Below are positions 1 through 64,000 of a stretch of 64,000 bases of DNA, piece by piece. A program made the translations under genes and the position numbers. Origin of the DNA: an uncultured Gammaproteobacteria bacterium (GTDB lineage: Bacteria > Pseudomonadota > Gammaproteobacteria > Pseudomonadales > Pseudohongiellaceae); assembly GCA_913060695.1 (NCBI GenBank), contig CAJXUA010000006.1, forward strand, positions 1 to 64,000, read 5' to 3'. The first letter of the stretch is position 1, and every line of letters begins with the position of its first letter. A model generated the notes under the pieces. The model saw only the letters and a list, made by a program, of their open reading frames with translations. It searched no databases and was not told where the DNA came from.

Positions 1-44
1 CACAGAGTAGATCGTCGGCAGCGTCAGATGTGTATAAGAGACAG
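1..44 (+). other. Illumina Nextera adapter and index (not genomic)
   Basis: Bases 12-25 match the Nextera read-1 adapter and 26-44 the 19-base Tn5 mosaic end AGATGTGTATAAGAGACAG. Bases 4-11 (AGAGTAGA) match the standard i5 index known as N504/S504, and bases 1-3 (CAC) match the end of the P5-side primer. The adapter joins in-frame dnaA sequence at base 45, where tagmentation cut the DNA. This is an untrimmed library end and should be removed before any analysis of the contig end. Confidence 0.98.
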
Positions 45-158
45 GGCCGAGACCATACGACGGTGCTTCACGCATGTAAGCAAGTAAAGAACCTCAGAAG
101 TATTTCTTTGGATTTTTCCGAAGATTACAATAATTTACTGCGAGCGTTAGCGACCTAA
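45..158 (+). CDS. dnaA: Chromosomal replication initiator DnaA, C-terminal fragment
   Basis: Only the last 37 codons and the TAA stop (156-158) are present. The reading frame begins GRDHTTVLHA, the DnaA signature in domain IV whose helix-turn-helix binds DnaA boxes, and continues to the end of the protein. The 5' part is missing because the contig begins here at the sequencing adapter, not because the gene is broken. The following dnaN, recF and gyrB genes confirm the usual dnaA operon order. The origin itself would lie upstream and is not in the window. Confidence 0.95.
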   Translation, partial: GRDHTTVLHACKQVKNLRSISLDFSEDYNNLLRALAT

Positions 159-218
159 GGCGTCTGTCGCGACGCTCGATGAACGACACCACATAAAAAC
201 TAACTGAGTGACATAGCT

Positions 219-1328
219 ATGTATTTTGTAATCTCACGGGAAGCAATTTTAAAACCTTTGCAATTGGTATCGGGTGTTGTGGAACGCCGACAGACCCTGC
301 CAGTGCTTTCAAACGTCTTACTGTCGCTTGATGAGAGTGGCGAGCTCTCGATTACCGGTACAGACTTAGAAGTGGAGTTGATCGGTAGAGTTAGAGTTGC
401 CGGTACTACTAAACCAGGTGAGATTACGGTCCCTGCTCGCAAGCTTGTCGATATTTGTAAATCGCTCTCGGATGATGCAACGCTAGAGTTCACTGTCGAC
501 GACGGCAAAATGGTGATCAAGTCAGGCCGTAGCCGCTTTAGCCTTGCAACTCTCGCGGCGAGCGAATTCCCGAATACTGAGGAAGAGCCCGGCACTATAG
601 AGCTCACTGTTCCCCAGCAAGCGCTTAAATCTCTGCTAGATGGCACGTCCTTCGCGATGGCTCAACAAGATGTTCGATACTATCTAAATGGTATGCTGTT
701 CGAGTTGGCTGCAGACTATTTGCGCGTTGTCGCTACCGACGGTCACCGTCTTGCGATGCAAACTCTGACTATGGAAAACGATGTAACGGCGCCAGTGCAG
801 TTAATATTGCCACGCAAAGGCGTAATCGAACTAGGTCGTCTGTTAACTGGAGAAGAAGCCGATATATCGATCGTCTTTGGCCGCAATCATGTGCGCGCAA
901 AAACGGCGGATGTGACGTTTACGTCTAAGTTAGTTGATGGCAAGTTCCCAGACTACAATCGTGTGCTGCCAAAGGGTGGCGATAAGATTGTGATTGGCGA
1001 TCGTCTCGAGCTTAAACAGGCCTTCGCCCGCACTTCCATTCTCTCGAACGAGAAATACCGTGGTATCCGCGTCTTGTTGAGCAACGCTGAGATGCGCATT
1101 CTCGCTAACAATCCTGACCAGGAAGAGGCAGAAGAAGTCGTTTCGGTGGATTATGACGGCGATTCGCTCGAAGTGGGCTTTAACGTTAGCTATCTAGTGG
1201 ATGTATTGACGGTATTGTCTTCGGAAAAAGTGCAGATCACTCTGTTAGATTCCAACTCTAGCGCCCTTCTTGAGGCTGCGGGCGGGAACTCAGAAGCGCT
1301 TTACGTTGTTATGCCGATGCGGCTATAG
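219..1328 (+). CDS. dnaN: DNA polymerase III beta sliding clamp
   Basis: A 369-residue protein, the usual length, beginning MYFVISREAILKPL, with the three repeated clamp domains of the family. It forms the ring that holds the replicative polymerase on DNA and also recruits other polymerases and repair proteins through a hydrophobic pocket. The C-terminus ends in the conserved YVVMPMRL-type tail. It lies 60 bases after dnaA and 46 bases before recF, so the three are probably co-transcribed. The ATG at 219 fits the family N-terminus and no better upstream start is visible. Confidence 0.98.
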   Translation: MYFVISREAILKPLQLVSGVVERRQTLPVLSNVLLSLDESGELSITGTDLEVELIGRVRVAGTTKPGEITVPARKLVDICKSLSDDATLEFTVDDGKMVIKSGRSRFSLATLAASEFPNTEEEPGTIELTVPQQALKSLLDGTSFAMAQQDVRYYLNGMLFELAADYLRVVATDGHRLAMQTLTMENDVTAPVQLILPRKGVIELGRLLTGEEADISIVFGRNHVRAKTADVTFTSKLVDGKFPDYNRVLPKGGDKIVIGDRLELKQAFARTSILSNEKYRGIRVLLSNAEMRILANNPDQEEAEEVVSVDYDGDSLEVGFNVSYLVDVLTVLSSEKVQITLLDSNSSALLEAAGGNSEALYVVMPMRL

Positions 1329-1374
1329 GCGAGAGTTTGACCTCGCTAGACGCAAAAGCGCAATCCTCTTAATT

Positions 1375-4969
<3,595 letters not shown>

Positions 4970-4976
4970 CAAAGGC

Positions 4977-5714
4977 TTAGGGTTTGTTGGGGGAGCCGCT
5001 AATGACATCCATGTTAGCGGCAAGCCACTGCGAATAAGCCTCTGTGACCTCTGTTGCACTCTTTCCTTCGCTTGATATGGGCGCACCGATGCGCACGCGA
5101 ATGACGCCTGGCTTCTTCATAATCGTGTGGGCTGGCCAACAATCCCCAGCGTTATGAATCACGGGTAATGCCATAGCATTGGCGGAGACCGCCAGTTTTG
5201 CGCCGCCTCGGGACAAATTTTTCACTGTGCCTGCCGGGCTGCGACTACCCTCCGGAAATATCACTACCGAGAGCCCATCTAGTAGACGCTGTTTGCCTTG
5301 TACTAGTAGGGACCGCCCCGCTTCTCTGGGTTTGCTGCGATCGATCGCGATAGGTTTCTGCAGGCGCATCGCCCAACCCCAGAATGGGATCTTTAGCAGT
5401 TCTTTCTTGAGGATTGGACAAACTGGTGAAATCGCATAATAAAGATAGATGGTTTCCCACGAGCTCTGGTGAGTACTCAATACTACGACGGGGTGGTCGG
5501 GAATATTCTCTTCCCCCTGAATGTCATAGCGCACGCCACATGTGATTCGCAGCCAGAAGAGCACGAAGCGACACCAGAGAGAATAAATAACGAAGCGGCG
5601 TTTCAAAGGGATAAACCAGAACACTGTCATACAGGTGACAGAGATGATGATGGTCGCGATGAAATACCCGGTGTAGAAAAGCAAAGAGCGAAGAAGATTT
5701 AGTGCATTACTCAA
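4977..5714 (-). CDS. 1-acyl-sn-glycerol-3-phosphate acyltransferase (PlsC family)
   Basis: A 245-residue membrane-bound acyltransferase that would acylate lysophosphatidic acid to phosphatidic acid. An N-terminal hydrophobic helix (about residues 10-35) is followed by the active-site block STHQSSWET, with H82 and E87 in place of the more common HX4D pair, and by FPEGSRS at 153-159. The only plausible start in frame is TTG at 5714; the nearest upstream codons reach a stop. It is the last gene of a glyQ-glyS-gmhB-plsC operon, 12 bases after gmhB. The same neighbour follows gyrB in Pseudomonas. Confidence 0.88.
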   Translation of the reverse strand: MSNALNLLRSLLFYTGYFIATIIISVTCMTVFWFIPLKRRFVIYSLWCRFVLFWLRITCGVRYDIQGEENIPDHPVVVLSTHQSSWETIYLYYAISPVCPILKKELLKIPFWGWAMRLQKPIAIDRSKPREAGRSLLVQGKQRLLDGLSVVIFPEGSRSPAGTVKNLSRGGAKLAVSANAMALPVIHNAGDCWPAHTIMKKPGVIRVRIGAPISSEGKSATEVTEAYSQWLAANMDVISGSPNKP

Positions 5715-5726
5715 AATGGGAACTCA

Positions 5727-6281
5727 TCATTGGGGTGGAGTAGCCTGCAGAAGCGAATCCACATACTCCTTGAGGTTATTAAAGACGGAGACGCCGTCGA
5801 GTTCGTTCTCGCTCGATTCGGCGAGGGTAATCTCGCCTTTGCCGGTACGCACTAATACCGGGGTGCATCCTGCGAGTTTGGCGCACATTAAGTCTTTTGA
5901 GCTATCGCCAACGAAAGGCAAATGTTCGGCATTGGTGCCGAACTCACATTCGATCTGCTCGATTAGGCCGATTTTTGGCTTACGACATTCGCAATCGTCA
6001 TCGGGGCCGTGGGGGCAGAAGAACACGCCACTGATCTGACCGCCCTCCTCCTCGACTAGATTGCACATCTTCTGATGCATCGCCGCGAGCTCAAATTCGT
6101 CGAAGAAACCGCGGGATATACCGGATTGATTGGTCGCAACGGCAACTGTGTAGCCTGCCTTGCTGAGTTTGGCAATCGCCTCGATGCTGCCGGGGATCGC
6201 CTCCCACTCATCAACGGATTTGACGTAGTCGTCAGAGTCTTTATTGATGACCCCGTCTCTATCCAGAATGATTAACTTCAC
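5727..6281 (-). CDS. gmhB: D-glycero-beta-D-manno-heptose-1,7-bisphosphate 7-phosphatase
   Basis: A 184-residue HAD-superfamily phosphatase that removes the 7-phosphate in synthesis of the ADP-heptose precursor of the lipopolysaccharide inner core. It has the nucleophile motif DRDGVIN (D7, D9), and the zinc-binding loop of this family with C89, H91, C97 and C99 (CPHGPDDDCEC). Its length is normal. It lies 23 bases after glyS and 12 before the acyltransferase gene, within one leftward operon. Confidence 0.95.
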   Translation of the reverse strand: MKLIILDRDGVINKDSDDYVKSVDEWEAIPGSIEAIAKLSKAGYTVAVATNQSGISRGFFDEFELAAMHQKMCNLVEEEGGQISGVFFCPHGPDDDCECRKPKIGLIEQIECEFGTNAEHLPFVGDSSKDLMCAKLAGCTPVLVRTGKGEITLAESSENELDGVSVFNNLKEYVDSLLQATPPQ

Positions 6282-6304
6282 TTCTTGGCTCCGCTGTCTT
6301 AGTG

Positions 6305-8383
6305 CTAGCTTTGATGGAGGTAAGAGATATCCGCGACCTGCAAGAACTGGGTGCGCAGTGCGGCAAGTAGCTTGATGCGGTTAGCCCGCAGAGCGAGATC
6401 CTCGTCCATCACCAATACTTTCTCGAAAAAATTATCGATCGCCTGTTTGCTGCCAGCCAGCGCTTCTAGACCTGCAGTGTATTCACGCTTCTGGAACAGG
6501 GGCTCGGCGACTAAGCGGCACTGCTCTAGCGTGTCCGCTAGTTGTTGTTCGGCGGCATCCTTAAACAGACTCGGGTCCACGGCGTCACCTGCATTTGCGT
6601 TGTCGCCTTGCTTTTGCAGGATATTAGAAACGCGCTTATTCGCGGAGGCCAGAGACTGCGCCTCTGCCAACTGACTGAACCGGTGTACTGCGCGAATGCG
6701 GAGATTGAAATCCCAAGGCTTAGTTGGCTTGAGCTGGAATACAGACTGGAAGACCTCGGCGCTAATGCCCTCGGCTTGGTACCAGGCGCGGAAGCGGTCC
6801 AAGAGGAAATCGAAGACCTGCGTGTCTAAGCCTTCAGGTAATTTAAGGGCGCTGTACTGCTCGCAAGCATTGCGGATGCAAAGCAAGATATCGAGGTCTA
6901 GCTCTTTCTCTACGATGATGCGCAGGATGCCAAGTGCCGCACGGCGAAGTGCGAACGGGTCCTTAGAGCCCGTGGGTGGTTGCCCAATAGCGAAAAGGCC
7001 AACGATCGTGTCGAGCTTGTCGGCAATGGCTAACACGCAACCAGTGGTAGTGCTGGGCAACTGATCCCCAGAGAAACGGGGCATATACTGCTCGTTTAGA
7101 GCTAGCGCAACTTCGTCGGGTTCTTTGTCATGCAGCGCATAGTGATAACCAGCTATACCCTGTAATTCGGCAAATTCTGATACGAGATCGGTAACTAGGT
7201 CGCACTTCGAGAGTAATGCCGCTCGCTCGCACCATGGCCCAGAGGCCGACAGCTGCGCAGCGATGAAGAGGCTCAACTGTGAGACACGCGCGGATTTCTC
7301 GAACACCGTGCCCAACTCTTGTTGGAAAACGATGGTCTTGAGTTGTTCTTGTCGAGAGGCCAGTGTCTGCTTACGATCGGTATCGAAGAAGAACTTCGCG
7401 TCCGAAAGCCTAGGGCGGATTACCCTTTCGTTGCCGGCGATAACCTGCGCGGGGTCTTGGCTGATGATATTGCTAACGGTAATGAAGTTAGGCAGCAATT
7501 GCTCTTTCTCATCGAGTAAATAGAAGCACTTCTGGTGTGACTTCAAAGAGGACACTAGGGCCTCACGTGGCACTGAAAGGAAGTGTTCATCGAAGCGCCC
7601 CGTCAATGCGACCGGCCACTCAACTAAAGCAGTAACCTCATCGAGAAGATCTTCCTCGATGATCACCGTGGCGCCAAGCTGTTCACCCTGCTCTGTGACC
7701 AAGCGGCGGATAATCTCTTTACGTGCCTCGTAGTCCACCACGACGAAGGCCTTCTCTAGGAGTGCCTCGTACTGAGCGGGCGAGCTAATCTCTATCGTCT
7801 GGTCATGCATGAAGCGGTGACCACGGGAATGCTTGCCCGAGTCGATGCCGAGAATGGTCGCGGGCAGTACTTCATCGCCGAACAGCATTACGATCCAATG
7901 CACGGGCCGAACGAACTCTTCCCTACTGCTCCCCCAACGCATCTTCTTAGGGATGGGCAGAGACGCTAGTGCTTTTACCACGATGTCGGCTAGTAGCGCT
8001 TTGGTTTCACTGCCCTTGCTGGTGGAGCGAAAGGTCAATTTTAGGACGCCATCTTTCTCGACTTGTTCGAGGGCCTCGAGGTCAACACCACAAGAGCGCG
8101 CGAAACCGGCCGCTGCCGGAGTCGGCTCGCCCTCTTTATCATAGGCGGCAGCCACTGCAGGGCCAGTTCTCTCAACGGCTTTGTCCGCCTGCTTCTCGTC
8201 TAGCCCTGAAATTCTCACAGCGAGGCGACGTGGGGTGGCAAAACTATCGATCGAGGTGAAGCCAAGCGCTGCAGACTCTACAGCGCCACGAATCCCGGCA
8301 GTAAACGCCTGAGATAGTTGACGTAGGGCCTTCGGTGGCAGTTCGCCCGTGCCTATTTCTACAAAAAAGTCTCTAGTTGCCAT
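6305..8383 (-). CDS. glyS: Glycyl-tRNA synthetase beta subunit
   Basis: A 692-residue subunit (E. coli 689) of the alpha2-beta2 glycyl-tRNA synthetase. It begins MATRDFFVEIGTGELPPKAL, the family N-terminus. The beta chain carries the tRNA-recognition and anticodon-binding parts. An open TTG lies four codons upstream at 8395, but ATG 8383 has AGGAAA just before it and gives the conserved start. The partner glyQ is 65 bases upstream in the same operon. Confidence 0.97.
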   Translation of the reverse strand: MATRDFFVEIGTGELPPKALRQLSQAFTAGIRGAVESAALGFTSIDSFATPRRLAVRISGLDEKQADKAVERTGPAVAAAYDKEGEPTPAAAGFARSCGVDLEALEQVEKDGVLKLTFRSTSKGSETKALLADIVVKALASLPIPKKMRWGSSREEFVRPVHWIVMLFGDEVLPATILGIDSGKHSRGHRFMHDQTIEISSPAQYEALLEKAFVVVDYEARKEIIRRLVTEQGEQLGATVIIEEDLLDEVTALVEWPVALTGRFDEHFLSVPREALVSSLKSHQKCFYLLDEKEQLLPNFITVSNIISQDPAQVIAGNERVIRPRLSDAKFFFDTDRKQTLASRQEQLKTIVFQQELGTVFEKSARVSQLSLFIAAQLSASGPWCERAALLSKCDLVTDLVSEFAELQGIAGYHYALHDKEPDEVALALNEQYMPRFSGDQLPSTTTGCVLAIADKLDTIVGLFAIGQPPTGSKDPFALRRAALGILRIIVEKELDLDILLCIRNACEQYSALKLPEGLDTQVFDFLLDRFRAWYQAEGISAEVFQSVFQLKPTKPWDFNLRIRAVHRFSQLAEAQSLASANKRVSNILQKQGDNANAGDAVDPSLFKDAAEQQLADTLEQCRLVAEPLFQKREYTAGLEALAGSKQAIDNFFEKVLVMDEDLALRANRIKLLAALRTQFLQVADISYLHQS

Positions 8384-8448
8384 GGTTTCCTGCAATATCT
8401 ATTCAAATGGAGCGGCACGATGCCAAGTTGCCATCGCGTACTCTGCGG

Positions 8449-9387
8449 CTATGTGTCCAGGTATTGATCTCGTAAGGCTTGCGGTGCCAGGGGGAAACCC
8501 AAGGCCTTGCGGCTCTCGAAATAAGTCTCGGCGACTTTTCGAGAAAGGGCTCGAACTCGCAAGATAAAGCGCTGGCGCTCTGTCACGGAGATGGCATGGC
8601 GCGCATCGAGAAGATTGAAATAATGGGAGGCCTTGAGTACCTGCTCGTAGGCTGGCAGTGCTAAGCCCTTCTCGATTAATAACTCACACTGTGCCTCGCA
8701 GTCGTCGAAGTAGCGAAACAGGTTTGGCACGTTCGCATGCTCGAAATTATAGGCGGACATCTCGACCTCGTTCTGCAGGAACACATCACCATAGGTGACC
8801 ACTCCGTTGGGACCATTGGTCCACACGATGTCATAGATACTATCGACACCCTGTAAATACATCGCGATACGTTCGATTCCGTAGGTAATCTCGCCGCTAA
8901 CGGGGAAGCACTCGAGGCCGCCCACTTGCTGGAAATAGGTGAACTGAGTCACTTCCATGCCATTCAGCCAGACTTCCCAGCCTAGACCCCATGCGCCGAG
9001 AGTCGGAGACTCCCAGTTGTCTTCAACGAAGCGAATATCGTGTATCTTCGTATCGATACCGAGGCTAACCAAGGACTCTAAATAGAGCTCCTGAATATCG
9101 GGCGGCGAAGGCTTAAGAATGACTTGGAATTGGTAATAATGCTGGAGCCTATTGGGGTTCTCGCCATAACGACCATCTGTTGGTCGACGGCTGGGCTGCA
9201 CATAGGCAGTATTCCAGCTCTCGGGGCCAATGGCCTTTAGGAAGGTGGCGGGATGGAAGGTGCCTGCGCCGACTTCCATATCCAGTGGCTGCATAAGCAC
9301 GCAGCCTTTATTCGCCCAAAATTGTTGGAGCGCCAGAATTAAACCTTGAAAGGTCCCAAGGTCGGGCTGCGGTGCTGTGGCGGACAA
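8449..9387 (-). CDS. glyQ: Glycyl-tRNA synthetase alpha subunit
   Basis: The catalytic class II subunit, with [39 protein letters not shown] and [10 protein letters not shown]. The frame is open to an ATG at 9453 (334 residues), which would add about 22 residues not usual in the family. A TTG at 9387 is preceded by GGAG with six bases between and gives a 312-residue protein beginning (M)[17 protein letters not shown], close to the usual length, so I chose it. Which start is used is unproven. It forms an operon with glyS. Confidence 0.93.
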
Positions 9388-9461
9388 GAAACTCTCCGGG
9401 GGGTCAATAATTAGAAGAGGCCGATTATCCTCGATTCTATAGTCAATATCCATACTAGTGG

Positions 9462-9480
9462 CCGATACCTCCCGTATCGG
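9462..9480 (-). promoter_or_regulatory. Hairpin upstream of glyQ with a Shine-Dalgarno-like loop
   Basis: CCGATAC (9462-9468) and GTATCGG (9474-9480) are perfect 7-base arms around a 5-base loop. Read on the leftward mRNA the loop is GGGAG, a ribosome-binding-like sequence. It sits in the 235 bases between the glyQ start and the divergent acyltransferase gene. It could influence translation from the upstream ATG 9453 or act as an operator; neither is shown. Confidence 0.5.
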
Positions 9481-9622
9481 TCAGTCGCTTTTGCTGGGAG
9501 CGCTAAGCTACTATAGAATTCGGCCACGCCGAGCCATGCTTGAAGCGCTAGATCCCTAGTGGAGAGTCCGGCGCAAAGAGGATTTCGCTATTTCGAACAT
9601 AAAAGTCTATTCGCTCATTACA

Positions 9623-10483
9623 GTGCTGCGTTTGTGTAGCCTACTGCCCCTGCGTGTCGCCCATGGCTTGGGTTCGGCAATCGGTAAGTTTGCGTGGATG
9701 CGCAAGACCGAGTCGGCTCGCGTTACCCGCAAAAATTTAGAGCTCTGTTTTCCCAACCTGACGACGCGAGAACTAGACGATTTAGCGAAGGAAAGCCTAA
9801 TAGAGACCGCGAAGACAGCGTGCGAGCTGGGCAGAATCTGGGTTCGTCCCGCGTCCCAGGCACTCGAACACATCGTAAGGGTTAGCGGACAGGAGATTCT
9901 CGACGAGGCGATTGACGCGAACAAAGGCGTGATCATGTTGGCGCCCCATCTCGGCAATTGGGAGTTATGTGGCCTGTTTCTCGACAGCCAGTGCCAATCA
10001 ACCTATCTCTACAAGCCACCGAAACTGGTAGCCTTCGAAGAACGCATGCTGAAATATCGAGGTAGGCTGGGAGCGAAGCTCGCCCCTACCACGGCCAAAG
10101 GGGTGGCGATGTTAGTCAAGGCATTAGGCCGTGGCGAGATCGTGGGTATCTTGCCGGATCAAGAACCGAATTTTGATAGCGGAGTATTCGCGCCTTTCTT
10201 TGGCGTAGACGCCCTCACCATGACTTTGGTCGCTAAATTAGCTAAACGTACAGAGGCAACGGTGCTCAGTATCTTTGCAAAACGTTTAGCGCAAGGCGAG
10301 GGTTTTGAGGTAGTGATCGCGAGTGCTAGGACTGATGTCGACAGTGTCGATTTAGACTTAGCGGCACGCGCCTTAAACACAACGGTAGAAGACTGTGTTC
10401 GACAGGCTCCCAGTCAATACCAATGGGAATACCGCCGCTTCAAGCGTCAAGCAGACGGCACTAAGAACGCCCTGTATCGCTAG
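9623..10483 (+). CDS. Lipid A lauroyl/myristoyl acyltransferase family protein (HtrB/LpxL-like)
   Basis: A 286-residue member of the late lipid A acyltransferase family, which transfers a fatty acyl chain to a lipid A precursor at the inner membrane. The active-site pair H109 and E114 lies in APHLGNWELCG, and GILPDQEP is a further family block. No ATG is available: the frame upstream to the stop at 9557 offers only GTG 9623 among usual start codons. The exact acyl chain and acceptor cannot be told. Its stop codon is interlocked with that of trkH. Confidence 0.88.
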   Translation: MLRLCSLLPLRVAHGLGSAIGKFAWMRKTESARVTRKNLELCFPNLTTRELDDLAKESLIETAKTACELGRIWVRPASQALEHIVRVSGQEILDEAIDANKGVIMLAPHLGNWELCGLFLDSQCQSTYLYKPPKLVAFEERMLKYRGRLGAKLAPTTAKGVAMLVKALGRGEIVGILPDQEPNFDSGVFAPFFGVDALTMTLVAKLAKRTEATVLSIFAKRLAQGEGFEVVIASARTDVDSVDLDLAARALNTTVEDCVRQAPSQYQWEYRRFKRQADGTKNALYR

Positions 10484-11931
10484 CGGCGCCAGAACATAGG
10501 GAGGAATAGCACTAGTAGTGTGAAAATTTCCAAGCGCCCAAGTAGCATTGCGAAACACAGAATCCACTTCCCGGTATCGGTCACCATGCTGTAATTCTTC
10601 GCCACTCCCTCGAGACCTGGACCTAAATTATTGATGGCCGCCCCTACTGAGCTGAACGCAGTAACGACATCCATGCCGGTGGCGAGCATTGCGAGCAGTA
10701 GTGCTAGAAACACCATCACATACATCGCGAAGAAGCCCCAAACCGAGTCGATGACTTTGTCTGGCACTAACGTGCTGCCGAGCTTAATGGGGATGACCGC
10801 GCTAGGGTGAATGAGGCGTTGAATCTCCCGCAAGCCCTGCTTAAGAATTAGGAGGATGCGGATTACTTTCATCCCGCCGCCGGTCGAGCCGGCACAGGCT
10901 CCTATGATGGAAGCATAGATCAACATATAGGGCAGCACCGAAGGCCATATGCTGAAGTCATCGGTGGTAAAGCCGGTAGTTGTTGCAATAGAAACACTCT
11001 GGAAGGCGCCGTGTATCACAGAATCAAATAGCGAATAGGTCTGCGTGAAATACAATACGCTCACTGTGACTATCACAAGCACGATCATCATTGCCGAGTA
11101 GAATTGCAGTTCGGGGTCGCGCAAGTATTGAGTCACACTCTTGGACCGCCAAGCGGTAAAGTGCAAAGCGAAATTTATGCCGGCTAGAAACATGAATACC
11201 GTTGCAATCATGTTAATAAGTGGGCTGTCGAAAAATCCAAGGCTGGCATCGTGAGTAGAGAACCCACCGACCGCAATGGTCGTAAAACTGTGACAGATTG
11301 CGTCGAATAAGGTCATCCCCGCCGCCCAGAAACACAGCGTACAGGCCAGCGTTAACGCTAAATAAATATACCATAGCGCCTTCGCCGTTTCGGCGAGTCG
11401 TGGCACTAAGTTGTCGTTCTTGACCGGACCAGGACTTTCAGCGCGGTATAACTGCATACCACCGATACCCAGCATAGGGAGCACTGCCACTGCTAAGGCA
11501 ATGATCCCCATGCCCCCTAACCATTGCAATTGCTGGCGGTAAAACAGAATCGATTTGGGCAGCGAGTCGAGACCCACGATCACTGTCGCGCCTGTTGTAC
11601 TTAGCCCGGAGATCGACTCGAAAACGGCGTCGGTGATCGATAGCGGCAGATCCGCCGAAAAGAAAAATGGCAGCGCGCCGAAGGTGCCTAGTACGGTCCA
11701 GAAGAGAGTAACTACTAGGAATCCGTCACGGGTGCGCAGCTCTTTCTTTGCACCAATGGTGAGAAACCAGAGGATCAAGCCGGTGACGAAGGTAACTAGA
11801 AGTGCCATTGAAAAGGAGCGAATCTCGCCATCGCTGTAGATAAGCGAAACGAGAATGGACGGAAGATTCGCGAGGATGCTGAAGAGCATCAAGAGCAAAC
11901 CTAGTATTCGACAAACGATGGAAAAATGCAT
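10480..11931 (-). CDS. trkH: Trk potassium uptake system, membrane subunit TrkH
   Basis: A 483-residue polytopic membrane protein, the same length as E. coli TrkH. It forms the potassium channel with four pore repeats, visible as glycine-rich loops such as SGLSTTGATV, VGGFSTHDAS and TTTGFTTDD. It is regulated by TrkA, whose gene lies immediately upstream. The frame runs back to a TTG at 11958, inside trkA. ATG 11931 gives MHFSIVCRILGLLLM, the usual start, seven bases after the trkA stop. Confidence 0.95.
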   Translation of the reverse strand: MHFSIVCRILGLLLMLFSILANLPSILVSLIYSDGEIRSFSMALLVTFVTGLILWFLTIGAKKELRTRDGFLVVTLFWTVLGTFGALPFFFSADLPLSITDAVFESISGLSTTGATVIVGLDSLPKSILFYRQQLQWLGGMGIIALAVAVLPMLGIGGMQLYRAESPGPVKNDNLVPRLAETAKALWYIYLALTLACTLCFWAAGMTLFDAICHSFTTIAVGGFSTHDASLGFFDSPLINMIATVFMFLAGINFALHFTAWRSKSVTQYLRDPELQFYSAMMIVLVIVTVSVLYFTQTYSLFDSVIHGAFQSVSIATTTGFTTDDFSIWPSVLPYMLIYASIIGACAGSTGGGMKVIRILLILKQGLREIQRLIHPSAVIPIKLGSTLVPDKVIDSVWGFFAMYVMVFLALLLAMLATGMDVVTAFSSVGAAINNLGPGLEGVAKNYSMVTDTGKWILCFAMLLGRLEIFTLLVLFLPMFWRR

Positions 11932-11938
11932 AGGTCTC

Positions 11939-13312
11939 TCAGAAGAAAGTAAGGCCAACCTGGAATAGGCGTTCTACTTCAGGGATGCGCTTTTTGTCCA
12001 CGAGGAACATTATGACGTGATCGCCAGATTGCACCACGATATTATCGTGTGCAATTAATACTTCTTCGTCGCGAACGATCGCGCCAATAGTAGTGCCTTG
12101 AGGTAACTCGATATCTTCGATAGCTTTGCCCACCACCTTGGAGGAATGCTTGTCGCCATGGGCGATAGCCTCGAGTGCCTCCGCGGCACCGCGGCGCAGC
12201 GAGTGAACATTCACGATGTCGCCGCGCCTTACATGGGTCAATAAGCTGCCGATGGTGGCCTGCTGTGGCGAGATCGCAATGTCGATTTCGCCGCCCTGCA
12301 CTAGGTCAACATAGGCGGGGTTATTAATGAGAGTCATGACCTTTCTCGCACCCAGTCGTTTGGCGAGCATCGATGACATGATATTGGCTTCATCGTCGTT
12401 GGTTAGCGCGAGGAAAACGTCGGTATCTTCTATGCTTTCCTCGAGCAGTAGTTCTTTGTCCGAGGCCTCGCCGTTGAGAATAATGGCTCGGTTAAGGCGT
12501 TCGGAAAGATACTCACACCGCTCGGTATTGCGTTCGATGATTTTGGTTTGATATCGATTCTCAACCGCCTCTGCTAAGCGCGAACCGATGTTGCCGCCGC
12601 CGGCGATGATGATGCGTTTGTAGGGTTTGTCGAGCCTGCGTAGCTCTCCCATTACTGCGCGAATATTTTTCTGCGCAGCGATAAAGAACACTTCATCGTC
12701 TGCTTCGATTACCGTAGAGCCTTCCGGCATGATCGCGGTGTCGCGTCGGAAGATCGCAGCCACTCGAGTGTCGACAGAGGGCATGTGTTCGCGCAGGAAA
12801 CGAATCTCCTGTCCAACCAAAGGGCCACCATAGTAGGCTTTTACTGCAACCAGTTGTGCCTTGCCTTCGGCAAAGTCCAGCACCTGCAGGGAGCCAGGCA
12901 GATCGATGAGGCGTTCGATGTAGTGTGATACTAACTGCTCGGGGCTGATCACGACGTCTGCTGCGATTGCACCGGGGCTGAATAAGTCTTCTGAACTCAT
13001 GTAAGAAGCGGAGCGGAGGCGACAGATTTTCTTCGGAGTCTTAAACAGGACATGGGCAATCTGACAGGCAACAAGGTTGATCTCGTCGTTCTCGGTCACC
13101 GCAAGTAACATGTCGGCGTCTTCGGCGCCGGCCGCCCTTAGCACGTCTGGATAAGAGGGCATGCCTACGGCGGTGCCGACATCGATGCGGTCCTTAACCT
13201 CGCGCAATAAGTCGGCGTCGGGGTCCACCAGTGTGATGTCGTTCGCCTCGCTGGCGAGATTCTCTGCAAGCGAGATAGAAACGTGATTTGCGCCAAGAAT
13301 AATTATTTTCAT
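11939..13312 (-). CDS. trkA: Trk potassium uptake system, NAD-binding regulatory protein TrkA
   Basis: A 457-residue cytoplasmic protein of two RCK units (Rossmann fold plus TrkA_C domain each), which gates TrkH in response to nucleotides. The second Rossmann motif is intact (GGGNIG, residues 238-243). The first, normally GAGQVG in this family, reads GANHVS at 7-12, so two conserved glycines are replaced by Asn9 and Ser12. The acidic residue at the end of the second strand (D30) is kept. It directly follows rsmB with no spacer and precedes trkH. Confidence 0.96.
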
Positions 13313-14659
13313 TTACTGCTGACTCTCCACCGCTGTTAGCACCGCGTCTTTAGCATTCAGTTTTCTTAAGCGAGCAAAGTAAAATCCGTCGTTGCCTCCG
13401 GCCCCTGGAAGCAGCTGTTTTCCAATACTGCATTCTACCCCCCATTGCGCGTCAATTGTCTCGAGTTTCGCATCGGCATGCGTGGCAAGAAATTGAGCAA
13501 GGATGGCGCTGTTCTCTTCGGGCAGAACCGAGCAAGTGGAATAGAGCAGGAGCCCGCCAGCGTCAAGACAGGCCCAGAGAGATTCTAATAGCTGCGCCTG
13601 AAGCTCGCACAGTTTGGGAATGTCACTGGCGCGGCGCAGCAGTTTGATGTCGGGATGTCGGCGGATGATGCCGGTTGCGGAACAGGGAGCATCGAGGAGG
13701 ATGCGGTCGAAAGCCTTGCCGTCCCACCACTGTTGCGTGTCGCCGGCATCGCCCACACTCACGGTTGCAGATAACTGCAGGCGCTCCAGGTTCTGTTGTA
13801 GTCGTTCCAAGCGACGCGAATCATTGTCTAGTGCGACTAGTTCCTCGAACTCAAAGCCACTCTCTAGAATATGGCAAGTCTTTCCCCCCGGCGCGGCGCA
13901 GGCATCGAGTATGCGCAAGCCATCTTGCAAGTCCATCAAACCCGGTATCAGCTGTGATGCCTCGTCTTGCACGCTGCACAGGCCCTGCTCAAAACCTGGG
14001 ATGTTCTCGACGGGACAGGGACTGGCAAGATACACGCTTGTGGTCGCTAGAGTGCCCGGAACTGCCTCTATGCCAACGTGCTGCAAGTTAGCGAGAAAGT
14101 CGCTCATGTCGATGCGTTGCGTATTCACCCGCAGTGTCATTGGGGGGCGAATATTATTGTCCTGCAGTATTTGAGACCAATGCGCGGGCCAGGCACTGCG
14201 CAGGTTCTCAATAAGCCAGCTTGGGTGCGCAAACTCACCTTGTGGAGTCGCTAGGCTCTTGTTCACTAAGGCCTCGCTGTCACGCAGGAAGCCTCTCAAG
14301 ATAGCGTTGACTAAGCCCTTCGCCCAGTCCTTCTTGAGCGCTTTGGTTGCGGCTACAGTCTCGTTTACCACGGCATAATCGGGAACGCGAAGATGGTGCA
14401 GTTGGTAGAGGCCGATCAGCAATAGGCAGCGAACGTCGTTATCTTTGGTTTTGAGGGGTTTGCTGAGCAATTGGACCAGTATCGCGTCTAGTTGGAAATA
14501 CCAGCGGCAGGTGCCAAAGACTATTTCTTGCAAGAGCGGAAAGCTGGAGTCATCGGCGGGGAAATCGCTACGCTTTAAGAGGCTGGCGAGTGAGCCTTCC
14601 TGTGCGAGGAGTTTGCTCAGTGTGACAGCCGCTTTTGCGCGTAGCTTGCCAGGGTTCAT
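13313..14659 (-). CDS. rsmB: 16S rRNA (cytosine-967-C5)-methyltransferase
   Basis: A 448-residue protein with an N-terminal NusB-like RNA-binding domain and a C-terminal SAM-dependent methyltransferase domain. Visible motifs are LDACAAPGGKT (SAM binding), LDAPCSATGIIRRHPDIK (motif IV) and LYSTCSV (motif VI), the two cysteines being the catalytic pair. It methylates C967 of 16S rRNA. Its start overlaps the fmt stop by four bases (ATGA), and trkA begins at the base after its stop. Confidence 0.96.
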   Translation of the reverse strand: MNPGKLRAKAAVTLSKLLAQEGSLASLLKRSDFPADDSSFPLLQEIVFGTCRWYFQLDAILVQLLSKPLKTKDNDVRCLLLIGLYQLHHLRVPDYAVVNETVAATKALKKDWAKGLVNAILRGFLRDSEALVNKSLATPQGEFAHPSWLIENLRSAWPAHWSQILQDNNIRPPMTLRVNTQRIDMSDFLANLQHVGIEAVPGTLATTSVYLASPCPVENIPGFEQGLCSVQDEASQLIPGLMDLQDGLRILDACAAPGGKTCHILESGFEFEELVALDNDSRRLERLQQNLERLQLSATVSVGDAGDTQQWWDGKAFDRILLDAPCSATGIIRRHPDIKLLRRASDIPKLCELQAQLLESLWACLDAGGLLLYSTCSVLPEENSAILAQFLATHADAKLETIDAQWGVECSIGKQLLPGAGGNDGFYFARLRKLNAKDAVLTAVESQQ

Positions 14660-15621
14660 GACTGGTCTTCGGTGTGCGAGCGAAAGTAATTACCCGGAGC
14701 TAGAATCTCGCGTCGGGAATTGAGCAGTACCGAGACTTCTTGCACAGTCTTGCCAGGAAACTGCATCGTGTGTATCTCTAATACCGAGTCCTTGCATGCC
14801 ACGCGCAGGCTATCTTGACCGTGAGCTAGGATCATTCCTACGGGACTATTATGCGTCTCGCCCAAAGGGGTGGCTTTCACTATGCGAACTCTTTCCCCGT
14901 TCAGGAAACAATAGGCTGGGTTTCTGCCTATTCCGCCGCGAATAGTGCGATTTATGAAGACAGCGGACTGGTTCCAGTCGATAAGGGCCTCGTCTTTCTC
15001 TAACTTAGCTGCGTAGGTGCTGAGGCTGTCGTCTTGAGTCTGTGCATTGGCCTGCAGTAGTGGCAGTTGCGCAAGGCTCTCGATAAGTGACTGCGTGCCG
15101 ATCTGCGCTAAGCGCGACTCTAAGCACTGACGGTCGTCTTCTTCGCAAATGTCGATAGTGGCCTTCGATAGCATCGCCCCGGTATCCAAACCCTTGTCCA
15201 TCTGCATGATGGTGACGCCGGTCTGTTCGTCCCCCGCAAGCAGGGCCCGTTCGATGGGCGCCGCACCGCGCCAGCGAGGCAAGAGCGAGGCATGTACATT
15301 GAGGCAGCCAAGGGGCGGAATATCGAGGACTGCCTGTGGAAGAATCAGTCCGTAGGCGACAACGATGATGAGATCAGCTTTTAGAGAAGCGAGTACTTGC
15401 TGATCCTCTGCGCCCCGTAAACTCTGAGGCTGAAAGACTGGCAAGTCATTTTCAAGAGCGAGTTTCTTAACCGCGCTGGCCTGTAGCTGCTTACCTCGGC
15501 CCGCAGCTCGATCAGGCTGGGTATAGACGCCCTTGATGCGATGCGGCGAGTCTAGCAAGGCGCGTAAATGTTCTGCCGCAAACTCGGGAGTACCAGCGAA
15601 AACGATGTCGTAAGCCTGCAT
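14656..15621 (-). CDS. fmt: Methionyl-tRNA formyltransferase
   Basis: A 321-residue enzyme that formylates initiator Met-tRNA using 10-formyl-tetrahydrofolate. It begins with DIVFAGTPEFAAEHL and carries the active-site block NVHASLLPRWRGAAPIERA, with catalytic Asn and His, and the Asp in MDKGLDTGAM. A C-terminal tRNA-binding domain follows. It lies between def and rsmB, the common def-fmt-rsmB order, with 67 bases to def upstream. Confidence 0.97.
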   Translation of the reverse strand: MQAYDIVFAGTPEFAAEHLRALLDSPHRIKGVYTQPDRAAGRGKQLQASAVKKLALENDLPVFQPQSLRGAEDQQVLASLKADLIIVVAYGLILPQAVLDIPPLGCLNVHASLLPRWRGAAPIERALLAGDEQTGVTIMQMDKGLDTGAMLSKATIDICEEDDRQCLESRLAQIGTQSLIESLAQLPLLQANAQTQDDSLSTYAAKLEKDEALIDWNQSAVFINRTIRGGIGRNPAYCFLNGERVRIVKATPLGETHNSPVGMILAHGQDSLRVACKDSVLEIHTMQFPGKTVQEVSVLLNSRREILAPGNYFRSHTEDQS

Positions 15622-15688
15622 GGGGTATCCAAGAGCAACAAGCCGTCTACCCTAGAGCATACGAATTGTTGTAGTGTTTGATTGCCGC

Positions 15689-16195
15689 TTAGGCGGATTC
15701 TTTCTGGGCTTTGACCAGCTTAGAGCGGATGCGCTCGCGCTTGAGAGTGCTCAAGTAGTCTACGAAGAGTTTGCCGTTGAGATGGTCGTTCTCGTGTTGA
15801 ATGCAAGTAGCGAGTAGCCCGTCAGTCTCGATCTCGAAGGGTTGGCCATTTCGGTCTAACGCCTTCACACGCACCATGCGCGGTCGCGTCACCGTCTCAT
15901 AGTAGCCAGGCACGGATAGGCAACCCTCGTCATACTCTTCTGGAGTCTGGTCTATAATCTCAATCTGAGGGTTGATGAATACCAATGGCTCGTCTTTATT
16001 GTCCGAGATATCAATAACGATCAACTGCTTGTGCAAGTTAATCTGCGTGGCGGCCAAACCGATGCCTGGCGCCTCGTACATAGTCTCGAACATATCGTCG
16101 ATGGTTTTGCTCAGCGCTTCATTGAACTCTGTTACCGGCGACGCTTTTTTGCGTAACCGCAGGTCAGGAAACTCTAAAATGTCTAATATCGCCAT
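15689..16195 (-). CDS. def: Peptide deformylase
   Basis: A 168-residue metalloenzyme (E. coli 169) that removes the formyl group from nascent proteins. All three family motifs are present: GIGLAATQ (44-51), EGCLS with metal ligand C92, and QHENDH with ligands H134 and H138. An open TTG upstream at 16210 is less likely than ATG 16195, which gives [11 protein letters not shown]. It starts the leftward def-fmt-rsmB-trkA-trkH run and is divergent from the LysM gene. Confidence 0.97.
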
Positions 16196-16313
16196 ATCGT
16201 GTGTAGCCAAAGATCTGTGATTTGAAGAATTAATTTCTGGACTGTGAACTGCTTCTAGTGCTCAGTATACCTTATTGCTAAGATAACGAACCTCGCCAAG
16301 AGATTGAATTGTA

Positions 16314-17369
16314 ATGATGATCGCGCCAAGACTAAAGAGCTTGCTCCAAATTTGCGCTATTGGCGTACTGCTAAGCTCGCCGCTGACCGGCGCTCACGCG
16401 CAGAATCTTACGGTGTTCTCCGACTCGCCTGAGGCCTATGTAGTAAAGGAAGGCGATACCCTCTGGGACATTGCCTCACTCTTCTTGGACGAGCCTTGGC
16501 GCTGGCCTGAAATCTGGCAGAAGAACCCAGCAGTTCAAGACCCCGATCTTATCTACCCAGGAGATGTTCTCAATCTCGTCTATGTCGACGGCAGCCCACG
16601 TATTGTGATGGATCGCGGTAGTCGTCAGGTAGTGCGTTTAAGCCCCCAGGTTCGTGAGTCTCCCCTTCTGAGCCCCATACCAGTAATTGCGCGACAAGCC
16701 TTGCGGGGCTTTCTTGCGGAGAATCGCATTATTGAGAAGGCGGATTACGACAACGCACCCTATATTCTCGCTAGTGCCACAGACAATCTTATTATGGGCG
16801 CTGGGCACGAAGCCTATGTGCGCGGTGATTGGACAAGCAACGTTAAGAATTATGAGGTATTTCGTTTAGGAGCAGCCTATGTCGATGAAGAGTCCGATGA
16901 GTTTCTAGGGCAGGAGGCAATCAATCTAGGCGAAATCACTATCGTCGCCGATGAGGGCGATGGCCTTAAGAGAGCGTTGATTGTCAGCAGCAAGGAAGAG
17001 CTTAAGGCAGGAGATCGCTTGCTGCCACGTGAGACTAGTCCTCTCGACCCCAGTTTCTTCCCCAGCACACCATCGGGCACTATGCAGGGACAGATAGTGG
17101 GCCTATTGGATAATGAGAGTAAGGCGGCGCAATTCGAGTCCATCGTGATCGACATCGGCGCGCGGGATGGTTTGCGAGTCGGCGATATACTCAGCATTGA
17201 GCGAGCTGTTCCGCCAGTACGCGACCCTATTAGCAATAAGCCCGTCGCATTGCCTGCGACTGAAATCGGCTTAGTATTGACCTACCGAACCTTTGAAAAA
17301 CTTAGCTATGGCGTGATCTTATCGCTGACACAACCTTCCGCTAAGGGAGATGTCGTCAGCGCCCCCTAA
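16314..17369 (+). CDS. Exported LysM-domain protein
   Basis: A 351-residue protein with a signal peptide (hydrophobic stretch to about residue 30, AHA then Gln) and one LysM peptidoglycan-binding module near residues 40-90 (YVVKEGDTLWDIASLFLDE, then WPEIWQKNP). The rest has no motif I recognise. A LysM protein divergent from def and upstream of dprA is also found in Pseudomonas. The function is unknown beyond probable binding to peptidoglycan in the periplasm. ATG 16314 is followed by a second ATG, and either could be used. Confidence 0.9.
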   Translation: MMIAPRLKSLLQICAIGVLLSSPLTGAHAQNLTVFSDSPEAYVVKEGDTLWDIASLFLDEPWRWPEIWQKNPAVQDPDLIYPGDVLNLVYVDGSPRIVMDRGSRQVVRLSPQVRESPLLSPIPVIARQALRGFLAENRIIEKADYDNAPYILASATDNLIMGAGHEAYVRGDWTSNVKNYEVFRLGAAYVDEESDEFLGQEAINLGEITIVADEGDGLKRALIVSSKEELKAGDRLLPRETSPLDPSFFPSTPSGTMQGQIVGLLDNESKAAQFESIVIDIGARDGLRVGDILSIERAVPPVRDPISNKPVALPATEIGLVLTYRTFEKLSYGVILSLTQPSAKGDVVSAP

Positions 17370-17410
17370 CCTCGAAGTTTCTGCACCATTGATCAAGGAC
17401 GATCTCTGTG

Positions 17411-18547
17411 ATGACGGAACCAAGCCTCTATCAGTGGCTACTGCTTTATTTTCAGGATGCCCTCTCCCCTCGCTTGCTCGAAGGCTTGTTGCTGCACTTT
17501 GGGTCTCCGGAGGCTGTGTTATCGGCGTCTCGAGCAGAGCTGCGTTCGCTCGGCATGGCCGCCACCCAGGTCGACGAATTTTGCGAGTGTGTGGATAAAG
17601 AGTCTTTGCGAAATATTGCAGAGCAGTCCTTGGCTTGGAGTCGAGGTTCGGAACAGCACATCATTGTGCGATCAGACCCCCGTTACCCTCCATTACTAAG
17701 AGAGATTCATGACCCACCACTGTTGCTCTTCGTAGTAGGAACGCCGGAGGCTTTGTTGCGGCCACAGATTGCGATTGTTGGCAGTCGTCGATGTTCTGTA
17801 GATGGGCGGCGCAGTACACAGAGCTTCGCCCGCGTGCTTGCACAGCAAGGTTTCTCAATCTGCAGTGGTTTAGCGCGTGGTATCGATGGCGCCGCACATG
17901 AGGGGGCGCTCGAGGCCTCGGGGGTCACGGTTGCTGTGATGGGCACTGGGGCCGATCAGGTCTACCCGATTACACACCGAAAACTTGCCTCGGCTATTGT
18001 GTCCAAGGGTGCTCTTGTGTCCGAACTGCCACTAGGAAGTGGAGCCATTGCCAGCCATTTTCCGAAACGGAACCGGATTATAAGCGGCATGAGCCTGGGC
18101 CTTATAGTGGTAGAGGCTGCGCCTAGGAGTGGCACTTTAATCAGTGCACGCCTAGCGATGGAGCAAAACAGAGAGTTATTCGCGGTTCCGGGCTCCATCC
18201 GTAATCCGCTTTCCCATGGACCACACCGACTAATTCAACAAGGAGCGCACCTAGTCGATGCGCCGGAACAAATCGTTGAACATTTACAAAGCCTGCTTGG
18301 CTCTCAGCTTGCTTTACTAGAAGAGAGTGCGGCATCAATAAAGCCAGTTGCTTCGGGTCAAGAGGCAGCTGCAGGTTTGCCTCCCGAGCAGGCGAAGCTG
18401 TTGCAGTCCATGGGTTTCGACCCCGTCAGCGTGGAGACATTAGTGGAGCGCACAGACTTGCCTTTGAGCTCCGTGCAAACCGCACTGCTGAGCTTAGAGC
18501 TTCAGGGAGTCGTGCGGCTAGACGCAGGACACTATGTTCTCTGCTAA
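17411..18547 (+). CDS. dprA: DNA processing protein DprA
   Basis: A 378-residue protein with an N-terminal helical region, the central Rossmann-like DprA domain (VGSRRCSVDGRR, SGLARGIDGAAHEGAL, PKRNRIISGMS, EAAPRSGTLISARLA, AVPGS), and a C-terminal winged-helix region. It loads RecA on incoming single-stranded DNA during natural transformation. A GTG lies directly before the ATG at 17411 and either could start translation. It follows the LysM gene by about 40 bases. Confidence 0.95.
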   Translation: MTEPSLYQWLLLYFQDALSPRLLEGLLLHFGSPEAVLSASRAELRSLGMAATQVDEFCECVDKESLRNIAEQSLAWSRGSEQHIIVRSDPRYPPLLREIHDPPLLLFVVGTPEALLRPQIAIVGSRRCSVDGRRSTQSFARVLAQQGFSICSGLARGIDGAAHEGALEASGVTVAVMGTGADQVYPITHRKLASAIVSKGALVSELPLGSGAIASHFPKRNRIISGMSLGLIVVEAAPRSGTLISARLAMEQNRELFAVPGSIRNPLSHGPHRLIQQGAHLVDAPEQIVEHLQSLLGSQLALLEESAASIKPVASGQEAAAGLPPEQAKLLQSMGFDPVSVETLVERTDLPLSSVQTALLSLELQGVVRLDAGHYVLC

Positions 18548-18648
18548 GATTTTGAGTTAGTGTTTCGAGCTAGGTGTCGCGCTTGCAAGGCGAAACAGAC
18601 TGCTGTAATTTCACCGCTCTATTTTTTCCCCCAAAATGAGGACCAGAA

Positions 18649-20084
<1,436 letters not shown>

Positions 20085-20104
20085 CATCTTTTGAGGGGTA
20101 GGCA

Positions 20105-20932
20105 TTGGACCGTTACGCAGTCTTCGGAGATCCAATCAAGCAGAGCAAATCCCCGTGGATACACGCTCGGTTCGCCGAGCAATCCCAGCAGGCTTTGGAA
20201 TACAGTGCGCGGTTAGTAAAACTCGAAGATTTCGAGCGCAGCGTTGCTGAGTTTTTTGAAAATGGCGGCAAGGGCCTCAATATTACAGCGCCCCTTAAGG
20301 AGCGCGCATGGGCCATGGCTAAGCGTCATAGCGAGGCGGCGCGTAAAGCTGGTGCGGTAAATACACTTTATCGCGACTCGGATGGAGCTTTGATCGGTGA
20401 GAATACCGATGGCACTGGATTGCTGCGTGATCTAAAGCAGAACCATGGTGCAGTACTTTCCGAAAAGCGCATACTTCTATTGGGGGCTGGCGGCGCAGTT
20501 AAGGGGGTTCTAGCTAATCTAATCGCGGAATCTCCGAGTGCGATTTATATAGCCAACCGCACCGTGGAGAACGCCCAAGCGCTTGCTAATGCTGTGCAGT
20601 CAAAGGTGGAGATCCACGCTGTTCACTATGACGACATTCCCACCGAAGCCTTTGACTTTATCATCAACGGTACTTCCGTTGGTTTGCAAGGCGGCCTACC
20701 CAAGGTTCATAGCGGCGCAGTGAGCACTCACACATGGTGTTATGACATGATCTACGGCGTGGGGGATACTAAGTTTCAGACTTGGGCAAAATCGCTGCAG
20801 GCAGCCCATGCCCACGACGGGCTAGGGATGCTAGTAGAGCAAGCAGCAGAGTCTTTTAGAATTTGGCGCGGCCATAGCCCACAAACAGAGCCGGTGATTC
20901 GACAACTGCGTCAGCTGCTTGCGCAAGCCTAA
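20105..20932 (+). CDS. aroE: Shikimate dehydrogenase
   Basis: A 275-residue NADPH-dependent enzyme reducing 3-dehydroshikimate. Visible are DPIKQSKSPWIH (shikimate binding), NITAPLKE with the catalytic lysine, NTDGTGL with the partner aspartate, and the dinucleotide motif GAGGAVKG. The start is TTG at 20105, with GAGGGG seven bases upstream, giving (M)DRYAVFGDPI as in the family. It converges on the carbonic-anhydrase-family gene with five bases between and no visible terminator. Confidence 0.96.
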   Translation: MDRYAVFGDPIKQSKSPWIHARFAEQSQQALEYSARLVKLEDFERSVAEFFENGGKGLNITAPLKERAWAMAKRHSEAARKAGAVNTLYRDSDGALIGENTDGTGLLRDLKQNHGAVLSEKRILLLGAGGAVKGVLANLIAESPSAIYIANRTVENAQALANAVQSKVEIHAVHYDDIPTEAFDFIINGTSVGLQGGLPKVHSGAVSTHTWCYDMIYGVGDTKFQTWAKSLQAAHAHDGLGMLVEQAAESFRIWRGHSPQTEPVIRQLRQLLAQA

Positions 20933-20937
20933 TAACT

Positions 20938-21495
20938 TCAACCGTAATCGGATTCCGCCGCGGCCAACGAGTGTTTGTGTTGCTCTTTAAGTTCGACGTA
21001 CTTCCCCGCGGTATATTGAAAATAATTCAATTCCTCTTCACTCAGTTTGCGAATCTTCTTTACCGGCGAGCCAACATAGAGGTGACCGCTCTCCAGTATC
21101 TTGCCCGGCGGAACTAGACTGCCACCGCCAACCACTACATCTGACTCGATTTTTACGCCGTCCATGACGATCGCGCCCATACCCACTAGCACCCTGTCCC
21201 CAATAGTGCAGCCATGTAACATCACTTTATGACCGACGGTAACGTCATTGCCTATTTGCGTGGGGAAGCCACCTGGGTTCATCGCCCCATCGTGGGTCAC
21301 ATGAATTACGGTGCCGTCTTGGATGCTGCAACGATCGCCGATCGAAATGCTGTTCACATCGCCGCGAATTACAGCGAACGGCCACACTGAGCTATGTTGG
21401 CCGATGCTGACCTTGCCAATGACTAGCGCGGCGGGATCGATGAAGGCAGTCCGATCCACTATGGGGATTTGTTTATCGAAAGCGCGAATACTCAT
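20938..21495 (-). CDS. Gamma carbonic anhydrase family protein
   Basis: A 185-residue left-handed beta-helix protein with hexapeptide repeats (for example IGDRCSIQDGTVIHV). Histidines in VIHVTHDG and VGHKVMLHG sit where the family binds its metal. It resembles YrdA/PaaY-type proteins, and carbonic anhydrase activity is not certain. The frame is open upstream to 21603, overlapping the divergent prlC start, but ATG 21495 gives MSIRAFDKQIP and the normal length. It is divergent from prlC, an arrangement also found in Pseudomonas. Confidence 0.92.
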   Translation of the reverse strand: MSIRAFDKQIPIVDRTAFIDPAALVIGKVSIGQHSSVWPFAVIRGDVNSISIGDRCSIQDGTVIHVTHDGAMNPGGFPTQIGNDVTVGHKVMLHGCTIGDRVLVGMGAIVMDGVKIESDVVVGGGSLVPPGKILESGHLYVGSPVKKIRKLSEEELNYFQYTAGKYVELKEQHKHSLAAAESDYG

Positions 21496-21587
21496 GCTGT
21501 TTCTCTGAAGGGTTTTGGGCTTGTTTGGTAATGTAGCACTGCGTTGCAGTAGTATACAGATTACAACACCGACTATTAGAGGTAGCC

Positions 21588-23639
21588 ATGAGCCACAATC
21601 CACTCCTTCAATTTGACCAACTGCCCGATTTCCCCGAGATTAGCGCCGAGCATATAGAGCCCGCCGTTACCGGCGTGTTAAGTCAAAACAGTGAGGTGCT
21701 AATTGCGTTATTGGCCAGCGCAAAGAATAAAACCGAGCCGGATTGGGACAGTCTTATGGCGCCATTGGAAGAGATGGAGGACAACTTAAACAAAGTCTGG
21801 TCAACGGCAAGCCATCTCAATGCCGTCAACAATACTGGCCCAATCCGCGAAGCCTACAATAAGTGCCAGCCTCTCATAACCCAGTACTACACCGAGCTAG
21901 GCCAGAATCGAGCGCTTTTCGAATGTGTTGAGGCATTGAACGCGCGTGCGCAGAAACTTAAGCTCAGCAATACGCAGCGTAAGGTCCTGCGCGACTACTT
22001 GCTGGACTTCAAACTCGCGGGTGTTGATCTCGATGACGACAAAAAGGAGACATTCGCGGCAGTAGAGGCCAAGTTAAGTAAATTATCAACGAAGTTTAGT
22101 AATAATGTTCTCGACTCCACTATGGCTTGGAGTAAGTTGATCAGTGATGATACTGACTTAGCGGGTGTGCCCGAGGCGAGTATGCAAACGGCGGCAGACT
22201 TGGCGCAGAGCAAAGACCAGGAGGGCTATCTTCTAACGCTAGATGCCCCCTGCTACATCGCCATCAGCACTCACGCCGACAATCGTCAATTGCGTGAAGA
22301 GATGTATACCGCCTTCACGACACGCGCCTCAGACCAAGGGGGTCACGATCTACAGTTCGATAATACGGGGATAATCGCCGAAATCTTAGCCTGCCGCGCG
22401 CAGCTTGCCCAATTGCTCGGTTATCACAACTACGCCGAGGTTTCGGTGGCCCGAAAAATGGCGAAATCGGTGGGCCGCGTTAATGACTTTCTTGCCGACC
22501 TTGCCACCCTAGCGGTGCCGGCAGCGCAAGCCGAGTTCGAAGAATTGAGCGAGTTTGCTCTGCAAGAACACGGTATTGCCGAGCTGAAAGCCTGGGACAT
22601 CGCCTATTACAGCGAGAAACTACGTAAACGCAATTTCGATATCTCCCAGGAAGAGCTGCGCCCCTATTTCCCATTAACTCAAGTGCAGGAAGGCTTGTTT
22701 GCCATCGCTAGCCGAATCTACGGTATAGAGATACGAGCGAACACGCAGATGAGTAAGTGGAACCCGCTTGTTCAGGCATTTGATGTGAGTCGTAACAACA
22801 AGGTGATCGCGCGTTTCTATTTCGATGTGTTTACGCGCGAAGGTAAGCGCTCAGGCGCGTGGATGGCCGAGTGTCGGTCGCGCAGGCAGCTCGCTGATGA
22901 AAGCATTCAGACACCGGTGGCCTATCTCGTGTGCAATTTCTCCAAAGGAAGTGAGAAATCCCCTGCCTTACTCTCCCACAATGAAGTGACTACGTTATTT
23001 CATGAGTTTGGTCATGGGCTGCACCATATGCTGACCGCCGAAACACACCTGCGCTGCTCGGGAATCAGCGGTGTTGCTTGGGATGCCGTCGAACTGCCGA
23101 GCCAACTCATGGAGAACTGGTGCTGGGATAAGCAGGCGATCGCGCTAATCTCTTCCCATTTCGAGACTAAGGAGCCTTTGCCAGAGGCGCTTCTAAACAA
23201 GCTATTGCAAGCCAAAAACTTCCAAGCGGGTATGAGAACCGTTCGACAACTAGAGTTTGCGATGTTCGATTTCAAGCTGCATCAATTGGCAGGACCGTTT
23301 AACTCAGACCTTGTTTCACAAGTTATGGAAGATGTGCGAGCGCTAACTTCGGTATATGATGTGCCCAGTAGTAATCGCTTTGCGAATGGCTTCTCTCATA
23401 TCTTCGCCGGGGGTTATGCGGCGGGTTATTACAGCTATAAATGGGCCGAAGTCCTCTCTGCCGACGTCTTCTCAGTTTTCGCCGAAACAGGGGTGTTCAA
23501 TCAAGCAACGGGTGAAGCTTTCCTTAATAAGGTGCTCTCGCGAGGCGGGTCGGACGATGCATCGGTTTTATTCGAAGCTTTTATGGGGCGCGAACCCCAG
23601 CTCGAGGCTTTGCTAAAACAGGACGGACTGTTGCGTTAG
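21588..23639 (+). CDS. prlC: Oligopeptidase A (M3 family zinc metallopeptidase)
   Basis: A 683-residue cytosolic peptidase, the usual length, that degrades oligopeptides including cleaved signal peptides. The zinc motif HEFGHGLHHM (HEXXH) is intact, and downstream AWDAVELPSQLMENW carries the third ligand glutamate. A typical start MSHNPLLQFDQLPDF follows AGAGGT. It is followed by the 385-base gap that holds the cox promoter and leader. Confidence 0.97.
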   Translation: MSHNPLLQFDQLPDFPEISAEHIEPAVTGVLSQNSEVLIALLASAKNKTEPDWDSLMAPLEEMEDNLNKVWSTASHLNAVNNTGPIREAYNKCQPLITQYYTELGQNRALFECVEALNARAQKLKLSNTQRKVLRDYLLDFKLAGVDLDDDKKETFAAVEAKLSKLSTKFSNNVLDSTMAWSKLISDDTDLAGVPEASMQTAADLAQSKDQEGYLLTLDAPCYIAISTHADNRQLREEMYTAFTTRASDQGGHDLQFDNTGIIAEILACRAQLAQLLGYHNYAEVSVARKMAKSVGRVNDFLADLATLAVPAAQAEFEELSEFALQEHGIAELKAWDIAYYSEKLRKRNFDISQEELRPYFPLTQVQEGLFAIASRIYGIEIRANTQMSKWNPLVQAFDVSRNNKVIARFYFDVFTREGKRSGAWMAECRSRRQLADESIQTPVAYLVCNFSKGSEKSPALLSHNEVTTLFHEFGHGLHHMLTAETHLRCSGISGVAWDAVELPSQLMENWCWDKQAIALISSHFETKEPLPEALLNKLLQAKNFQAGMRTVRQLEFAMFDFKLHQLAGPFNSDLVSQVMEDVRALTSVYDVPSSNRFANGFSHIFAGGYAAGYYSYKWAEVLSADVFSVFAETGVFNQATGEAFLNKVLSRGGSDDASVLFEAFMGREPQLEALLKQDGLLR

Positions 23640-23734
23640 ATCAATTTGATGCCAAGAACTGACAACTTGTTACCACTTTGGTCGAAATAGGCGTCGATTC
23701 GGGCATTGTAGGATGGTATTTCAAAAAGAGTTTT

Positions 23735-23743
23735 TGCTATAAT
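23735..23743 (+). promoter_or_regulatory. Extended -10 promoter for the cox operon
   Basis: TGC followed by TATAAT at 23738-23743 is a consensus extended -10 element. No good -35 lies at the usual distance, as is common for extended -10 promoters. Transcription would start near 23750, leaving a leader of about 270 bases before coxB. Confidence 0.6.
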
Positions 23744-23749
23744 CGCCGC

Positions 23750-24009
23750 GCTTCTATTGCGCCCACATGATTTTGAAGGGGTTTTCTATTTTCCTTGGTC
23801 ATTTCCAAGGTAGTGCCTTTTAGTTGTATGTGGGTTCGATTGTTTATTCCTGTCTAGCAAATCCACACAAGTGGACTAGGGTCGCAAAGCTATTTGACCC
23901 ACTTCAGGCTTTAATCAGATCGTCGCTGTAATTTAAGCCGTAGGTCTCAGGAGAGCGAGGCCCGAACCAATAACAAAGAATTAATATTAACTCAGCCTTT
24001 TTCTAATCA
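23750..24009 (+). ncRNA. Structured 5' leader of the coxB operon (candidate regulatory RNA)
   Basis: This gap holds no credible gene but several inverted repeats. CCCACAT (23762-23768) pairs with ATGTGGG (23828-23834) and encloses CCTTGG/CCAAGG (23793-23798 with 23805-23810). TCCAC/GTGGA (23862-23866 with 23871-23875) overlaps an alternative pairing of AAGTGG (23869-23874) with CCACTT (23899-23904). GGGTC (23879-23883) can pair with GACCC (23896-23900). GGCTTTAAT (23907-23915) pairs with ATTTAAGCC (23931-23939) with one mismatch. The overlap suggests two alternative folds. I recognise no known riboswitch class. Confidence 0.5.
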
Positions 24010-24024
24010 ATGGAGACACGGCGA

Positions 24025-25170
24025 ATGTTGCCTAAAGCAAAGCTGTGGTTAGCCCTGACCGTTGCGGCAGTTTCGATGTTCAGCACTAACCTTCAGGCCG
24101 CCTGGGATCTAAATATGCCCCAGGGCGTAACCCAAATCAGTCGCGAGACCTATGATCTGCATATGCAAATTCTCTGGTGGTGTGTTGCCATCGGGGTCAT
24201 TGTATTTGGCGTCATGCTCTGGTCAATCATCAACCACCGCAAATCTAAAGGTGCAGTATCTGCAACCTTCCATGAGAGCACTAAGGTTGAGATCGTATGG
24301 ACAATCATCCCCTTCATTATCTTGATTCTGATGGCGATTCCAGCAACTCGCGTTCTTACACAGGCTTATGATGCCTCCGAGTCAGACCTCGATATCCAAG
24401 TGATCGGATATCAGTGGCGTTGGGAATATCGTTATCTGCGTCAAGACTCACTGGAAGAAGAAGTAAGTTTCTTCAGTAGTCTTAGCACCTCCCGTGAGCA
24501 GATCAACAACCAATTGCCGAAGGAAGAGTCCTATCTTCTTGAAGTCGATAACCCCCTCGTGATTCCGATCAACAAGAAGGTGCGCTTCTTGGTGACCTCC
24601 AACGACGTAATTCACGCGTGGTGGGTGCCTGATTTCGCCGTTAAGAAAGACGCGATTCCTGGCTTCATCAATGAAATCTGGGCGATCGTAGAAGAACCTG
24701 GCGTCTACCGTGGGCAGTGTGCGGAATTGTGCGGTATCGAGCATGGCTTCATGCCGATCGTAGTCCACGCCGTGCCACAAGACGAGTACGATGCTTGGTA
24801 TGCCGGCCGTCAGGAACAAGCGGCTGCCGCGCAAGCAATGTCTAATAGCGAGATTACTCGTGACGCTGCTATGGCCGAAGGCGAGGCTGTCTACAATCGC
24901 ACATGTGTTGCCTGTCACCAAGCCGGCGGTACTGGGCTTGCGCCTGCATTCCCAGCACTTGCAGGAAGCAGCGTAGTTAACGGTGACTTAACCGCAAATA
25001 TTGAGCTGCTACTCAATGGTGTCCCTGGAACGGCTATGGCGGCTTATGCCCGTCAGTTGAACCCGGTAGAGCTAGCATCGACCCTGACTTATATCAGAAA
25101 CTCGTTCGGCAACAGAACTGGTGATCTTGTCCAGCCAGCCGACGTAAATGCAATTTTAGAAGCACAGTAG
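24025..25170 (+). CDS. coxB: Cytochrome c oxidase subunit II with C-terminal cytochrome c domain
   Basis: A 381-residue exported membrane protein. It has a signal peptide, two N-terminal membrane helices, and the cupredoxin domain with the CuA ligands C232, E234, C236, H240 and M243 in CAELCGIEHGFM. A haem-binding CVACH follows at 294-298. The fused cytochrome marks it as a caa3-like subunit that receives electrons from a soluble cytochrome c. An ATG at 24010 overlaps the ribosome-binding GGAG. ATG 24025, nine bases after it, gives the signal peptide MLPKAKLWLALTVAAV and is preferred. Confidence 0.96.
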   Translation: MLPKAKLWLALTVAAVSMFSTNLQAAWDLNMPQGVTQISRETYDLHMQILWWCVAIGVIVFGVMLWSIINHRKSKGAVSATFHESTKVEIVWTIIPFIILILMAIPATRVLTQAYDASESDLDIQVIGYQWRWEYRYLRQDSLEEEVSFFSSLSTSREQINNQLPKEESYLLEVDNPLVIPINKKVRFLVTSNDVIHAWWVPDFAVKKDAIPGFINEIWAIVEEPGVYRGQCAELCGIEHGFMPIVVHAVPQDEYDAWYAGRQEQAAAAQAMSNSEITRDAAMAEGEAVYNRTCVACHQAGGTGLAPAFPALAGSSVVNGDLTANIELLLNGVPGTAMAAYARQLNPVELASTLTYIRNSFGNRTGDLVQPADVNAILEAQ

Positions 25171-25185
25171 AGGACAGTAGACACA

Positions 25186-26772
25186 ATGAGCGCAGCACAC
25201 GACGATCATCATCACGGTCCAGCAAAGGGTATATCGCGATGGTTGTTTACTACCAACCATAAAGATATCGGTTCCCTTTACCTGTGGTTCAGCTTTGCCA
25301 TGTTCTTGCTTGGCGGTACATTCGCCATGGTTATCCGCGCTGAGTTGTTTCAGCCGGGCTTGCAACTGGTAGAACCTAACTTCTTCAACCAAATGACCAC
25401 CATGCACGGTTTAATCATGGTGTTCGGTGCCGTCATGCCGGCATTCGTGGGTCTCGCAAACTGGATGATCCCCATGATGATTGGGGCGCCAGATATGGCC
25501 CTGCCGCGTATGAATAACTGGAGCTTCTGGATCCTACCATTCGCATTCGCGATGCTCTCTTCCACTCTATTGATGGAAGGAGGTGCACCGAACTTTGGAT
25601 GGACATTCTATGCCCCGCTCTCGACGACCTATGCCCCGGCATCGGTAACCTTCTTTATTTTCGCGGTGCACATAATGGGGGCCTCCTCGATCATGGGCTC
25701 CATTAACATCATCGCGACTATTCTGAACATGCGCGCTCCTGGTATGACTTTGATGAAGATGCCATTGTTCGTATGGACGTGGTTGATCACAGCCTACTTG
25801 CTGATTGCGGTTATGCCAGTACTGGCAGGCGTAGTCACGATGATGCTTTTCGATATTCACTTCGGTACCAGCTTCTTCAATGCGGCCGGTGGCGGTGACC
25901 CCGTATTGTTCCAGCACGTTTTCTGGTTCTTCGGTCACCCCGAGGTATACATCATGATTCTGCCGGCGTTTGGTGTGGTCTCCGCGATCATCCCTACTTT
26001 CGCTCGCAAGCGTCTGTTCGGCTATGACTCGATGGTTTACGCAACAGCGTCTATCGCCTTCCTGTCATTCATCGTTTGGGCTCACCATATGTTCACGGTG
26101 GGTATGCCAATTGCCGGTGAATTATTCTTCATGTACGCGACGATGTTGATCGCAGTGCCAACAGGCGTGAAGGTATTCAACTGGGTTGCGACGATGTTCC
26201 GTGGCTCCATGACTTTCGAAACGCCAATGCTCTTCGCAATTGCGTTCGTAGTACTGTTCACCATGGGTGGTTTCACTGGCTTGATGCTTGCGATTACACC
26301 AGCGGATTTCCAGTATCACGATACCTATTTCGTTGTGGCTCACTTCCACTACGTACTAGTACCGGGTGCAGTGTTCTCGATCATGGCCGCAACCTATTAC
26401 TGGTTGCCGAAGTGGACTGGTTATATGTACGACGAGAGACTGGGCAAGCTGCATTTCTGGCTGTCGTTCATCGGCGTAAACGTCCTGTTCTTCCCACAGC
26501 ATTTCTTGGGTCTAGCAGGCATGCCACGCCGTATTCCTGACTATGCATTGCAGTTTGCTGATTTCAACTGGATCTCCAGTATCGGTGGTTTCCTGTTTGG
26601 CGCCTCTCAGTTGATCCTCTTGGTTGTCGTAATCAAGTGTGTGAAAGGCGGCAAGAAGGCTACTGCTCAGGTATGGGAAGGTGCGCAAGGTCTAGAGTGG
26701 ACAGTTGAGTCCCCTGCTCCTTACCACACATTTACAACTCCGCCAGATCCTAAACTGATCCACGCGCAATAA
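25186..26772 (+). CDS. coxA: Cytochrome c oxidase subunit I
   Basis: A 528-residue, 12-helix catalytic subunit of an A-type haem-copper oxidase. Ligands are in place: H74 and H388 for the low-spin haem, H386 for the high-spin haem, and H251, H300 and H301 for CuB, with Y255 in HPEVY as the cross-linked tyrosine. D- and K-channel residues D103, N110, E253 and K329 are present, so it should pump protons. It follows coxB by 15 bases. Confidence 0.98.
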
Positions 26773-26798
26773 GCGTCGAGTAAACAGAGGATAACGCC

Positions 26799-27362
26799 AT
26801 GAGCAAAACGAGTCGTTCGGCCACAAAGAGTCTAGTAAGGAAACTACTATTCACTGTCGTTGGTATGTTCGGTTTCGGCTTCGCGATGGTGCCTCTGTAC
26901 GATGTGATTTGTGATATCACCGGTTTGAACGGTAAGACTGGTGATCAGATCGTTGCCGTTCAGGAACCTACGAGCGTCGGCGAACGGTTGATAACGGTAC
27001 AGTTTCTAGCACAGAACAGTGCTGGTATGGATTGGGGTTTCGGCGCCAATGATGCGCAAGTTAAGGTGCATCCTGGCGAGGTAAAAGTCGTAAGCTATTA
27101 TGCGAAGAACTCGCATAATTATGAGATGACTGGCCAAGCAATCCCAAGCGTTGCGCCAAACGAGGCTGCACAATACTTAAAGAAACTGGAGTGCTTCTGT
27201 TTTCAGGAGCAGGTCCTGCAGCCTGGTGAACAGGTCGACATGGGCATTCGTTTCTTTATAGACGAAAGCATTCCAGAACATATTACAAAACTAACCCTTT
27301 CTTACTCACTGTTCGATATCACAGACTACGAATCGTCTGAGTCGGCAGTAACGCTAAGATAA
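26799..27362 (+). CDS. ctaG: Cytochrome c oxidase assembly protein CtaG/Cox11
   Basis: A 187-residue protein with one N-terminal membrane helix (about residues 14-34) and a periplasmic immunoglobulin-like domain that delivers copper to the CuB centre of subunit I. The copper-binding pair C132 and C134 is in ECFCFQEQ. An additional C38 lies just after the helix. It sits between subunits I and III, its usual place, 26 bases after coxA with AGAGG before the ATG. Confidence 0.95.
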   Translation: MSKTSRSATKSLVRKLLFTVVGMFGFGFAMVPLYDVICDITGLNGKTGDQIVAVQEPTSVGERLITVQFLAQNSAGMDWGFGANDAQVKVHPGEVKVVSYYAKNSHNYEMTGQAIPSVAPNEAAQYLKKLECFCFQEQVLQPGEQVDMGIRFFIDESIPEHITKLTLSYSLFDITDYESSESAVTLR

Positions 27363-27397
27363 TAGTGACAGCATTGATCACCATTGGAGATTGAAAG

Positions 27398-28324
27398 ATG
27401 GCCAGCGTAGGCTCCCACGAAACTTATTATGTTCCCGAACAGACTAAATTGCCGTTCTTCGCGTCGATTGGCCTAGTGTTCACGGTATATGGTCTAGGTG
27501 GCGTTTTGAATGATATCAAAGCCGCAGAGAGCGCGACCACATCCACTTGGATAGCCTTGTTTGGTTTCGGCTTACTGTCCTTTATTCTATTCCAATGGTT
27601 TAGCACTGTAATTCGTGAGAACCACGCAGGAATGAATAGCGACCAGCTCAAACGCTCTTATGTTTGGGGCATGTCATGGTTCATCTTCTCTGAAGTCATG
27701 TTCTTCGCGGCGTTCTTTGGCGCACTCTACTATGTCAGGAACTTTGCAGTACCTTGGCTGGGCGGCGAAGGCGATAAGGGCATTACTGGTCAAATCCTAT
27801 GGCCTGAGTTCGTCGCTACATGGCCTGTAATTGAAAACCCTAGCAGCGCCGTGTTCACAAACCCAGAAGAAGCATTGAACGTTCACGAATGGTCGCTCGC
27901 GTTCTTCGCTAAATTCCTGCCTTTTTGGAATACGATAATTCTGATTACATCTAGTGTGACCGTACACTTTGCTCACACCGCATTGAAGGCTGAGAATCGC
28001 AAGCGCCTTATTCAGTGGCTATCAGTGACTGTAGCGCTAGGCGTAGTTTTCCTCTTCTTGCAGGTTGAGGAGTATATTGAGGCTTACGAGCACTACGGCC
28101 TCACTTTGGATTCGGGCATCTACGGGTCTACCTTCTTCCTACTTACCGGCTTCCATGGTTTCCACGTAACACTTGGAACGTTTATTCTGGCGGTAATGTT
28201 GGCGAGAGCAATAAAAGGACATTTCAAGCCTAACGATCATTTCGGTTTCGAAGCAGCCTCATGGTATTGGCACTTCGTCGACGTTGTGTGGGTCGGCCTG
28301 TTTATATTTGTGTACTTGGTTTAA
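27398..28324 (+). CDS. coxC: Cytochrome c oxidase subunit III
   Basis: A 308-residue, seven-helix subunit III, longer than the two subunit III proteins of the neighbouring operon. Conserved blocks include SEVMFFAAFFGALYY, LTGFHGFHVTLGT and ASWYWHFVDVVWVGLF. It stabilises subunit I and the entrance of the D channel. It ends the first oxidase subunit operon and is followed by a hairpin terminator at 28338-28372. Confidence 0.97.
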   Translation: MASVGSHETYYVPEQTKLPFFASIGLVFTVYGLGGVLNDIKAAESATTSTWIALFGFGLLSFILFQWFSTVIRENHAGMNSDQLKRSYVWGMSWFIFSEVMFFAAFFGALYYVRNFAVPWLGGEGDKGITGQILWPEFVATWPVIENPSSAVFTNPEEALNVHEWSLAFFAKFLPFWNTIILITSSVTVHFAHTALKAENRKRLIQWLSVTVALGVVFLFLQVEEYIEAYEHYGLTLDSGIYGSTFFLLTGFHGFHVTLGTFILAVMLARAIKGHFKPNDHFGFEAASWYWHFVDVVWVGLFIFVYLV

Positions 28325-28337
28325 TAGATTCGAAAAA

Positions 28338-28372
28338 GAGGTTGAGTGAGAGCACCTGCTGCACTCAACCTC
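28338..28372. terminator. Hairpin terminator between coxC and the DUF2909 gene
   Basis: GAGGTTGAGTG (28338-28348) and CACTCAACCTC (28362-28372) are perfect 11-base arms around a 13-base loop, preceded by five A and followed by GTTT. It lies between two convergent genes and could stop transcription from both sides. Confidence 0.8.
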
Positions 28373-28388
28373 GTTTACTACACCTCCC

Positions 28389-28595
28389 CTACAGCCAGGG
28401 CGCGCTCAATGTTAGCTCGCCAGTGGTCAAGCCGTAGAACACACAGGCCATCATAATAACGGCCAATGTGACGCGGACTCCAAGCGCATATAGCACTCGC
28501 TTGGATCTGCCCTGATCTTTATAAAAAAATACAAAACCAACTATAAGACTAATTAGTATGCCTATTAACAATAGGACGATAATGCTTTTTAGCAT
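28389..28595 (-). CDS. Small twin-transmembrane protein (DUF2909 family)
   Basis: A 68-residue protein made of two membrane helices (about residues 4-24 and 36-56) joined by a charged loop, FYKDQGRSKR. Such proteins sit between coxC and SURF1 in related bacteria and are assumed to help oxidase assembly, without proof. The frame is open further upstream to 28739, but ATG 28595 gives MLKSIIVLLLIG and family length. It is transcribed opposite to its neighbours. Confidence 0.85.
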   Translation of the reverse strand: MLKSIIVLLLIGILISLIVGFVFFYKDQGRSKRVLYALGVRVTLAVIMMACVFYGLTTGELTLSAPWL

Positions 28596-28730
28596 GGCAA
28601 TTTCCAGTAGATTGATAACGTCGCCATGATAGCAAACACAGACATAGGCCACACTGCTTTGTAAATCTGTAAATTGGGCAAGCGGTGTATGCCATAACTT
28701 CGCAACGCGAGAGGTCTTTAAAAGTACGCC

Positions 28731-29459
28731 ATGTTTCATCCCGGCTGGAAAATGACTTTGTTCACGTTCGCCTTCGCCCCATTACTTTTTTGGCTAGGTC
28801 TGTGGCAGCTAGACCGTGAGGTCGAGAAGTCGCAGCTTCAACAAGACTATGATCTGCGCGCCGTCGCACCGGCGATGTCCATAGACGCAGTTGACTGGGA
28901 GCGAGAGGATTTAGCCTTTCTGAAAGTCTCGGCAAAGGGCGAGTTTGAAAAAACAAACATCTATTTGCTAGACAACAAGATTCATGACGGAAGCGTTGGT
29001 TACGAGTTAATTAACCCCTTTTTAACCGAGGTCGGTCAGACGATTTTGGTAAACCGAGGTTGGATCGCTCAAGGTGCCTCGCGTAGCGAGCTTCCTCCGA
29101 TTCCGTTTCTAGAGGGTCCTGTAGAGATACTGGGCACTATTTACGTACCACTCGATGATGTATTTTTGTTGAGCGGTGTGGAAGAGGCTGAAGAAGTTCA
29201 GGGCCCTAAAGTTATTCAAAGCATACAGATCGATACCATAAGTGCTGATCTCGCGAAGAAGATAGCGCCATATACGGTCAGGTTACTTGATCGCAGCCCA
29301 GGGCTTGAGCAGGCTAACTGGCAGGCTGTAAATATGTTGCCGGAGAAACACCGGGCATATGCTGTGCAATGGTTTGCGATGTTGTTCGCTTTACTAGCAA
29401 TGTTTATTTACTTTGGGTTCAAGAACCCACGACTGACTAGAGATAGAGAAATCGAATGA
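28731..29459 (+). CDS. SURF1 family oxidase assembly protein
   Basis: A 242-residue membrane protein with helices at both ends (about 8-24 and 211-229) and a periplasmic middle. The N-terminal GLWQLDREVEK and the later ILVNRGWIA match SURF1, which binds haem a and helps insert it into subunit I. The stop overlaps the next gene by four bases (ATGA), so they are co-translated. It begins a new rightward transcript divergent from the DUF2909 gene. Confidence 0.93.
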   Translation: MFHPGWKMTLFTFAFAPLLFWLGLWQLDREVEKSQLQQDYDLRAVAPAMSIDAVDWEREDLAFLKVSAKGEFEKTNIYLLDNKIHDGSVGYELINPFLTEVGQTILVNRGWIAQGASRSELPPIPFLEGPVEILGTIYVPLDDVFLLSGVEEAEEVQGPKVIQSIQIDTISADLAKKIAPYTVRLLDRSPGLEQANWQAVNMLPEKHRAYAVQWFAMLFALLAMFIYFGFKNPRLTRDREIE

Positions 29460-30106
29460 GTCCAGAGATTAAGAACAAACTAAAGCTTACTTTCTTGTTG
29501 CTGATCACGGCGCTACCTGTGAGTTTGGCCACAATGTCGTTCAAGACTGCGATCGAGAATGGTGATATTGCGGCGACTTCAAACAAGGGGCATCTTATCA
29601 ACCCCCCTGCTGACATCAGTGCACTCGAAATGCGTGACAGCGAAGGTAATCCGGCGTTCCTGACCTTTGAAGAAGAGCTTGCGACATTGGCGGATCCTGA
29701 TGAGTACGAGATCAAACCTTGGCTATTGGTATTCGTTACCGCCAAGGAATGTGAAACATCGTGTATGGAACGTATTCACTACCTGCAGCAATTACATATC
29801 GCTTTAGGTAAAAATATCCAACGTGTGCGCCGCTATTATATAAATGCCTCCGGCGAAGCATTTAGAACAGAGACTGCGGCAATATTTCGCGAGGATTATC
29901 CGAGCATGGGCATCACCTATAGTGACGCCACTTTACTAGAGAGTAATTTACGTGAGGCTGGGGCGGAGTTGTCTCTCGAGGAACAGGACTACGTGATTCT
30001 CATCGATCCTGTCGGTAATGTGATGATGTACTACACCGATGAACACAGTGCTGAGGACATCATGACCGATCTTGAAACGCTTCTGAAGTATTCCAGTCTA
30101 GGATAA
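29456..30106 (+). CDS. Cox-locus membrane-anchored thioredoxin-like protein, unknown function
   Basis: A 216-residue protein with one N-terminal membrane helix (about residues 9-27) and a periplasmic domain that resembles a thioredoxin or Sco fold. It has a CX3C pair, C99 and C103, in AKECETSCMERIH, and a C-terminal YVILIDPVGNVMMYY strand typical of such folds. A similar gene follows SURF1 in related bacteria. It may handle copper or thiols in CuA assembly, by analogy only. In related clusters ctaA comes next; here a terminator and a second oxidase operon do. Confidence 0.8.
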   Translation: MSPEIKNKLKLTFLLLITALPVSLATMSFKTAIENGDIAATSNKGHLINPPADISALEMRDSEGNPAFLTFEEELATLADPDEYEIKPWLLVFVTAKECETSCMERIHYLQQLHIALGKNIQRVRRYYINASGEAFRTETAAIFREDYPSMGITYSDATLLESNLREAGAELSLEEQDYVILIDPVGNVMMYYTDEHSAEDIMTDLETLLKYSSLG

Positions 30107-30144
30107 AAAAAGGCCGGCCTATTAGAAATAGACCGGCCTTTTTT
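30105..30144. terminator. Bidirectional terminator between the two oxidase operons
   Basis: AGGCCGG (30111-30117) pairs with CCGGCCT (30133-30139), and CTAT (30119-30122) continues the stem with ATAG (30128-30131) around TAGAA. The stem is flanked by seven A on one side and six T on the other, so it works as a rho-independent terminator in both directions. Confidence 0.95.
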
Positions 30145-30156
30145 CTGTGCGTAGTA

Positions 30157-30534
30157 CTAATGTGCTTCTTCTTCATGCCCCCCAATGTGCGTCACTGGCA
30201 AGGGTTCCGCATTAGGGTTAGCGCCGAAATAATCGACCCGTGCACCGAATGTATAGTCTCCTTCTATTGCCATCGCGCCTATCAAGAATAGTAAGGCGAC
30301 GGGTGGCCCAAGGATGGTCAGTACCAGCGCCATTCTCTCCCACATTACGTGCATGAATATCGCGATGATAAATCCCGCCTTCAAGAACATGAAGACTAGA
30401 ATTAGTGTCCAGCGCAGATATCCTTGAAAGCCTATATAGTCCACTAAGTAACTTAGCGTACTCAAGACGAAGAGAAGAATCCAAATTTTGAGATATATCC
30501 CTAAGGGATGTTGTTGACCTACATCAGCCGACAT
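30157..30534 (-). CDS. Cytochrome oxidase subunit IV (second oxidase)
   Basis: A 125-residue protein with three membrane helices (about 13-32, 38-60 and 70-88) like the prokaryotic subunit IV/CyoD-type proteins, with LKAGFIIAIFMHVMWER in the second to third helix. A short periplasmic or cytoplasmic tail ends in THIGGHEEEAH. It is the last gene of the second oxidase operon, 12 bases after the subunit III gene, and runs into the bidirectional terminator. Confidence 0.88.
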   Translation of the reverse strand: MSADVGQQHPLGIYLKIWILLFVLSTLSYLVDYIGFQGYLRWTLILVFMFLKAGFIIAIFMHVMWERMALVLTILGPPVALLFLIGAMAIEGDYTFGARVDYFGANPNAEPLPVTHIGGHEEEAH

Positions 30535-30546
30535 TCGCTCTTCTCC

Positions 30547-31230
30547 TTACCAAAGATAGAAAAATGCAAAGATGAAAACCCAGACTAAGTCGACGAAGTG
30601 CCAATAAAGCCCCGCGATCTCCACAATCTCATAGCCCTTCTTATCGTAGTGACCCTTGGCGACTTTGCGTGCAACGACGGCGAGATAGATCACGCCGCCA
30701 GTCACGTGTAGGCCGTGGAAGCCAGTCACCATAAAGAACACTGACCCGAACTGTGGAGCACCCCATGGATTACCCCAAGGCCTGACGCCTTCTCCAATAA
30801 GCTTGCTCCACTCGAACACCTGCATGCCTACGAAGGAGGCGCCTAGAGCTGCGGTAGCCAGCATTAGATACATAGTCTTGCGCTTATCACCTCGGTATCC
30901 GTAATTCACAGCCAGTGCCATGGTGCCGCTACTGGTGATCAGGATAAAGGTCATGATCGCGATTAGAATAAGTGGGATAGGATCGCTGCCAAACATAGAC
31001 AGTGCGAACACATCCGTTGGCAAAGGCCAAGGCTCTGCAGTGGTCATGCGCACAGTCATATAGCCGACTAGGAAGCAGGAGAAAATAAACGTGTCACTTA
31101 CGAGGAAGATCCACATCATCGCCTTGCCCCAAGGCACGTGATAAGTCTGTTTGTCTGCTGTCCAGTCGTTTACGAGACCGGGCAACCCAGACTTTGGCGT
31201 GTCGAGATTACTTGCTACAGCTTCACTCAT
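30547..31230 (-). CDS. Haem-copper oxidase subunit III, second copy in operon
   Basis: A 227-residue subunit III family protein with about five membrane helices. FHGLHVTGGVIYLA and EIAGLYWHFVDLVWVFIFAFFY are the conserved helices. It lies next to another, different subunit III gene, which is unusual. Both could be in one complex, or one could have changed role. It is 47 bases after the first subunit III gene. The AT-rich palindrome TAAACGTTTA lies between them (31250-31259). Confidence 0.9.
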   Translation of the reverse strand: MSEAVASNLDTPKSGLPGLVNDWTADKQTYHVPWGKAMMWIFLVSDTFIFSCFLVGYMTVRMTTAEPWPLPTDVFALSMFGSDPIPLILIAIMTFILITSSGTMALAVNYGYRGDKRKTMYLMLATAALGASFVGMQVFEWSKLIGEGVRPWGNPWGAPQFGSVFFMVTGFHGLHVTGGVIYLAVVARKVAKGHYDKKGYEIVEIAGLYWHFVDLVWVFIFAFFYLW

Positions 31231-31277
31231 ACCTAAGTTCCCATTTGATTAAACGTTTAGTCGTTCTCAATTTTCTA

Positions 31278-31892
31278 CTAGGTGTTGGCGAGTACTGCGA
31301 AGATGAACACCCATAGCACTAACAGGAAGTGCCAATAAGTAGTACACAGTTCTACGCTATGTTTTACGCTAGTTAAGTCATCCTGGCTAAAGAAGCGCAG
31401 GGTCGTTTTGCTCCAAACCCACAGGCCGCCAACGATATGGACAACGTGTAAGCCGGTTAATAAGTAGAAGAACGCACTGGCCGGTCCGTTTGCTACGTCA
31501 AAGCCGTTGCTAGAAAGTTGCTGCCATGCGAGGGCCTGACCAATAACGAAGAAGATCGCAAACAAGCCGCCACCAACGAACAACTTCCGAGCTTTCAGGA
31601 AGTTCTCGCCTTGAGCTGTATTCCTAGCGAGTTGAAAAAGGACGCTGCTAAGGATCAATAACGCCGTGGTGACCCACAATAGACTTGGATCACTCATCGG
31701 CACCCAGTCGCCAAGCTCCATGCGAACATAATAAGACACCGCAAGTAGCGAGAAGATTACGCCCACAACAACCAAGAACAGAGTCAGTGCAATACGTTCG
31801 CTGGAGGAGGCAAACGCCGACTCTGGTCCCGTGCCAAGCGTTGGCGAGCTGTACTCCCAAGGCTTGGCCGTAACATTCTTATAAAAACTCAT
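31278..31892 (-). CDS. Haem-copper oxidase subunit III, first copy in operon
   Basis: A 204-residue subunit III family protein with about five membrane helices. Blocks include FYLLTGLHVVHIVGGLWVW and CTTYWHFLLVLWVFIFAVL. It is clearly different in sequence from the 227-residue subunit III just downstream, so the pair is not a recent duplication. It begins 38 bases after subunit I, beyond a short hairpin at 31905-31923. Confidence 0.9.
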   Translation of the reverse strand: MSFYKNVTAKPWEYSSPTLGTGPESAFASSSERIALTLFLVVVGVIFSLLAVSYYVRMELGDWVPMSDPSLLWVTTALLILSSVLFQLARNTAQGENFLKARKLFVGGGLFAIFFVIGQALAWQQLSSNGFDVANGPASAFFYLLTGLHVVHIVGGLWVWSKTTLRFFSQDDLTSVKHSVELCTTYWHFLLVLWVFIFAVLANT

Positions 31893-31904
31893 GTGCTATC
31901 TCCT

Positions 31905-31923
31905 GCTCCGCATACTGCGGAGC
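31905..31923 (-). repeat. Intercistronic hairpin between subunits I and III
   Basis: GCTCCGCA (31905-31912) and TGCGGAGC (31916-31923) are perfect 8-base arms around TAC. No T-run follows on the leftward strand, so it is more likely an mRNA stability or processing element than a terminator. Confidence 0.7.
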
Positions 31924-31930
31924 GACTGCG

Positions 31931-33718
31931 TTATTTGGCTAGAGGACCTTCCTTCATTTCCGTATCGTGATCGTGGTCTTCGGATACGCCGAAGTCACCT
32001 GGCACGTTCTGGGGAATGAAGTCTTGAGGATAACCAGGCACGCTATAGTCATAGGCCCAGCGATGGACTACCGGAAGGTCTGGACCCCAGTTGCCATGCT
32101 TAGGCGGCGTTTCTGTCGTTTGCCATTCCAGCGATGTGGCGCCCCAAGGATTATTACCCGATGGCTTGCCGTTACGGAGACTCCAGAAAATATTGATGAA
32201 GAACAGTATCTGCGCTGCGGCAACGAATAGCGCCGCAAGAGTGATATTGGCGTTCAAAGCTTGAGCCGATTCTGGAATGAAATCAGTGCTACCCATTGCG
32301 TAGTACCGACGGGGAACCCCGAGGAAACCTAGATAATGCATCGGCAAGTAAATCGCGTAAGTGCCTAGGAAGGTACACCAGAAGTGCACCTTACCGAGTG
32401 TCTCATTCATCATGCGTCCAGTGATCTTCGGATACCAATGATAGAGAGAGGCAAACAATACCAGCACTGGAGACACGCCCATCACCATATGGAAGTGCGC
32501 AACGACGAAGTAAGTATCGGATAGTGGTAGATCGATAACGACATTGCCGAGGAACAGGCCAGTTAGGCCGCCGTGAATAAATGTGAATACGAAGCCTATG
32601 GCGAACAGCATTGGCGTATTCAGTCGAATATCACCTTCCCAAAGAGTCAGTACCCAGTTGTACACCTTCATCGCGGTAGGTACGGCGATAATTAACGTGG
32701 TTGTTGCGAAGAAGAAACCGAAATAAGGGTTCATGCCGCTGACATACATGTGGTGAGCCCACACGACGAAGCTCAAACCGCCGATCGCAATAATCGCCCA
32801 CACCATCATTCTATAACCGAAGATATTCTTGCGGGCATGAGTACTTAGCACGTCAGATACTAAGCCGAATGCAGGGAGTGCGACGATGTAAACTTCGGGG
32901 TGTCCGAAGAACCAGAACAAATGCTGGAATAGGATTGGGCTGCCGCCGTTGTAGTCTAGTTGCTCGCCTGCCGCCATGATTGCTGGCATGAAGAAGCTAG
33001 TGCCCAGAGTAAGGTCGAAAGTCATCATGATGGCGCTTACCAACAGTGCTGGGAAAGCGAACAGACCTAAGATGGTAGCGACGAGGATGCCCCATACCGA
33101 CAATGGTAGGCGCATCATGGTTAGGCCTTTAGCGCGAGCCTGCAGTACGGTTGTAACGTAATTCAAGCCACCCATAGTGAAGGCAATGATGAACACTCCT
33201 AGGGAGATCAACATCAAGAGTATGCCAGTGTCGTGACCTGGCGTACCGGGTGTAATTGTTTGAGGAGGATACAGTGTCCACCCTGCCCCGGTCGGACCAC
33301 CTGTCACGAAGAAGCTCGACATGAGAATTAAAACAGACAGTAGGTATACCCAGAAGCTGAGCATATTCAAGAAGGGGAAGACCATGTCCCTAGCGCCGCA
33401 CATCAAGGGAATCAGATAATTACCAAATCCGCCGAGGAAAAGTGCGGTGAGTAGGTATACCACCATGATCATGCCGTGCATCGTAACGGCTTGATAGTAT
33501 GAGCTAGGGTCGATCAGCGTAAACGAGTCGGGAAAACCCAACTGCAAACGCATCATCATTGAAAGAACTAACGCAACTAAGCCGACGCAAATGGCTGTGC
33601 CGCCGTATTGTATTGCAATGACCTTGTGATCCTGACTCCAAATATACTTGGTAATAAAGGTATGTGGATCGTGTAACTCATGGTCTTTGTCTTGATCGGC
33701 TAAAGGTACGTAAGCCAT
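31931..33718 (-). CDS. Cytochrome oxidase subunit I (second oxidase)
   Basis: A 595-residue A-type haem-copper oxidase catalytic subunit, longer than CoxA and only distantly like it. H81 and H410 bind the low-spin haem, H408 the high-spin haem, and H273, H322 and H323 CuB, with Y277 as the cross-linked tyrosine. D111, N118, E275 and K351 keep both proton channels, although the second Asn of the usual Asn pair is Met119. ATG 33718 follows AGGAGG and is preferred over an upstream start at 33769. Confidence 0.96.
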   Translation of the reverse strand: MAYVPLADQDKDHELHDPHTFITKYIWSQDHKVIAIQYGGTAICVGLVALVLSMMMRLQLGFPDSFTLIDPSSYYQAVTMHGMIMVVYLLTALFLGGFGNYLIPLMCGARDMVFPFLNMLSFWVYLLSVLILMSSFFVTGGPTGAGWTLYPPQTITPGTPGHDTGILLMLISLGVFIIAFTMGGLNYVTTVLQARAKGLTMMRLPLSVWGILVATILGLFAFPALLVSAIMMTFDLTLGTSFFMPAIMAAGEQLDYNGGSPILFQHLFWFFGHPEVYIVALPAFGLVSDVLSTHARKNIFGYRMMVWAIIAIGGLSFVVWAHHMYVSGMNPYFGFFFATTTLIIAVPTAMKVYNWVLTLWEGDIRLNTPMLFAIGFVFTFIHGGLTGLFLGNVVIDLPLSDTYFVVAHFHMVMGVSPVLVLFASLYHWYPKITGRMMNETLGKVHFWCTFLGTYAIYLPMHYLGFLGVPRRYYAMGSTDFIPESAQALNANITLAALFVAAAQILFFINIFWSLRNGKPSGNNPWGATSLEWQTTETPPKHGNWGPDLPVVHRWAYDYSVPGYPQDFIPQNVPGDFGVSEDHDHDTEMKEGPLAK

Positions 33719-33750
33719 TAATAATTCCTCCTGACTCGCTTGCTGCAGTT

Positions 33751-33779
33751 CGCACGGAGTGGGTGGCAACCTCCGTGCG
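33751..33779 (-). repeat. Intercistronic hairpin between subunits II and I
   Basis: CGCACGGAG (33751-33759) and CTCCGTGCG (33771-33779) are perfect 9-base arms with an 11-base loop, in the 102-base spacer before subunit I. On the leftward transcript no T-run follows. It may stabilise or process the mRNA and so set the ratio of subunit II to the others. Confidence 0.7.
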
Positions 33780-33820
33780 TGCTATGTTTTTTATTGTCGA
33801 GCGTTACTTACTAATGTTCT

Positions 33821-35179
33821 TTACTGCAAAGAATTCAAATAGGCGATCACATCGTTCATCTGCTGTTCGTTGCGCATCGCGGTCGCAAATGAAACCATTT
33901 GCTCGCCGTAATCGTCGTCAGCGTGGGCACCACGGATCTTCGCTTTGAAATTAGTTAGCTGTGTAGCCACATACCAGTCGCTCATGCCCGCTATGTGGGG
34001 AGCGTCGGTTGCCCAGCTACCCGTGCCGTCGTTGCCATGGCATGCGGCGCAGTTCGAATTGTAGATGGCCATGCCGCGAGCGCTGTCGCCGCTTATCGTA
34101 TCGGGAGCATCAGTCACAGCTAGTTGGCTGATGTAAGCGGCCATGTTGCGAATAGCCTCATCGCTATTGAGCATACCAGCCATTGGCGCCATCTGGCGGC
34201 CATACAAGTCATCTGGGTGGGCGCCACGTACACCAAGTTGGTAGTACTTCAATTGACGCTCGAGATACCAAGTCTGTAGTCCGTTCAGTCGTGGCGCGTT
34301 CAGAGCGGGATTGCCTTCTGCCTGCTGGCCGTGACAGCTAGCACATACTGCGTATTGTGCTTCACCCGCAGCTGGTGCCGCGTCGGAGCGTGCATTGAGC
34401 TGAGCGAAGGTTGTCTGATTGCTAAGCCAGGCATCATATTCAGCCTGCTCGGCGATAACGATGCGGCCGCGCATGACATGGTGTCCAATACCGCAGAGCT
34501 CCTCACACATGATGTCGTATCTGCCCACTTCCGTTGGTGTGAACCACAGATATGTGACCATGCCAGGTACCATATCCATCTTCACTCGGAACTGAGGAAC
34601 GGTGTAGTTGTGCAATACGTCCTTGGAGCGCAGTAAGGCCTTAACTGGCTTGCCCACGGGCAAGTACATCTCTGGGTCTTTCACTAGGATGTCGTCTTGA
34701 CCGTTGGGGTCCTCTGGATTGATACCGAAGGGGTTAGACTCGCTGATAAAGCGTGTATCCACTGTACCCAATTGACCATCATTGCCGGGGTAGCGGAAGC
34801 TCCACTGCCACTGTTGCCCAACCACTTCGTACTCTGTCGCCTCATCTGGTGGCGTAACGAACTGAGCCCACACGAACAGGCCCGGTGCGAGCATCGCGAT
34901 CACGCCTATAGCGGTAACCACCGACAAGCCGACCTCGAGCTTATGATTCTCCGGCTCGTAAACAGCCTTGTGGCCTGCTTTGTGGCGGAAGCGATAAACG
35001 CAATACGCCATGAACAGGTTAATAATGACGAAAACCGCGCCAGTGACCCAGAAAGTGAGATTGATGGTGAAGTCGATGCTCCCCCAGTTGGATGCGATAG
35101 GAGTGAACCACCATGGACTTATGAAGTGGAACACGACCGAGCCAACGACCAATAGAACCAAAGCAACTGCTATAGCCAT
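33821..35179 (-). CDS. Cytochrome oxidase subunit II with two cytochrome c domains
   Basis: A 452-residue protein with two membrane helices (about 40-60 and 85-105) and a CuA domain with H190, C225, E227, C229, H233 and M236 (CEELCGIGHHVM). Two cytochrome c domains follow with CASCH (279-283) and CAACH (377-381). The usual subunit II carries none or one haem. The second haem would extend the electron path and may let it accept electrons from a different donor. It is the first gene of the leftward second oxidase operon. Confidence 0.94.
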   Translation of the reverse strand: MAIAVALVLLVVGSVVFHFISPWWFTPIASNWGSIDFTINLTFWVTGAVFVIINLFMAYCVYRFRHKAGHKAVYEPENHKLEVGLSVVTAIGVIAMLAPGLFVWAQFVTPPDEATEYEVVGQQWQWSFRYPGNDGQLGTVDTRFISESNPFGINPEDPNGQDDILVKDPEMYLPVGKPVKALLRSKDVLHNYTVPQFRVKMDMVPGMVTYLWFTPTEVGRYDIMCEELCGIGHHVMRGRIVIAEQAEYDAWLSNQTTFAQLNARSDAAPAAGEAQYAVCASCHGQQAEGNPALNAPRLNGLQTWYLERQLKYYQLGVRGAHPDDLYGRQMAPMAGMLNSDEAIRNMAAYISQLAVTDAPDTISGDSARGMAIYNSNCAACHGNDGTGSWATDAPHIAGMSDWYVATQLTNFKAKIRGAHADDDYGEQMVSFATAMRNEQQMNDVIAYLNSLQ

Positions 35180-35774
35180 ACGCTGTTAATCCTTGTGAAA
35201 GATGGGTACATAACGGGCGACAGTTGGGATGACTGTGCGGATTTTTCGGATGCATTAGGAAGCGCACAGTATTGAGGGACAATACTATGACGGGCGCAGA
35301 CTGGCGCCGATAACGACCGGAAGTAAGAATTCCGGGAATTAGAAATTAAGTGTGTCATCGCTAGTTCCGTCCTTGAGGACGGCCCAGCGATCTAATAGCG
35401 ATACTGCCAGCAAAATTCCAGTATAGGTGATGTTTGCTTGGACTAAAGTCACGCAGTTGACTACGAACGGTACAAAAAATCGCGTTCACAACGTCGTTCC
35501 CTCCTTTATTATTATTAACGGATGGGTACTCAACGTCATACATAAATCGTCGAAGTCGAATAGTTCGATTGGCGAAATATTCAACAATTTTGATCGTATA
35601 TTATTGTCAAAATGTCCGCAAGCTGTTTTATCTCGGCGTTAGGCGCCTAACACAACTGCTACGGATGCCCGTAAAAAAGGCCCAGAAAAGGAGGTTGTGG
35701 TCCTTTAACTGAGCCTAGGGCTGTAGTCGAATTGGAATTTCTTTTAAGGAGTTCGACTCATTGGGGGGCGAAAA
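35180..35774. other. 595-base intergenic region upstream of the second oxidase operon
   Basis: No convincing gene. It must hold the leftward promoter of the oxidase operon, but I could not fix one. Visible structures are CCGTCC-TTGA-GGACGG (35367-35382), a 25-base dyad with ends TTTTGA and TCAAAA (35588-35612), a perfect 14-base palindrome GTTAGGCGCCTAAC (35638-35651), and a terminator at 35671-35716. The dyads may be operators. Confidence 0.6.
35671..35716 (-). terminator. Terminator for the glycine-zipper membrane protein gene
   Basis: On the leftward strand AGGCTCAG pairs with CTGGGCCT (forward positions 35709-35716 and 35678-35685, one G-T pair) across a 23-base loop, followed by six T. 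It lies 59 bases beyond the stop of the gene at 35775-36314. Confidence 0.65.
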
Positions 35775-36314
35775 TCACGCTTTACTGACCTTAAGATTAG
35801 CAAAGGGGTTTAGGAAATTCGCATCAACAGCGGCGAGTTCCGCCTCTGCGTGCTTGGCAGTCATCATCTGCTTGATGGCATCTTCCTGGTGTTTTTTCGC
35901 ATAAATCAATATCAAGTATTTGCCAGCGTCGATGTCTGCACGGAAATTGGCAAGCTTCTTGTTTTCGCTAGCAATTCCGACCAGTCCACCTACCCAAGCA
36001 CCGAAGCAGCTTAGAACAAACACGATAGCGATATAGCCGAACCAATGCATCTCTGGGCCGAATGGCTGGACTACCGTGGTCAGACCCGCGGCTACTATAC
36101 CGGCGGCAAAACCCATAGCGGCGCCTATAAGACCATCGCGGATCACATCCAATGTTTCAATATAGTTACTGGAATGTAGTTTCTCTTTGCTTAGCTCGCT
36201 TTCATTCTTGCTCACGATATGAAGAAACCAATCATCGACGCCGATATCGTGCAGGTCGTCAGAAATCTGTTGCGTACTTTTCAGGGTAGGTGACAGGTAG
36301 TAAACGCATTTCAT
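35775..36314 (-). CDS. Glycine-rich two-helix membrane protein, unknown function
   Basis: A 179-residue protein with a soluble N-terminal part (about 1-65), two membrane helices rich in small residues (about 66-90 and 100-125: GLIGAAMGFAAGIVAAGL and SCFGAWVGGLVGIAS) and a soluble C-terminal domain. The layout recalls DUF1269 or YflT-like stress-related membrane proteins, where the helices form a glycine zipper. ATG 36314 follows AGGAGAAG and is preferred over 36374. It stands alone between the second oxidase operon and ctaB. I cannot assign a function. Confidence 0.7.
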   Translation of the reverse strand: MKCVYYLSPTLKSTQQISDDLHDIGVDDWFLHIVSKNESELSKEKLHSSNYIETLDVIRDGLIGAAMGFAAGIVAAGLTTVVQPFGPEMHWFGYIAIVFVLSCFGAWVGGLVGIASENKKLANFRADIDAGKYLILIYAKKHQEDAIKQMMTAKHAEAELAAVDANFLNPFANLKVSKA

Positions 36315-36679
36315 AATACTTCTCCTACTTCTTATTTGATGTAAAAACTGCTGGCTTGCCTTATACAGAGGCAATGTTCTCGCTTGTTGAATTTACTTTA
36401 CATCTTCCAATTTTGATTGTCGCCATCTTTTTAAATGGCCTTTGTTGCAAAAAATATAGCCTCTAAAGCTTGTACAGTGCGCGCTACTGGCTTACTCATA
36501 GATAAATACTTTGGGATGTAGGCTTAGCTTTTCAAGGCATCGGTTTTCGCTCTCGGGCGCAGGGGGTAAATATTCGGGAGGTTTCTTGGTCGGAAATTTA
36601 GTACAATCCGTGACCCCATAGGTGTACGCTACCCGGAATTTGCGAAAATACCGGCATTGAGACGACGTGATCTAGAGAA
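36315..36679. other. 365-base intergenic region before ctaB
   Basis: It divides two divergent genes and so should hold both promoters. A possible rightward -10 is TACAAT at 36602-36607, without a clear -35. A 22-base near-palindrome with CCGG at both ends (36633-36654, 18 of 22 positions symmetric) lies about 40 bases before the ctaB start. No gene or RNA is recognisable. Confidence 0.5.
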
Positions 36680-36691
36680 GTGAGGCAATCG

Positions 36692-37573
36692 GTGACAGAA
36701 CTGGTTAATAAACAAGAGGTTAGCTGGCGAGACTTTTACGAGATGTGCAAGCCTCGTGTGGTCATGCTAATGATTCTGACGTCGCTCGTCGGCATGTTCT
36801 TAGCCGTACCCGGCATGGTGCCCATCGATGTCCTGATCTTCGGCAACATCGGTATCGCCTTGGTTGCAGGCGCTGGCGCGGTAGTGAATCATCTGATCGA
36901 CTATAAAGTCGACTCGCTCATGAAGCGCACCCATAACAGACCTATTCCTCAGGGCCGTGTCGATCCCAAACAAGCGGCGATGTTTGCGGCCGCGATCGGC
37001 ATAGCGGGCATGCTGATCCTACTGTTTCTTGTCAACGCATTGTCCGCTTGGTTAACCCTCGCCTCATTCATTGGTTATGCCTTTATATACACTGGCTATT
37101 TAAAGCGTGCGACGCCACAGAATATCGTCATCGGTGGTCTGTCTGGCGCGATGCCCCCGCTTTTGGGTTGGGCGGCAGTAACAGGGACCATTGAACCGGG
37201 TGCCCTTATTCTAGTACTAATCATTTTCGCTTGGACGCCTCCTCACTTCTGGGCGTTAGCGATACACCGTAAAGATGAGTATGCGAAGACTGGCATTCCT
37301 ATGCTTCCCGTTACGCATGGCGAGCATATTACGAAGATCCACATAATCCTCTACACCGTGATCATGTTCTTGATCACTCTTCTGCCCTATTTGACTGGCA
37401 TGAGCGGGCCGCTTTACCTACTCGCCGCAGTAGTCTTGGGTTTGGGTTTCTTGGCTTGGTCGCTTCTGCTTATGTTTAAACCGAAGCCCTCCACAGCAAT
37501 GGATACCTTCCGGTATTCCATTGTGTATTTGATGGTGTTATTCGTCGTGTTAATGATCGATCACTATCTGTAG
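36692..37573 (+). CDS. ctaB: Protohaem IX farnesyltransferase (haem O synthase)
   Basis: A 293-residue multi-helix membrane enzyme of the UbiA family that adds farnesyl to haem b, giving haem O. The aspartate-rich block NHLIDYKVDSLMKRTHNRP binds the prenyl diphosphate, and YLKRATPQNIVIGG and WTPPHFWALAI are family signatures. It supplies the haem for the oxidases, but the next enzyme, CtaA, is not in the window. GTG 36692 follows GAGG with six bases; a GTG at 36680 is the alternative. Confidence 0.96.
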   Translation: MTELVNKQEVSWRDFYEMCKPRVVMLMILTSLVGMFLAVPGMVPIDVLIFGNIGIALVAGAGAVVNHLIDYKVDSLMKRTHNRPIPQGRVDPKQAAMFAAAIGIAGMLILLFLVNALSAWLTLASFIGYAFIYTGYLKRATPQNIVIGGLSGAMPPLLGWAAVTGTIEPGALILVLIIFAWTPPHFWALAIHRKDEYAKTGIPMLPVTHGEHITKIHIILYTVIMFLITLLPYLTGMSGPLYLLAAVVLGLGFLAWSLLLMFKPKPSTAMDTFRYSIVYLMVLFVVLMIDHYL

Positions 37574-37605
37574 TACATTCACTTTTTGCAGCGTAAATTA
37601 CCGCC

Positions 37606-38286
37606 ATGAATCGAAATATCAAACTGACCGTTATTCTATGTCTCACCTTTGTTGTGTTAGTTGTAGTGCTGACCTATATGCGGATTACCCGTAACAACAG
37701 CGCCGCAACTATGAGCCCTGAAGCATTGCGAGAGCTCGGTGCGCTCGTGTATGACACGCCCGTTACACTTAGCTCGTTCGCCTTGCAGGATCAGTTAGGG
37801 CAACCGTTTACGGAGGCGAATCTCAAGGGCACGTGGACCTTATTCTTCTTCGGTTTTACTTCCTGCCCCGATATCTGTCCATTGACACTTACCGAGCTTA
37901 GTCAGTTCTATCGCGATCTTGAGAGCTCCGGCAGTAATCTCGATACACAAGTGGTAATGGTCAGCGTCGATCCACAGCGCGATAGCACAGAAAAGCTGGC
38001 TGCTTATATGGGTTCTTTTCATCCCGATTTTATTGGACTAAACGGTTCCTTTGAGCAGGTATCTAGTCTCGCGAGAGAGTTGTTCATTGCGCATACGCCT
38101 CCACCTCTACCGGTAGACGATACCCATGCCGGGCATGGCGCAATGGAAAGTGAGGATTACCTAATCGATCACAGTGGCAATATTTTGATCATTAACCCAG
38201 AGGGCCTGTATCAAGGCTTCTTTGATACTGCGATTCAGGACGATGAGCTAACGAGCGCCTACAAAGCGATACGCGCAGGCTATTGA
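37606..38286 (+). CDS. SCO1/SenC-type copper chaperone
   Basis: A 226-residue protein with an N-terminal membrane anchor (about residues 7-25) and a periplasmic thioredoxin-like domain. Copper ligands are C87 and C91 in TSCPDICP and H189 in LIDHSG. It helps assemble the CuA site of subunit II. A histidine-rich insert, HAGHGAMES, precedes the last ligand. It follows ctaB by 32 bases, the usual order, and overlaps the end of the opposing znuB by seven bases. Confidence 0.94.
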   Translation: MNRNIKLTVILCLTFVVLVVVLTYMRITRNNSAATMSPEALRELGALVYDTPVTLSSFALQDQLGQPFTEANLKGTWTLFFFGFTSCPDICPLTLTELSQFYRDLESSGSNLDTQVVMVSVDPQRDSTEKLAAYMGSFHPDFIGLNGSFEQVSSLARELFIAHTPPPLPVDDTHAGHGAMESEDYLIDHSGNILIINPEGLYQGFFDTAIQDDELTSAYKAIRAGY

Positions 38287-39080
38287 ACCCTGCGCCCGAG
38301 AAGCGCAGGAGCAAGATAGGAAAGTAGGAAGAAAGCGCAGGCGGCAACTACTATGGATGGGCCGGCAGGCGTATCTAGGTAGTAAGACATAAGCAAGCCG
38401 CCGCACACGGCCAGCCCCCCCACTACACTCGCACCCAACGCCATTTGCTCTGGAGTCTCCGCCAATCTGCGCGCCGCCGCAGGTGGGATGATAAGCAGCG
38501 AAGTGATCAGTAAGACGCCGATAATCTTCATCGATACCGCGATCAATAAGGCCACCATAAGCACCATCATTGCATGCAGTCTATCTACTGGCACACCTTC
38601 TACGCGTGCGAGTTCCTCATGGACTGTTACGGCAAGTAGGCTATTCCAATAGACAGCCAGGAGTGTTGCCACAACTGCGGCGCACCCCGCTATCCACCAA
38701 AGATCGACTGTTGAGATAGTGAGTAGATCGCCGAATAGATAGCCGACTAAGTTTATTTGCACTGCGCTAGATAGCGATAGGATTAACATGCCGAATGCGA
38801 GCGTACTGTGTGCAAGAATTCCCAGTAAGGTGTCGGTAGAAAGCGTTTTATTACGCTGCAACAAAATGAGTATCACGGCGAATAATACTGAGCTGGCGAT
38901 AACGGCAAGTTGAAGATTTATGTCGAGCAAAATTCCGATGGCTATACCTAGCAAAGAAGAGTGCGCTAGTGTATCGCCAAAATAGGACATTCGACGCCAT
39001 ACAACGAAAGCGCCCAGTGGACCTGCAACTATAGCGATACAAAGCCCCGCTAATAAGGCCCGTAGAATAAAATCAGTCAT
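38280..39080 (-). CDS. znuB: Zinc ABC transporter permease ZnuB
   Basis: A 266-residue membrane protein with about eight helices of the zinc/manganese ABC-3 permease family. It begins MTDFILRALLAGLCIAI, followed by RRMSYFGDTLAHSSLLG, a conserved family block, and carries EELARVEGV in the cytoplasmic loop. Its start overlaps the end of znuC by eight bases, so both are translated together. It imports zinc with ZnuC and ZnuA. Confidence 0.95.
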   Translation of the reverse strand: MTDFILRALLAGLCIAIVAGPLGAFVVWRRMSYFGDTLAHSSLLGIAIGILLDINLQLAVIASSVLFAVILILLQRNKTLSTDTLLGILAHSTLAFGMLILSLSSAVQINLVGYLFGDLLTISTVDLWWIAGCAAVVATLLAVYWNSLLAVTVHEELARVEGVPVDRLHAMMVLMVALLIAVSMKIIGVLLITSLLIIPPAAARRLAETPEQMALGASVVGGLAVCGGLLMSYYLDTPAGPSIVVAACAFFLLSYLAPALLGRRVQ

Positions 39081-39825
39081 GCGTGTGCTCGACGACCTCG
39101 CCGGTTAGGTCGTGGTGATGATTGTGATGGTGGGTGTAGACGGCGAGATTCTTAGCTTCTTTCTTGCCAAACAATGCGAGGTAAGAAGGGTCCATGCTCA
39201 CTTGCTCTGGGTGACCGTGGCAACAGATATGATGATTGAGGCATATCACCTCGTCAGTCTTTGCCATCACTAGGTGTAGATCATGGGAGATCATCAGCAC
39301 GCCACAATTGTGCCGTGAGCGAATATCATTGATCAATTGGTACAGATCCGCCTGCCCTGCTACGTCGACGCCCTGTGCTGGTTCGTCGAGCACTAATAAC
39401 TGAGGGGTCTGTGACAGTGCCCGCGCCAGGAGCACTCTCTGCATTTCACCGCCAGAGATCGACCGCAGCTGGTGATCCATCAGATGCTTAATCTGCACCT
39501 CCTCGAGTATCGCGTCTATAGGCGTGGCGCGGGTGTGTCGTGCCAGCTCAAGAAATCTTTTTACGGTGATGGGCATGGTTGGTTCTATATGCAGTTTCTG
39601 CGGCATATAGCCGATGCGTAGATTCTTGGGCTTTTCTATGCTGCCAGATTGAGGCGCGAGTAAGCCTAGGATAATGCGTACTAAGGTGGTCTTACCGGCT
39701 CCATTCGGCCCAATAAGAGTCACCACTTGGCCCTGCCGAACGCTTAGGCTGACTTCCTGTAGCACTTGGCGATCGCCAAACTGTATGCTGATGTCTTTGG
39801 CCTGTACTAGGCAAAGATTGTCCAT
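39073..39825 (-). CDS. znuC: Zinc ABC transporter ATP-binding protein ZnuC
   Basis: A 250-residue ATPase with Walker A GPNGAGKTT, signature LRSISGGEMQRVLLARAL and Walker B LLVLDEPAQGVD. The C-terminus is rich in histidine (HHHNHHHD and EHTHD), typical of ZnuC and possibly zinc-sensing. A TTG start upstream at 39849 is open, but ATG 39825 gives MDNLCLVQAKD and normal length. The gene is divergent from znuA across about 100 bases. A zur gene is not present here. Confidence 0.96.
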   Translation of the reverse strand: MDNLCLVQAKDISIQFGDRQVLQEVSLSVRQGQVVTLIGPNGAGKTTLVRIILGLLAPQSGSIEKPKNLRIGYMPQKLHIEPTMPITVKRFLELARHTRATPIDAILEEVQIKHLMDHQLRSISGGEMQRVLLARALSQTPQLLVLDEPAQGVDVAGQADLYQLINDIRSRHNCGVLMISHDLHLVMAKTDEVICLNHHICCHGHPEQVSMDPSYLALFGKKEAKNLAVYTHHHNHHHDLTGEVVEHTHD

Positions 39826-39876
39826 GCGCGCTTTCCTTCGATTCCGCAATTACAGTGCACAACACTGGAATTTCAT

Positions 39877-39896
39877 AAGTGGTATATCATAGCATT
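39877..39896 (+). promoter_or_regulatory. Possible Zur operator between znuC and znuA
   Basis: The complement of this 20-base AT-rich stretch matches the E. coli znu Zur site, as I recall it, at about 16 of 20 positions. It lies midway between the divergent znuC and znuA starts, where one operator could control both. The match rests on memory and needs a motif scan. Confidence 0.5.
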
Positions 39897-39927
39897 ACTT
39901 TCCTTTGCCCGATCCTAGAATACGCCC

Positions 39928-40827
39928 ATGTTTAATGCCCGTTTCACCAAGCAAACCCTCCTGCTTATGTTCTTGCTTTCGCCAGCGCTGTGCTATGCGC
40001 AGGCCACTGTCGTGGCGAGCGTCAAGCCCTTGCAGCTAATCGCCGCCGCGATCACTGATGGCGTGTCTGCCCCACAGCTGTTGATTCCCGCGAACCAATC
40101 TCCACACAATTTTAGTTTGCGCCCTTCAGACGTGCGCCATCTAGCGCAGGCCGACGTCGTGATGTGGGTCGGTCCTGGCCTAGAGACATATTTGGCCAGC
40201 ATGTTTGCGCAGGAGTCGCGGCAAGATCGTTTGCTCGAAGCGGCGGCACTGCCTGGCATTAAGCTTCTGGATCTGACGGATCATGCCCACGCGCACTCGG
40301 CAGACGAACATTACGATCCGCATCTTTGGCTAAGCACGGCGAATGGGCGCGTGATAGCAAGGTCGCTTCACGATAAACTCGTGGCAATAGATAGCGTTCA
40401 CGCTGACCAATACAGCGCTAATCTGCATCAGTTTGAGATCTCGATCGCGCAGCTCGAAGAGGATTTAGAGCAGCAGTTCGCGCCGTTGCAAGCGGCGCAA
40501 TTTGCTGTTTTTCATAATGGGACGCAGTACTTTGAAGATCAGGTGGGTATACAGCATCGCTTCGTTCTCGTGCCCGACCACGAAATTCAGCCTGGCATAC
40601 GTCACTTGCTAGCGCTACGCGCGCAACTGGCTGATCAGCCGTTAAGATGTTTATTCGAAGACATCAATTCGAATACAGCCACAGTCGACACGGTATTTCA
40701 GGATAATCCGGTGAGCCGCATCATGCTTGACCCCCTCGGCGATGCGGTGACACTTGGTAAGGTGGGTTATCTACAGCTTATACAATCCATGGCAAGCGCA
40801 ATACAGCAGTGCCTCAGTCCGCAATAA
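39928..40827 (+). CDS. znuA: Zinc ABC transporter periplasmic binding protein ZnuA
   Basis: A 299-residue periplasmic protein with a signal peptide (cleavage near LCYAQA, residues 21-26). Likely zinc ligands are H60 (SPHNFSL), H132 (YDPHLWL) and a further His in VFHNGTQYF. The histidine loop common in ZnuA is short here (DHAHAHSADEH, from residue 118). It is divergent from znuCB and 47 bases before polA. The three proteins form the high-affinity zinc importer. Confidence 0.95.
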   Translation: MFNARFTKQTLLLMFLLSPALCYAQATVVASVKPLQLIAAAITDGVSAPQLLIPANQSPHNFSLRPSDVRHLAQADVVMWVGPGLETYLASMFAQESRQDRLLEAAALPGIKLLDLTDHAHAHSADEHYDPHLWLSTANGRVIARSLHDKLVAIDSVHADQYSANLHQFEISIAQLEEDLEQQFAPLQAAQFAVFHNGTQYFEDQVGIQHRFVLVPDHEIQPGIRHLLALRAQLADQPLRCLFEDINSNTATVDTVFQDNPVSRIMLDPLGDAVTLGKVGYLQLIQSMASAIQQCLSPQ

Positions 40828-40874
40828 GCGTAACGTCCTGTTATAGGCAGGCCAAGTAATAGGAACATTAGACT

Positions 40875-43640
40875 ATGGACAGCAACCCTGCACAGAACAT
40901 CGATCTCATCCTAGTAGATGGCTCCTCCTATTTGTTTCGAGCCTTCCATGCTCTGCCTCCTCTGATCACTAGCAAACAGCAACATACTGGGGCCATCAAA
41001 GGCGTGATCAATATGATTCGCAGTTTGGTCAAGACCTATCCAGATAGCCGTATTGCAGTGGTATTCGATGCGAAGGGCAAAACCTTCCGCAACGATATAT
41101 ATGCAGACTATAAGGCCCACCGCCCGCCCATGCCCGATGAGTTGCGTTCGCAGATTGAGCCTATACACGCCATTATCAAAGCCATGGGATTGCCAATGTT
41201 GGTCATTGGCGGAGTGGAGGCGGACGATGTGATCGGCACGCTGGCTACCCGGGCCGACGCGGCAAAAATACGCACGCTGATATCCACGGGTGATAAAGAC
41301 CTAGCGCAACTGGTGACTGAGAATGTCACGCTTATCAACACTATGAACAATGAGGCTCTCGATCCTGAGGGCGTGAGTAAGAAGTTTGGCCTAGCCCCAG
41401 AGCGAATAGTGGAGTATCTGGCGCTGATGGGAGACAAGGCAGACAATATTCCCGGTGTTCCGGGCGTGGGCCCTAAGACGGCAGTGAAGTGGCTGCAAGA
41501 GTACGGTTCCCTAGAAGGTTTGTTGGAAAATGCCGATAAAGTCTCGGGCAAAATCGGCGAGAGGCTGCGAGAGAATATCGAGCAACTGTGGCTTTCACAC
41601 GAGCTAGCGACGATCAAGCGTGATGTAGAGCTCGATGTTGAGATCGAACAGTTGATCCATGGTGATGAAGATCTTGAGGCGCTGCATGAGCTGTTCAGCA
41701 CCTTGGAATTCAAGTCTTGGATAAAGGAAGTAGAGAGTAAGGGGGCTGTCGGGGTCGAGACGGCGCCGGAACCGAGTGCTGACGGTAGCGCGAATATTGC
41801 CGAGCGCGATGCGCTAGATAGCGCACCAGTAGAAACTATTGTCGAAGGTGTGTTGAGTCTGGAGGCTCTGGATGCCTGCTTGCAGCAAATGCGTGGCGCT
41901 GCGAATTTTGCCATGTCCCTAGAGACCGATGGCGCACATTATATGGACGCGGTCATCATTGGTGTCTCTCTAAGCGCTAGTCCCGGGCAAGCCTTCTACA
42001 TACCGCTGGGGCATGACTCTCTTGAATTTCCTAAGCAACTCGATCGTACTGAAGTCATGGAGCGTCTTAAGCCAATGTTGGAAGACGCGAGTCGGCATAA
42101 GGTGGCACACGACGGCAAATTTATTACCCATGTGCTGGCCAATTACGACATCGCGCTAGATGGGCTTCGCTTCGACACCCTCACGGCCTCCTATGTCTTA
42201 AACTCTGTGGTGCTGGATCATCAATTGCACAAGATTGCCGATCACTATCTTGGTCTCAATGCGCAATCCCTCGACGAGCTGCTGGGCAAGGGTAGGTCTA
42301 AGCTTACGATCAGCCAGCTCGACTACGATACCGTACGAGCCTACGCGGGACGCAAGTCCGATCTGGTGCTAAGGCTGAGCCAATACCTAGCGGATAAACT
42401 TAAGCAGACAGGTGAGTTGGCAGGGCTGCACAAATACTATGAGTTGGCCTTGATCCCGGTATTGCAGAAGATGGAGCGCGACGGAATTCTGGTCGACCCG
42501 GAGGTGTTGGGAAAACAGAGCCAAGCCTTGGGTGTAAGATTGATCGAGGTGGAGCGCGCCGCTTTCGAGTTGGCTGGCGAGGAGTTCAACTTAGGCTCTC
42601 CTAAGCAGTTGCAGAGAATCTTTTACGAGAAGCTGCAATTGCCGGTGCTGAAGAAGACGCCTAAGGGGCAGCCCTCTACGGCCGAGCCCGTATTGCAGGA
42701 GCTGGCCTTGGAGTATGAGCTGCCCAAGCTCATCACAGACCATCGTGGCTTAAGCAAACTTAAGTCGACCTATACCGACAAGCTGCCGCTTGATATCAAC
42801 AAGCGCACAGGGCGCATACACTCGAGTTTTCAGCAGGCAGTTGCCGCTACTGGCCGCCTCTCCTCTACCGATCCCAATCTGCAGAATATCCCTATCCGCA
42901 CAGCGGAGGGGCGCAAGGTGCGGCAGGCATTTATCGCCCGGCCAGGTTATCAGCTACTCGCCGCGGATTACTCGCAAGTAGAGCTGCGCATCATGGCCCA
43001 TCTGTCCAGCGACGCGGGGCTATTAAAAGCCTTCTCAAATGCACAAGACGTACACCGTGCGACCGCCTCCGAGGTTTTTGCGACGCCTCTGGAGGAGGTA
43101 AGCTCAGAGCAGCGCCGGCGCGCGAAGGCGATTAACTTCGGTCTTATCTACGGCATGTCCGCGTTCGGTTTGGCGAAACAACTAGGAATCGACAGGCAGA
43201 GCGCCGCGCATTATGTGGATCTGTACTTCCAGAAATATCCGGGAGTTCTGCAGTATATGGAGCAAACCCAGGCCTATGCGGATGAGCACGGTTTTGTGGA
43301 GACCCTATTTGGTCGGCGCCTTTATCTGCCCGACATCCATGCGGGCAATGGCATGCTGCGCAAGGCCGCGCAACGCACCGCCATTAATGCTCCAATGCAA
43401 GGCACTGCTGCGGATATCATCAAGCAGGCGATGATCGATATAGACCATTGGTTAGGGACTGGGGTGTTGGATGCACGCATGGTGCTGCAGGTGCACGATG
43501 AACTGGTGTTCGAGGTCGCGAATGACGATATCGAATTACTGACAGAGGGTGTGCGCTTTAGGATGGTGAGTGCCGCGTCGCTCAATGTCCCCCTCGTGGT
43601 CGATGTAGGAATTGGCAACAACTGGGACGAGGCCCACTAG
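40875..43640 (+). CDS. polA: DNA polymerase I (5' nuclease and polymerase intact, 3'-5' exonuclease residues lost)
   Basis: A 921-residue protein with three parts: 5' nuclease (STGDKDLAQLV, GDKADNIPGVPGVG), 3'-5' exonuclease fold (about 320-515) and polymerase (DYSQVELRIMAHL, RRRAKAINFGLIYG, VLQVHDELVFEV). In the exonuclease fold the E. coli catalytic acids D355, D424 and D501 align with S348 (MSLETD), I417 (GKFITH) and K494 (YAGRKSD). Only E350 and Y490 remain. The domain should be inactive, as in some Gram-positive and Thermus enzymes. It ends two bases from engB. Confidence 0.97.
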   Translation: MDSNPAQNIDLILVDGSSYLFRAFHALPPLITSKQQHTGAIKGVINMIRSLVKTYPDSRIAVVFDAKGKTFRNDIYADYKAHRPPMPDELRSQIEPIHAIIKAMGLPMLVIGGVEADDVIGTLATRADAAKIRTLISTGDKDLAQLVTENVTLINTMNNEALDPEGVSKKFGLAPERIVEYLALMGDKADNIPGVPGVGPKTAVKWLQEYGSLEGLLENADKVSGKIGERLRENIEQLWLSHELATIKRDVELDVEIEQLIHGDEDLEALHELFSTLEFKSWIKEVESKGAVGVETAPEPSADGSANIAERDALDSAPVETIVEGVLSLEALDACLQQMRGAANFAMSLETDGAHYMDAVIIGVSLSASPGQAFYIPLGHDSLEFPKQLDRTEVMERLKPMLEDASRHKVAHDGKFITHVLANYDIALDGLRFDTLTASYVLNSVVLDHQLHKIADHYLGLNAQSLDELLGKGRSKLTISQLDYDTVRAYAGRKSDLVLRLSQYLADKLKQTGELAGLHKYYELALIPVLQKMERDGILVDPEVLGKQSQALGVRLIEVERAAFELAGEEFNLGSPKQLQRIFYEKLQLPVLKKTPKGQPSTAEPVLQELALEYELPKLITDHRGLSKLKSTYTDKLPLDINKRTGRIHSSFQQAVAATGRLSSTDPNLQNIPIRTAEGRKVRQAFIARPGYQLLAADYSQVELRIMAHLSSDAGLLKAFSNAQDVHRATASEVFATPLEEVSSEQRRRAKAINFGLIYGMSAFGLAKQLGIDRQSAAHYVDLYFQKYPGVLQYMEQTQAYADEHGFVETLFGRRLYLPDIHAGNGMLRKAAQRTAINAPMQGTAADIIKQAMIDIDHWLGTGVLDARMVLQVHDELVFEVANDDIELLTEGVRFRMVSAASLNVPLVVDVGIGNNWDEAH

Positions 43641-43657
43641 CCCTAGACGCTAGTGGG
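43633..43657. terminator. Hairpin at the polA/engB junction
   Basis: CCCACTAG (43633-43640) and CTAGTGGG (43650-43657) are perfect arms with a nine-base loop. The left arm ends with the polA stop codon and the engB stop lies in the loop. No T-run follows on either side, so termination strength is uncertain. The same arms occur in the hairpin after dsbA. Confidence 0.6.
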
Positions 43658-44272
43658 TTCGCTCTCTGTTCCCGCCTCGGGCTCGGGTTCTTCAAGCCAA
43701 GCATTCAGCCGAGCCTCTAAGTTCTCGACGCCCGATTTCTGCAGAGAAGAGAATAGCTGGATGCTCGCATTAGGGAATTGAGCTAGTTCTTTGCGTGCGC
43801 CTAACAGGGCGTTTTGCGCCGCGCCGCGTTTCAGTTTGTCAGCCTTTGTTAACAACACATGGATAGGCAGATTCGACTCGAGTGACCAGTTGATCATCAT
43901 CAAGTCAAAGTCTTTGAAGGCGTGGCGAATATCCGTTAACAGCACCAGACCTACTAAAGCAGTTCGCTTATTGAGATAGAGCTCAAGGTGCTCCTGCCAT
44001 TGGTTCTTCACGACCAATGGTACTTTGGCGTAGCCGTAACCAGGCAAGTCCACTAGGTAGCGACCATTGGGCAACCCAAAGAAATTAATAAGCTGGGTTC
44101 GCCCCGGGGTCTTACTGGTGCGAGCGAGTCGGTTCTGATTAGTGAGCACGTTGATGGCGCTAGACTTGCCCGCATTAGAGCGGCCGGCAAAGGCTACTTC
44201 GCGGACGCTATCGCTTGGACAGTCGTCTAAACCCACGGCACTAGTGATGAAACTGGCGATTTTATAATTCAT
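43643..44272 (-). CDS. engB: Ribosome biogenesis GTPase EngB/YihA
   Basis: A 209-residue small GTPase needed for assembly of the large ribosomal subunit. The P-loop GRSNAGKSS is followed by [11 protein letters not shown] (switch), [10 protein letters not shown] (G3) and LLTKADKL (G4). It begins [12 protein letters not shown] and has the normal length. It converges on polA, the standard neighbourhood in gammaproteobacteria, but with only two bases between there is no room for a small RNA such as Spot 42. Confidence 0.96.
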
Positions 44273-44300
44273 GGGCGCACTAGATACAGTAAGAATCGGC

Positions 44301-44318
44301 TTAGCGCAAGCTCGCTAA
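44301..44318. repeat. Short hairpin upstream of engB
   Basis: TTAGCG (44301-44306) and CGCTAA (44313-44318) are perfect 6-base arms with a 6-base loop, in the gap between engB and the cytochrome c4 gene. It could lie in the engB leader. No function is evident. Confidence 0.4.
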
Positions 44319-44416
44319 ACAGTGTTCAGCGCTTTAGAATGGCCAGATTACGGCCCAAGAGCAGACAAATTGCCCTTCGAACTAGGCAATTCATAGAGTA
44401 ATCAAAATCGATGCGG

Positions 44417-44422
44417 TATAAT
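44417..44422 (+). promoter_or_regulatory. -10 promoter element for cytochrome c4
   Basis: TATAAT, preceded by GCGG, lies 137 bases before the cytochrome c4 start, with no clear -35 at the right distance. Transcription from here would give a leader of about 130 bases. Confidence 0.5.
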
Positions 44423-44559
44423 TCGCGCCCGTTCGTCTGTTTACAATCGAGGCGTCAAGCCGGTGGCTACACTACAGCCAATCGGCCGCATTGAGGCGTA
44501 GATGGCTGCATCAACGACACACAAGCACTTTAGAGAACTATAGGAAAGTTGGACTATTC

Positions 44560-45186
44560 ATGAAAAATCTAGCCACGAAGAATGCACTGACCCTGTTAAC
44601 CACTCTTGTATTTGCAGCGTTCGCTAGCTTCAGCCATGCCCAAGGCAATGCTGCTGCTGGTGAAAGTAAAGTAGCGGTATGTGGCGCTTGCCACGGTGTC
44701 GCGGGGCAAAGCACTATTGGAGCTAACCCGAAGCTAGCTGGCCAGAGCGCCCGTTACCTGATCAAGCAGATGAATGATATTAAAAGTGGCGCTCGCAATG
44801 TGGCACTAATGACTGGCCTGCTCAATGGCTCTAGCGATCAAGACATCGCAGACATGGCGGCCTATTACGCGGCTCAGGAAACCACCCTAGAAGGTGCAGA
44901 CCCAGAGATGCTAGAGCTTGGTGAGAGCATCTATAAGGCAGGCATAGCCTCTTTAAACGTCGCCGCGTGTTCCGCTTGTCATTCTCCTACTGGTAAAGGC
45001 AACCCTCAGGCGGGTTTCCCAGCCTTGAGTGGTCAGCACAGCGAATATACCGCTACGCAGCTAAAGGCTTTCCGTTCCGGCGAGCGTGCTAACGACGGTA
45101 ACGCGATGCCAATGCGTATCATATCTGAGCGTCTTACTGACAAAGAGATCGACGCTCTTGCAAGTTACATTTCGGGATTGAACTAA
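44560..45186 (+). CDS. Dihaem cytochrome c4
   Basis: A 208-residue periplasmic protein with a signal peptide (cleavage after SHA, about residue 27) and two cytochrome c domains, haem sites CGACH (41-45) and CSACH (137-141). Each haem has a downstream methionine as likely sixth ligand. Cytochrome c4 carries electrons to haem-copper oxidases. The frame is open back to 44491, but ATG 44560 gives the signal peptide MKNLATKNALTLL. Its neighbours engB and dsbA are as in Pseudomonas. Confidence 0.94.
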   Translation: MKNLATKNALTLLTTLVFAAFASFSHAQGNAAAGESKVAVCGACHGVAGQSTIGANPKLAGQSARYLIKQMNDIKSGARNVALMTGLLNGSSDQDIADMAAYYAAQETTLEGADPEMLELGESIYKAGIASLNVAACSACHSPTGKGNPQAGFPALSGQHSEYTATQLKAFRSGERANDGNAMPMRIISERLTDKEIDALASYISGLN

Positions 45187-45191
45187 ATATT

Positions 45192-45245
45192 AAAGTCCGC
45201 TTTATCGCGAATTTGGTAAGTTAACCGGGCCAGAGCGGTCTTTTA
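45192..45245 (+). terminator. Probable terminator after cytochrome c4
   Basis: AAAGTCCGCT (45192-45201) pairs with AGCGGTCTTT (45234-45243) with one T-T mismatch across a 32-base loop, and a T-run follows. The long loop makes it moderate in strength. Confidence 0.55.
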
Positions 45246-45294
45246 GATCAGTTTTACTGAATCGTTAAGAGAACAAATCTGAGGGAGTACCAAG

Positions 45295-45936
45295 ATGAAA
45301 AAGATGATTATGCAGTTTCTTGCAGTATTAGTTTTAGCGCCACTGGCCTTCTCGGCACTGGCTCAGCCTGCCCGTTTTGTTGAAGGCACACACTATACGG
45401 TGCTGCCAACTGCCGTCAAAACCAAAGATGCATCGAAGATAGAAGTTGTTGAAGTGTTTTGGTATGGCTGCCCGCATTGCTTCACTTTCGAGCCGCTGAT
45501 CGAGGACTTCGTAGCGAATGCGCCCGCGGATGTAGATTTCGTGCGCTTCCCAGCGATCTGGAATGATCTCATGAAGATCCATGCTCAAGTCCTCTACGCT
45601 GCCGAAGCGCTAGGCAAGCTCGACGTGCTACACAGCCCAATTTTCACGGCGATCAATGTGGAAGGCAATCGCCTTCAGAATGAGCAGCAAATCTCCGCCT
45701 TGTTCGCCAAGCATGGTGTTAGCGCTGAAGAGTTTGGTCGTGCGTTTAACTCTTTCTCTGTAAAGACGAAAGTGAACCAGGCCGAAGCCAAGATGCGCGA
45801 ATATCAGGTGCGTAGCACTCCTAATATGATTGTGAATGGCAAGTACCTGATCTCTACTGGCGACGCAGTACGTACGCAACAAGAGATGTTGGAAGTGGTA
45901 AATTTCCTAGTGAATAAAGAAAGAAGCTCTAGCTGA
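45295..45936 (+). CDS. dsbA: Thiol:disulfide interchange protein DsbA
   Basis: A 213-residue periplasmic oxidoreductase with a signal peptide (to about residue 23, SALA then Gln) and the active site C59-P60-H61-C62 in WYGCPHCFTF, plus the cis-proline loop RSTPNMIV. It makes disulfide bonds in exported proteins and is reoxidised by DsbB. Type II secretion substrates and some pseudopilus parts depend on it in related bacteria. It lies 108 bases after the cytochrome c4 gene, beyond a possible terminator. Confidence 0.96.
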   Translation: MKKMIMQFLAVLVLAPLAFSALAQPARFVEGTHYTVLPTAVKTKDASKIEVVEVFWYGCPHCFTFEPLIEDFVANAPADVDFVRFPAIWNDLMKIHAQVLYAAEALGKLDVLHSPIFTAINVEGNRLQNEQQISALFAKHGVSAEEFGRAFNSFSVKTKVNQAEAKMREYQVRSTPNMIVNGKYLISTGDAVRTQQEMLEVVNFLVNKERSSS

Positions 45937-45959
45937 TCTACGCTTGAGTGGCATTATGA

Positions 45960-45998
45960 GACCCACTAGTGCGCAGCGCCCGCTGCCACTAGTGGGTC
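45960..45998 (+). terminator. Strong hairpin after dsbA
   Basis: GACCCACTAGTG (45960-45971) pairs with CACTAGTGGGTC (45987-45998), and GCAGCG (45973-45978) continues the stem with CGCTGC (45981-45986), leaving one bulged C. GCGGTTTT follows. It lies in the 107-base gap before the diguanylate cyclase and is a probable terminator. Confidence 0.75.
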
Positions 45999-46043
45999 GC
46001 GGTTTTATGTAATTCAAGGATGTCTGAATAAGAGCCGTATTTA

Positions 46044-48077
46044 ATGAGCCAAAGGGACAACGAGAGCATAGAGGTCGCCCGCTGGAAGAAGAAATTCCTC
46101 GATGCACTCGAAGTGCATGATAGCCGTGAAAAATCCCTCCTAAACCGAATCAGATTGCTACGCCGCGGACTTGTCGGTGTCAGCCTAGCCGGTGATGGCT
46201 TAGACAATAGCTTAGACCGCGAACTCTCCTCACTCCGCGCTACCCTGCGCTCAGAAGACACCGAATCTGGATTGGAATTGCTGCTCGAGCGCATCGAACG
46301 CTCGGTGCTGCGCCTTGACTCGCATAAAGAGCAGAGCGTCAGCTCAATACAGACCGCCCTGACCCTGAGCGTTAAACAGCTGCAAGAGCTTAGTCTTTCT
46401 CGCGAATTGAAACGCGCTGTGCGCCAGTACGCCAAACAGCTGCCCTCCAAGGTCAAAGACCCCCAGAACCATTCGGTATTGCTCGTCGATTTTCTCGAGC
46501 TATTGAGAATGGTGATTCGCGAGCTAACTTTCCAGCCAGAAACCGAGGCCACCCGATCTGAATCCGGCTTTTGGTCGCGCCTATTTACTGGCTCTTCGGA
46601 TAAGCCATCGGAGCCAGCAGCAGCTGCACAGAATGATGAAGTCGCAGAGGCCGAGATAAATACAGATAAGGCGCCAACGAAGTCCGGCACCGCCCAAGAG
46701 GCTGAAGCGAGCAAGGCTGAGAAGAAGCTCCTTACTAGCGAGGAGCCAGTTAGCACAGCGGCAGCCGCAGTCCTCTCCTCGAGCTCCACTAAGTCAGGCA
46801 GCGTAAGTGAAGCGCTAGACGAGGAAGAGCTCGATATCCCGGTCGAAGCTCAAAGCACCAATATAGCCGCTGACGAGGGTGTGCAGTCGGAGGCTTCCCG
46901 GTCGCGTAATGCTGCAATAGCGCGGACACAAGAAGAGGAAGCTACCAATAAGCGATTGAGCGAAGAGCCCGAACCGGGCTTCTCCGCAATTGCAGACCAT
47001 GCCGAACCCGTTCTCCTGCGAATCTTGGAGAATATTTTCGTCACCGAACAATCCACACCCTTGGCCTCAAAGATTCGGGGCAAAATTAGTAGAGGTTTGA
47101 ACTGGTACGAGTTCGTAACCGTTCTCGAAGACCTCTATGCCCTCATTACCGCCGCCGTGGAACAAGAGCGAACTGAGTTTCAGCACTTCCTTAACGAGCT
47201 CAACGAGAGCCTCGGGCAGGTACAAGAATATGTACAGTTCTCGAGAGAGCAAGAAGGTGCGTCCCGTAATTCCGAAAAGGAATTGGACGATGCGGTAAGG
47301 ACCCAAATCAGTGATATTGCTGAGACGGTGCAGGTCGCAGAGGACATTGGCGAGCTTAAAAGTGCGGTACAAGGCCAACTCACCACTATTCTATCTTCGA
47401 TGGATCAATTCAAGGCTATGAAGTCGGCACAGCAAGAGAGCGCCAACGAGCATACCCGCGCGCTAGAAGAAAGACTACGTGCTATGGAGGCTGAGTCCAA
47501 GGAGCTGCGGGTGCATCTAGCTCAGCAGGAGCAACTGGCCTCTCGCGATGCTCTTACTGAGCTGCCTAACAGGGCTGCCTATGATAAGCGTGTAACACAG
47601 GAGTTTTTGAACTGGCGTAGCACCCTAACGCATACGGGGCAGCCCGGTCTGTGTTTGGCGATCTGCGATGTCGACCACTTTAAGCGCGTTAACGATACCT
47701 ACGGCCATTTGGCTGGCGATAAGGTATTGAAAATATTAGCAAAAGAGATATCTTCTCGGCTTCGCAAGACTGATTTCGTGGCACGTTACGGTGGCGAGGA
47801 GTTCGCCATAATCATGCCGGCTACCTCTTTAGAGAATGCTGAGCAATTGATCAACAGCGTACGCCTGAAGATTGCCAAGTGTCCGTTCCACTTCAAGGAA
47901 ACTCAGGTGCAAATCACAATGTCTTTCGGCCTGTCCTGTTTCGAGGACTTAGATACTCCCGAGAAGGTTTTCGAGCGCAGCGATAAGGCCCTCTACCGCG
48001 CGAAAGAAGGCGGGCGTAACCAGGTCTGCCTCGCCGTACCCGCAAGTCCTGCCAAGAAAACGCCTAGCGCGCAGTAA
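46044..48077 (+). CDS. Diguanylate cyclase with a long coiled N-terminal region
   Basis: A 677-residue protein. The C-terminal GGDEF domain (about 505-665) has the active site GGEEF at 583-587 and the inhibitory RKTD site (574-577), five residues upstream, so it should make cyclic di-GMP with product inhibition. The first 500 residues lack a recognised sensor. They are rich in Glu, Ser and Ala, with coiled-coil stretches and a low-complexity acidic region around residues 190-330. No membrane segment is evident, so it is probably cytoplasmic. A GGDEF gene after dsbA is also found in Pseudomonas. Confidence 0.92.
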   Translation: MSQRDNESIEVARWKKKFLDALEVHDSREKSLLNRIRLLRRGLVGVSLAGDGLDNSLDRELSSLRATLRSEDTESGLELLLERIERSVLRLDSHKEQSVSSIQTALTLSVKQLQELSLSRELKRAVRQYAKQLPSKVKDPQNHSVLLVDFLELLRMVIRELTFQPETEATRSESGFWSRLFTGSSDKPSEPAAAAQNDEVAEAEINTDKAPTKSGTAQEAEASKAEKKLLTSEEPVSTAAAAVLSSSSTKSGSVSEALDEEELDIPVEAQSTNIAADEGVQSEASRSRNAAIARTQEEEATNKRLSEEPEPGFSAIADHAEPVLLRILENIFVTEQSTPLASKIRGKISRGLNWYEFVTVLEDLYALITAAVEQERTEFQHFLNELNESLGQVQEYVQFSREQEGASRNSEKELDDAVRTQISDIAETVQVAEDIGELKSAVQGQLTTILSSMDQFKAMKSAQQESANEHTRALEERLRAMEAESKELRVHLAQQEQLASRDALTELPNRAAYDKRVTQEFLNWRSTLTHTGQPGLCLAICDVDHFKRVNDTYGHLAGDKVLKILAKEISSRLRKTDFVARYGGEEFAIIMPATSLENAEQLINSVRLKIAKCPFHFKETQVQITMSFGLSCFEDLDTPEKVFERSDKALYRAKEGGRNQVCLAVPASPAKKTPSAQ

Positions 48078-48104
48078 ATTCGGGCCCAATCGCAAACTAT
48101 TTTA

Positions 48105-48133
48105 TCGAAACGCCAGTCTTACCGTCGTTTCGA
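48105..48133 (+). promoter_or_regulatory. Inverted repeat before the type II secretion operon
   Basis: TCGAAACG (48105-48112) and CGTTTCGA (48126-48133) are perfect arms with a 13-base spacer, 22 bases before the gspL start. No T-run follows. It may be an operator controlling the secretion operon, or a weak terminator for the upstream gene. Confidence 0.5.
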
Positions 48134-48154
48134 AACAGAATTCAGTCGGAAAAT

Positions 48155-49480
48155 ATGACTTCAAGTAAAACCACAATACAGTCAATCACGCAGCAGCTGG
48201 CTAACAAATTGCCGCCATCGCTTAAGAGCATGCTGCAGGCCAATGCCAAGTCTCGCCTATTAACGCGCGTAGATACTGTGCTGATGGTGTTCGACGCTAA
48301 GATTTATGACCTCGCCAATAATACTTGGCGTAGTGTGGTGCTGGAGGAAGGGCGCAGCCCCGCAGAGTCTATTGCGAGCGCGGCGAAAGAGTTGCTAGAA
48401 CAACATAACAGTCGCCCTACTGTTCTCCTGCTGCTGCCATCGAGTGAGTTTATTGCAACACAGGTCAACATGCCCGGCGTGGCAAGAGAGAATCTGCGTT
48501 CTGCCCTGGCTTTGCAGTCAGCAGTACAGCTTCCTAGTTATGAACAGGACTTAATATTCACAGTAAACCCAAGTGCAAAGAGTGACGCCTCAGCGGATAT
48601 CGTGTTGTGGACGGATGAGCAGAAAATAGACTCGCTGTTCGAAGCCTTCGCGAGCCATGAGCTCTTTCTTACTGCGGTTATGCCGCGCGCCTTGGCGGCG
48701 ACCAATACCGAAGATCGCACCGGCGCAATCCTGATAAGCGATGAAGACGCTACCCATCTTACCCGCCTAGTGTATCGCGATGGGGTATTAACGCATTATC
48801 TGCTTCTATCCAAACAGGACCTAGCAGACGAGGAGTTCGAAAGGCAGTGGCAGGAGCAGTGTCTTGCATTAGAGAACGAAGCCGGCAGCGTAAAAAATAT
48901 GGCGGGTGCGCAGGACTACACAGACCTTAGCTTGCAAGTGAAACCAGATCTAGAATACTGCTTTCTGCCTAATGGAGCTAAAGAGGCCCGTCGGCAGGCC
49001 GAGAAGGGAAAGCGTCTTTCCTATCTCGCCGCCGCTGCAGTATTAGTTTTGTTATTGAGCAGCTCCCCATTTCTATGGCAATCGTTCCAGTTGATGCGTT
49101 TAGAGAGCAATCTGCAGGCCTTGCAAGTGGAATCCCAGCAGGCTCGTGAGGATCAAGAAGTGGTCCGCGAGTTCGAGCTTAGCTGGGGTGTGTTGAACGA
49201 GTTTCCTTTGCAGAATATTTCCCAAACCCTGCTAGAGCTCCAAACGGTGCTCAACCCAAGTGTGTTGACCTCGATAGAGATCGACGAGGGCAGCATGGAG
49301 ATCGAAGGCGAGAGCCCAGACCCACAAAGTCTATTGCAGCAGCTCGAAGAGAACCCTTTGTTTACGGGAGTCGATTTCGCCCGCGCCACGAACAACAACC
49401 GTTACTTCATTGAACTAAGCTTGAGCACAGTGGATTTCGACGCCTATCGGCAATGGTATTTTCCGGACGTGAGGCGCTAA
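48155..49480 (+). CDS. gspL: Type II secretion system protein L-like
   Basis: A 441-residue protein with a large cytoplasmic actin-like N-terminal part, one membrane helix (about residues 287-306, LSYLAAAAVLVLLL) and a small periplasmic ferredoxin-like domain. This is the GspL (PilM-N-like) layout; it links the ATPase GspE to the pseudopilus and pairs with GspM. Sequence similarity is weak, so the call rests on layout and on its place before gspM and gspE. It opens the operon, unusual for gspL. Confidence 0.75.
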   Translation: MTSSKTTIQSITQQLANKLPPSLKSMLQANAKSRLLTRVDTVLMVFDAKIYDLANNTWRSVVLEEGRSPAESIASAAKELLEQHNSRPTVLLLLPSSEFIATQVNMPGVARENLRSALALQSAVQLPSYEQDLIFTVNPSAKSDASADIVLWTDEQKIDSLFEAFASHELFLTAVMPRALAATNTEDRTGAILISDEDATHLTRLVYRDGVLTHYLLLSKQDLADEEFERQWQEQCLALENEAGSVKNMAGAQDYTDLSLQVKPDLEYCFLPNGAKEARRQAEKGKRLSYLAAAAVLVLLLSSSPFLWQSFQLMRLESNLQALQVESQQAREDQEVVREFELSWGVLNEFPLQNISQTLLELQTVLNPSVLTSIEIDEGSMEIEGESPDPQSLLQQLEENPLFTGVDFARATNNNRYFIELSLSTVDFDAYRQWYFPDVRR

Positions 49481-49486
49481 CACAAT

Positions 49487-50044
49487 ATGACAAAACGTGA
49501 AAAAAATATCTTGTTTGCCGCCCTCGCAGTGGGGCTGGTCTTCGTGTTGACCCAGGGCTACCCCGCGATCAAGAGTCAGTACAGTGCTCGTGCGGAAAGG
49601 ATAGACGCAATACAAACTAGCTTAGAGCGTGAGCGAAGATTAATCGAAGATGCACAGATGTGGAATGAGCGCAGAGCACAGGTTCTCGCAAGAGGCGATG
49701 AACTCACGGGCCAGCTTTTCCAAGACAGCTCTATACCACTGGTAAGCGCGAATATTCAGCGGCTAGTGCGAGACTTCGCAAACGAGACAAATGTCAGTAT
49801 TACCTCTACTAAGCTCGCCGAGTCGATGGAAACAGATGGTTGGCTGCTGGTAGAACAAGAGCTAACAATTCTCACGAATAATCAGAGTTATATTTTGAGT
49901 TTTCTCGATCAGATCGAGACATCCTCTCCCCTACTTGCAGTAAGTGGTTTTAGCGTACGCCGTAATCGCAATCAATATGCAGGCACGATTACGGTCGTTG
50001 GGTTCAGCAGGACTACTCCTGCACGCACGGGGGCTGCAGATTAA
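49487..50044 (+). CDS. gspM: Type II secretion system protein M-like
   Basis: A 185-residue protein with a short cytoplasmic end, one membrane helix (about residues 8-24), a coiled-coil stretch (about 30-70) and a periplasmic ferredoxin-like domain. The layout matches GspM or PilO, the partner of GspL. It starts six bases after gspL and ends three bases before gspE. The assignment is by layout and context more than by sequence. Confidence 0.72.
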   Translation: MTKREKNILFAALAVGLVFVLTQGYPAIKSQYSARAERIDAIQTSLERERRLIEDAQMWNERRAQVLARGDELTGQLFQDSSIPLVSANIQRLVRDFANETNVSITSTKLAESMETDGWLLVEQELTILTNNQSYILSFLDQIETSSPLLAVSGFSVRRNRNQYAGTITVVGFSRTTPARTGAAD

Positions 50045-50047
50045 ATC

Positions 50048-51508
50048 ATGACTCACGCGATGATCAGTCTACCGATGTTTGGACAACTCTTAGAGCCGGA
50101 GGGCATTGCTCCGGCGCAAGATTTTAACGATTCCGGCGAGCTAGTGTGTAACACGCTGCCGAGTATCGAGCTACGCGCCAAGATACGTTATATAGCAGGC
50201 GAGGTAGTAAAATTTCGCAGAGGCAAAGGCGATGAAGTCTCGCGCTTAATGAAGCATTGGCGCGCAGAGCTCTCGCCCCAAATAGATCAGTCTGAAGATG
50301 TCTTCGTATCTGGTTTCGAAGACGATGAAGAGCTAAAAGATCTAGCTTCCGAGGCGCCAATCATTCGGCTAGTCAATCATCTATTTGCCAGAGCCATGGA
50401 CCTCAATGCCAGCGATATCCACTTCGAGCCTAACGAAAATCATTTGGATGTACGCTGTCGTGTCGACGGCATCATGACCCGTATCGAGAGACTGCCTATT
50501 AAGATTCACACGGCAGTCGCATCGCGACTCAAGCTAATGGCGAGACTCGACATCGGAGAGAAGCGTTTGCCCCAGGATGGGCGTATAGACTCGCGCATCG
50601 GCGCTAAACAGCTCGACATGCGTGTCTCTACCCTGCCCGGCGTGCACGGTGAGTCGGTAGTGCTCCGTATCCTCGATCGTAGTGACACTGCAGTAAGCCT
50701 TCAGCAATTAGGTATGCCAGAGTCGATACTCGGCAAGTACCAACAATTGATCACTCAGCCGCACGGGATGATTCTGATTACCGGCCCGACCGGTAGCGGT
50801 AAGACGACCACACTCTATGCGACTCTAGAGAAGATCAATAGCGAAAAGCAGAAGATCATTACAGTTGAAGATCCAGTGGAGTATCAGCTCGAGGGTATTA
50901 CTCAGATACAAGCGAATTCCAGCATCGGTCTTACCTTCGCCGCGGGGCTGCGCTCGATTGTGCGGCAAGACCCAGACGTGTTGATGGTGGGGGAGATTCG
51001 CGACCACGAGACCGCAGAGATCGCCATCGAGTCTGCGCTCACCGGTCACTTAGTATTCTCTACCCTGCATACCAACGATGCCGCGGGCGCAGTAACGCGA
51101 CTGCAGGACATGGGCGTGGAAGGCTATTTGATTAGCTCTAGCCTACTGGCGATACAGGCGCAACGCCTTGTTAGGCGCATCTGCACCGACTGTAAGGTCG
51201 AGCAGCCCCTGAGCATCGACGAGGCCAATGTTCTGCAGATAGACGCCAAGGACTATCCGGTACTCCACCGCGGCACTGGCTGCGAGCGCTGCGGCGGCAG
51301 TGGTTATCGTGGGCGCATCGGCTTATATGAGCTACTGGTTATGAGCGACACCATTCGACATCACATCGCCAGTGGCGCGGACGCCAATATCATTCGCGAC
51401 CAAGCGATCAGTGAAGGCATGAGAACACTCCGGCAAGACGCGCTCGAGAAGCTCGGCGCGGGCCTTACCACCCCTGAGGAAGTCGTGCGAGTGACAAGGG
51501 CAATATGA
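50048..51508 (+). CDS. gspE: Type II secretion system ATPase GspE
   Basis: A 486-residue hexameric ATPase that drives pseudopilus assembly. Walker A is GPTGSGKT (246-253), followed by the Asp box (ITVEDPVEYQ) and Walker B-like VGEIRDHETAEIA. A zinc tetracysteine is formed by C379, C382, C412 and C415 (CTDC, CERC), a feature of GspE. The N-terminal region before the RecA-like domain binds GspL. The stop overlaps the gspF start by four bases (ATGA). Confidence 0.96.
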   Translation: MTHAMISLPMFGQLLEPEGIAPAQDFNDSGELVCNTLPSIELRAKIRYIAGEVVKFRRGKGDEVSRLMKHWRAELSPQIDQSEDVFVSGFEDDEELKDLASEAPIIRLVNHLFARAMDLNASDIHFEPNENHLDVRCRVDGIMTRIERLPIKIHTAVASRLKLMARLDIGEKRLPQDGRIDSRIGAKQLDMRVSTLPGVHGESVVLRILDRSDTAVSLQQLGMPESILGKYQQLITQPHGMILITGPTGSGKTTTLYATLEKINSEKQKIITVEDPVEYQLEGITQIQANSSIGLTFAAGLRSIVRQDPDVLMVGEIRDHETAEIAIESALTGHLVFSTLHTNDAAGAVTRLQDMGVEGYLISSSLLAIQAQRLVRRICTDCKVEQPLSIDEANVLQIDAKDYPVLHRGTGCERCGGSGYRGRIGLYELLVMSDTIRHHIASGADANIIRDQAISEGMRTLRQDALEKLGAGLTTPEEVVRVTRAI

Positions 51509-52713
51509 GCGCAGCTTACTATCGATATCAGGCTTATGACGCACAGGGCAATGTGATGACCGGGCAGGTCAACGCAGAGTCCGAGCGCGAGGCATTGAAG
51601 ATACTGCAAGGCAAGAAGCTCATCCCCGTGAAGATCTCGCGCTCCGATCAGGCCGATACCAAAGGCATGGGCAAGAAGCGCTTGAAGGCGCGCGACGTGC
51701 TCGACTTCACCACCGGGCTGTGCACGCTCGTAGAGGCGCGCGTACCGCTGGATAAAGCCTTACGCCTATTAGAGGGCATAACGGAGTCCGCAGCGATGCG
51801 GCAGCTGGTTATCACCATGCGCCGTGACGTTAAGGAAGGTAAGAGCCTTGCGGAGGCCATGGAAACTAGGCCCGATGTGTTCTCTAAGATGTATATCAAT
51901 ATCGTACGTGCGGGCGAGGAAGGCGGCATCCTCCATCAACTACTGCCCGACCTCGCAGACTTCCTAGAGACGAACGCGAAGAATCGCCAAGCCATTCTTT
52001 CCGCCATGATCTATCCGATCGTGTTGTTGGTAACCGGGATCATCTCGGTGTTCTTGCTGTTGGCTTTTGTGGTGCCTCAGTTCGCGGTGATGTTCGAGGA
52101 CGCGGGCACCGAGATTCCGGCCTCGGCCGCGTTCCTGCTAGCGGTCAGTAGTTTCATACAGAGTTATGGTTATCTGTTTATCGTTCTAATCGTTGGGCTT
52201 GTTGCTTGGTGGCGATGGCTAGACCAAGACCCGCAGCGCAAGCTGCGCAAAGACGAATTTCTCCTGTCTACTCCGCTATTAGGGGCCTTGTTGCTCTATA
52301 AAGACTGCGCAGTTTTCGCCCGCACTCTAGGGGCACTACTAGAGGCCGGTATTCCCTTGATCAGGGCGCTGCGAGTGTCACGAGAGGTAGTGAGCAATAC
52401 CGATATCGCGCGACATCTTCGCCAAGTCGAAGACGATGTACGCTCGGGCTCTGGCCTTGGCATCTCGCTAGAGAAGACGAACCGTTTTCCTACGCTTTTG
52501 CATCAGCTAATCACTGTCGGCGAAGAGTCGGGTAGAACCGGCAGCATCCTGCTTAAGACCGCAGCGAGTTTCGATACCAGCGTGAAGAATCAGATGTCGA
52601 GTTTAGTATCGGCGCTACAACCCGCGTTGATCTTATTTCTGGGCATTGCGGTAGGTGGCATCACCATCACAATGCTCTCCGCGGTGTTCTCTATGAACAC
52701 GGTGGATTTTTAA
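51505..52713 (+). CDS. gspF: Type II secretion system inner-membrane protein GspF
   Basis: A 402-residue platform protein with two repeated cytoplasmic domains and three membrane helices (about 167-190, 215-235 and 370-395). Blocks such as FTTGLCTLVEARVPLDKAL, ARTLGALLEAGIPLI and GEESGRTGSIL match the GspF/PilC family. It transmits the GspE power stroke. It overlaps gspE by four bases and lies 20 bases before the preferred gspD start. Confidence 0.95.
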   Translation: MSAAYYRYQAYDAQGNVMTGQVNAESEREALKILQGKKLIPVKISRSDQADTKGMGKKRLKARDVLDFTTGLCTLVEARVPLDKALRLLEGITESAAMRQLVITMRRDVKEGKSLAEAMETRPDVFSKMYINIVRAGEEGGILHQLLPDLADFLETNAKNRQAILSAMIYPIVLLVTGIISVFLLLAFVVPQFAVMFEDAGTEIPASAAFLLAVSSFIQSYGYLFIVLIVGLVAWWRWLDQDPQRKLRKDEFLLSTPLLGALLLYKDCAVFARTLGALLEAGIPLIRALRVSREVVSNTDIARHLRQVEDDVRSGSGLGISLEKTNRFPTLLHQLITVGEESGRTGSILLKTAASFDTSVKNQMSSLVSALQPALILFLGIAVGGITITMLSAVFSMNTVDF

Positions 52714-52733
52714 AAATGGACTGGAGTAGAACT

Positions 52734-54854
52734 GTGAACGCAACAAGACAACTGGCACTTATGGGCCTCGCGATGAGCTTGGTATCCTGCGCCACTATGC
52801 CCGGTGGCGGCAACGCGGGCACTCGCCCAGGCAATGCCCCGAGCCCTATATCGTCCAGCGCGACAACTAGCGGTGCTGCCTCCTCGGCCTTAGTCGTGCA
52901 GTCTGCCCAAGACGACGAGCAGCAGCGTCTTATCGATTCGATCAACCGCGATGGTAACCGAAGAACTGCTGGGTATTCTGATACACCGCCCGCTCCGGTA
53001 AATGCACTCAGCACCGACGTGGTGGAGTTGAACTACGAGCAGGCAGACTTACGAGTCGTGATCGAAGAGCTTGCGGCCGCTCTAGACACCACCATCATTA
53101 TCGACCCAAGCATCGCCGACAAGGTCAGCATCCGCACCTCGGCCAATCGCCCACTAACCCAAGAAGACATCTGGCCCCTTATTCGGTTGCTCACTCGCCA
53201 GGCAGGGGTAACCCTAGAGCGTGTCGGCAATGTGTATTATGCGCGTCAGGGCGATGTTAACCTACCCGTCGAGATCACTACGCGGGGCGACACGGCAGGC
53301 ACCACGGCAAGTGTCGTAACACAGATCACGCCACTGGTTTACGTCTCCGTAGAGACCGCCTTGGAAATGCTAGGACCACTAGTGCTGCCAAACGGCACTC
53401 TGTCACGTATCTCTAATAACACTCTTGCGATCTCTGCTAGCCCTTCGCAGCTAAGCCGTATTAATGAGCTACTCGCAGTGATCGATGCAGACCCGTTCCA
53501 GAATCAAGGCCTGCATCTCTATCCGCTCAGTTTCGCCGCGGCAGCAGAGCTTGCAGAGGAACTGACCGAGGTCCTACAACTTATCGAAGGCAATAATCCG
53601 GCCTATCAAGTCAAAGGGCTCGAGCGTATCAACGCTCTTCTAGTGACAGCGCCGTCAAACCGAGGCTTCGAGGAGATCACGCGTTGGGTGCGCCTACTCG
53701 ATGCTGATAGCCAAGAGCAGTCCGAGCAATTGTTTCACTATCGCGTCAAGAATCTAACGGCGCTGGATCTAGCGGCAACCCTGACTAGTGTCTTCGAACT
53801 CGATGAAGAAGACGCTCCTGTTCGCACGGCCAACGATCGATTCGAGACTGTCGAGGTGCTTACTCCAGAGGGTGAAACGGTCAGCCGAACTGTCCCGTCT
53901 TTACCCAACGCCTCGGTGGGCGGAGCTGGCAATGAGCAAGCGGTATCTGCGAATATTAAGGTTTCTATTGTTGCCGACGAGGCTACCAACAGTTTACTAG
54001 TACGAGCCAATCCCCGTGACTATCGCCAGCTACTCGCGACCATCAATCAGCTAGATGCGGTGCCTTTGCAGGTGATGATCAATGCCGTGATCGCGCAAGT
54101 GACATTAACCGACGCAACCCGCTTCGGCGTCGACTGGGCGCGGGTGGCAATAGACGCGACGAACGCTCCTTCAAGCAGCGCCAGTACTTCTTTCATACCC
54201 AATTCCGGTTTGGGTGGTCTGCTGTTTACCAAGTCCTTCGTCGACGGCGCCGCTCGAGTTGAAGCCACCCTCGAGGCGATTGCTAGTAATAACGAGGTGC
54301 AGTTATTGGCTCGTCCGTCTCTGACCGTAGTGAATAATATGGAAGGTGAGATCAAGATCGGCTCTGTTGTGCCAGTGCGCTCCGGTTCCACGACCACCCA
54401 GAGTGGCGACAATATCATCAGCAGTATTCAGTATCGCGACACTGGTATCGTGCTGAGCATCACTCCACGCATCAATAACGATGGCGTAGTTAACATGATA
54501 ATCACGCAGAGCCTCTCCTCTATCCAAGAGGCATCGGGTGTCGACGACAACCCCATCTTCGATAATCAGGAGATCACCACCTCGGTGGTCGTGCGTAATA
54601 ATGAGAACATCGTCTTAGGTGGGTTGATTCAGTCGACTAACTCGGATTTGAATAGTGGCGTACCGGGCCTGAATCGAATTCCGGTGGTAGGCAGGCTATT
54701 CTCTTACCAACAGGACATCGCAGAGCGCAAAGAGCTCTTTATTGTGCTGCGCCCAGAGATTGTCAATCTCAACGATGGCAATGCCGCGCAATTCAGCGAG
54801 ATTCTTAGCCGCTTTGAAATGGCGGCGGAATTGTTCGAAGATATAGGCCAATAA
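52734..54854 (+). CDS. gspD: Type II secretion secretin GspD, predicted lipoprotein
   Basis: A secretin of about 706 residues that forms the outer-membrane channel. From GTG 52734 the signal peptide is MNATRQLALMGLAMSLVSC with a lipobox L16-V17-S18-C19, followed by Ala, as in outer-membrane lipoproteins. A GGAG lies eight bases before this GTG, while ATG 52716 has none. N0, N1, N2 and N3 domains follow, then the secretin core ending VPGLNRIPVVGRLF. Acylated secretins such as Pseudomonas HxcQ pilot themselves without GspS. Confidence 0.93.
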   Translation: MNATRQLALMGLAMSLVSCATMPGGGNAGTRPGNAPSPISSSATTSGAASSALVVQSAQDDEQQRLIDSINRDGNRRTAGYSDTPPAPVNALSTDVVELNYEQADLRVVIEELAAALDTTIIIDPSIADKVSIRTSANRPLTQEDIWPLIRLLTRQAGVTLERVGNVYYARQGDVNLPVEITTRGDTAGTTASVVTQITPLVYVSVETALEMLGPLVLPNGTLSRISNNTLAISASPSQLSRINELLAVIDADPFQNQGLHLYPLSFAAAAELAEELTEVLQLIEGNNPAYQVKGLERINALLVTAPSNRGFEEITRWVRLLDADSQEQSEQLFHYRVKNLTALDLAATLTSVFELDEEDAPVRTANDRFETVEVLTPEGETVSRTVPSLPNASVGGAGNEQAVSANIKVSIVADEATNSLLVRANPRDYRQLLATINQLDAVPLQVMINAVIAQVTLTDATRFGVDWARVAIDATNAPSSSASTSFIPNSGLGGLLFTKSFVDGAARVEATLEAIASNNEVQLLARPSLTVVNNMEGEIKIGSVVPVRSGSTTTQSGDNIISSIQYRDTGIVLSITPRINNDGVVNMIITQSLSSIQEASGVDDNPIFDNQEITTSVVVRNNENIVLGGLIQSTNSDLNSGVPGLNRIPVVGRLFSYQQDIAERKELFIVLRPEIVNLNDGNAAQFSEILSRFEMAAELFEDIGQ

Positions 54855-54908
54855 TTCGCTTTCGGCGCAGGCTTTCACAATTTGGCGCCCTAAATGCAAG
54901 GAGTAGAT

Positions 54909-55316
54909 ATGATTAACACAAACAGTAAACAGGGTAATCAAGGCTTTACGATTATCGAACTGCTCATCGTAATGGCGATTCTGGGCATGTTGGCCGTGAT
55001 GGTTGCACCTAACCTGTTCAACAAGGCTGATGGTGCAAGGCACGATGCCGCGCTTTCACAGATCTCCGCTGTAGGCTCGGCGCTTGCGACTCATCGTCTC
55101 GACGTTGGACAATACCCCGACGAACTCGAGGGCCTGATGGTGAATACCACCGGTCGCTCAACCTGGGATGGCCCCTATTTGAATAAAGAAGTGCCACGCG
55201 ACCCCTGGGGCAACGAGTATCAATACACTTCCAACGGCAGCAGCTACACGCTGACCTCGTTCGGCGCAGATGGCCGTGCAGGCGGTGAGGATAATGACGC
55301 CGACATTAGCAATTAG
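54909..55316 (+). CDS. gspG: Major pseudopilin GspG
   Basis: A 135-residue prepilin with cleavage after Gly in QGFTIIELLIVMAILG, then a hydrophobic helix and a globular domain. The C-terminal loop GADGRAGGEDNDADI matches the calcium-binding loop of GspG. It polymerises into the pseudopilus that pushes substrates out. ATG 54909 has AGGAG just upstream, preferred over 54894. A GGCGC/GCGCC hairpin (54864-54889) separates it from gspD. The prepilin peptidase gene is not in the window. Confidence 0.95.
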   Translation: MINTNSKQGNQGFTIIELLIVMAILGMLAVMVAPNLFNKADGARHDAALSQISAVGSALATHRLDVGQYPDELEGLMVNTTGRSTWDGPYLNKEVPRDPWGNEYQYTSNGSSYTLTSFGADGRAGGEDNDADISN

Positions 55317-55794
55317 GCAGTCGGTTGCCGGTTTCACCCTGCTTGAGCTGATCATCGTGTTGGCGATTTTGGCTATGGGCAGCGTGCTTCTCATTCCAAA
55401 CATTGGCAGTATGAGCTCGCGTACATTCACTGCCCAGGCCCGTGAGGTGAGCTCCTTGCTCAACTACGCGCGCCGGACGGCGGTCGTCACTGGCCAACCG
55501 GCGAGCGCCCAATTCTTTCCAGACCCTGAAATTAATGAGCCTCCAGAATCTGCCGCGCAGAGCGCGCGCTCCGAGCTGGGCCGCTCGGAAATTTGGCAAG
55601 CGCGGGGCATCGAATTCGCATACGAAGACAGCACTCAGCAGCGTCCCGATGTGGAAGACGGAGTTACAATTACGTTTTTCCCCGAAGGTGGCAGCACCGG
55701 TGGCTCTGTAATCTTGACTCTGGATAGGCGCGAAGCCGTTATTTCCATCGACCCTTTCTCGGGCAAGGTACGCACGGAGTACTCCGATGATTAA
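55294..55794 (+). CDS. gspH: Minor pseudopilin GspH
   Basis: A 166-residue prepilin with the processing site AGFTLLELIIVLAILAMG, a hydrophobic helix and a beta-rich domain. ATG 55294 is preceded by GGTGAGGA and lies 23 bases inside gspG, so translation is coupled. The frame is open to 55270, but the short leader MTPTLAIRQSVA from 55294 is typical. GspH sits near the pseudopilus tip. Confidence 0.85.
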   Translation: MTPTLAIRQSVAGFTLLELIIVLAILAMGSVLLIPNIGSMSSRTFTAQAREVSSLLNYARRTAVVTGQPASAQFFPDPEINEPPESAAQSARSELGRSEIWQARGIEFAYEDSTQQRPDVEDGVTITFFPEGGSTGGSVILTLDRREAVISIDPFSGKVRTEYSDD

Positions 55795-56188
55795 ACGCCG
55801 TCAGCCTAAGATTGCAAAGCGTACGCAGCGCGGTTTCACGCTATTAGAGGTAATAGTCGCCCTCACGATTACCGCGATGGTTCTAGGCAGCCTGTTTGCG
55901 CTGGCGGCCGGCAGCAAGCAATTGGCTTTTCGTTCCGGGCAGAGTTTGAACGCCGCAATTGCTGCGCGTGCGAAGATCAACTTTGCGTTACTTGAAGACG
56001 AGTATGCAGATGTGGAGATCGCCATAGACGAGGATCGTTTCCGCATTCGTCCAGAAGAGTATCTAGATCCTGTCACGCGTAAGACCGAGCCGAGTAGTTT
56101 TAAACTCCAGTACTACGAAGTAGTCGACGAGCGAAGCGATGAGGCGGTACGCGGCACGCGTTGGATTAGACTCGAGTTGCAAGAATGA
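55787..56188 (+). CDS. gspI: Minor pseudopilin GspI
   Basis: A 133-residue prepilin with the site RGFTLLEVIVALTITAMVLG and a small globular domain. It overlaps gspH by eight bases and gspJ by four. With GspJ and GspK it forms the tip complex that starts pseudopilus assembly. The size and its place between gspH and gspJ support the name. Confidence 0.87.
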   Translation: MIKRRQPKIAKRTQRGFTLLEVIVALTITAMVLGSLFALAAGSKQLAFRSGQSLNAAIAARAKINFALLEDEYADVEIAIDEDRFRIRPEEYLDPVTRKTEPSSFKLQYYEVVDERSDEAVRGTRWIRLELQE

Positions 56189-56895
56189 GCGAGCATATGC
56201 ACAAGGGCAACTCTCAACAGGGCTTCACGCTCATCGAGATTATTCTATCGCTGGCCCTCACCGCAATGCTACTGAGTCTTCTCAGCACGGGCATGTACGG
56301 CGTTATGAACGACTGGGAAGACGATACCTCAGCCCTAGACGAACGCTTGGACGAGACCATCGCAATCCTACAGTTAGAGCGCGCCTTGCAAGGCGCCTTC
56401 CCCCACAGCTACCGCAATGCCGAAACACTGGGTCGCTATGTGTATTTTCAGGGTGAGGACGATAGCTTGAGCTGGGTGTCCACGGTGTCACCACAACGCA
56501 GTGGCGGGCTCACAGCGTGGCAATTGGAGTCCGTTAATAATGAAGGCGTGTACCTTAAGCTCGCACCCGCCATGAGCGATAATCCTAGCCCTCGCCTAGA
56601 AGATGCCGAGCTGCGTCTATTGCTGCCGAACTATACGGCGCAGTTCAGTTACCTGTATGAGGAGCTCGATTTTAGTAAGCGTTGGCGGGACGACTGGCCA
56701 GGCCACGAGCTCTCTGTTTTGCCTTTAGCGGTCCATATTCGCCTTACCCCATTGGATGCTCGAAATTCCGACGAGGGAGAGCTAGACGTTGTCGCTCGCA
56801 TTCGCGCCAATGAACACCGCCAGATACGCCCCGCGATTACGGGTGCTGGAGCCACTAATCCGTTTGCCCCAAGCCCTCAACTAGGGGGCCAATGA
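56185..56895 (+). CDS. gspJ: Minor pseudopilin GspJ
   Basis: A 236-residue prepilin with the site QGFTLIEIILSLALTAM and a larger beta-rich domain (WQLESVNNEGVYLKL, TAQFSYLYEEL). The length and position between gspI and gspK fit GspJ. It begins in an ATGA overlap with gspI and ends in another with gspK (56892-56895). Confidence 0.87.
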   Translation: MSEHMHKGNSQQGFTLIEIILSLALTAMLLSLLSTGMYGVMNDWEDDTSALDERLDETIAILQLERALQGAFPHSYRNAETLGRYVYFQGEDDSLSWVSTVSPQRSGGLTAWQLESVNNEGVYLKLAPAMSDNPSPRLEDAELRLLLPNYTAQFSYLYEELDFSKRWRDDWPGHELSVLPLAVHIRLTPLDARNSDEGELDVVARIRANEHRQIRPAITGAGATNPFAPSPQLGGQ

Positions 56896-57935
56896 TGTTT
56901 CGACAACGTGGCTCGGTCATTATTATCGTCTTATGGACTTCCGTGTTACTAACCGTGCTAGTGACGGTGATGGCCGGTAAGGTTCAACTCTCCGCAAAAA
57001 CTGCCTTTCATAATCGTGCCGCGGTTACCGATCTAGCGCGTATTAACTCTGCAGTGAATCAGGCGGAGATGGAATTAATGTTGGAGCGCATGGTTGCGCC
57101 AATCGATCGTGTGGTGGAGTTAGACGAGGATGGCAACTTCCGTAATCCGTACTATCGCTTCAACGGACAACCCTTAGCTCTGTACTACCCTATCGACGAA
57201 GACATGGTCGTGCGTGTTTACGATCATGCGGGCAAGGTGAATCTCAGTGGCATTCGTCCTGCGCAACTCCAATTACTGATAGAGAAACGCCTAGGACCGG
57301 ACCCAGATTATCAACAGGTGCAGGATCTAATCACGGCATGGAACGATTGGACAGATTTGAATGATGGCGCGGGTATAAACGGCGCCGAGAAGGAATACTA
57401 CGAGTCTCTAGACCCGCCCTATAGTCCGCGCAATAACGGCGAGTTGGATAGCGTGGAGGAGCTGCGCCTTATCAGGGGGTTCGACGAACTGTTCAAGGAC
57501 GTGAACCTGGACGCGGCGTTTACGATCTACGGGAATGGGCAGAACGTGAATCTAAATTTCGCGACTCGTGAGGCGATGCAAATCTTGCCTGGTCTCACCG
57601 ACGAGTACATCGAAGAGATTATTGCCTATCGTGAAAAGCATGACTTTATAAGCAAGCAGCAAGTGGGTGAGCTGCTTCCGACCGAGAACTTCGTGGAGCT
57701 ATCCAATTGGATCGGCTTTACCTACAGTTCTTTCTATTCCATCTTTGCCTATCCAAAACCGCCGCTCGAGAACGAGGAGCAGGGCCAGGAAGAGTCGGAT
57801 GCTGAAGAAATAGATACTGTATCGCAGGCCTATATGGAGATAGTGGAGATAAGTAAGGATGCCCGCGCCAAGGTCTTCAAGGTGGACCCCTATGGCCGCT
57901 TGCCAGACTCACGCCCGGCACAGGTTGAAGACTAG
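56892..57935 (+). CDS. gspK: Minor pseudopilin GspK
   Basis: A 347-residue pseudopilin that caps the pseudopilus tip. The N-terminal RGSVIIIVLWTSVLL is GspK-like and lacks Glu at position +5, a known feature. A large domain includes AWNDWTDLNDG and AEKEYYESL, and a helix-hairpin-helix-like REAMQILPGLTDEYIEEIIAYRE. It ends the secretion operon. Its TAG stop shares the tetranucleotide CTAG with the stop of the opposing ABC gene. Confidence 0.92.
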   Translation: MMFRQRGSVIIIVLWTSVLLTVLVTVMAGKVQLSAKTAFHNRAAVTDLARINSAVNQAEMELMLERMVAPIDRVVELDEDGNFRNPYYRFNGQPLALYYPIDEDMVVRVYDHAGKVNLSGIRPAQLQLLIEKRLGPDPDYQQVQDLITAWNDWTDLNDGAGINGAEKEYYESLDPPYSPRNNGELDSVEELRLIRGFDELFKDVNLDAAFTIYGNGQNVNLNFATREAMQILPGLTDEYIEEIIAYREKHDFISKQQVGELLPTENFVELSNWIGFTYSSFYSIFAYPKPPLENEEQGQEESDAEEIDTVSQAYMEIVEISKDARAKVFKVDPYGRLPDSRPAQVED

Positions 57936-59128
57936 GGACACTGGATGTCCCAGTCGACACGCATTACCACAGAGCCTACTCCCTTGGTGGATTTGATCTT
58001 GATCAGCTTGCTAAGCTTTGTCTCGTACCAGAGCAGGCCACTGGAATCGGCGACGCCGCCAATCACATAGAACTCCCCTACACGCATCGAGATCGCGTTA
58101 ACGCGGATACGCGCCATAATAATATCGCCCTTCTTAAAAGGGCCCTTCGGCACATCTGTGAGGTCGGTAGTGAGATAGGCCGATTGAATCTCATCGAGCG
58201 TGCGCATGATTGCGAACCCGAAATTACATTCTAGGCCGTCTTGCATTATCTCGATCTTGGATTCGAGAATGATGTCGCTTAGCGGCTCAACTTCCTCTAT
58301 CTCTTCGCCATCGAGATTGCGCACCATGCTGTAGAACACCTTGCAGTCTTTGATCTTGCGATCTTCCACTACGTTGATGTCTGGCACCTCATGGGGGTCT
58401 GTGGACTTGCTGTTGCAGTAGTCCTCGTAATGGCCTACTACTTGATGACTCTCGCCGATCTCGCGGATGCGGCCCTTCTCTAGCCAGATTGCGGTGTCGC
58501 ACAATTCCTGCACGTGATACATGGAGTGGCTGCAGAAGATCATCGTCTTATTCTGTTTGCGGAACTCATTCATGCGCTCAACGCACTTCTTCTGGAAGGC
58601 GATATCCCCTACCGAAAGAGCCTCGTCAATGACGAGCACGTCGGGATCTACCATCGTCGCAATCGAGAACGCGAGGCGCACATACATGCCTGAGGAGTAA
58701 GTCTTTACCGGGCGGTCAATAAAATCGCCAAGCTCCGAAAACTCGATGATCCTCTGTTCCAGCTCGGCGATGTTCTCATCGGAAACGCCGAGTAATGCGG
58801 CGTTCAGGTAGATGTTGCGGCGACCGGTGAACTCGGGGTGAAAGCCAGCGCCCAGCTCTAATAGTGCCGCTACCTTGCCCTTGATGGCGATGCTGCCACT
58901 GCTGGGTTGCAGCGTGCCGACGAGTAGTTTCATCAGGGTCGACTTACCGGCACCGTTGTCGCCGATGATGCCGAGGCTGCGTCCTTCCAGAACAGAGAAG
59001 GAGATGTCCTGCAGCACGTGGAAATTCTTATGGCGCTGTTTGCGCAGCAATAGTTCTAGTAAGCGGTCTTGGGGACGCTCGTAGATTCTAAAGTCTTTAA
59101 ATACATTCTCTACAGAGATGCTGTGCAT
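57932..59128 (-). CDS. Polysaccharide ABC exporter ATPase with substrate-binding domain (Wzt-like)
   Basis: A 398-residue protein. The N-terminal ATPase (about 1-240) has Walker A GDNGAGKST, signature TYSSGMYVRLAFS and Walker B DVLVIDEAL, as in Wzt/KpsT-type exporters. The C-terminal domain (about 255-398) resembles the Wzt beta-sandwich that recognises the modified end of the O-antigen. ATG 59128 after AGAGGAAT is preferred over 59164. It lies 13 bases after the permease gene. The exported glycan cannot be told from the window. Confidence 0.9.
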   Translation of the reverse strand: MHSISVENVFKDFRIYERPQDRLLELLLRKQRHKNFHVLQDISFSVLEGRSLGIIGDNGAGKSTLMKLLVGTLQPSSGSIAIKGKVAALLELGAGFHPEFTGRRNIYLNAALLGVSDENIAELEQRIIEFSELGDFIDRPVKTYSSGMYVRLAFSIATMVDPDVLVIDEALSVGDIAFQKKCVERMNEFRKQNKTMIFCSHSMYHVQELCDTAIWLEKGRIREIGESHQVVGHYEDYCNSKSTDPHEVPDINVVEDRKIKDCKVFYSMVRNLDGEEIEEVEPLSDIILESKIEIMQDGLECNFGFAIMRTLDEIQSAYLTTDLTDVPKGPFKKGDIIMARIRVNAISMRVGEFYVIGGVADSSGLLWYETKLSKLIKIKSTKGVGSVVMRVDWDIQCP

Positions 59129-59141
59129 AGATTCCTCTGCT

Positions 59142-59945
59142 CTACAGTACGTCGCCGAAGGCATGACGGATACGCATGAAGACCCAGCCCCCGAAGCAAT
59201 AGGTAAAGAGGGATACCGGAACGATAATCTGGAAACTCGTCATTGGGAAGTTACCCAATAGTATCAGTTCGCGGTAGCTGTCGACGAAGTTGTGCATGGG
59301 GTTTAGCAATAACCAAGGCTGGTACTCTACCGGTATCAGTGAGATCGGGTAGACGATCGGCGTCAGGAAGAACCACGAGGTCAGCGTTAGAGTAACGATC
59401 TGCTGAATATCCCGCAGGAACACACATAGTGCCGAGAGTATGGCGACCAAGCCCATAGTGAACAGGAACTGAAATGCGAAGATCAGAGGCACCCAGAACC
59501 ACATGAGGTTGAAGTAACCCTGTGTCATTAGGTAGACGAGGAACAGCGATAGCGCTATGCCATGGACCATATAAGGCACGATAGTACCGACACCGGGGAT
59601 TATCTGCACCGGGAACATGACCTTGGTAATCAGCGGTGCTTTCTCTAAAAGAAGAGTGCTCGCCCTACCCATGGCGTCGCCGAATGCGAACCACGGTAGA
59701 TAGCCCATCATCATAAATATCACGAAGGGCGTATTGCCATACTCCACCGGCATAGGTGCTCTAAACACCACGCTAAAGACGAAGGAGTAGATCATGATAT
59801 TGACGATCGGAGTGATGAATAGCCACACCATGCCGCCAAAGGAGCCAGCAAACTGACCAGTAAAGTCCTGACGCACAAAGTTGTGAAACAGGCGATAGTG
59901 AACGATGGGGGCAAATAGCCACTGTCGAAGCAGTTGAAAAAACAT
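59142..59945 (-). CDS. Polysaccharide ABC exporter permease (Wzm/KpsM-like)
   Basis: A 267-residue ABC-2 type permease with six predicted helices. It begins MFFQLLRQWLFAPIVHYR and contains FGGMVWLFITPIVNIMIYSFVFSVVFR. With the downstream ATPase it would export an undecaprenyl-linked polysaccharide to the periplasm. It starts 41 bases after the TolC-family gene, probably in one operon with the type I secretion genes. Confidence 0.9.
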   Translation of the reverse strand: MFFQLLRQWLFAPIVHYRLFHNFVRQDFTGQFAGSFGGMVWLFITPIVNIMIYSFVFSVVFRAPMPVEYGNTPFVIFMMMGYLPWFAFGDAMGRASTLLLEKAPLITKVMFPVQIIPGVGTIVPYMVHGIALSLFLVYLMTQGYFNLMWFWVPLIFAFQFLFTMGLVAILSALCVFLRDIQQIVTLTLTSWFFLTPIVYPISLIPVEYQPWLLLNPMHNFVDSYRELILLGNFPMTSFQIIVPVSLFTYCFGGWVFMRIRHAFGDVL

Positions 59946-59986
59946 TCCTAGTCTAGACTTCCTTTAAAATAAGAGAGTGGCGTGGC

Positions 59987-61351
59987 CTAATTCTGTGGTG
60001 CGATCAACCAGTTGCCAACGTCCAATAAGTCGTCTGCGCTAAGAATACCCGCTTCGCGCTTGAGTAAAAGATTGTAGCGAATATGGGCGTAGCGAGCGCG
60101 TTGCAAGTCACGTTCTGCCGCGAAACGATCACGCAGGGCGTTAAGCACATCGACGCTGTTGACAGTGCCAAGTTCGAAACCGCGCTGCATTGCTGTATAG
60201 GAAAGCGCTGTGGATTCAACTAATCGCTCTGCCGCAGTAATTTGCAACTCGCTAGATTTGGCCTGCAAATAGGCTAAACGAGTGCGCTCGACAATCTCCA
60301 ATTGAATTTGTCTTAACTCATTCTGCGCAATACTGTGTTGGCTTCTTGCCTCGTTTACTCCGGCACGATTGCGCCCGCCTGCGAAAAGGGGAACGGTCAC
60401 ATTGAGGCCGATATAACTAGAGTCGGTGCTGTTAGAGAGGGTGTTGTCATAGCCGAGGTTAGAGCTTTGCTGTTGGGCGACGATAGAGACACTGGGCATA
60501 TAAGCTCCTTGTCTCTGATCTATGCGCTTATTCGCTGCACGCACTGCGTACTCGCGAGCGATGATTTGTTGATTGCCATTGCGAGCACGTTCGAGCCATG
60601 TCTCTACGCTACCTTCTACGGAGGGTATTTCTATCTCTTCATTCAGGCGATAAAGTTCACCAACGCTCACTCCGGAAACTGAGCGGAGCTTTTCGCGAGC
60701 TAAGGCGAGTTCACTCTCTCTAGTGAGTTGCTCTGCCTGGACAGATGCAAACCTAGCCCGAGCATTATACAAGTCGGTAATCTGGGTTGATTGTAGTTCA
60801 TATAGCGACTCGATCTGTCGCAGTTGATTACTGAAAGTTTCGACTTCTGCGTTGATTGAAGTGACTGCGTCTTCAGCTTGCAGAACCTCGAAATACTTCT
60901 CTGCCACGTCAGTAAGTACGTATGAAAGCTGGGCGTAATACTCTGCTTCGGCTTGATCTTCAGCAAGATAAGCAGCACTTCGTGCGCTAAAAGCCGACCA
61001 GTTAAACAGGACTTGGGTGAGTTGGACAGAGTAACGTTCGCCACGATACTTATTACGGACATCCCGTACATTGTCCAACTGATTATTATCCGAGACACTT
61101 CCATTGGCACTGAGTTGTGGCAGTAGTTCTCCATTCGCGGCTTTTTTGCGTGCCGAACTAATGTCCAATCGATCGCGTGAAATCCGCAGCTCAGGACTAT
61201 AATCAAGCGCTGCGGTAAAGAAATCTTCCAGAGTACTGCCTTGCACTACTAAGCGAGTTACAGCCTCTTCTGAGACTTCAGCCGCGTAGGAAGGCAATAC
61301 ACTTGCACAAGCGAGGCTAAGGCAGAGCGTTGAAATGTAAAGGGCTTTCAT
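59987..61351 (-). CDS. TolC-family outer membrane channel protein
   Basis: A 454-residue exported protein with a signal peptide (to about residue 23, SYAAEV) and two repeats of the outer membrane efflux protein fold with long coiled helices (for example SARKKAANGELLPQLSANGS and ERTRLAYLQAKSSELQITAAER). It would form the outer membrane exit for the type I system. It starts five bases after the stop of the adaptor gene, so the two are in one operon. Confidence 0.92.
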   Translation of the reverse strand: MKALYISTLCLSLACASVLPSYAAEVSEEAVTRLVVQGSTLEDFFTAALDYSPELRISRDRLDISSARKKAANGELLPQLSANGSVSDNNQLDNVRDVRNKYRGERYSVQLTQVLFNWSAFSARSAAYLAEDQAEAEYYAQLSYVLTDVAEKYFEVLQAEDAVTSINAEVETFSNQLRQIESLYELQSTQITDLYNARARFASVQAEQLTRESELALAREKLRSVSGVSVGELYRLNEEIEIPSVEGSVETWLERARNGNQQIIAREYAVRAANKRIDQRQGAYMPSVSIVAQQQSSNLGYDNTLSNSTDSSYIGLNVTVPLFAGGRNRAGVNEARSQHSIAQNELRQIQLEIVERTRLAYLQAKSSELQITAAERLVESTALSYTAMQRGFELGTVNSVDVLNALRDRFAAERDLQRARYAHIRYNLLLKREAGILSADDLLDVGNWLIAPQN

Positions 61352-61356
61352 ACGCG

Positions 61357-62724
61357 TTAATCTTCAATTAGGCTGCGAGCGATCGCATTGGAAAATGGTT
61401 TCATTACATATTGTAGGAATGTTCGCTCGCCAGAGGCGATGAGCACTTCGGCGGGCATACCAGGGACCAGTGTCAACGAGCCAAGTGCTTCCATGCTCTC
61501 GGGGTTTACAGACACCCGTGCTAAGTAAAATGGTATTCCTGTTTGTTGGTCGGCCATCGCATCGGCGGACAGGCTTAGCACAGTGCCAAACAGCGTTGGA
61601 GTACTACTGCCGAAACTCGAGAAGCGAATGGTCGCAACCTGGCCAACTTGCACTCGATCGATGTCGATTAAGGGTACTCGCGCCTCGATAATTAGTTCGT
61701 CCCCCTGTGGCACGACTTCGGCGATGGGAGCACCAGGGCCGACTACTCCGCCTTCGGTGTGATACTGCATACCACTAACAATGCCAGATTCCGGTGCGCG
61801 AATAATAGTCCGCTCTACTACATCGTTCAGTGCAAAGATGCGTTCGCGGAGGTCTTTCAGGCGTGTCTGGGTTTCGCTAAGTTGCGACACAACCTCGGAG
61901 CGGAATTCATTTTCAGTCTGTAGTATCTGTAACTGTGTTTCGCCTATCTGCATCTCCGTCGAGGCAATGCTAGAGAGTAATTCGGCGGCTTCGCCCTCAT
62001 AACTGGCGTGGCTGCGTTCTAGATTGCGCAGGCGTAATTTGTCGGAAAAACCCTGTTCCAACAAGATGCGTGTGTCTGCTAATTCTTCGCCAAACGAGGC
62101 CGCGAGTTCCTCTTTGCTCTCGCGCACAGCCTTCAAACCCGTTACCCTCGAACGCAGCTGTTCAATACGTTGTTTTAGCACTGCGATGCTGCCCTCGCGA
62201 GACGCCTTACGCGCGGCAAATATCTGTTTCTGAGCAGCGAGTTCGGAGCGCGCGTTGACATCGGATGTGTCGAGCGTGGAAGGAAGGTTAAAATCTTCGA
62301 GGCCATCGCGCTCAGCAAGTAAACGGGCCTCGAGAGCACTAACAGCAGTGAACTGCGCAGTTGCGATTTCCAATTGTGCAAGGGACTGTGTGCTATCGAG
62401 TTCTATTAGTGGTGCGCCAGCGTCAACATAGTCACCGTTCTGGACGTAGATCTTACTGATCATGCCACCTTCGAGGTGCTGAATCGTCTTCTTATAGGAG
62501 CGCACAGTTACAGCGCCAGGAGCATGTGCTGCTCCGTCGATCGGCGCTGTAACAGCCCACACACCGAATACGCCAAAGACTAAAAAGGCAATTATCAATC
62601 CAGCTCTGCTTGGCGCTTCGATACCGGTATCGACCTCGAAAGGTTCAGGCGCGCGCACTGCCTTGCTCGGTCTGCTGCCAGTCAGTACTGGTAAATTGTC
62701 CTGATCGTTCTGTTTGTCAGTCAC
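61357..62724 (-). CDS. HlyD-family membrane fusion protein of type I secretion
   Basis: A 455-residue adaptor with a short cytoplasmic end, one membrane helix (about residues 41-61) and a periplasmic part. The lipoyl half-motif QHLEGGMISKIYVQNGDYV, a long coiled-coil hairpin (about 120-300) and the C-terminal VPLIDIDRVQVGQVATIRF are as in PrtE/AprE-type proteins. The start is GTG 62724 with AGGA upstream. It links the ABC protein to the TolC-family channel. Confidence 0.93.
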   Translation of the reverse strand: MTDKQNDQDNLPVLTGSRPSKAVRAPEPFEVDTGIEAPSRAGLIIAFLVFGVFGVWAVTAPIDGAAHAPGAVTVRSYKKTIQHLEGGMISKIYVQNGDYVDAGAPLIELDSTQSLAQLEIATAQFTAVSALEARLLAERDGLEDFNLPSTLDTSDVNARSELAAQKQIFAARKASREGSIAVLKQRIEQLRSRVTGLKAVRESKEELAASFGEELADTRILLEQGFSDKLRLRNLERSHASYEGEAAELLSSIASTEMQIGETQLQILQTENEFRSEVVSQLSETQTRLKDLRERIFALNDVVERTIIRAPESGIVSGMQYHTEGGVVGPGAPIAEVVPQGDELIIEARVPLIDIDRVQVGQVATIRFSSFGSSTPTLFGTVLSLSADAMADQQTGIPFYLARVSVNPESMEALGSLTLVPGMPAEVLIASGERTFLQYVMKPFSNAIARSLIED

Positions 62725-62759
62725 GTTCTTTTATCCTAATGTCGTTCGCAATGATTGTT

Positions 62760-64000
62760 TCAACCTGGAGCGGCCTTGCGTTTGTCGGCTTGTGGCATGA
62801 GGTTGGCGAGGACTTGTTCACGCGGACCAAAGCTGACCGCGGCGCCGTCCTTCATGACGAGAATCTTGTCTACACACATCAACACCATAGTGCGGTGGGT
62901 AATCACGACGACGGTACAACCTCGTTCTTTAACTCTTTGCAGCGCCGCTACGAGTTCGCGCTCGCCTTGATCATCGAGATTAGAATTAGGTTCATCTAAA
63001 ACGATGAGTTTAGGGTTGCCGTATACAGCACGTGCGAAACCGATGCGTTGTCGTTGCCCGCCAGAGAGTATGCCGCCGCTACCGCCAATGAGCGTGTCGT
63101 AGCCATTAGGCAAGCGCAGGATGAGTTCGTGTACTCCGGCAAGTTGCGCAGCGTCCACGATTTTGTCAGGGTCAATCTCACCGAAGCGGCAGATGTTCTC
63201 GGAGATGGTGCCATCGAATAACTCGATGTCCTGAGGCAGATAGCCAATGTGAGGGCCCAGCTCGCGGCGGTCCCAAGAGAAGATGTCGGCGCCATCTAAA
63301 CGCACCTTACCGCCTCCGGTTGGCCAGATGCCGAGCAGAGCTCTGGCGAGACAGGATTTTCCAGACGCACTCGGTCCCACGATACCCAAGGCTTCGCCCG
63401 CCGCAAGCTCAAAGGCAACGCCCGAAACCACGGGAGCACGTGCACTTGGCGGCGTTATATATATCCCTTCGACACTGAGATTGCCCTTAGGATCTGGCAA
63501 AGACATTGTCTCTGTGTCTTTCGGAATGTTCTCTAATAATTGGCCGAGTCTATCATACTGAGCGCGAGCTACAGAGAAGCCTTTCCAAGTGCCCACCAGC
63601 ATGTCGATTGGCGCGAGCGCTCGGCCGAGTAATAGGGAGCCAGCAATCACCATGCCGGGCGATATTTCCTGGTTAAGAGCCAGTAGAGCGCCCAAGCCGA
63701 GGATTAGAGATTGCGTGATAACGCGAAAAGATTTGGAGAATGTAGTGAGAATGCCGGCCCAGTGGCTGGCGTCGGTCTGCAGGAAGAGTACCTTGTTGGC
63801 ACGCACTTGCTGACGTTTGCGAACATCTTCGATCATGCCCATTGCTGAGATGACTTCCACATTGCGAATACTGCCATTGATTTGATTGTTTACCCAGTTC
63901 GCTTCGGTATTGGCATCCTTGAGCTTGGTAGTGGTGACCTTCTCCGTAACATAGGCCAAAGCTACCATGACTAAACCGGCGATTATGGCGACGACACCGA
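62760..64000 (-). CDS. Type I secretion ABC transporter, PrtD family (5' end beyond window)
   Basis: At least 412 residues are visible, and the frame stays open to the window edge, so the N-terminus is missing. The remaining membrane domain (several helices, to about 150 residues from the edge) is followed by the ATPase with Walker A GPSASGKSC, signature LSGGQRQRIGFARA and Walker B LIVLDEPNSNLD. Such proteins export RTX-type toxins, proteases or surface-layer proteins with a C-terminal secretion signal. The substrate gene is not in the window and may lie upstream. Confidence 0.93.
   Translation of the reverse strand, partial: GVVAIIAGLVMVALAYVTEKVTTTKLKDANTEANWVNNQINGSIRNVEVISAMGMIEDVRKRQQVRANKVLFLQTDASHWAGILTTFSKSFRVITQSLILGLGALLALNQEISPGMVIAGSLLLGRALAPIDMLVGTWKGFSVARAQYDRLGQLLENIPKDTETMSLPDPKGNLSVEGIYITPPSARAPVVSGVAFELAAGEALGIVGPSASGKSCLARALLGIWPTGGGKVRLDGADIFSWDRRELGPHIGYLPQDIELFDGTISENICRFGEIDPDKIVDAAQLAGVHELILRLPNGYDTLIGGSGGILSGGQRQRIGFARAVYGNPKLIVLDEPNSNLDDQGERELVAALQRVKERGCTVVVITHRTMVLMCVDKILVMKDGAAVSFGPREQVLANLMPQADKRKAAPG

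Follow-up and report, generated by a model that had tools for sequence, protein, structure and literature searches.

The polA gene and its exonuclease-fold domain

The window, which is the whole stretch of 64,000 nucleotides that was analysed, belongs to a draft genome of 3.73 Mb in 47 contigs. It encodes a DNA polymerase I that lies well above the cut-offs of NF004397 (1142.9 bits, cut-off 720) and TIGR00593 (908.6 bits, cut-off 600); no other full-length PolA match occurs in the genome. A second PolA match is a frame of about 327-328 aa, which resembles the 5' nuclease alone. According to the Pfam and NCBIfam models the 5' nuclease, the exonuclease fold and the polymerase are united in a single chain, which is the layout of PolA1, the Pol I orthologues. 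The exonuclease-fold domain is recognized by PF01612 (51.0 bits, cut-off 23.6) as well as by PF22619 (45.9 bits, cut-off 27). The features discussed here are the following.

40875..43640, + strand: polA, DNA polymerase I, 921 aa (open reading frame; NF004397 and TIGR00593)
40905..41663, + strand: 5' nuclease (FEN) domain spanning residues 11-263, with intact acidic residues (PF02739, PF01367)
41850..42401, + strand: 3'-5' exonuclease-fold domain, residues 326-509, without the catalytic aspartates (PF01612, PF22619; AlphaFold model)
41916..41918, + strand: S348 at the position of E. coli D355, codon TCC (Klenow alignment)
41922..41924, + strand: E350 at the position of E. coli E357, kept (Klenow alignment)
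41937..41939, + strand: H355 at the position of E. coli 362; His is common here in the deficient enzymes of families f1, f7 and f6
42108..42113, + strand: H412-D413 at the positions of E. coli Q419-N420 (counts of alignment rows)
42123..42125, + strand: I417 at the position of E. coli D424, codon ATT (Klenow alignment)
42129..42131, + strand: H419 at the position of E. coli 426; His in every row of f1, f7 and f6 examined
42342..42344, + strand: Y490 at the position of E. coli Y497, kept (Klenow alignment)
42354..42356, + strand: K494 at the position of E. coli D501, codon AAG (Klenow alignment)
42504..43631, + strand: polymerase domain, residues 544-919, intact (PF00476, 521.8 bits)

On the strand opposite the 5' nuclease region of polA lies an open frame of 268 aa (41108-41914, minus strand), which is perhaps a mirror of codon bias.

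Against the E. coli Klenow fragment the protein aligns in phmmer without a gap from residue 326 to about residue 505, with a constant offset of 7 (four distinct PDB sequences among the matches listed), and the positions of the three aspartates are therefore unambiguous. A proofreading-proficient DEDDy enzyme has D355, E357, D424, Y497 and D501 at the five positions, for which the window PolA has S, E, I, Y and K. The first-pass annotation had named the same three replacements, and its coordinates and codons turned out to be exact when the codons were re-read. Three of the four metal-binding carboxylates are gone and no insertion or deletion brings another acid into place. The positions of E. 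coli L361, Y423 and F473, which we take to be Klenow contacts to the single-stranded 3' end or the substrate, have also drifted. The loss of the Pol I proofreading active site, which the first-pass annotation had claimed, is well supported.

In the following an enzyme is called deficient if any of the three aspartates is changed; in 52 of the 63 deficient rows of the quick tree described below none of the three is left, while 11 rows still have one or two. Lysine or arginine at the position of D501 is found in 30 of these 63 rows and in none of 87 intact rows. The intact state of the polymerase and 5' nuclease motifs, likewise claimed before, extends to the whole set: D698, R748, K751, F755, Y759 and H874-D875-E876 of the polymerase motifs as well as nine acidic positions of the 5' nuclease are identical in 63 of 63 deficient rows. 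One intact row, L192 (G401), has the three aspartates together with a cysteine at the position of Tyr497 (DEDCD) and is the only one of the 87 without the tyrosine.

Distribution and age of the loss

All three aspartates are absent in 13 of 13 genomes read from the same genus and in 11 of 11 (5/5 and 6/6) read from the rest of the family, here f1, which in the careful tree includes an uncultured Pseudohongiella (L006). A comparison with PolA of relatives had been proposed in the first-pass annotation as a way to date the loss; since all 24 lack the aspartates, a single-genome accident is ruled out. That the loss is older than the family follows from the careful tree described below. In one member of the family, L137 (G292), the polA match spans residues 7-835 and is broken by 11 in-frame stops; only one open piece of it was used. 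An apparent insertion in the PolA of G012 is a run of unread bases.

For the order 293 genomes were drawn, 289 of which gave a match, and 30 were read that had been chosen for weak or contrasting scores. These comprise 19 deficient and 10 intact enzymes and one fragment; six more weak-scoring genomes of f6 lie outside the 30. Among the genomes read from the same order, the enzyme is deficient in 8 of 8 from f6, 2 of 2 from f7 and 5 of 7 from f38. In the latter family the divide between deficient and intact enzymes runs between genera. Two genera of f38 (five genomes read: L132, L133, L135, L121, L138) are deficient and encode PolB, while two others (two genomes read: L118, L119) are intact and have no PolB, which offers a natural contrast.

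The class survey is based on 370 genomes, 353 of them with a match, from which the window's own and 59 others, chosen for weak scores, were read. Five of the 59 were not counted due to contig ends or split frames. At least one aspartate is lost in 21 of the 54 fully readable genomes, which are weak-score picks, and 33 are intact; the losses fall into 16 families besides that of the window. The 293 matches outside those read include nine with scores worse than 4e-57, and none of the deficient enzymes read in the surveys scored better than 1.4e-57. A recent loss is poorly reflected in the match score, as the deficient but otherwise little-changed domain of Pseudomonas sp. Q11 illustrates, and the 21 genomes are therefore a lower bound. 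That gammaproteobacterial Pol I is normally proficient, as had been assumed beforehand, cannot be kept as a rule in view of these 21 of 54 weak-scoring genomes and of f6, f7 and the deficient genera of f38. In two loci, L205 (G658:C39) and L206 (G334:C188) from families f137 and f69, polA is spread over two overlapping frames with the break inside the exonuclease domain, at about window residues 380-405 and with DEDDy residues on both sides, which is either a frameshift of the draft or a real split.

Among 80 named loci, which were not sampled at random but are the best-scoring matches of a deficient PolA, 74 have DEDYD at the five positions. Five of the other six group with f1. The sixth is the PolA of Pseudomonas sp. 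Q11 (L081), which has V, E, E, Y and D and is nested among intact Pseudomonas enzymes; its deficiency looks like a recent loss.

Only the columns of the 5' nuclease and of the polymerase domain went into a quick tree (LG+G4). It contains 150 PolAs (63 deficient, 87 intact); from the 199 rows aligned, roughly half of the named intact loci had been removed beforehand, along with duplicates and fragments. The tree calls for 18 or more changes of state, of which 12 are forced by starred branches, in at least 20 families. The number of changes alone does not tell losses from gains, but repeated loss of the aspartates is far likelier than their repeated regain. In a careful tree of 59 rows f1 and f7 come together as a single clade (support 96/97), all 17 rows of which are deficient, so that the window's loss predates its family. 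Family f6 is placed apart from that clade. A single common loss for f1, f7 and f6 was considered and is rejected, as the tree forcing the three together has a p-AU of 0.013, with the group having been named after the tree was seen. The loss that was described as lineage-specific in the first-pass annotation is confirmed as a loss, but the term is too narrow: it spans the whole family, predates it and has many parallels elsewhere.

The domain after the loss and alternative readings

The freed exonuclease domain evolves about two times faster relative to the polymerase domain, and purifying selection persists. For 20 deficient pairs the median ratio of exonuclease to polymerase dN is 2.85 (range 1.58-7.23), for 24 intact pairs 1.40 (0.36-4.36) (Mann-Whitney p 4.8e-7). 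The pairs were hand-picked and the two ranges overlap: among the intact pairs L013/L019 goes up to 4.36, and among the deficient ones L087/L088 is lowest with 1.58. The ratio of 5' nuclease to polymerase dN does not differ between deficient and intact enzymes (p 0.38). Across six within-genus pairs the dN/dS of the exonuclease domain is 0.025-0.127, which are rough values since dS exceeds 1 in four of the six.

The fold itself seems to be retained, as the first-pass annotation had suggested from length and pattern: the domain has no gap against Klenow, and the predicted model is confident. In 24 other proteins of f1 the region of residues 326-512 is free of insertions and deletions in 20 cases, one has a scaffold gap and three have gained or lost 2-9 residues. 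The AlphaFold model, calculated with neither metal nor DNA, gives a pLDDT of 86-97 per ten residues in the exonuclease region, mostly at or above 94, and for the whole PolA a pLDDT of 90.7 and a pTM of 0.68. In Foldseek it matches Klenow and the Bst fragment over about 600 columns. A domain that is relaxed yet constrained, and whose fold is predicted to be kept, would most simply serve as a scaffold, placed between 5' nuclease and polymerase.

Very probably, then, the window encodes an ordinary Pol I, the DEDDy 3'-5' exonuclease of which was inactivated in the common ancestor of f1 and the neighbouring family, and which now fills gaps without editing. Such a Pol I would still cut flaps, fill gaps and mature Okazaki fragments, with the emptied domain as a scaffold, and it may extend mismatched ends and bypass lesions more readily than a proofreading enzyme. 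The error rate of gap filling and Okazaki repair may rise, as the first-pass annotation had expected: E. coli Pol I lacking its exonuclease is reported to be a lagging-strand mutator, yet the H. pylori enzyme is intrinsically accurate, and DnaQ, MutS and MutL are all present in this genome. Any such cost could be borne since the genome still has DnaQ for Pol III and also mismatch repair. The dnaQ product of the genome reaches 315.8 bits (cut-off 222.7) and by eye contains DTET, NAPFD and HxxxxD, which we take to be the DnaQ active-site motifs; Pol III should still edit. MutS and MutL are both above their model cut-offs. The genome also encodes a second DnaQ-like protein of 207 aa (L203:1763-2386; G000:C1, about 291.3-291.9 kb), which stays below the cut-off of TIGR01406 with 146 bits. 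Its motif looks degenerate by eye, with ETET for DTET and with the His and the last Asp replaced, and the adjoining open reading frame appears by eye to be HNH nuclease-like.

Instead of being tolerated, the loss may have been selected, with Pol I serving as a translesion or mutator enzyme as the authors propose for H. pylori. We consider this possible but doubtful. The repetition of the loss across the tree, with its 18 or more changes of state, and the biochemistry of H. pylori Pol I (PMC3121766) fit this idea, and so does the repertoire of the window's genome, in which one Y-family polymerase match and, in a search of the genome, no B-family match were obtained. However, in a set of 80 genomes Y-family polymerases are not scarcer among the deficient (31 of 42) than among the intact (28 of 38), and the deficient genomes are even richer in PolB (15 of 42 versus 4 of 38, raw Fisher p 0.009), where the 38 intact genomes are enriched for divergent enzymes through their selection. 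The association with PolB is not significant over 9 independent pairs (same direction 1.9, opposite 0.1 on average), and a compensation of the Pol I loss by PolB was therefore not adopted.

One feature of the domain is not obviously explained by plain decay, namely a set of three histidines. Histidine at the position of E. coli 362 occurs in 21 of 26 rows of f1, 2 of 2 of f7 and 8 of 8 of f6, versus 2 of 55 intact enzymes and 4 of 87 in the larger set. At the position of 426 it is present in 26 of 26, 2 of 2 and 8 of 8 rows of these families (36/36), versus 15 of 55 and, in the larger set, 25 of 87 intact ones. Histidine at 412 (E. coli Q419) is found in 43 of 63 deficient and 17 of 87 intact rows, and the aspartate at 413 (E. 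coli N420) in 42 of 63 and 0 of 87. The full set of H355, H or Y at 412, and H419 is confined to 30 of the 63 deficient rows, all from f1, f7 or f6, and is absent from the 87 intact ones. It seems to have arisen more than once, since f6 stands apart from f1 and f7 and their joint tree is rejected.

These residues might point to a re-use of the domain, in which H355, H412, H419, D413 and K494 make up a new site for a ligand, a metal or a protein, editing having been lost first or as a by-product. Despite H419 in all rows of the three families and the restriction of the full set to them, we regard re-use as improbable. Each histidine is also found alone in intact enzymes (4, 17 and 25 of 87 for H355, H412 and H419), which is why the set is ranked only as a lead. 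D413 recurs in deficient lineages without the histidines, as relaxed constraint would give, and the AU test concerns a group that was named only after the tree was seen. Similarly, we would give little credence to the idea that in two separate lineages of the same order the emptied site was convergently rebuilt around His at 362, 419 and 426, a new Asp at 420 and Lys, Arg or Gln at 501, so that the pseudo-exonuclease domain acquired a new role in binding or regulation.

Residual exonuclease activity is unlikely. That the exonuclease works with other acids (E350, D413, D496) could be argued from E350, which is kept in the window PolA, from D413, which is new at the position of N420, and from the retained Y490, but we consider it very improbable. 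For a catalytic residue the glutamate at 357 is poorly kept (20 of 26 in f1, 0 of 2 in f7, 2 of 8 in f6), the positions of 361, 423 and 473 have drifted, and the H. pylori enzyme, which has lost the same residues, shows no activity (PMC3121766). An artefact of assembly or alignment has next to no probability in spite of the draft state of the genome with its 47 contigs, because the loss recurs in all 24 other genomes and the domain has no gap against Klenow; chance and sequencing error are ruled out as the relatives share the loss while 74 of the 80 named matches are DEDYD.

Comparison with known polymerases

Among the matches listed, the orthologous Pol I of E. coli shows 49-53% identity over the Klenow part. 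It keeps D355, D424 and D501, whereas the window PolA has S348, I417 and K494. For the Bst fragment the Foldseek TM is 0.89-0.92 of the target, also among the matches listed. We take the Pol I enzymes of Bst and Taq to be without these residues too, with K or R at the position of D501. The window PolA passes the PolA equivalog models and both Pfam exonuclease models, which is a caution that annotation at family level is no proof of proofreading.

With the three aspartates gone and the fold kept, as the prediction suggests, the protein is very probably an exonuclease-inactivated PolA1 of the H. pylori type. H. pylori Pol I (HP1470), the closest enzyme that has been assayed, has lost the same three aspartates (355, 424, 501) and has kept the domain, the polymerase and the 5' nuclease (PMC3121766). 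In the assays it did not remove 3' mismatches; it extends mismatched primers and bypasses lesions, yet is intrinsically accurate. E. coli Pol I without its exonuclease is, as related there, a lagging-strand mutator. H. pylori differs in that it belongs to another phylum and, according to the same paper, has neither translesion polymerases nor mismatch repair, whereas the genome of the window has one Y-family match, MutS and MutL.

Timinskas and colleagues (PMC12926913) found DEDDy substitutions in about half of PolA1; broken motifs are commonest in Firmicutes, Tenericutes and Actinobacteria, with an enrichment among anaerobes. In view of this and of the H. pylori precedent, the loss in the window is of a known kind. 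The same source describes PolA2/APEX of Actinobacteria as a polymerase of family A whose exonuclease domain is inactive. The window PolA does not belong there, as PolA2/APEX has no 5' nuclease domain; a further feature of PolA2/APEX is the beta-clamp motif QxxLF in the vestigial domain. In the mostly open-access literature searched, we found no published account of a family-wide loss here or of repeated loss inside the Gammaproteobacteria, some of which the supplements of PMC12926913 may include.

Pol I editing has thus been dispensable repeatedly inside the class of E. coli itself, beyond the phyla in which its loss is commonest. Since intact and deficient genera occur side by side, as in f38 and around Pseudomonas sp. 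Q11, the worth of Pol I proofreading in nature becomes testable. The window PolA resembles the exonuclease-inactivated PolA1 of Firmicutes, Tenericutes and Actinobacteria in its broken DEDDy motif; its type of loss differs from theirs in being nested among the intact enzymes of one class, in which it has occurred many times.
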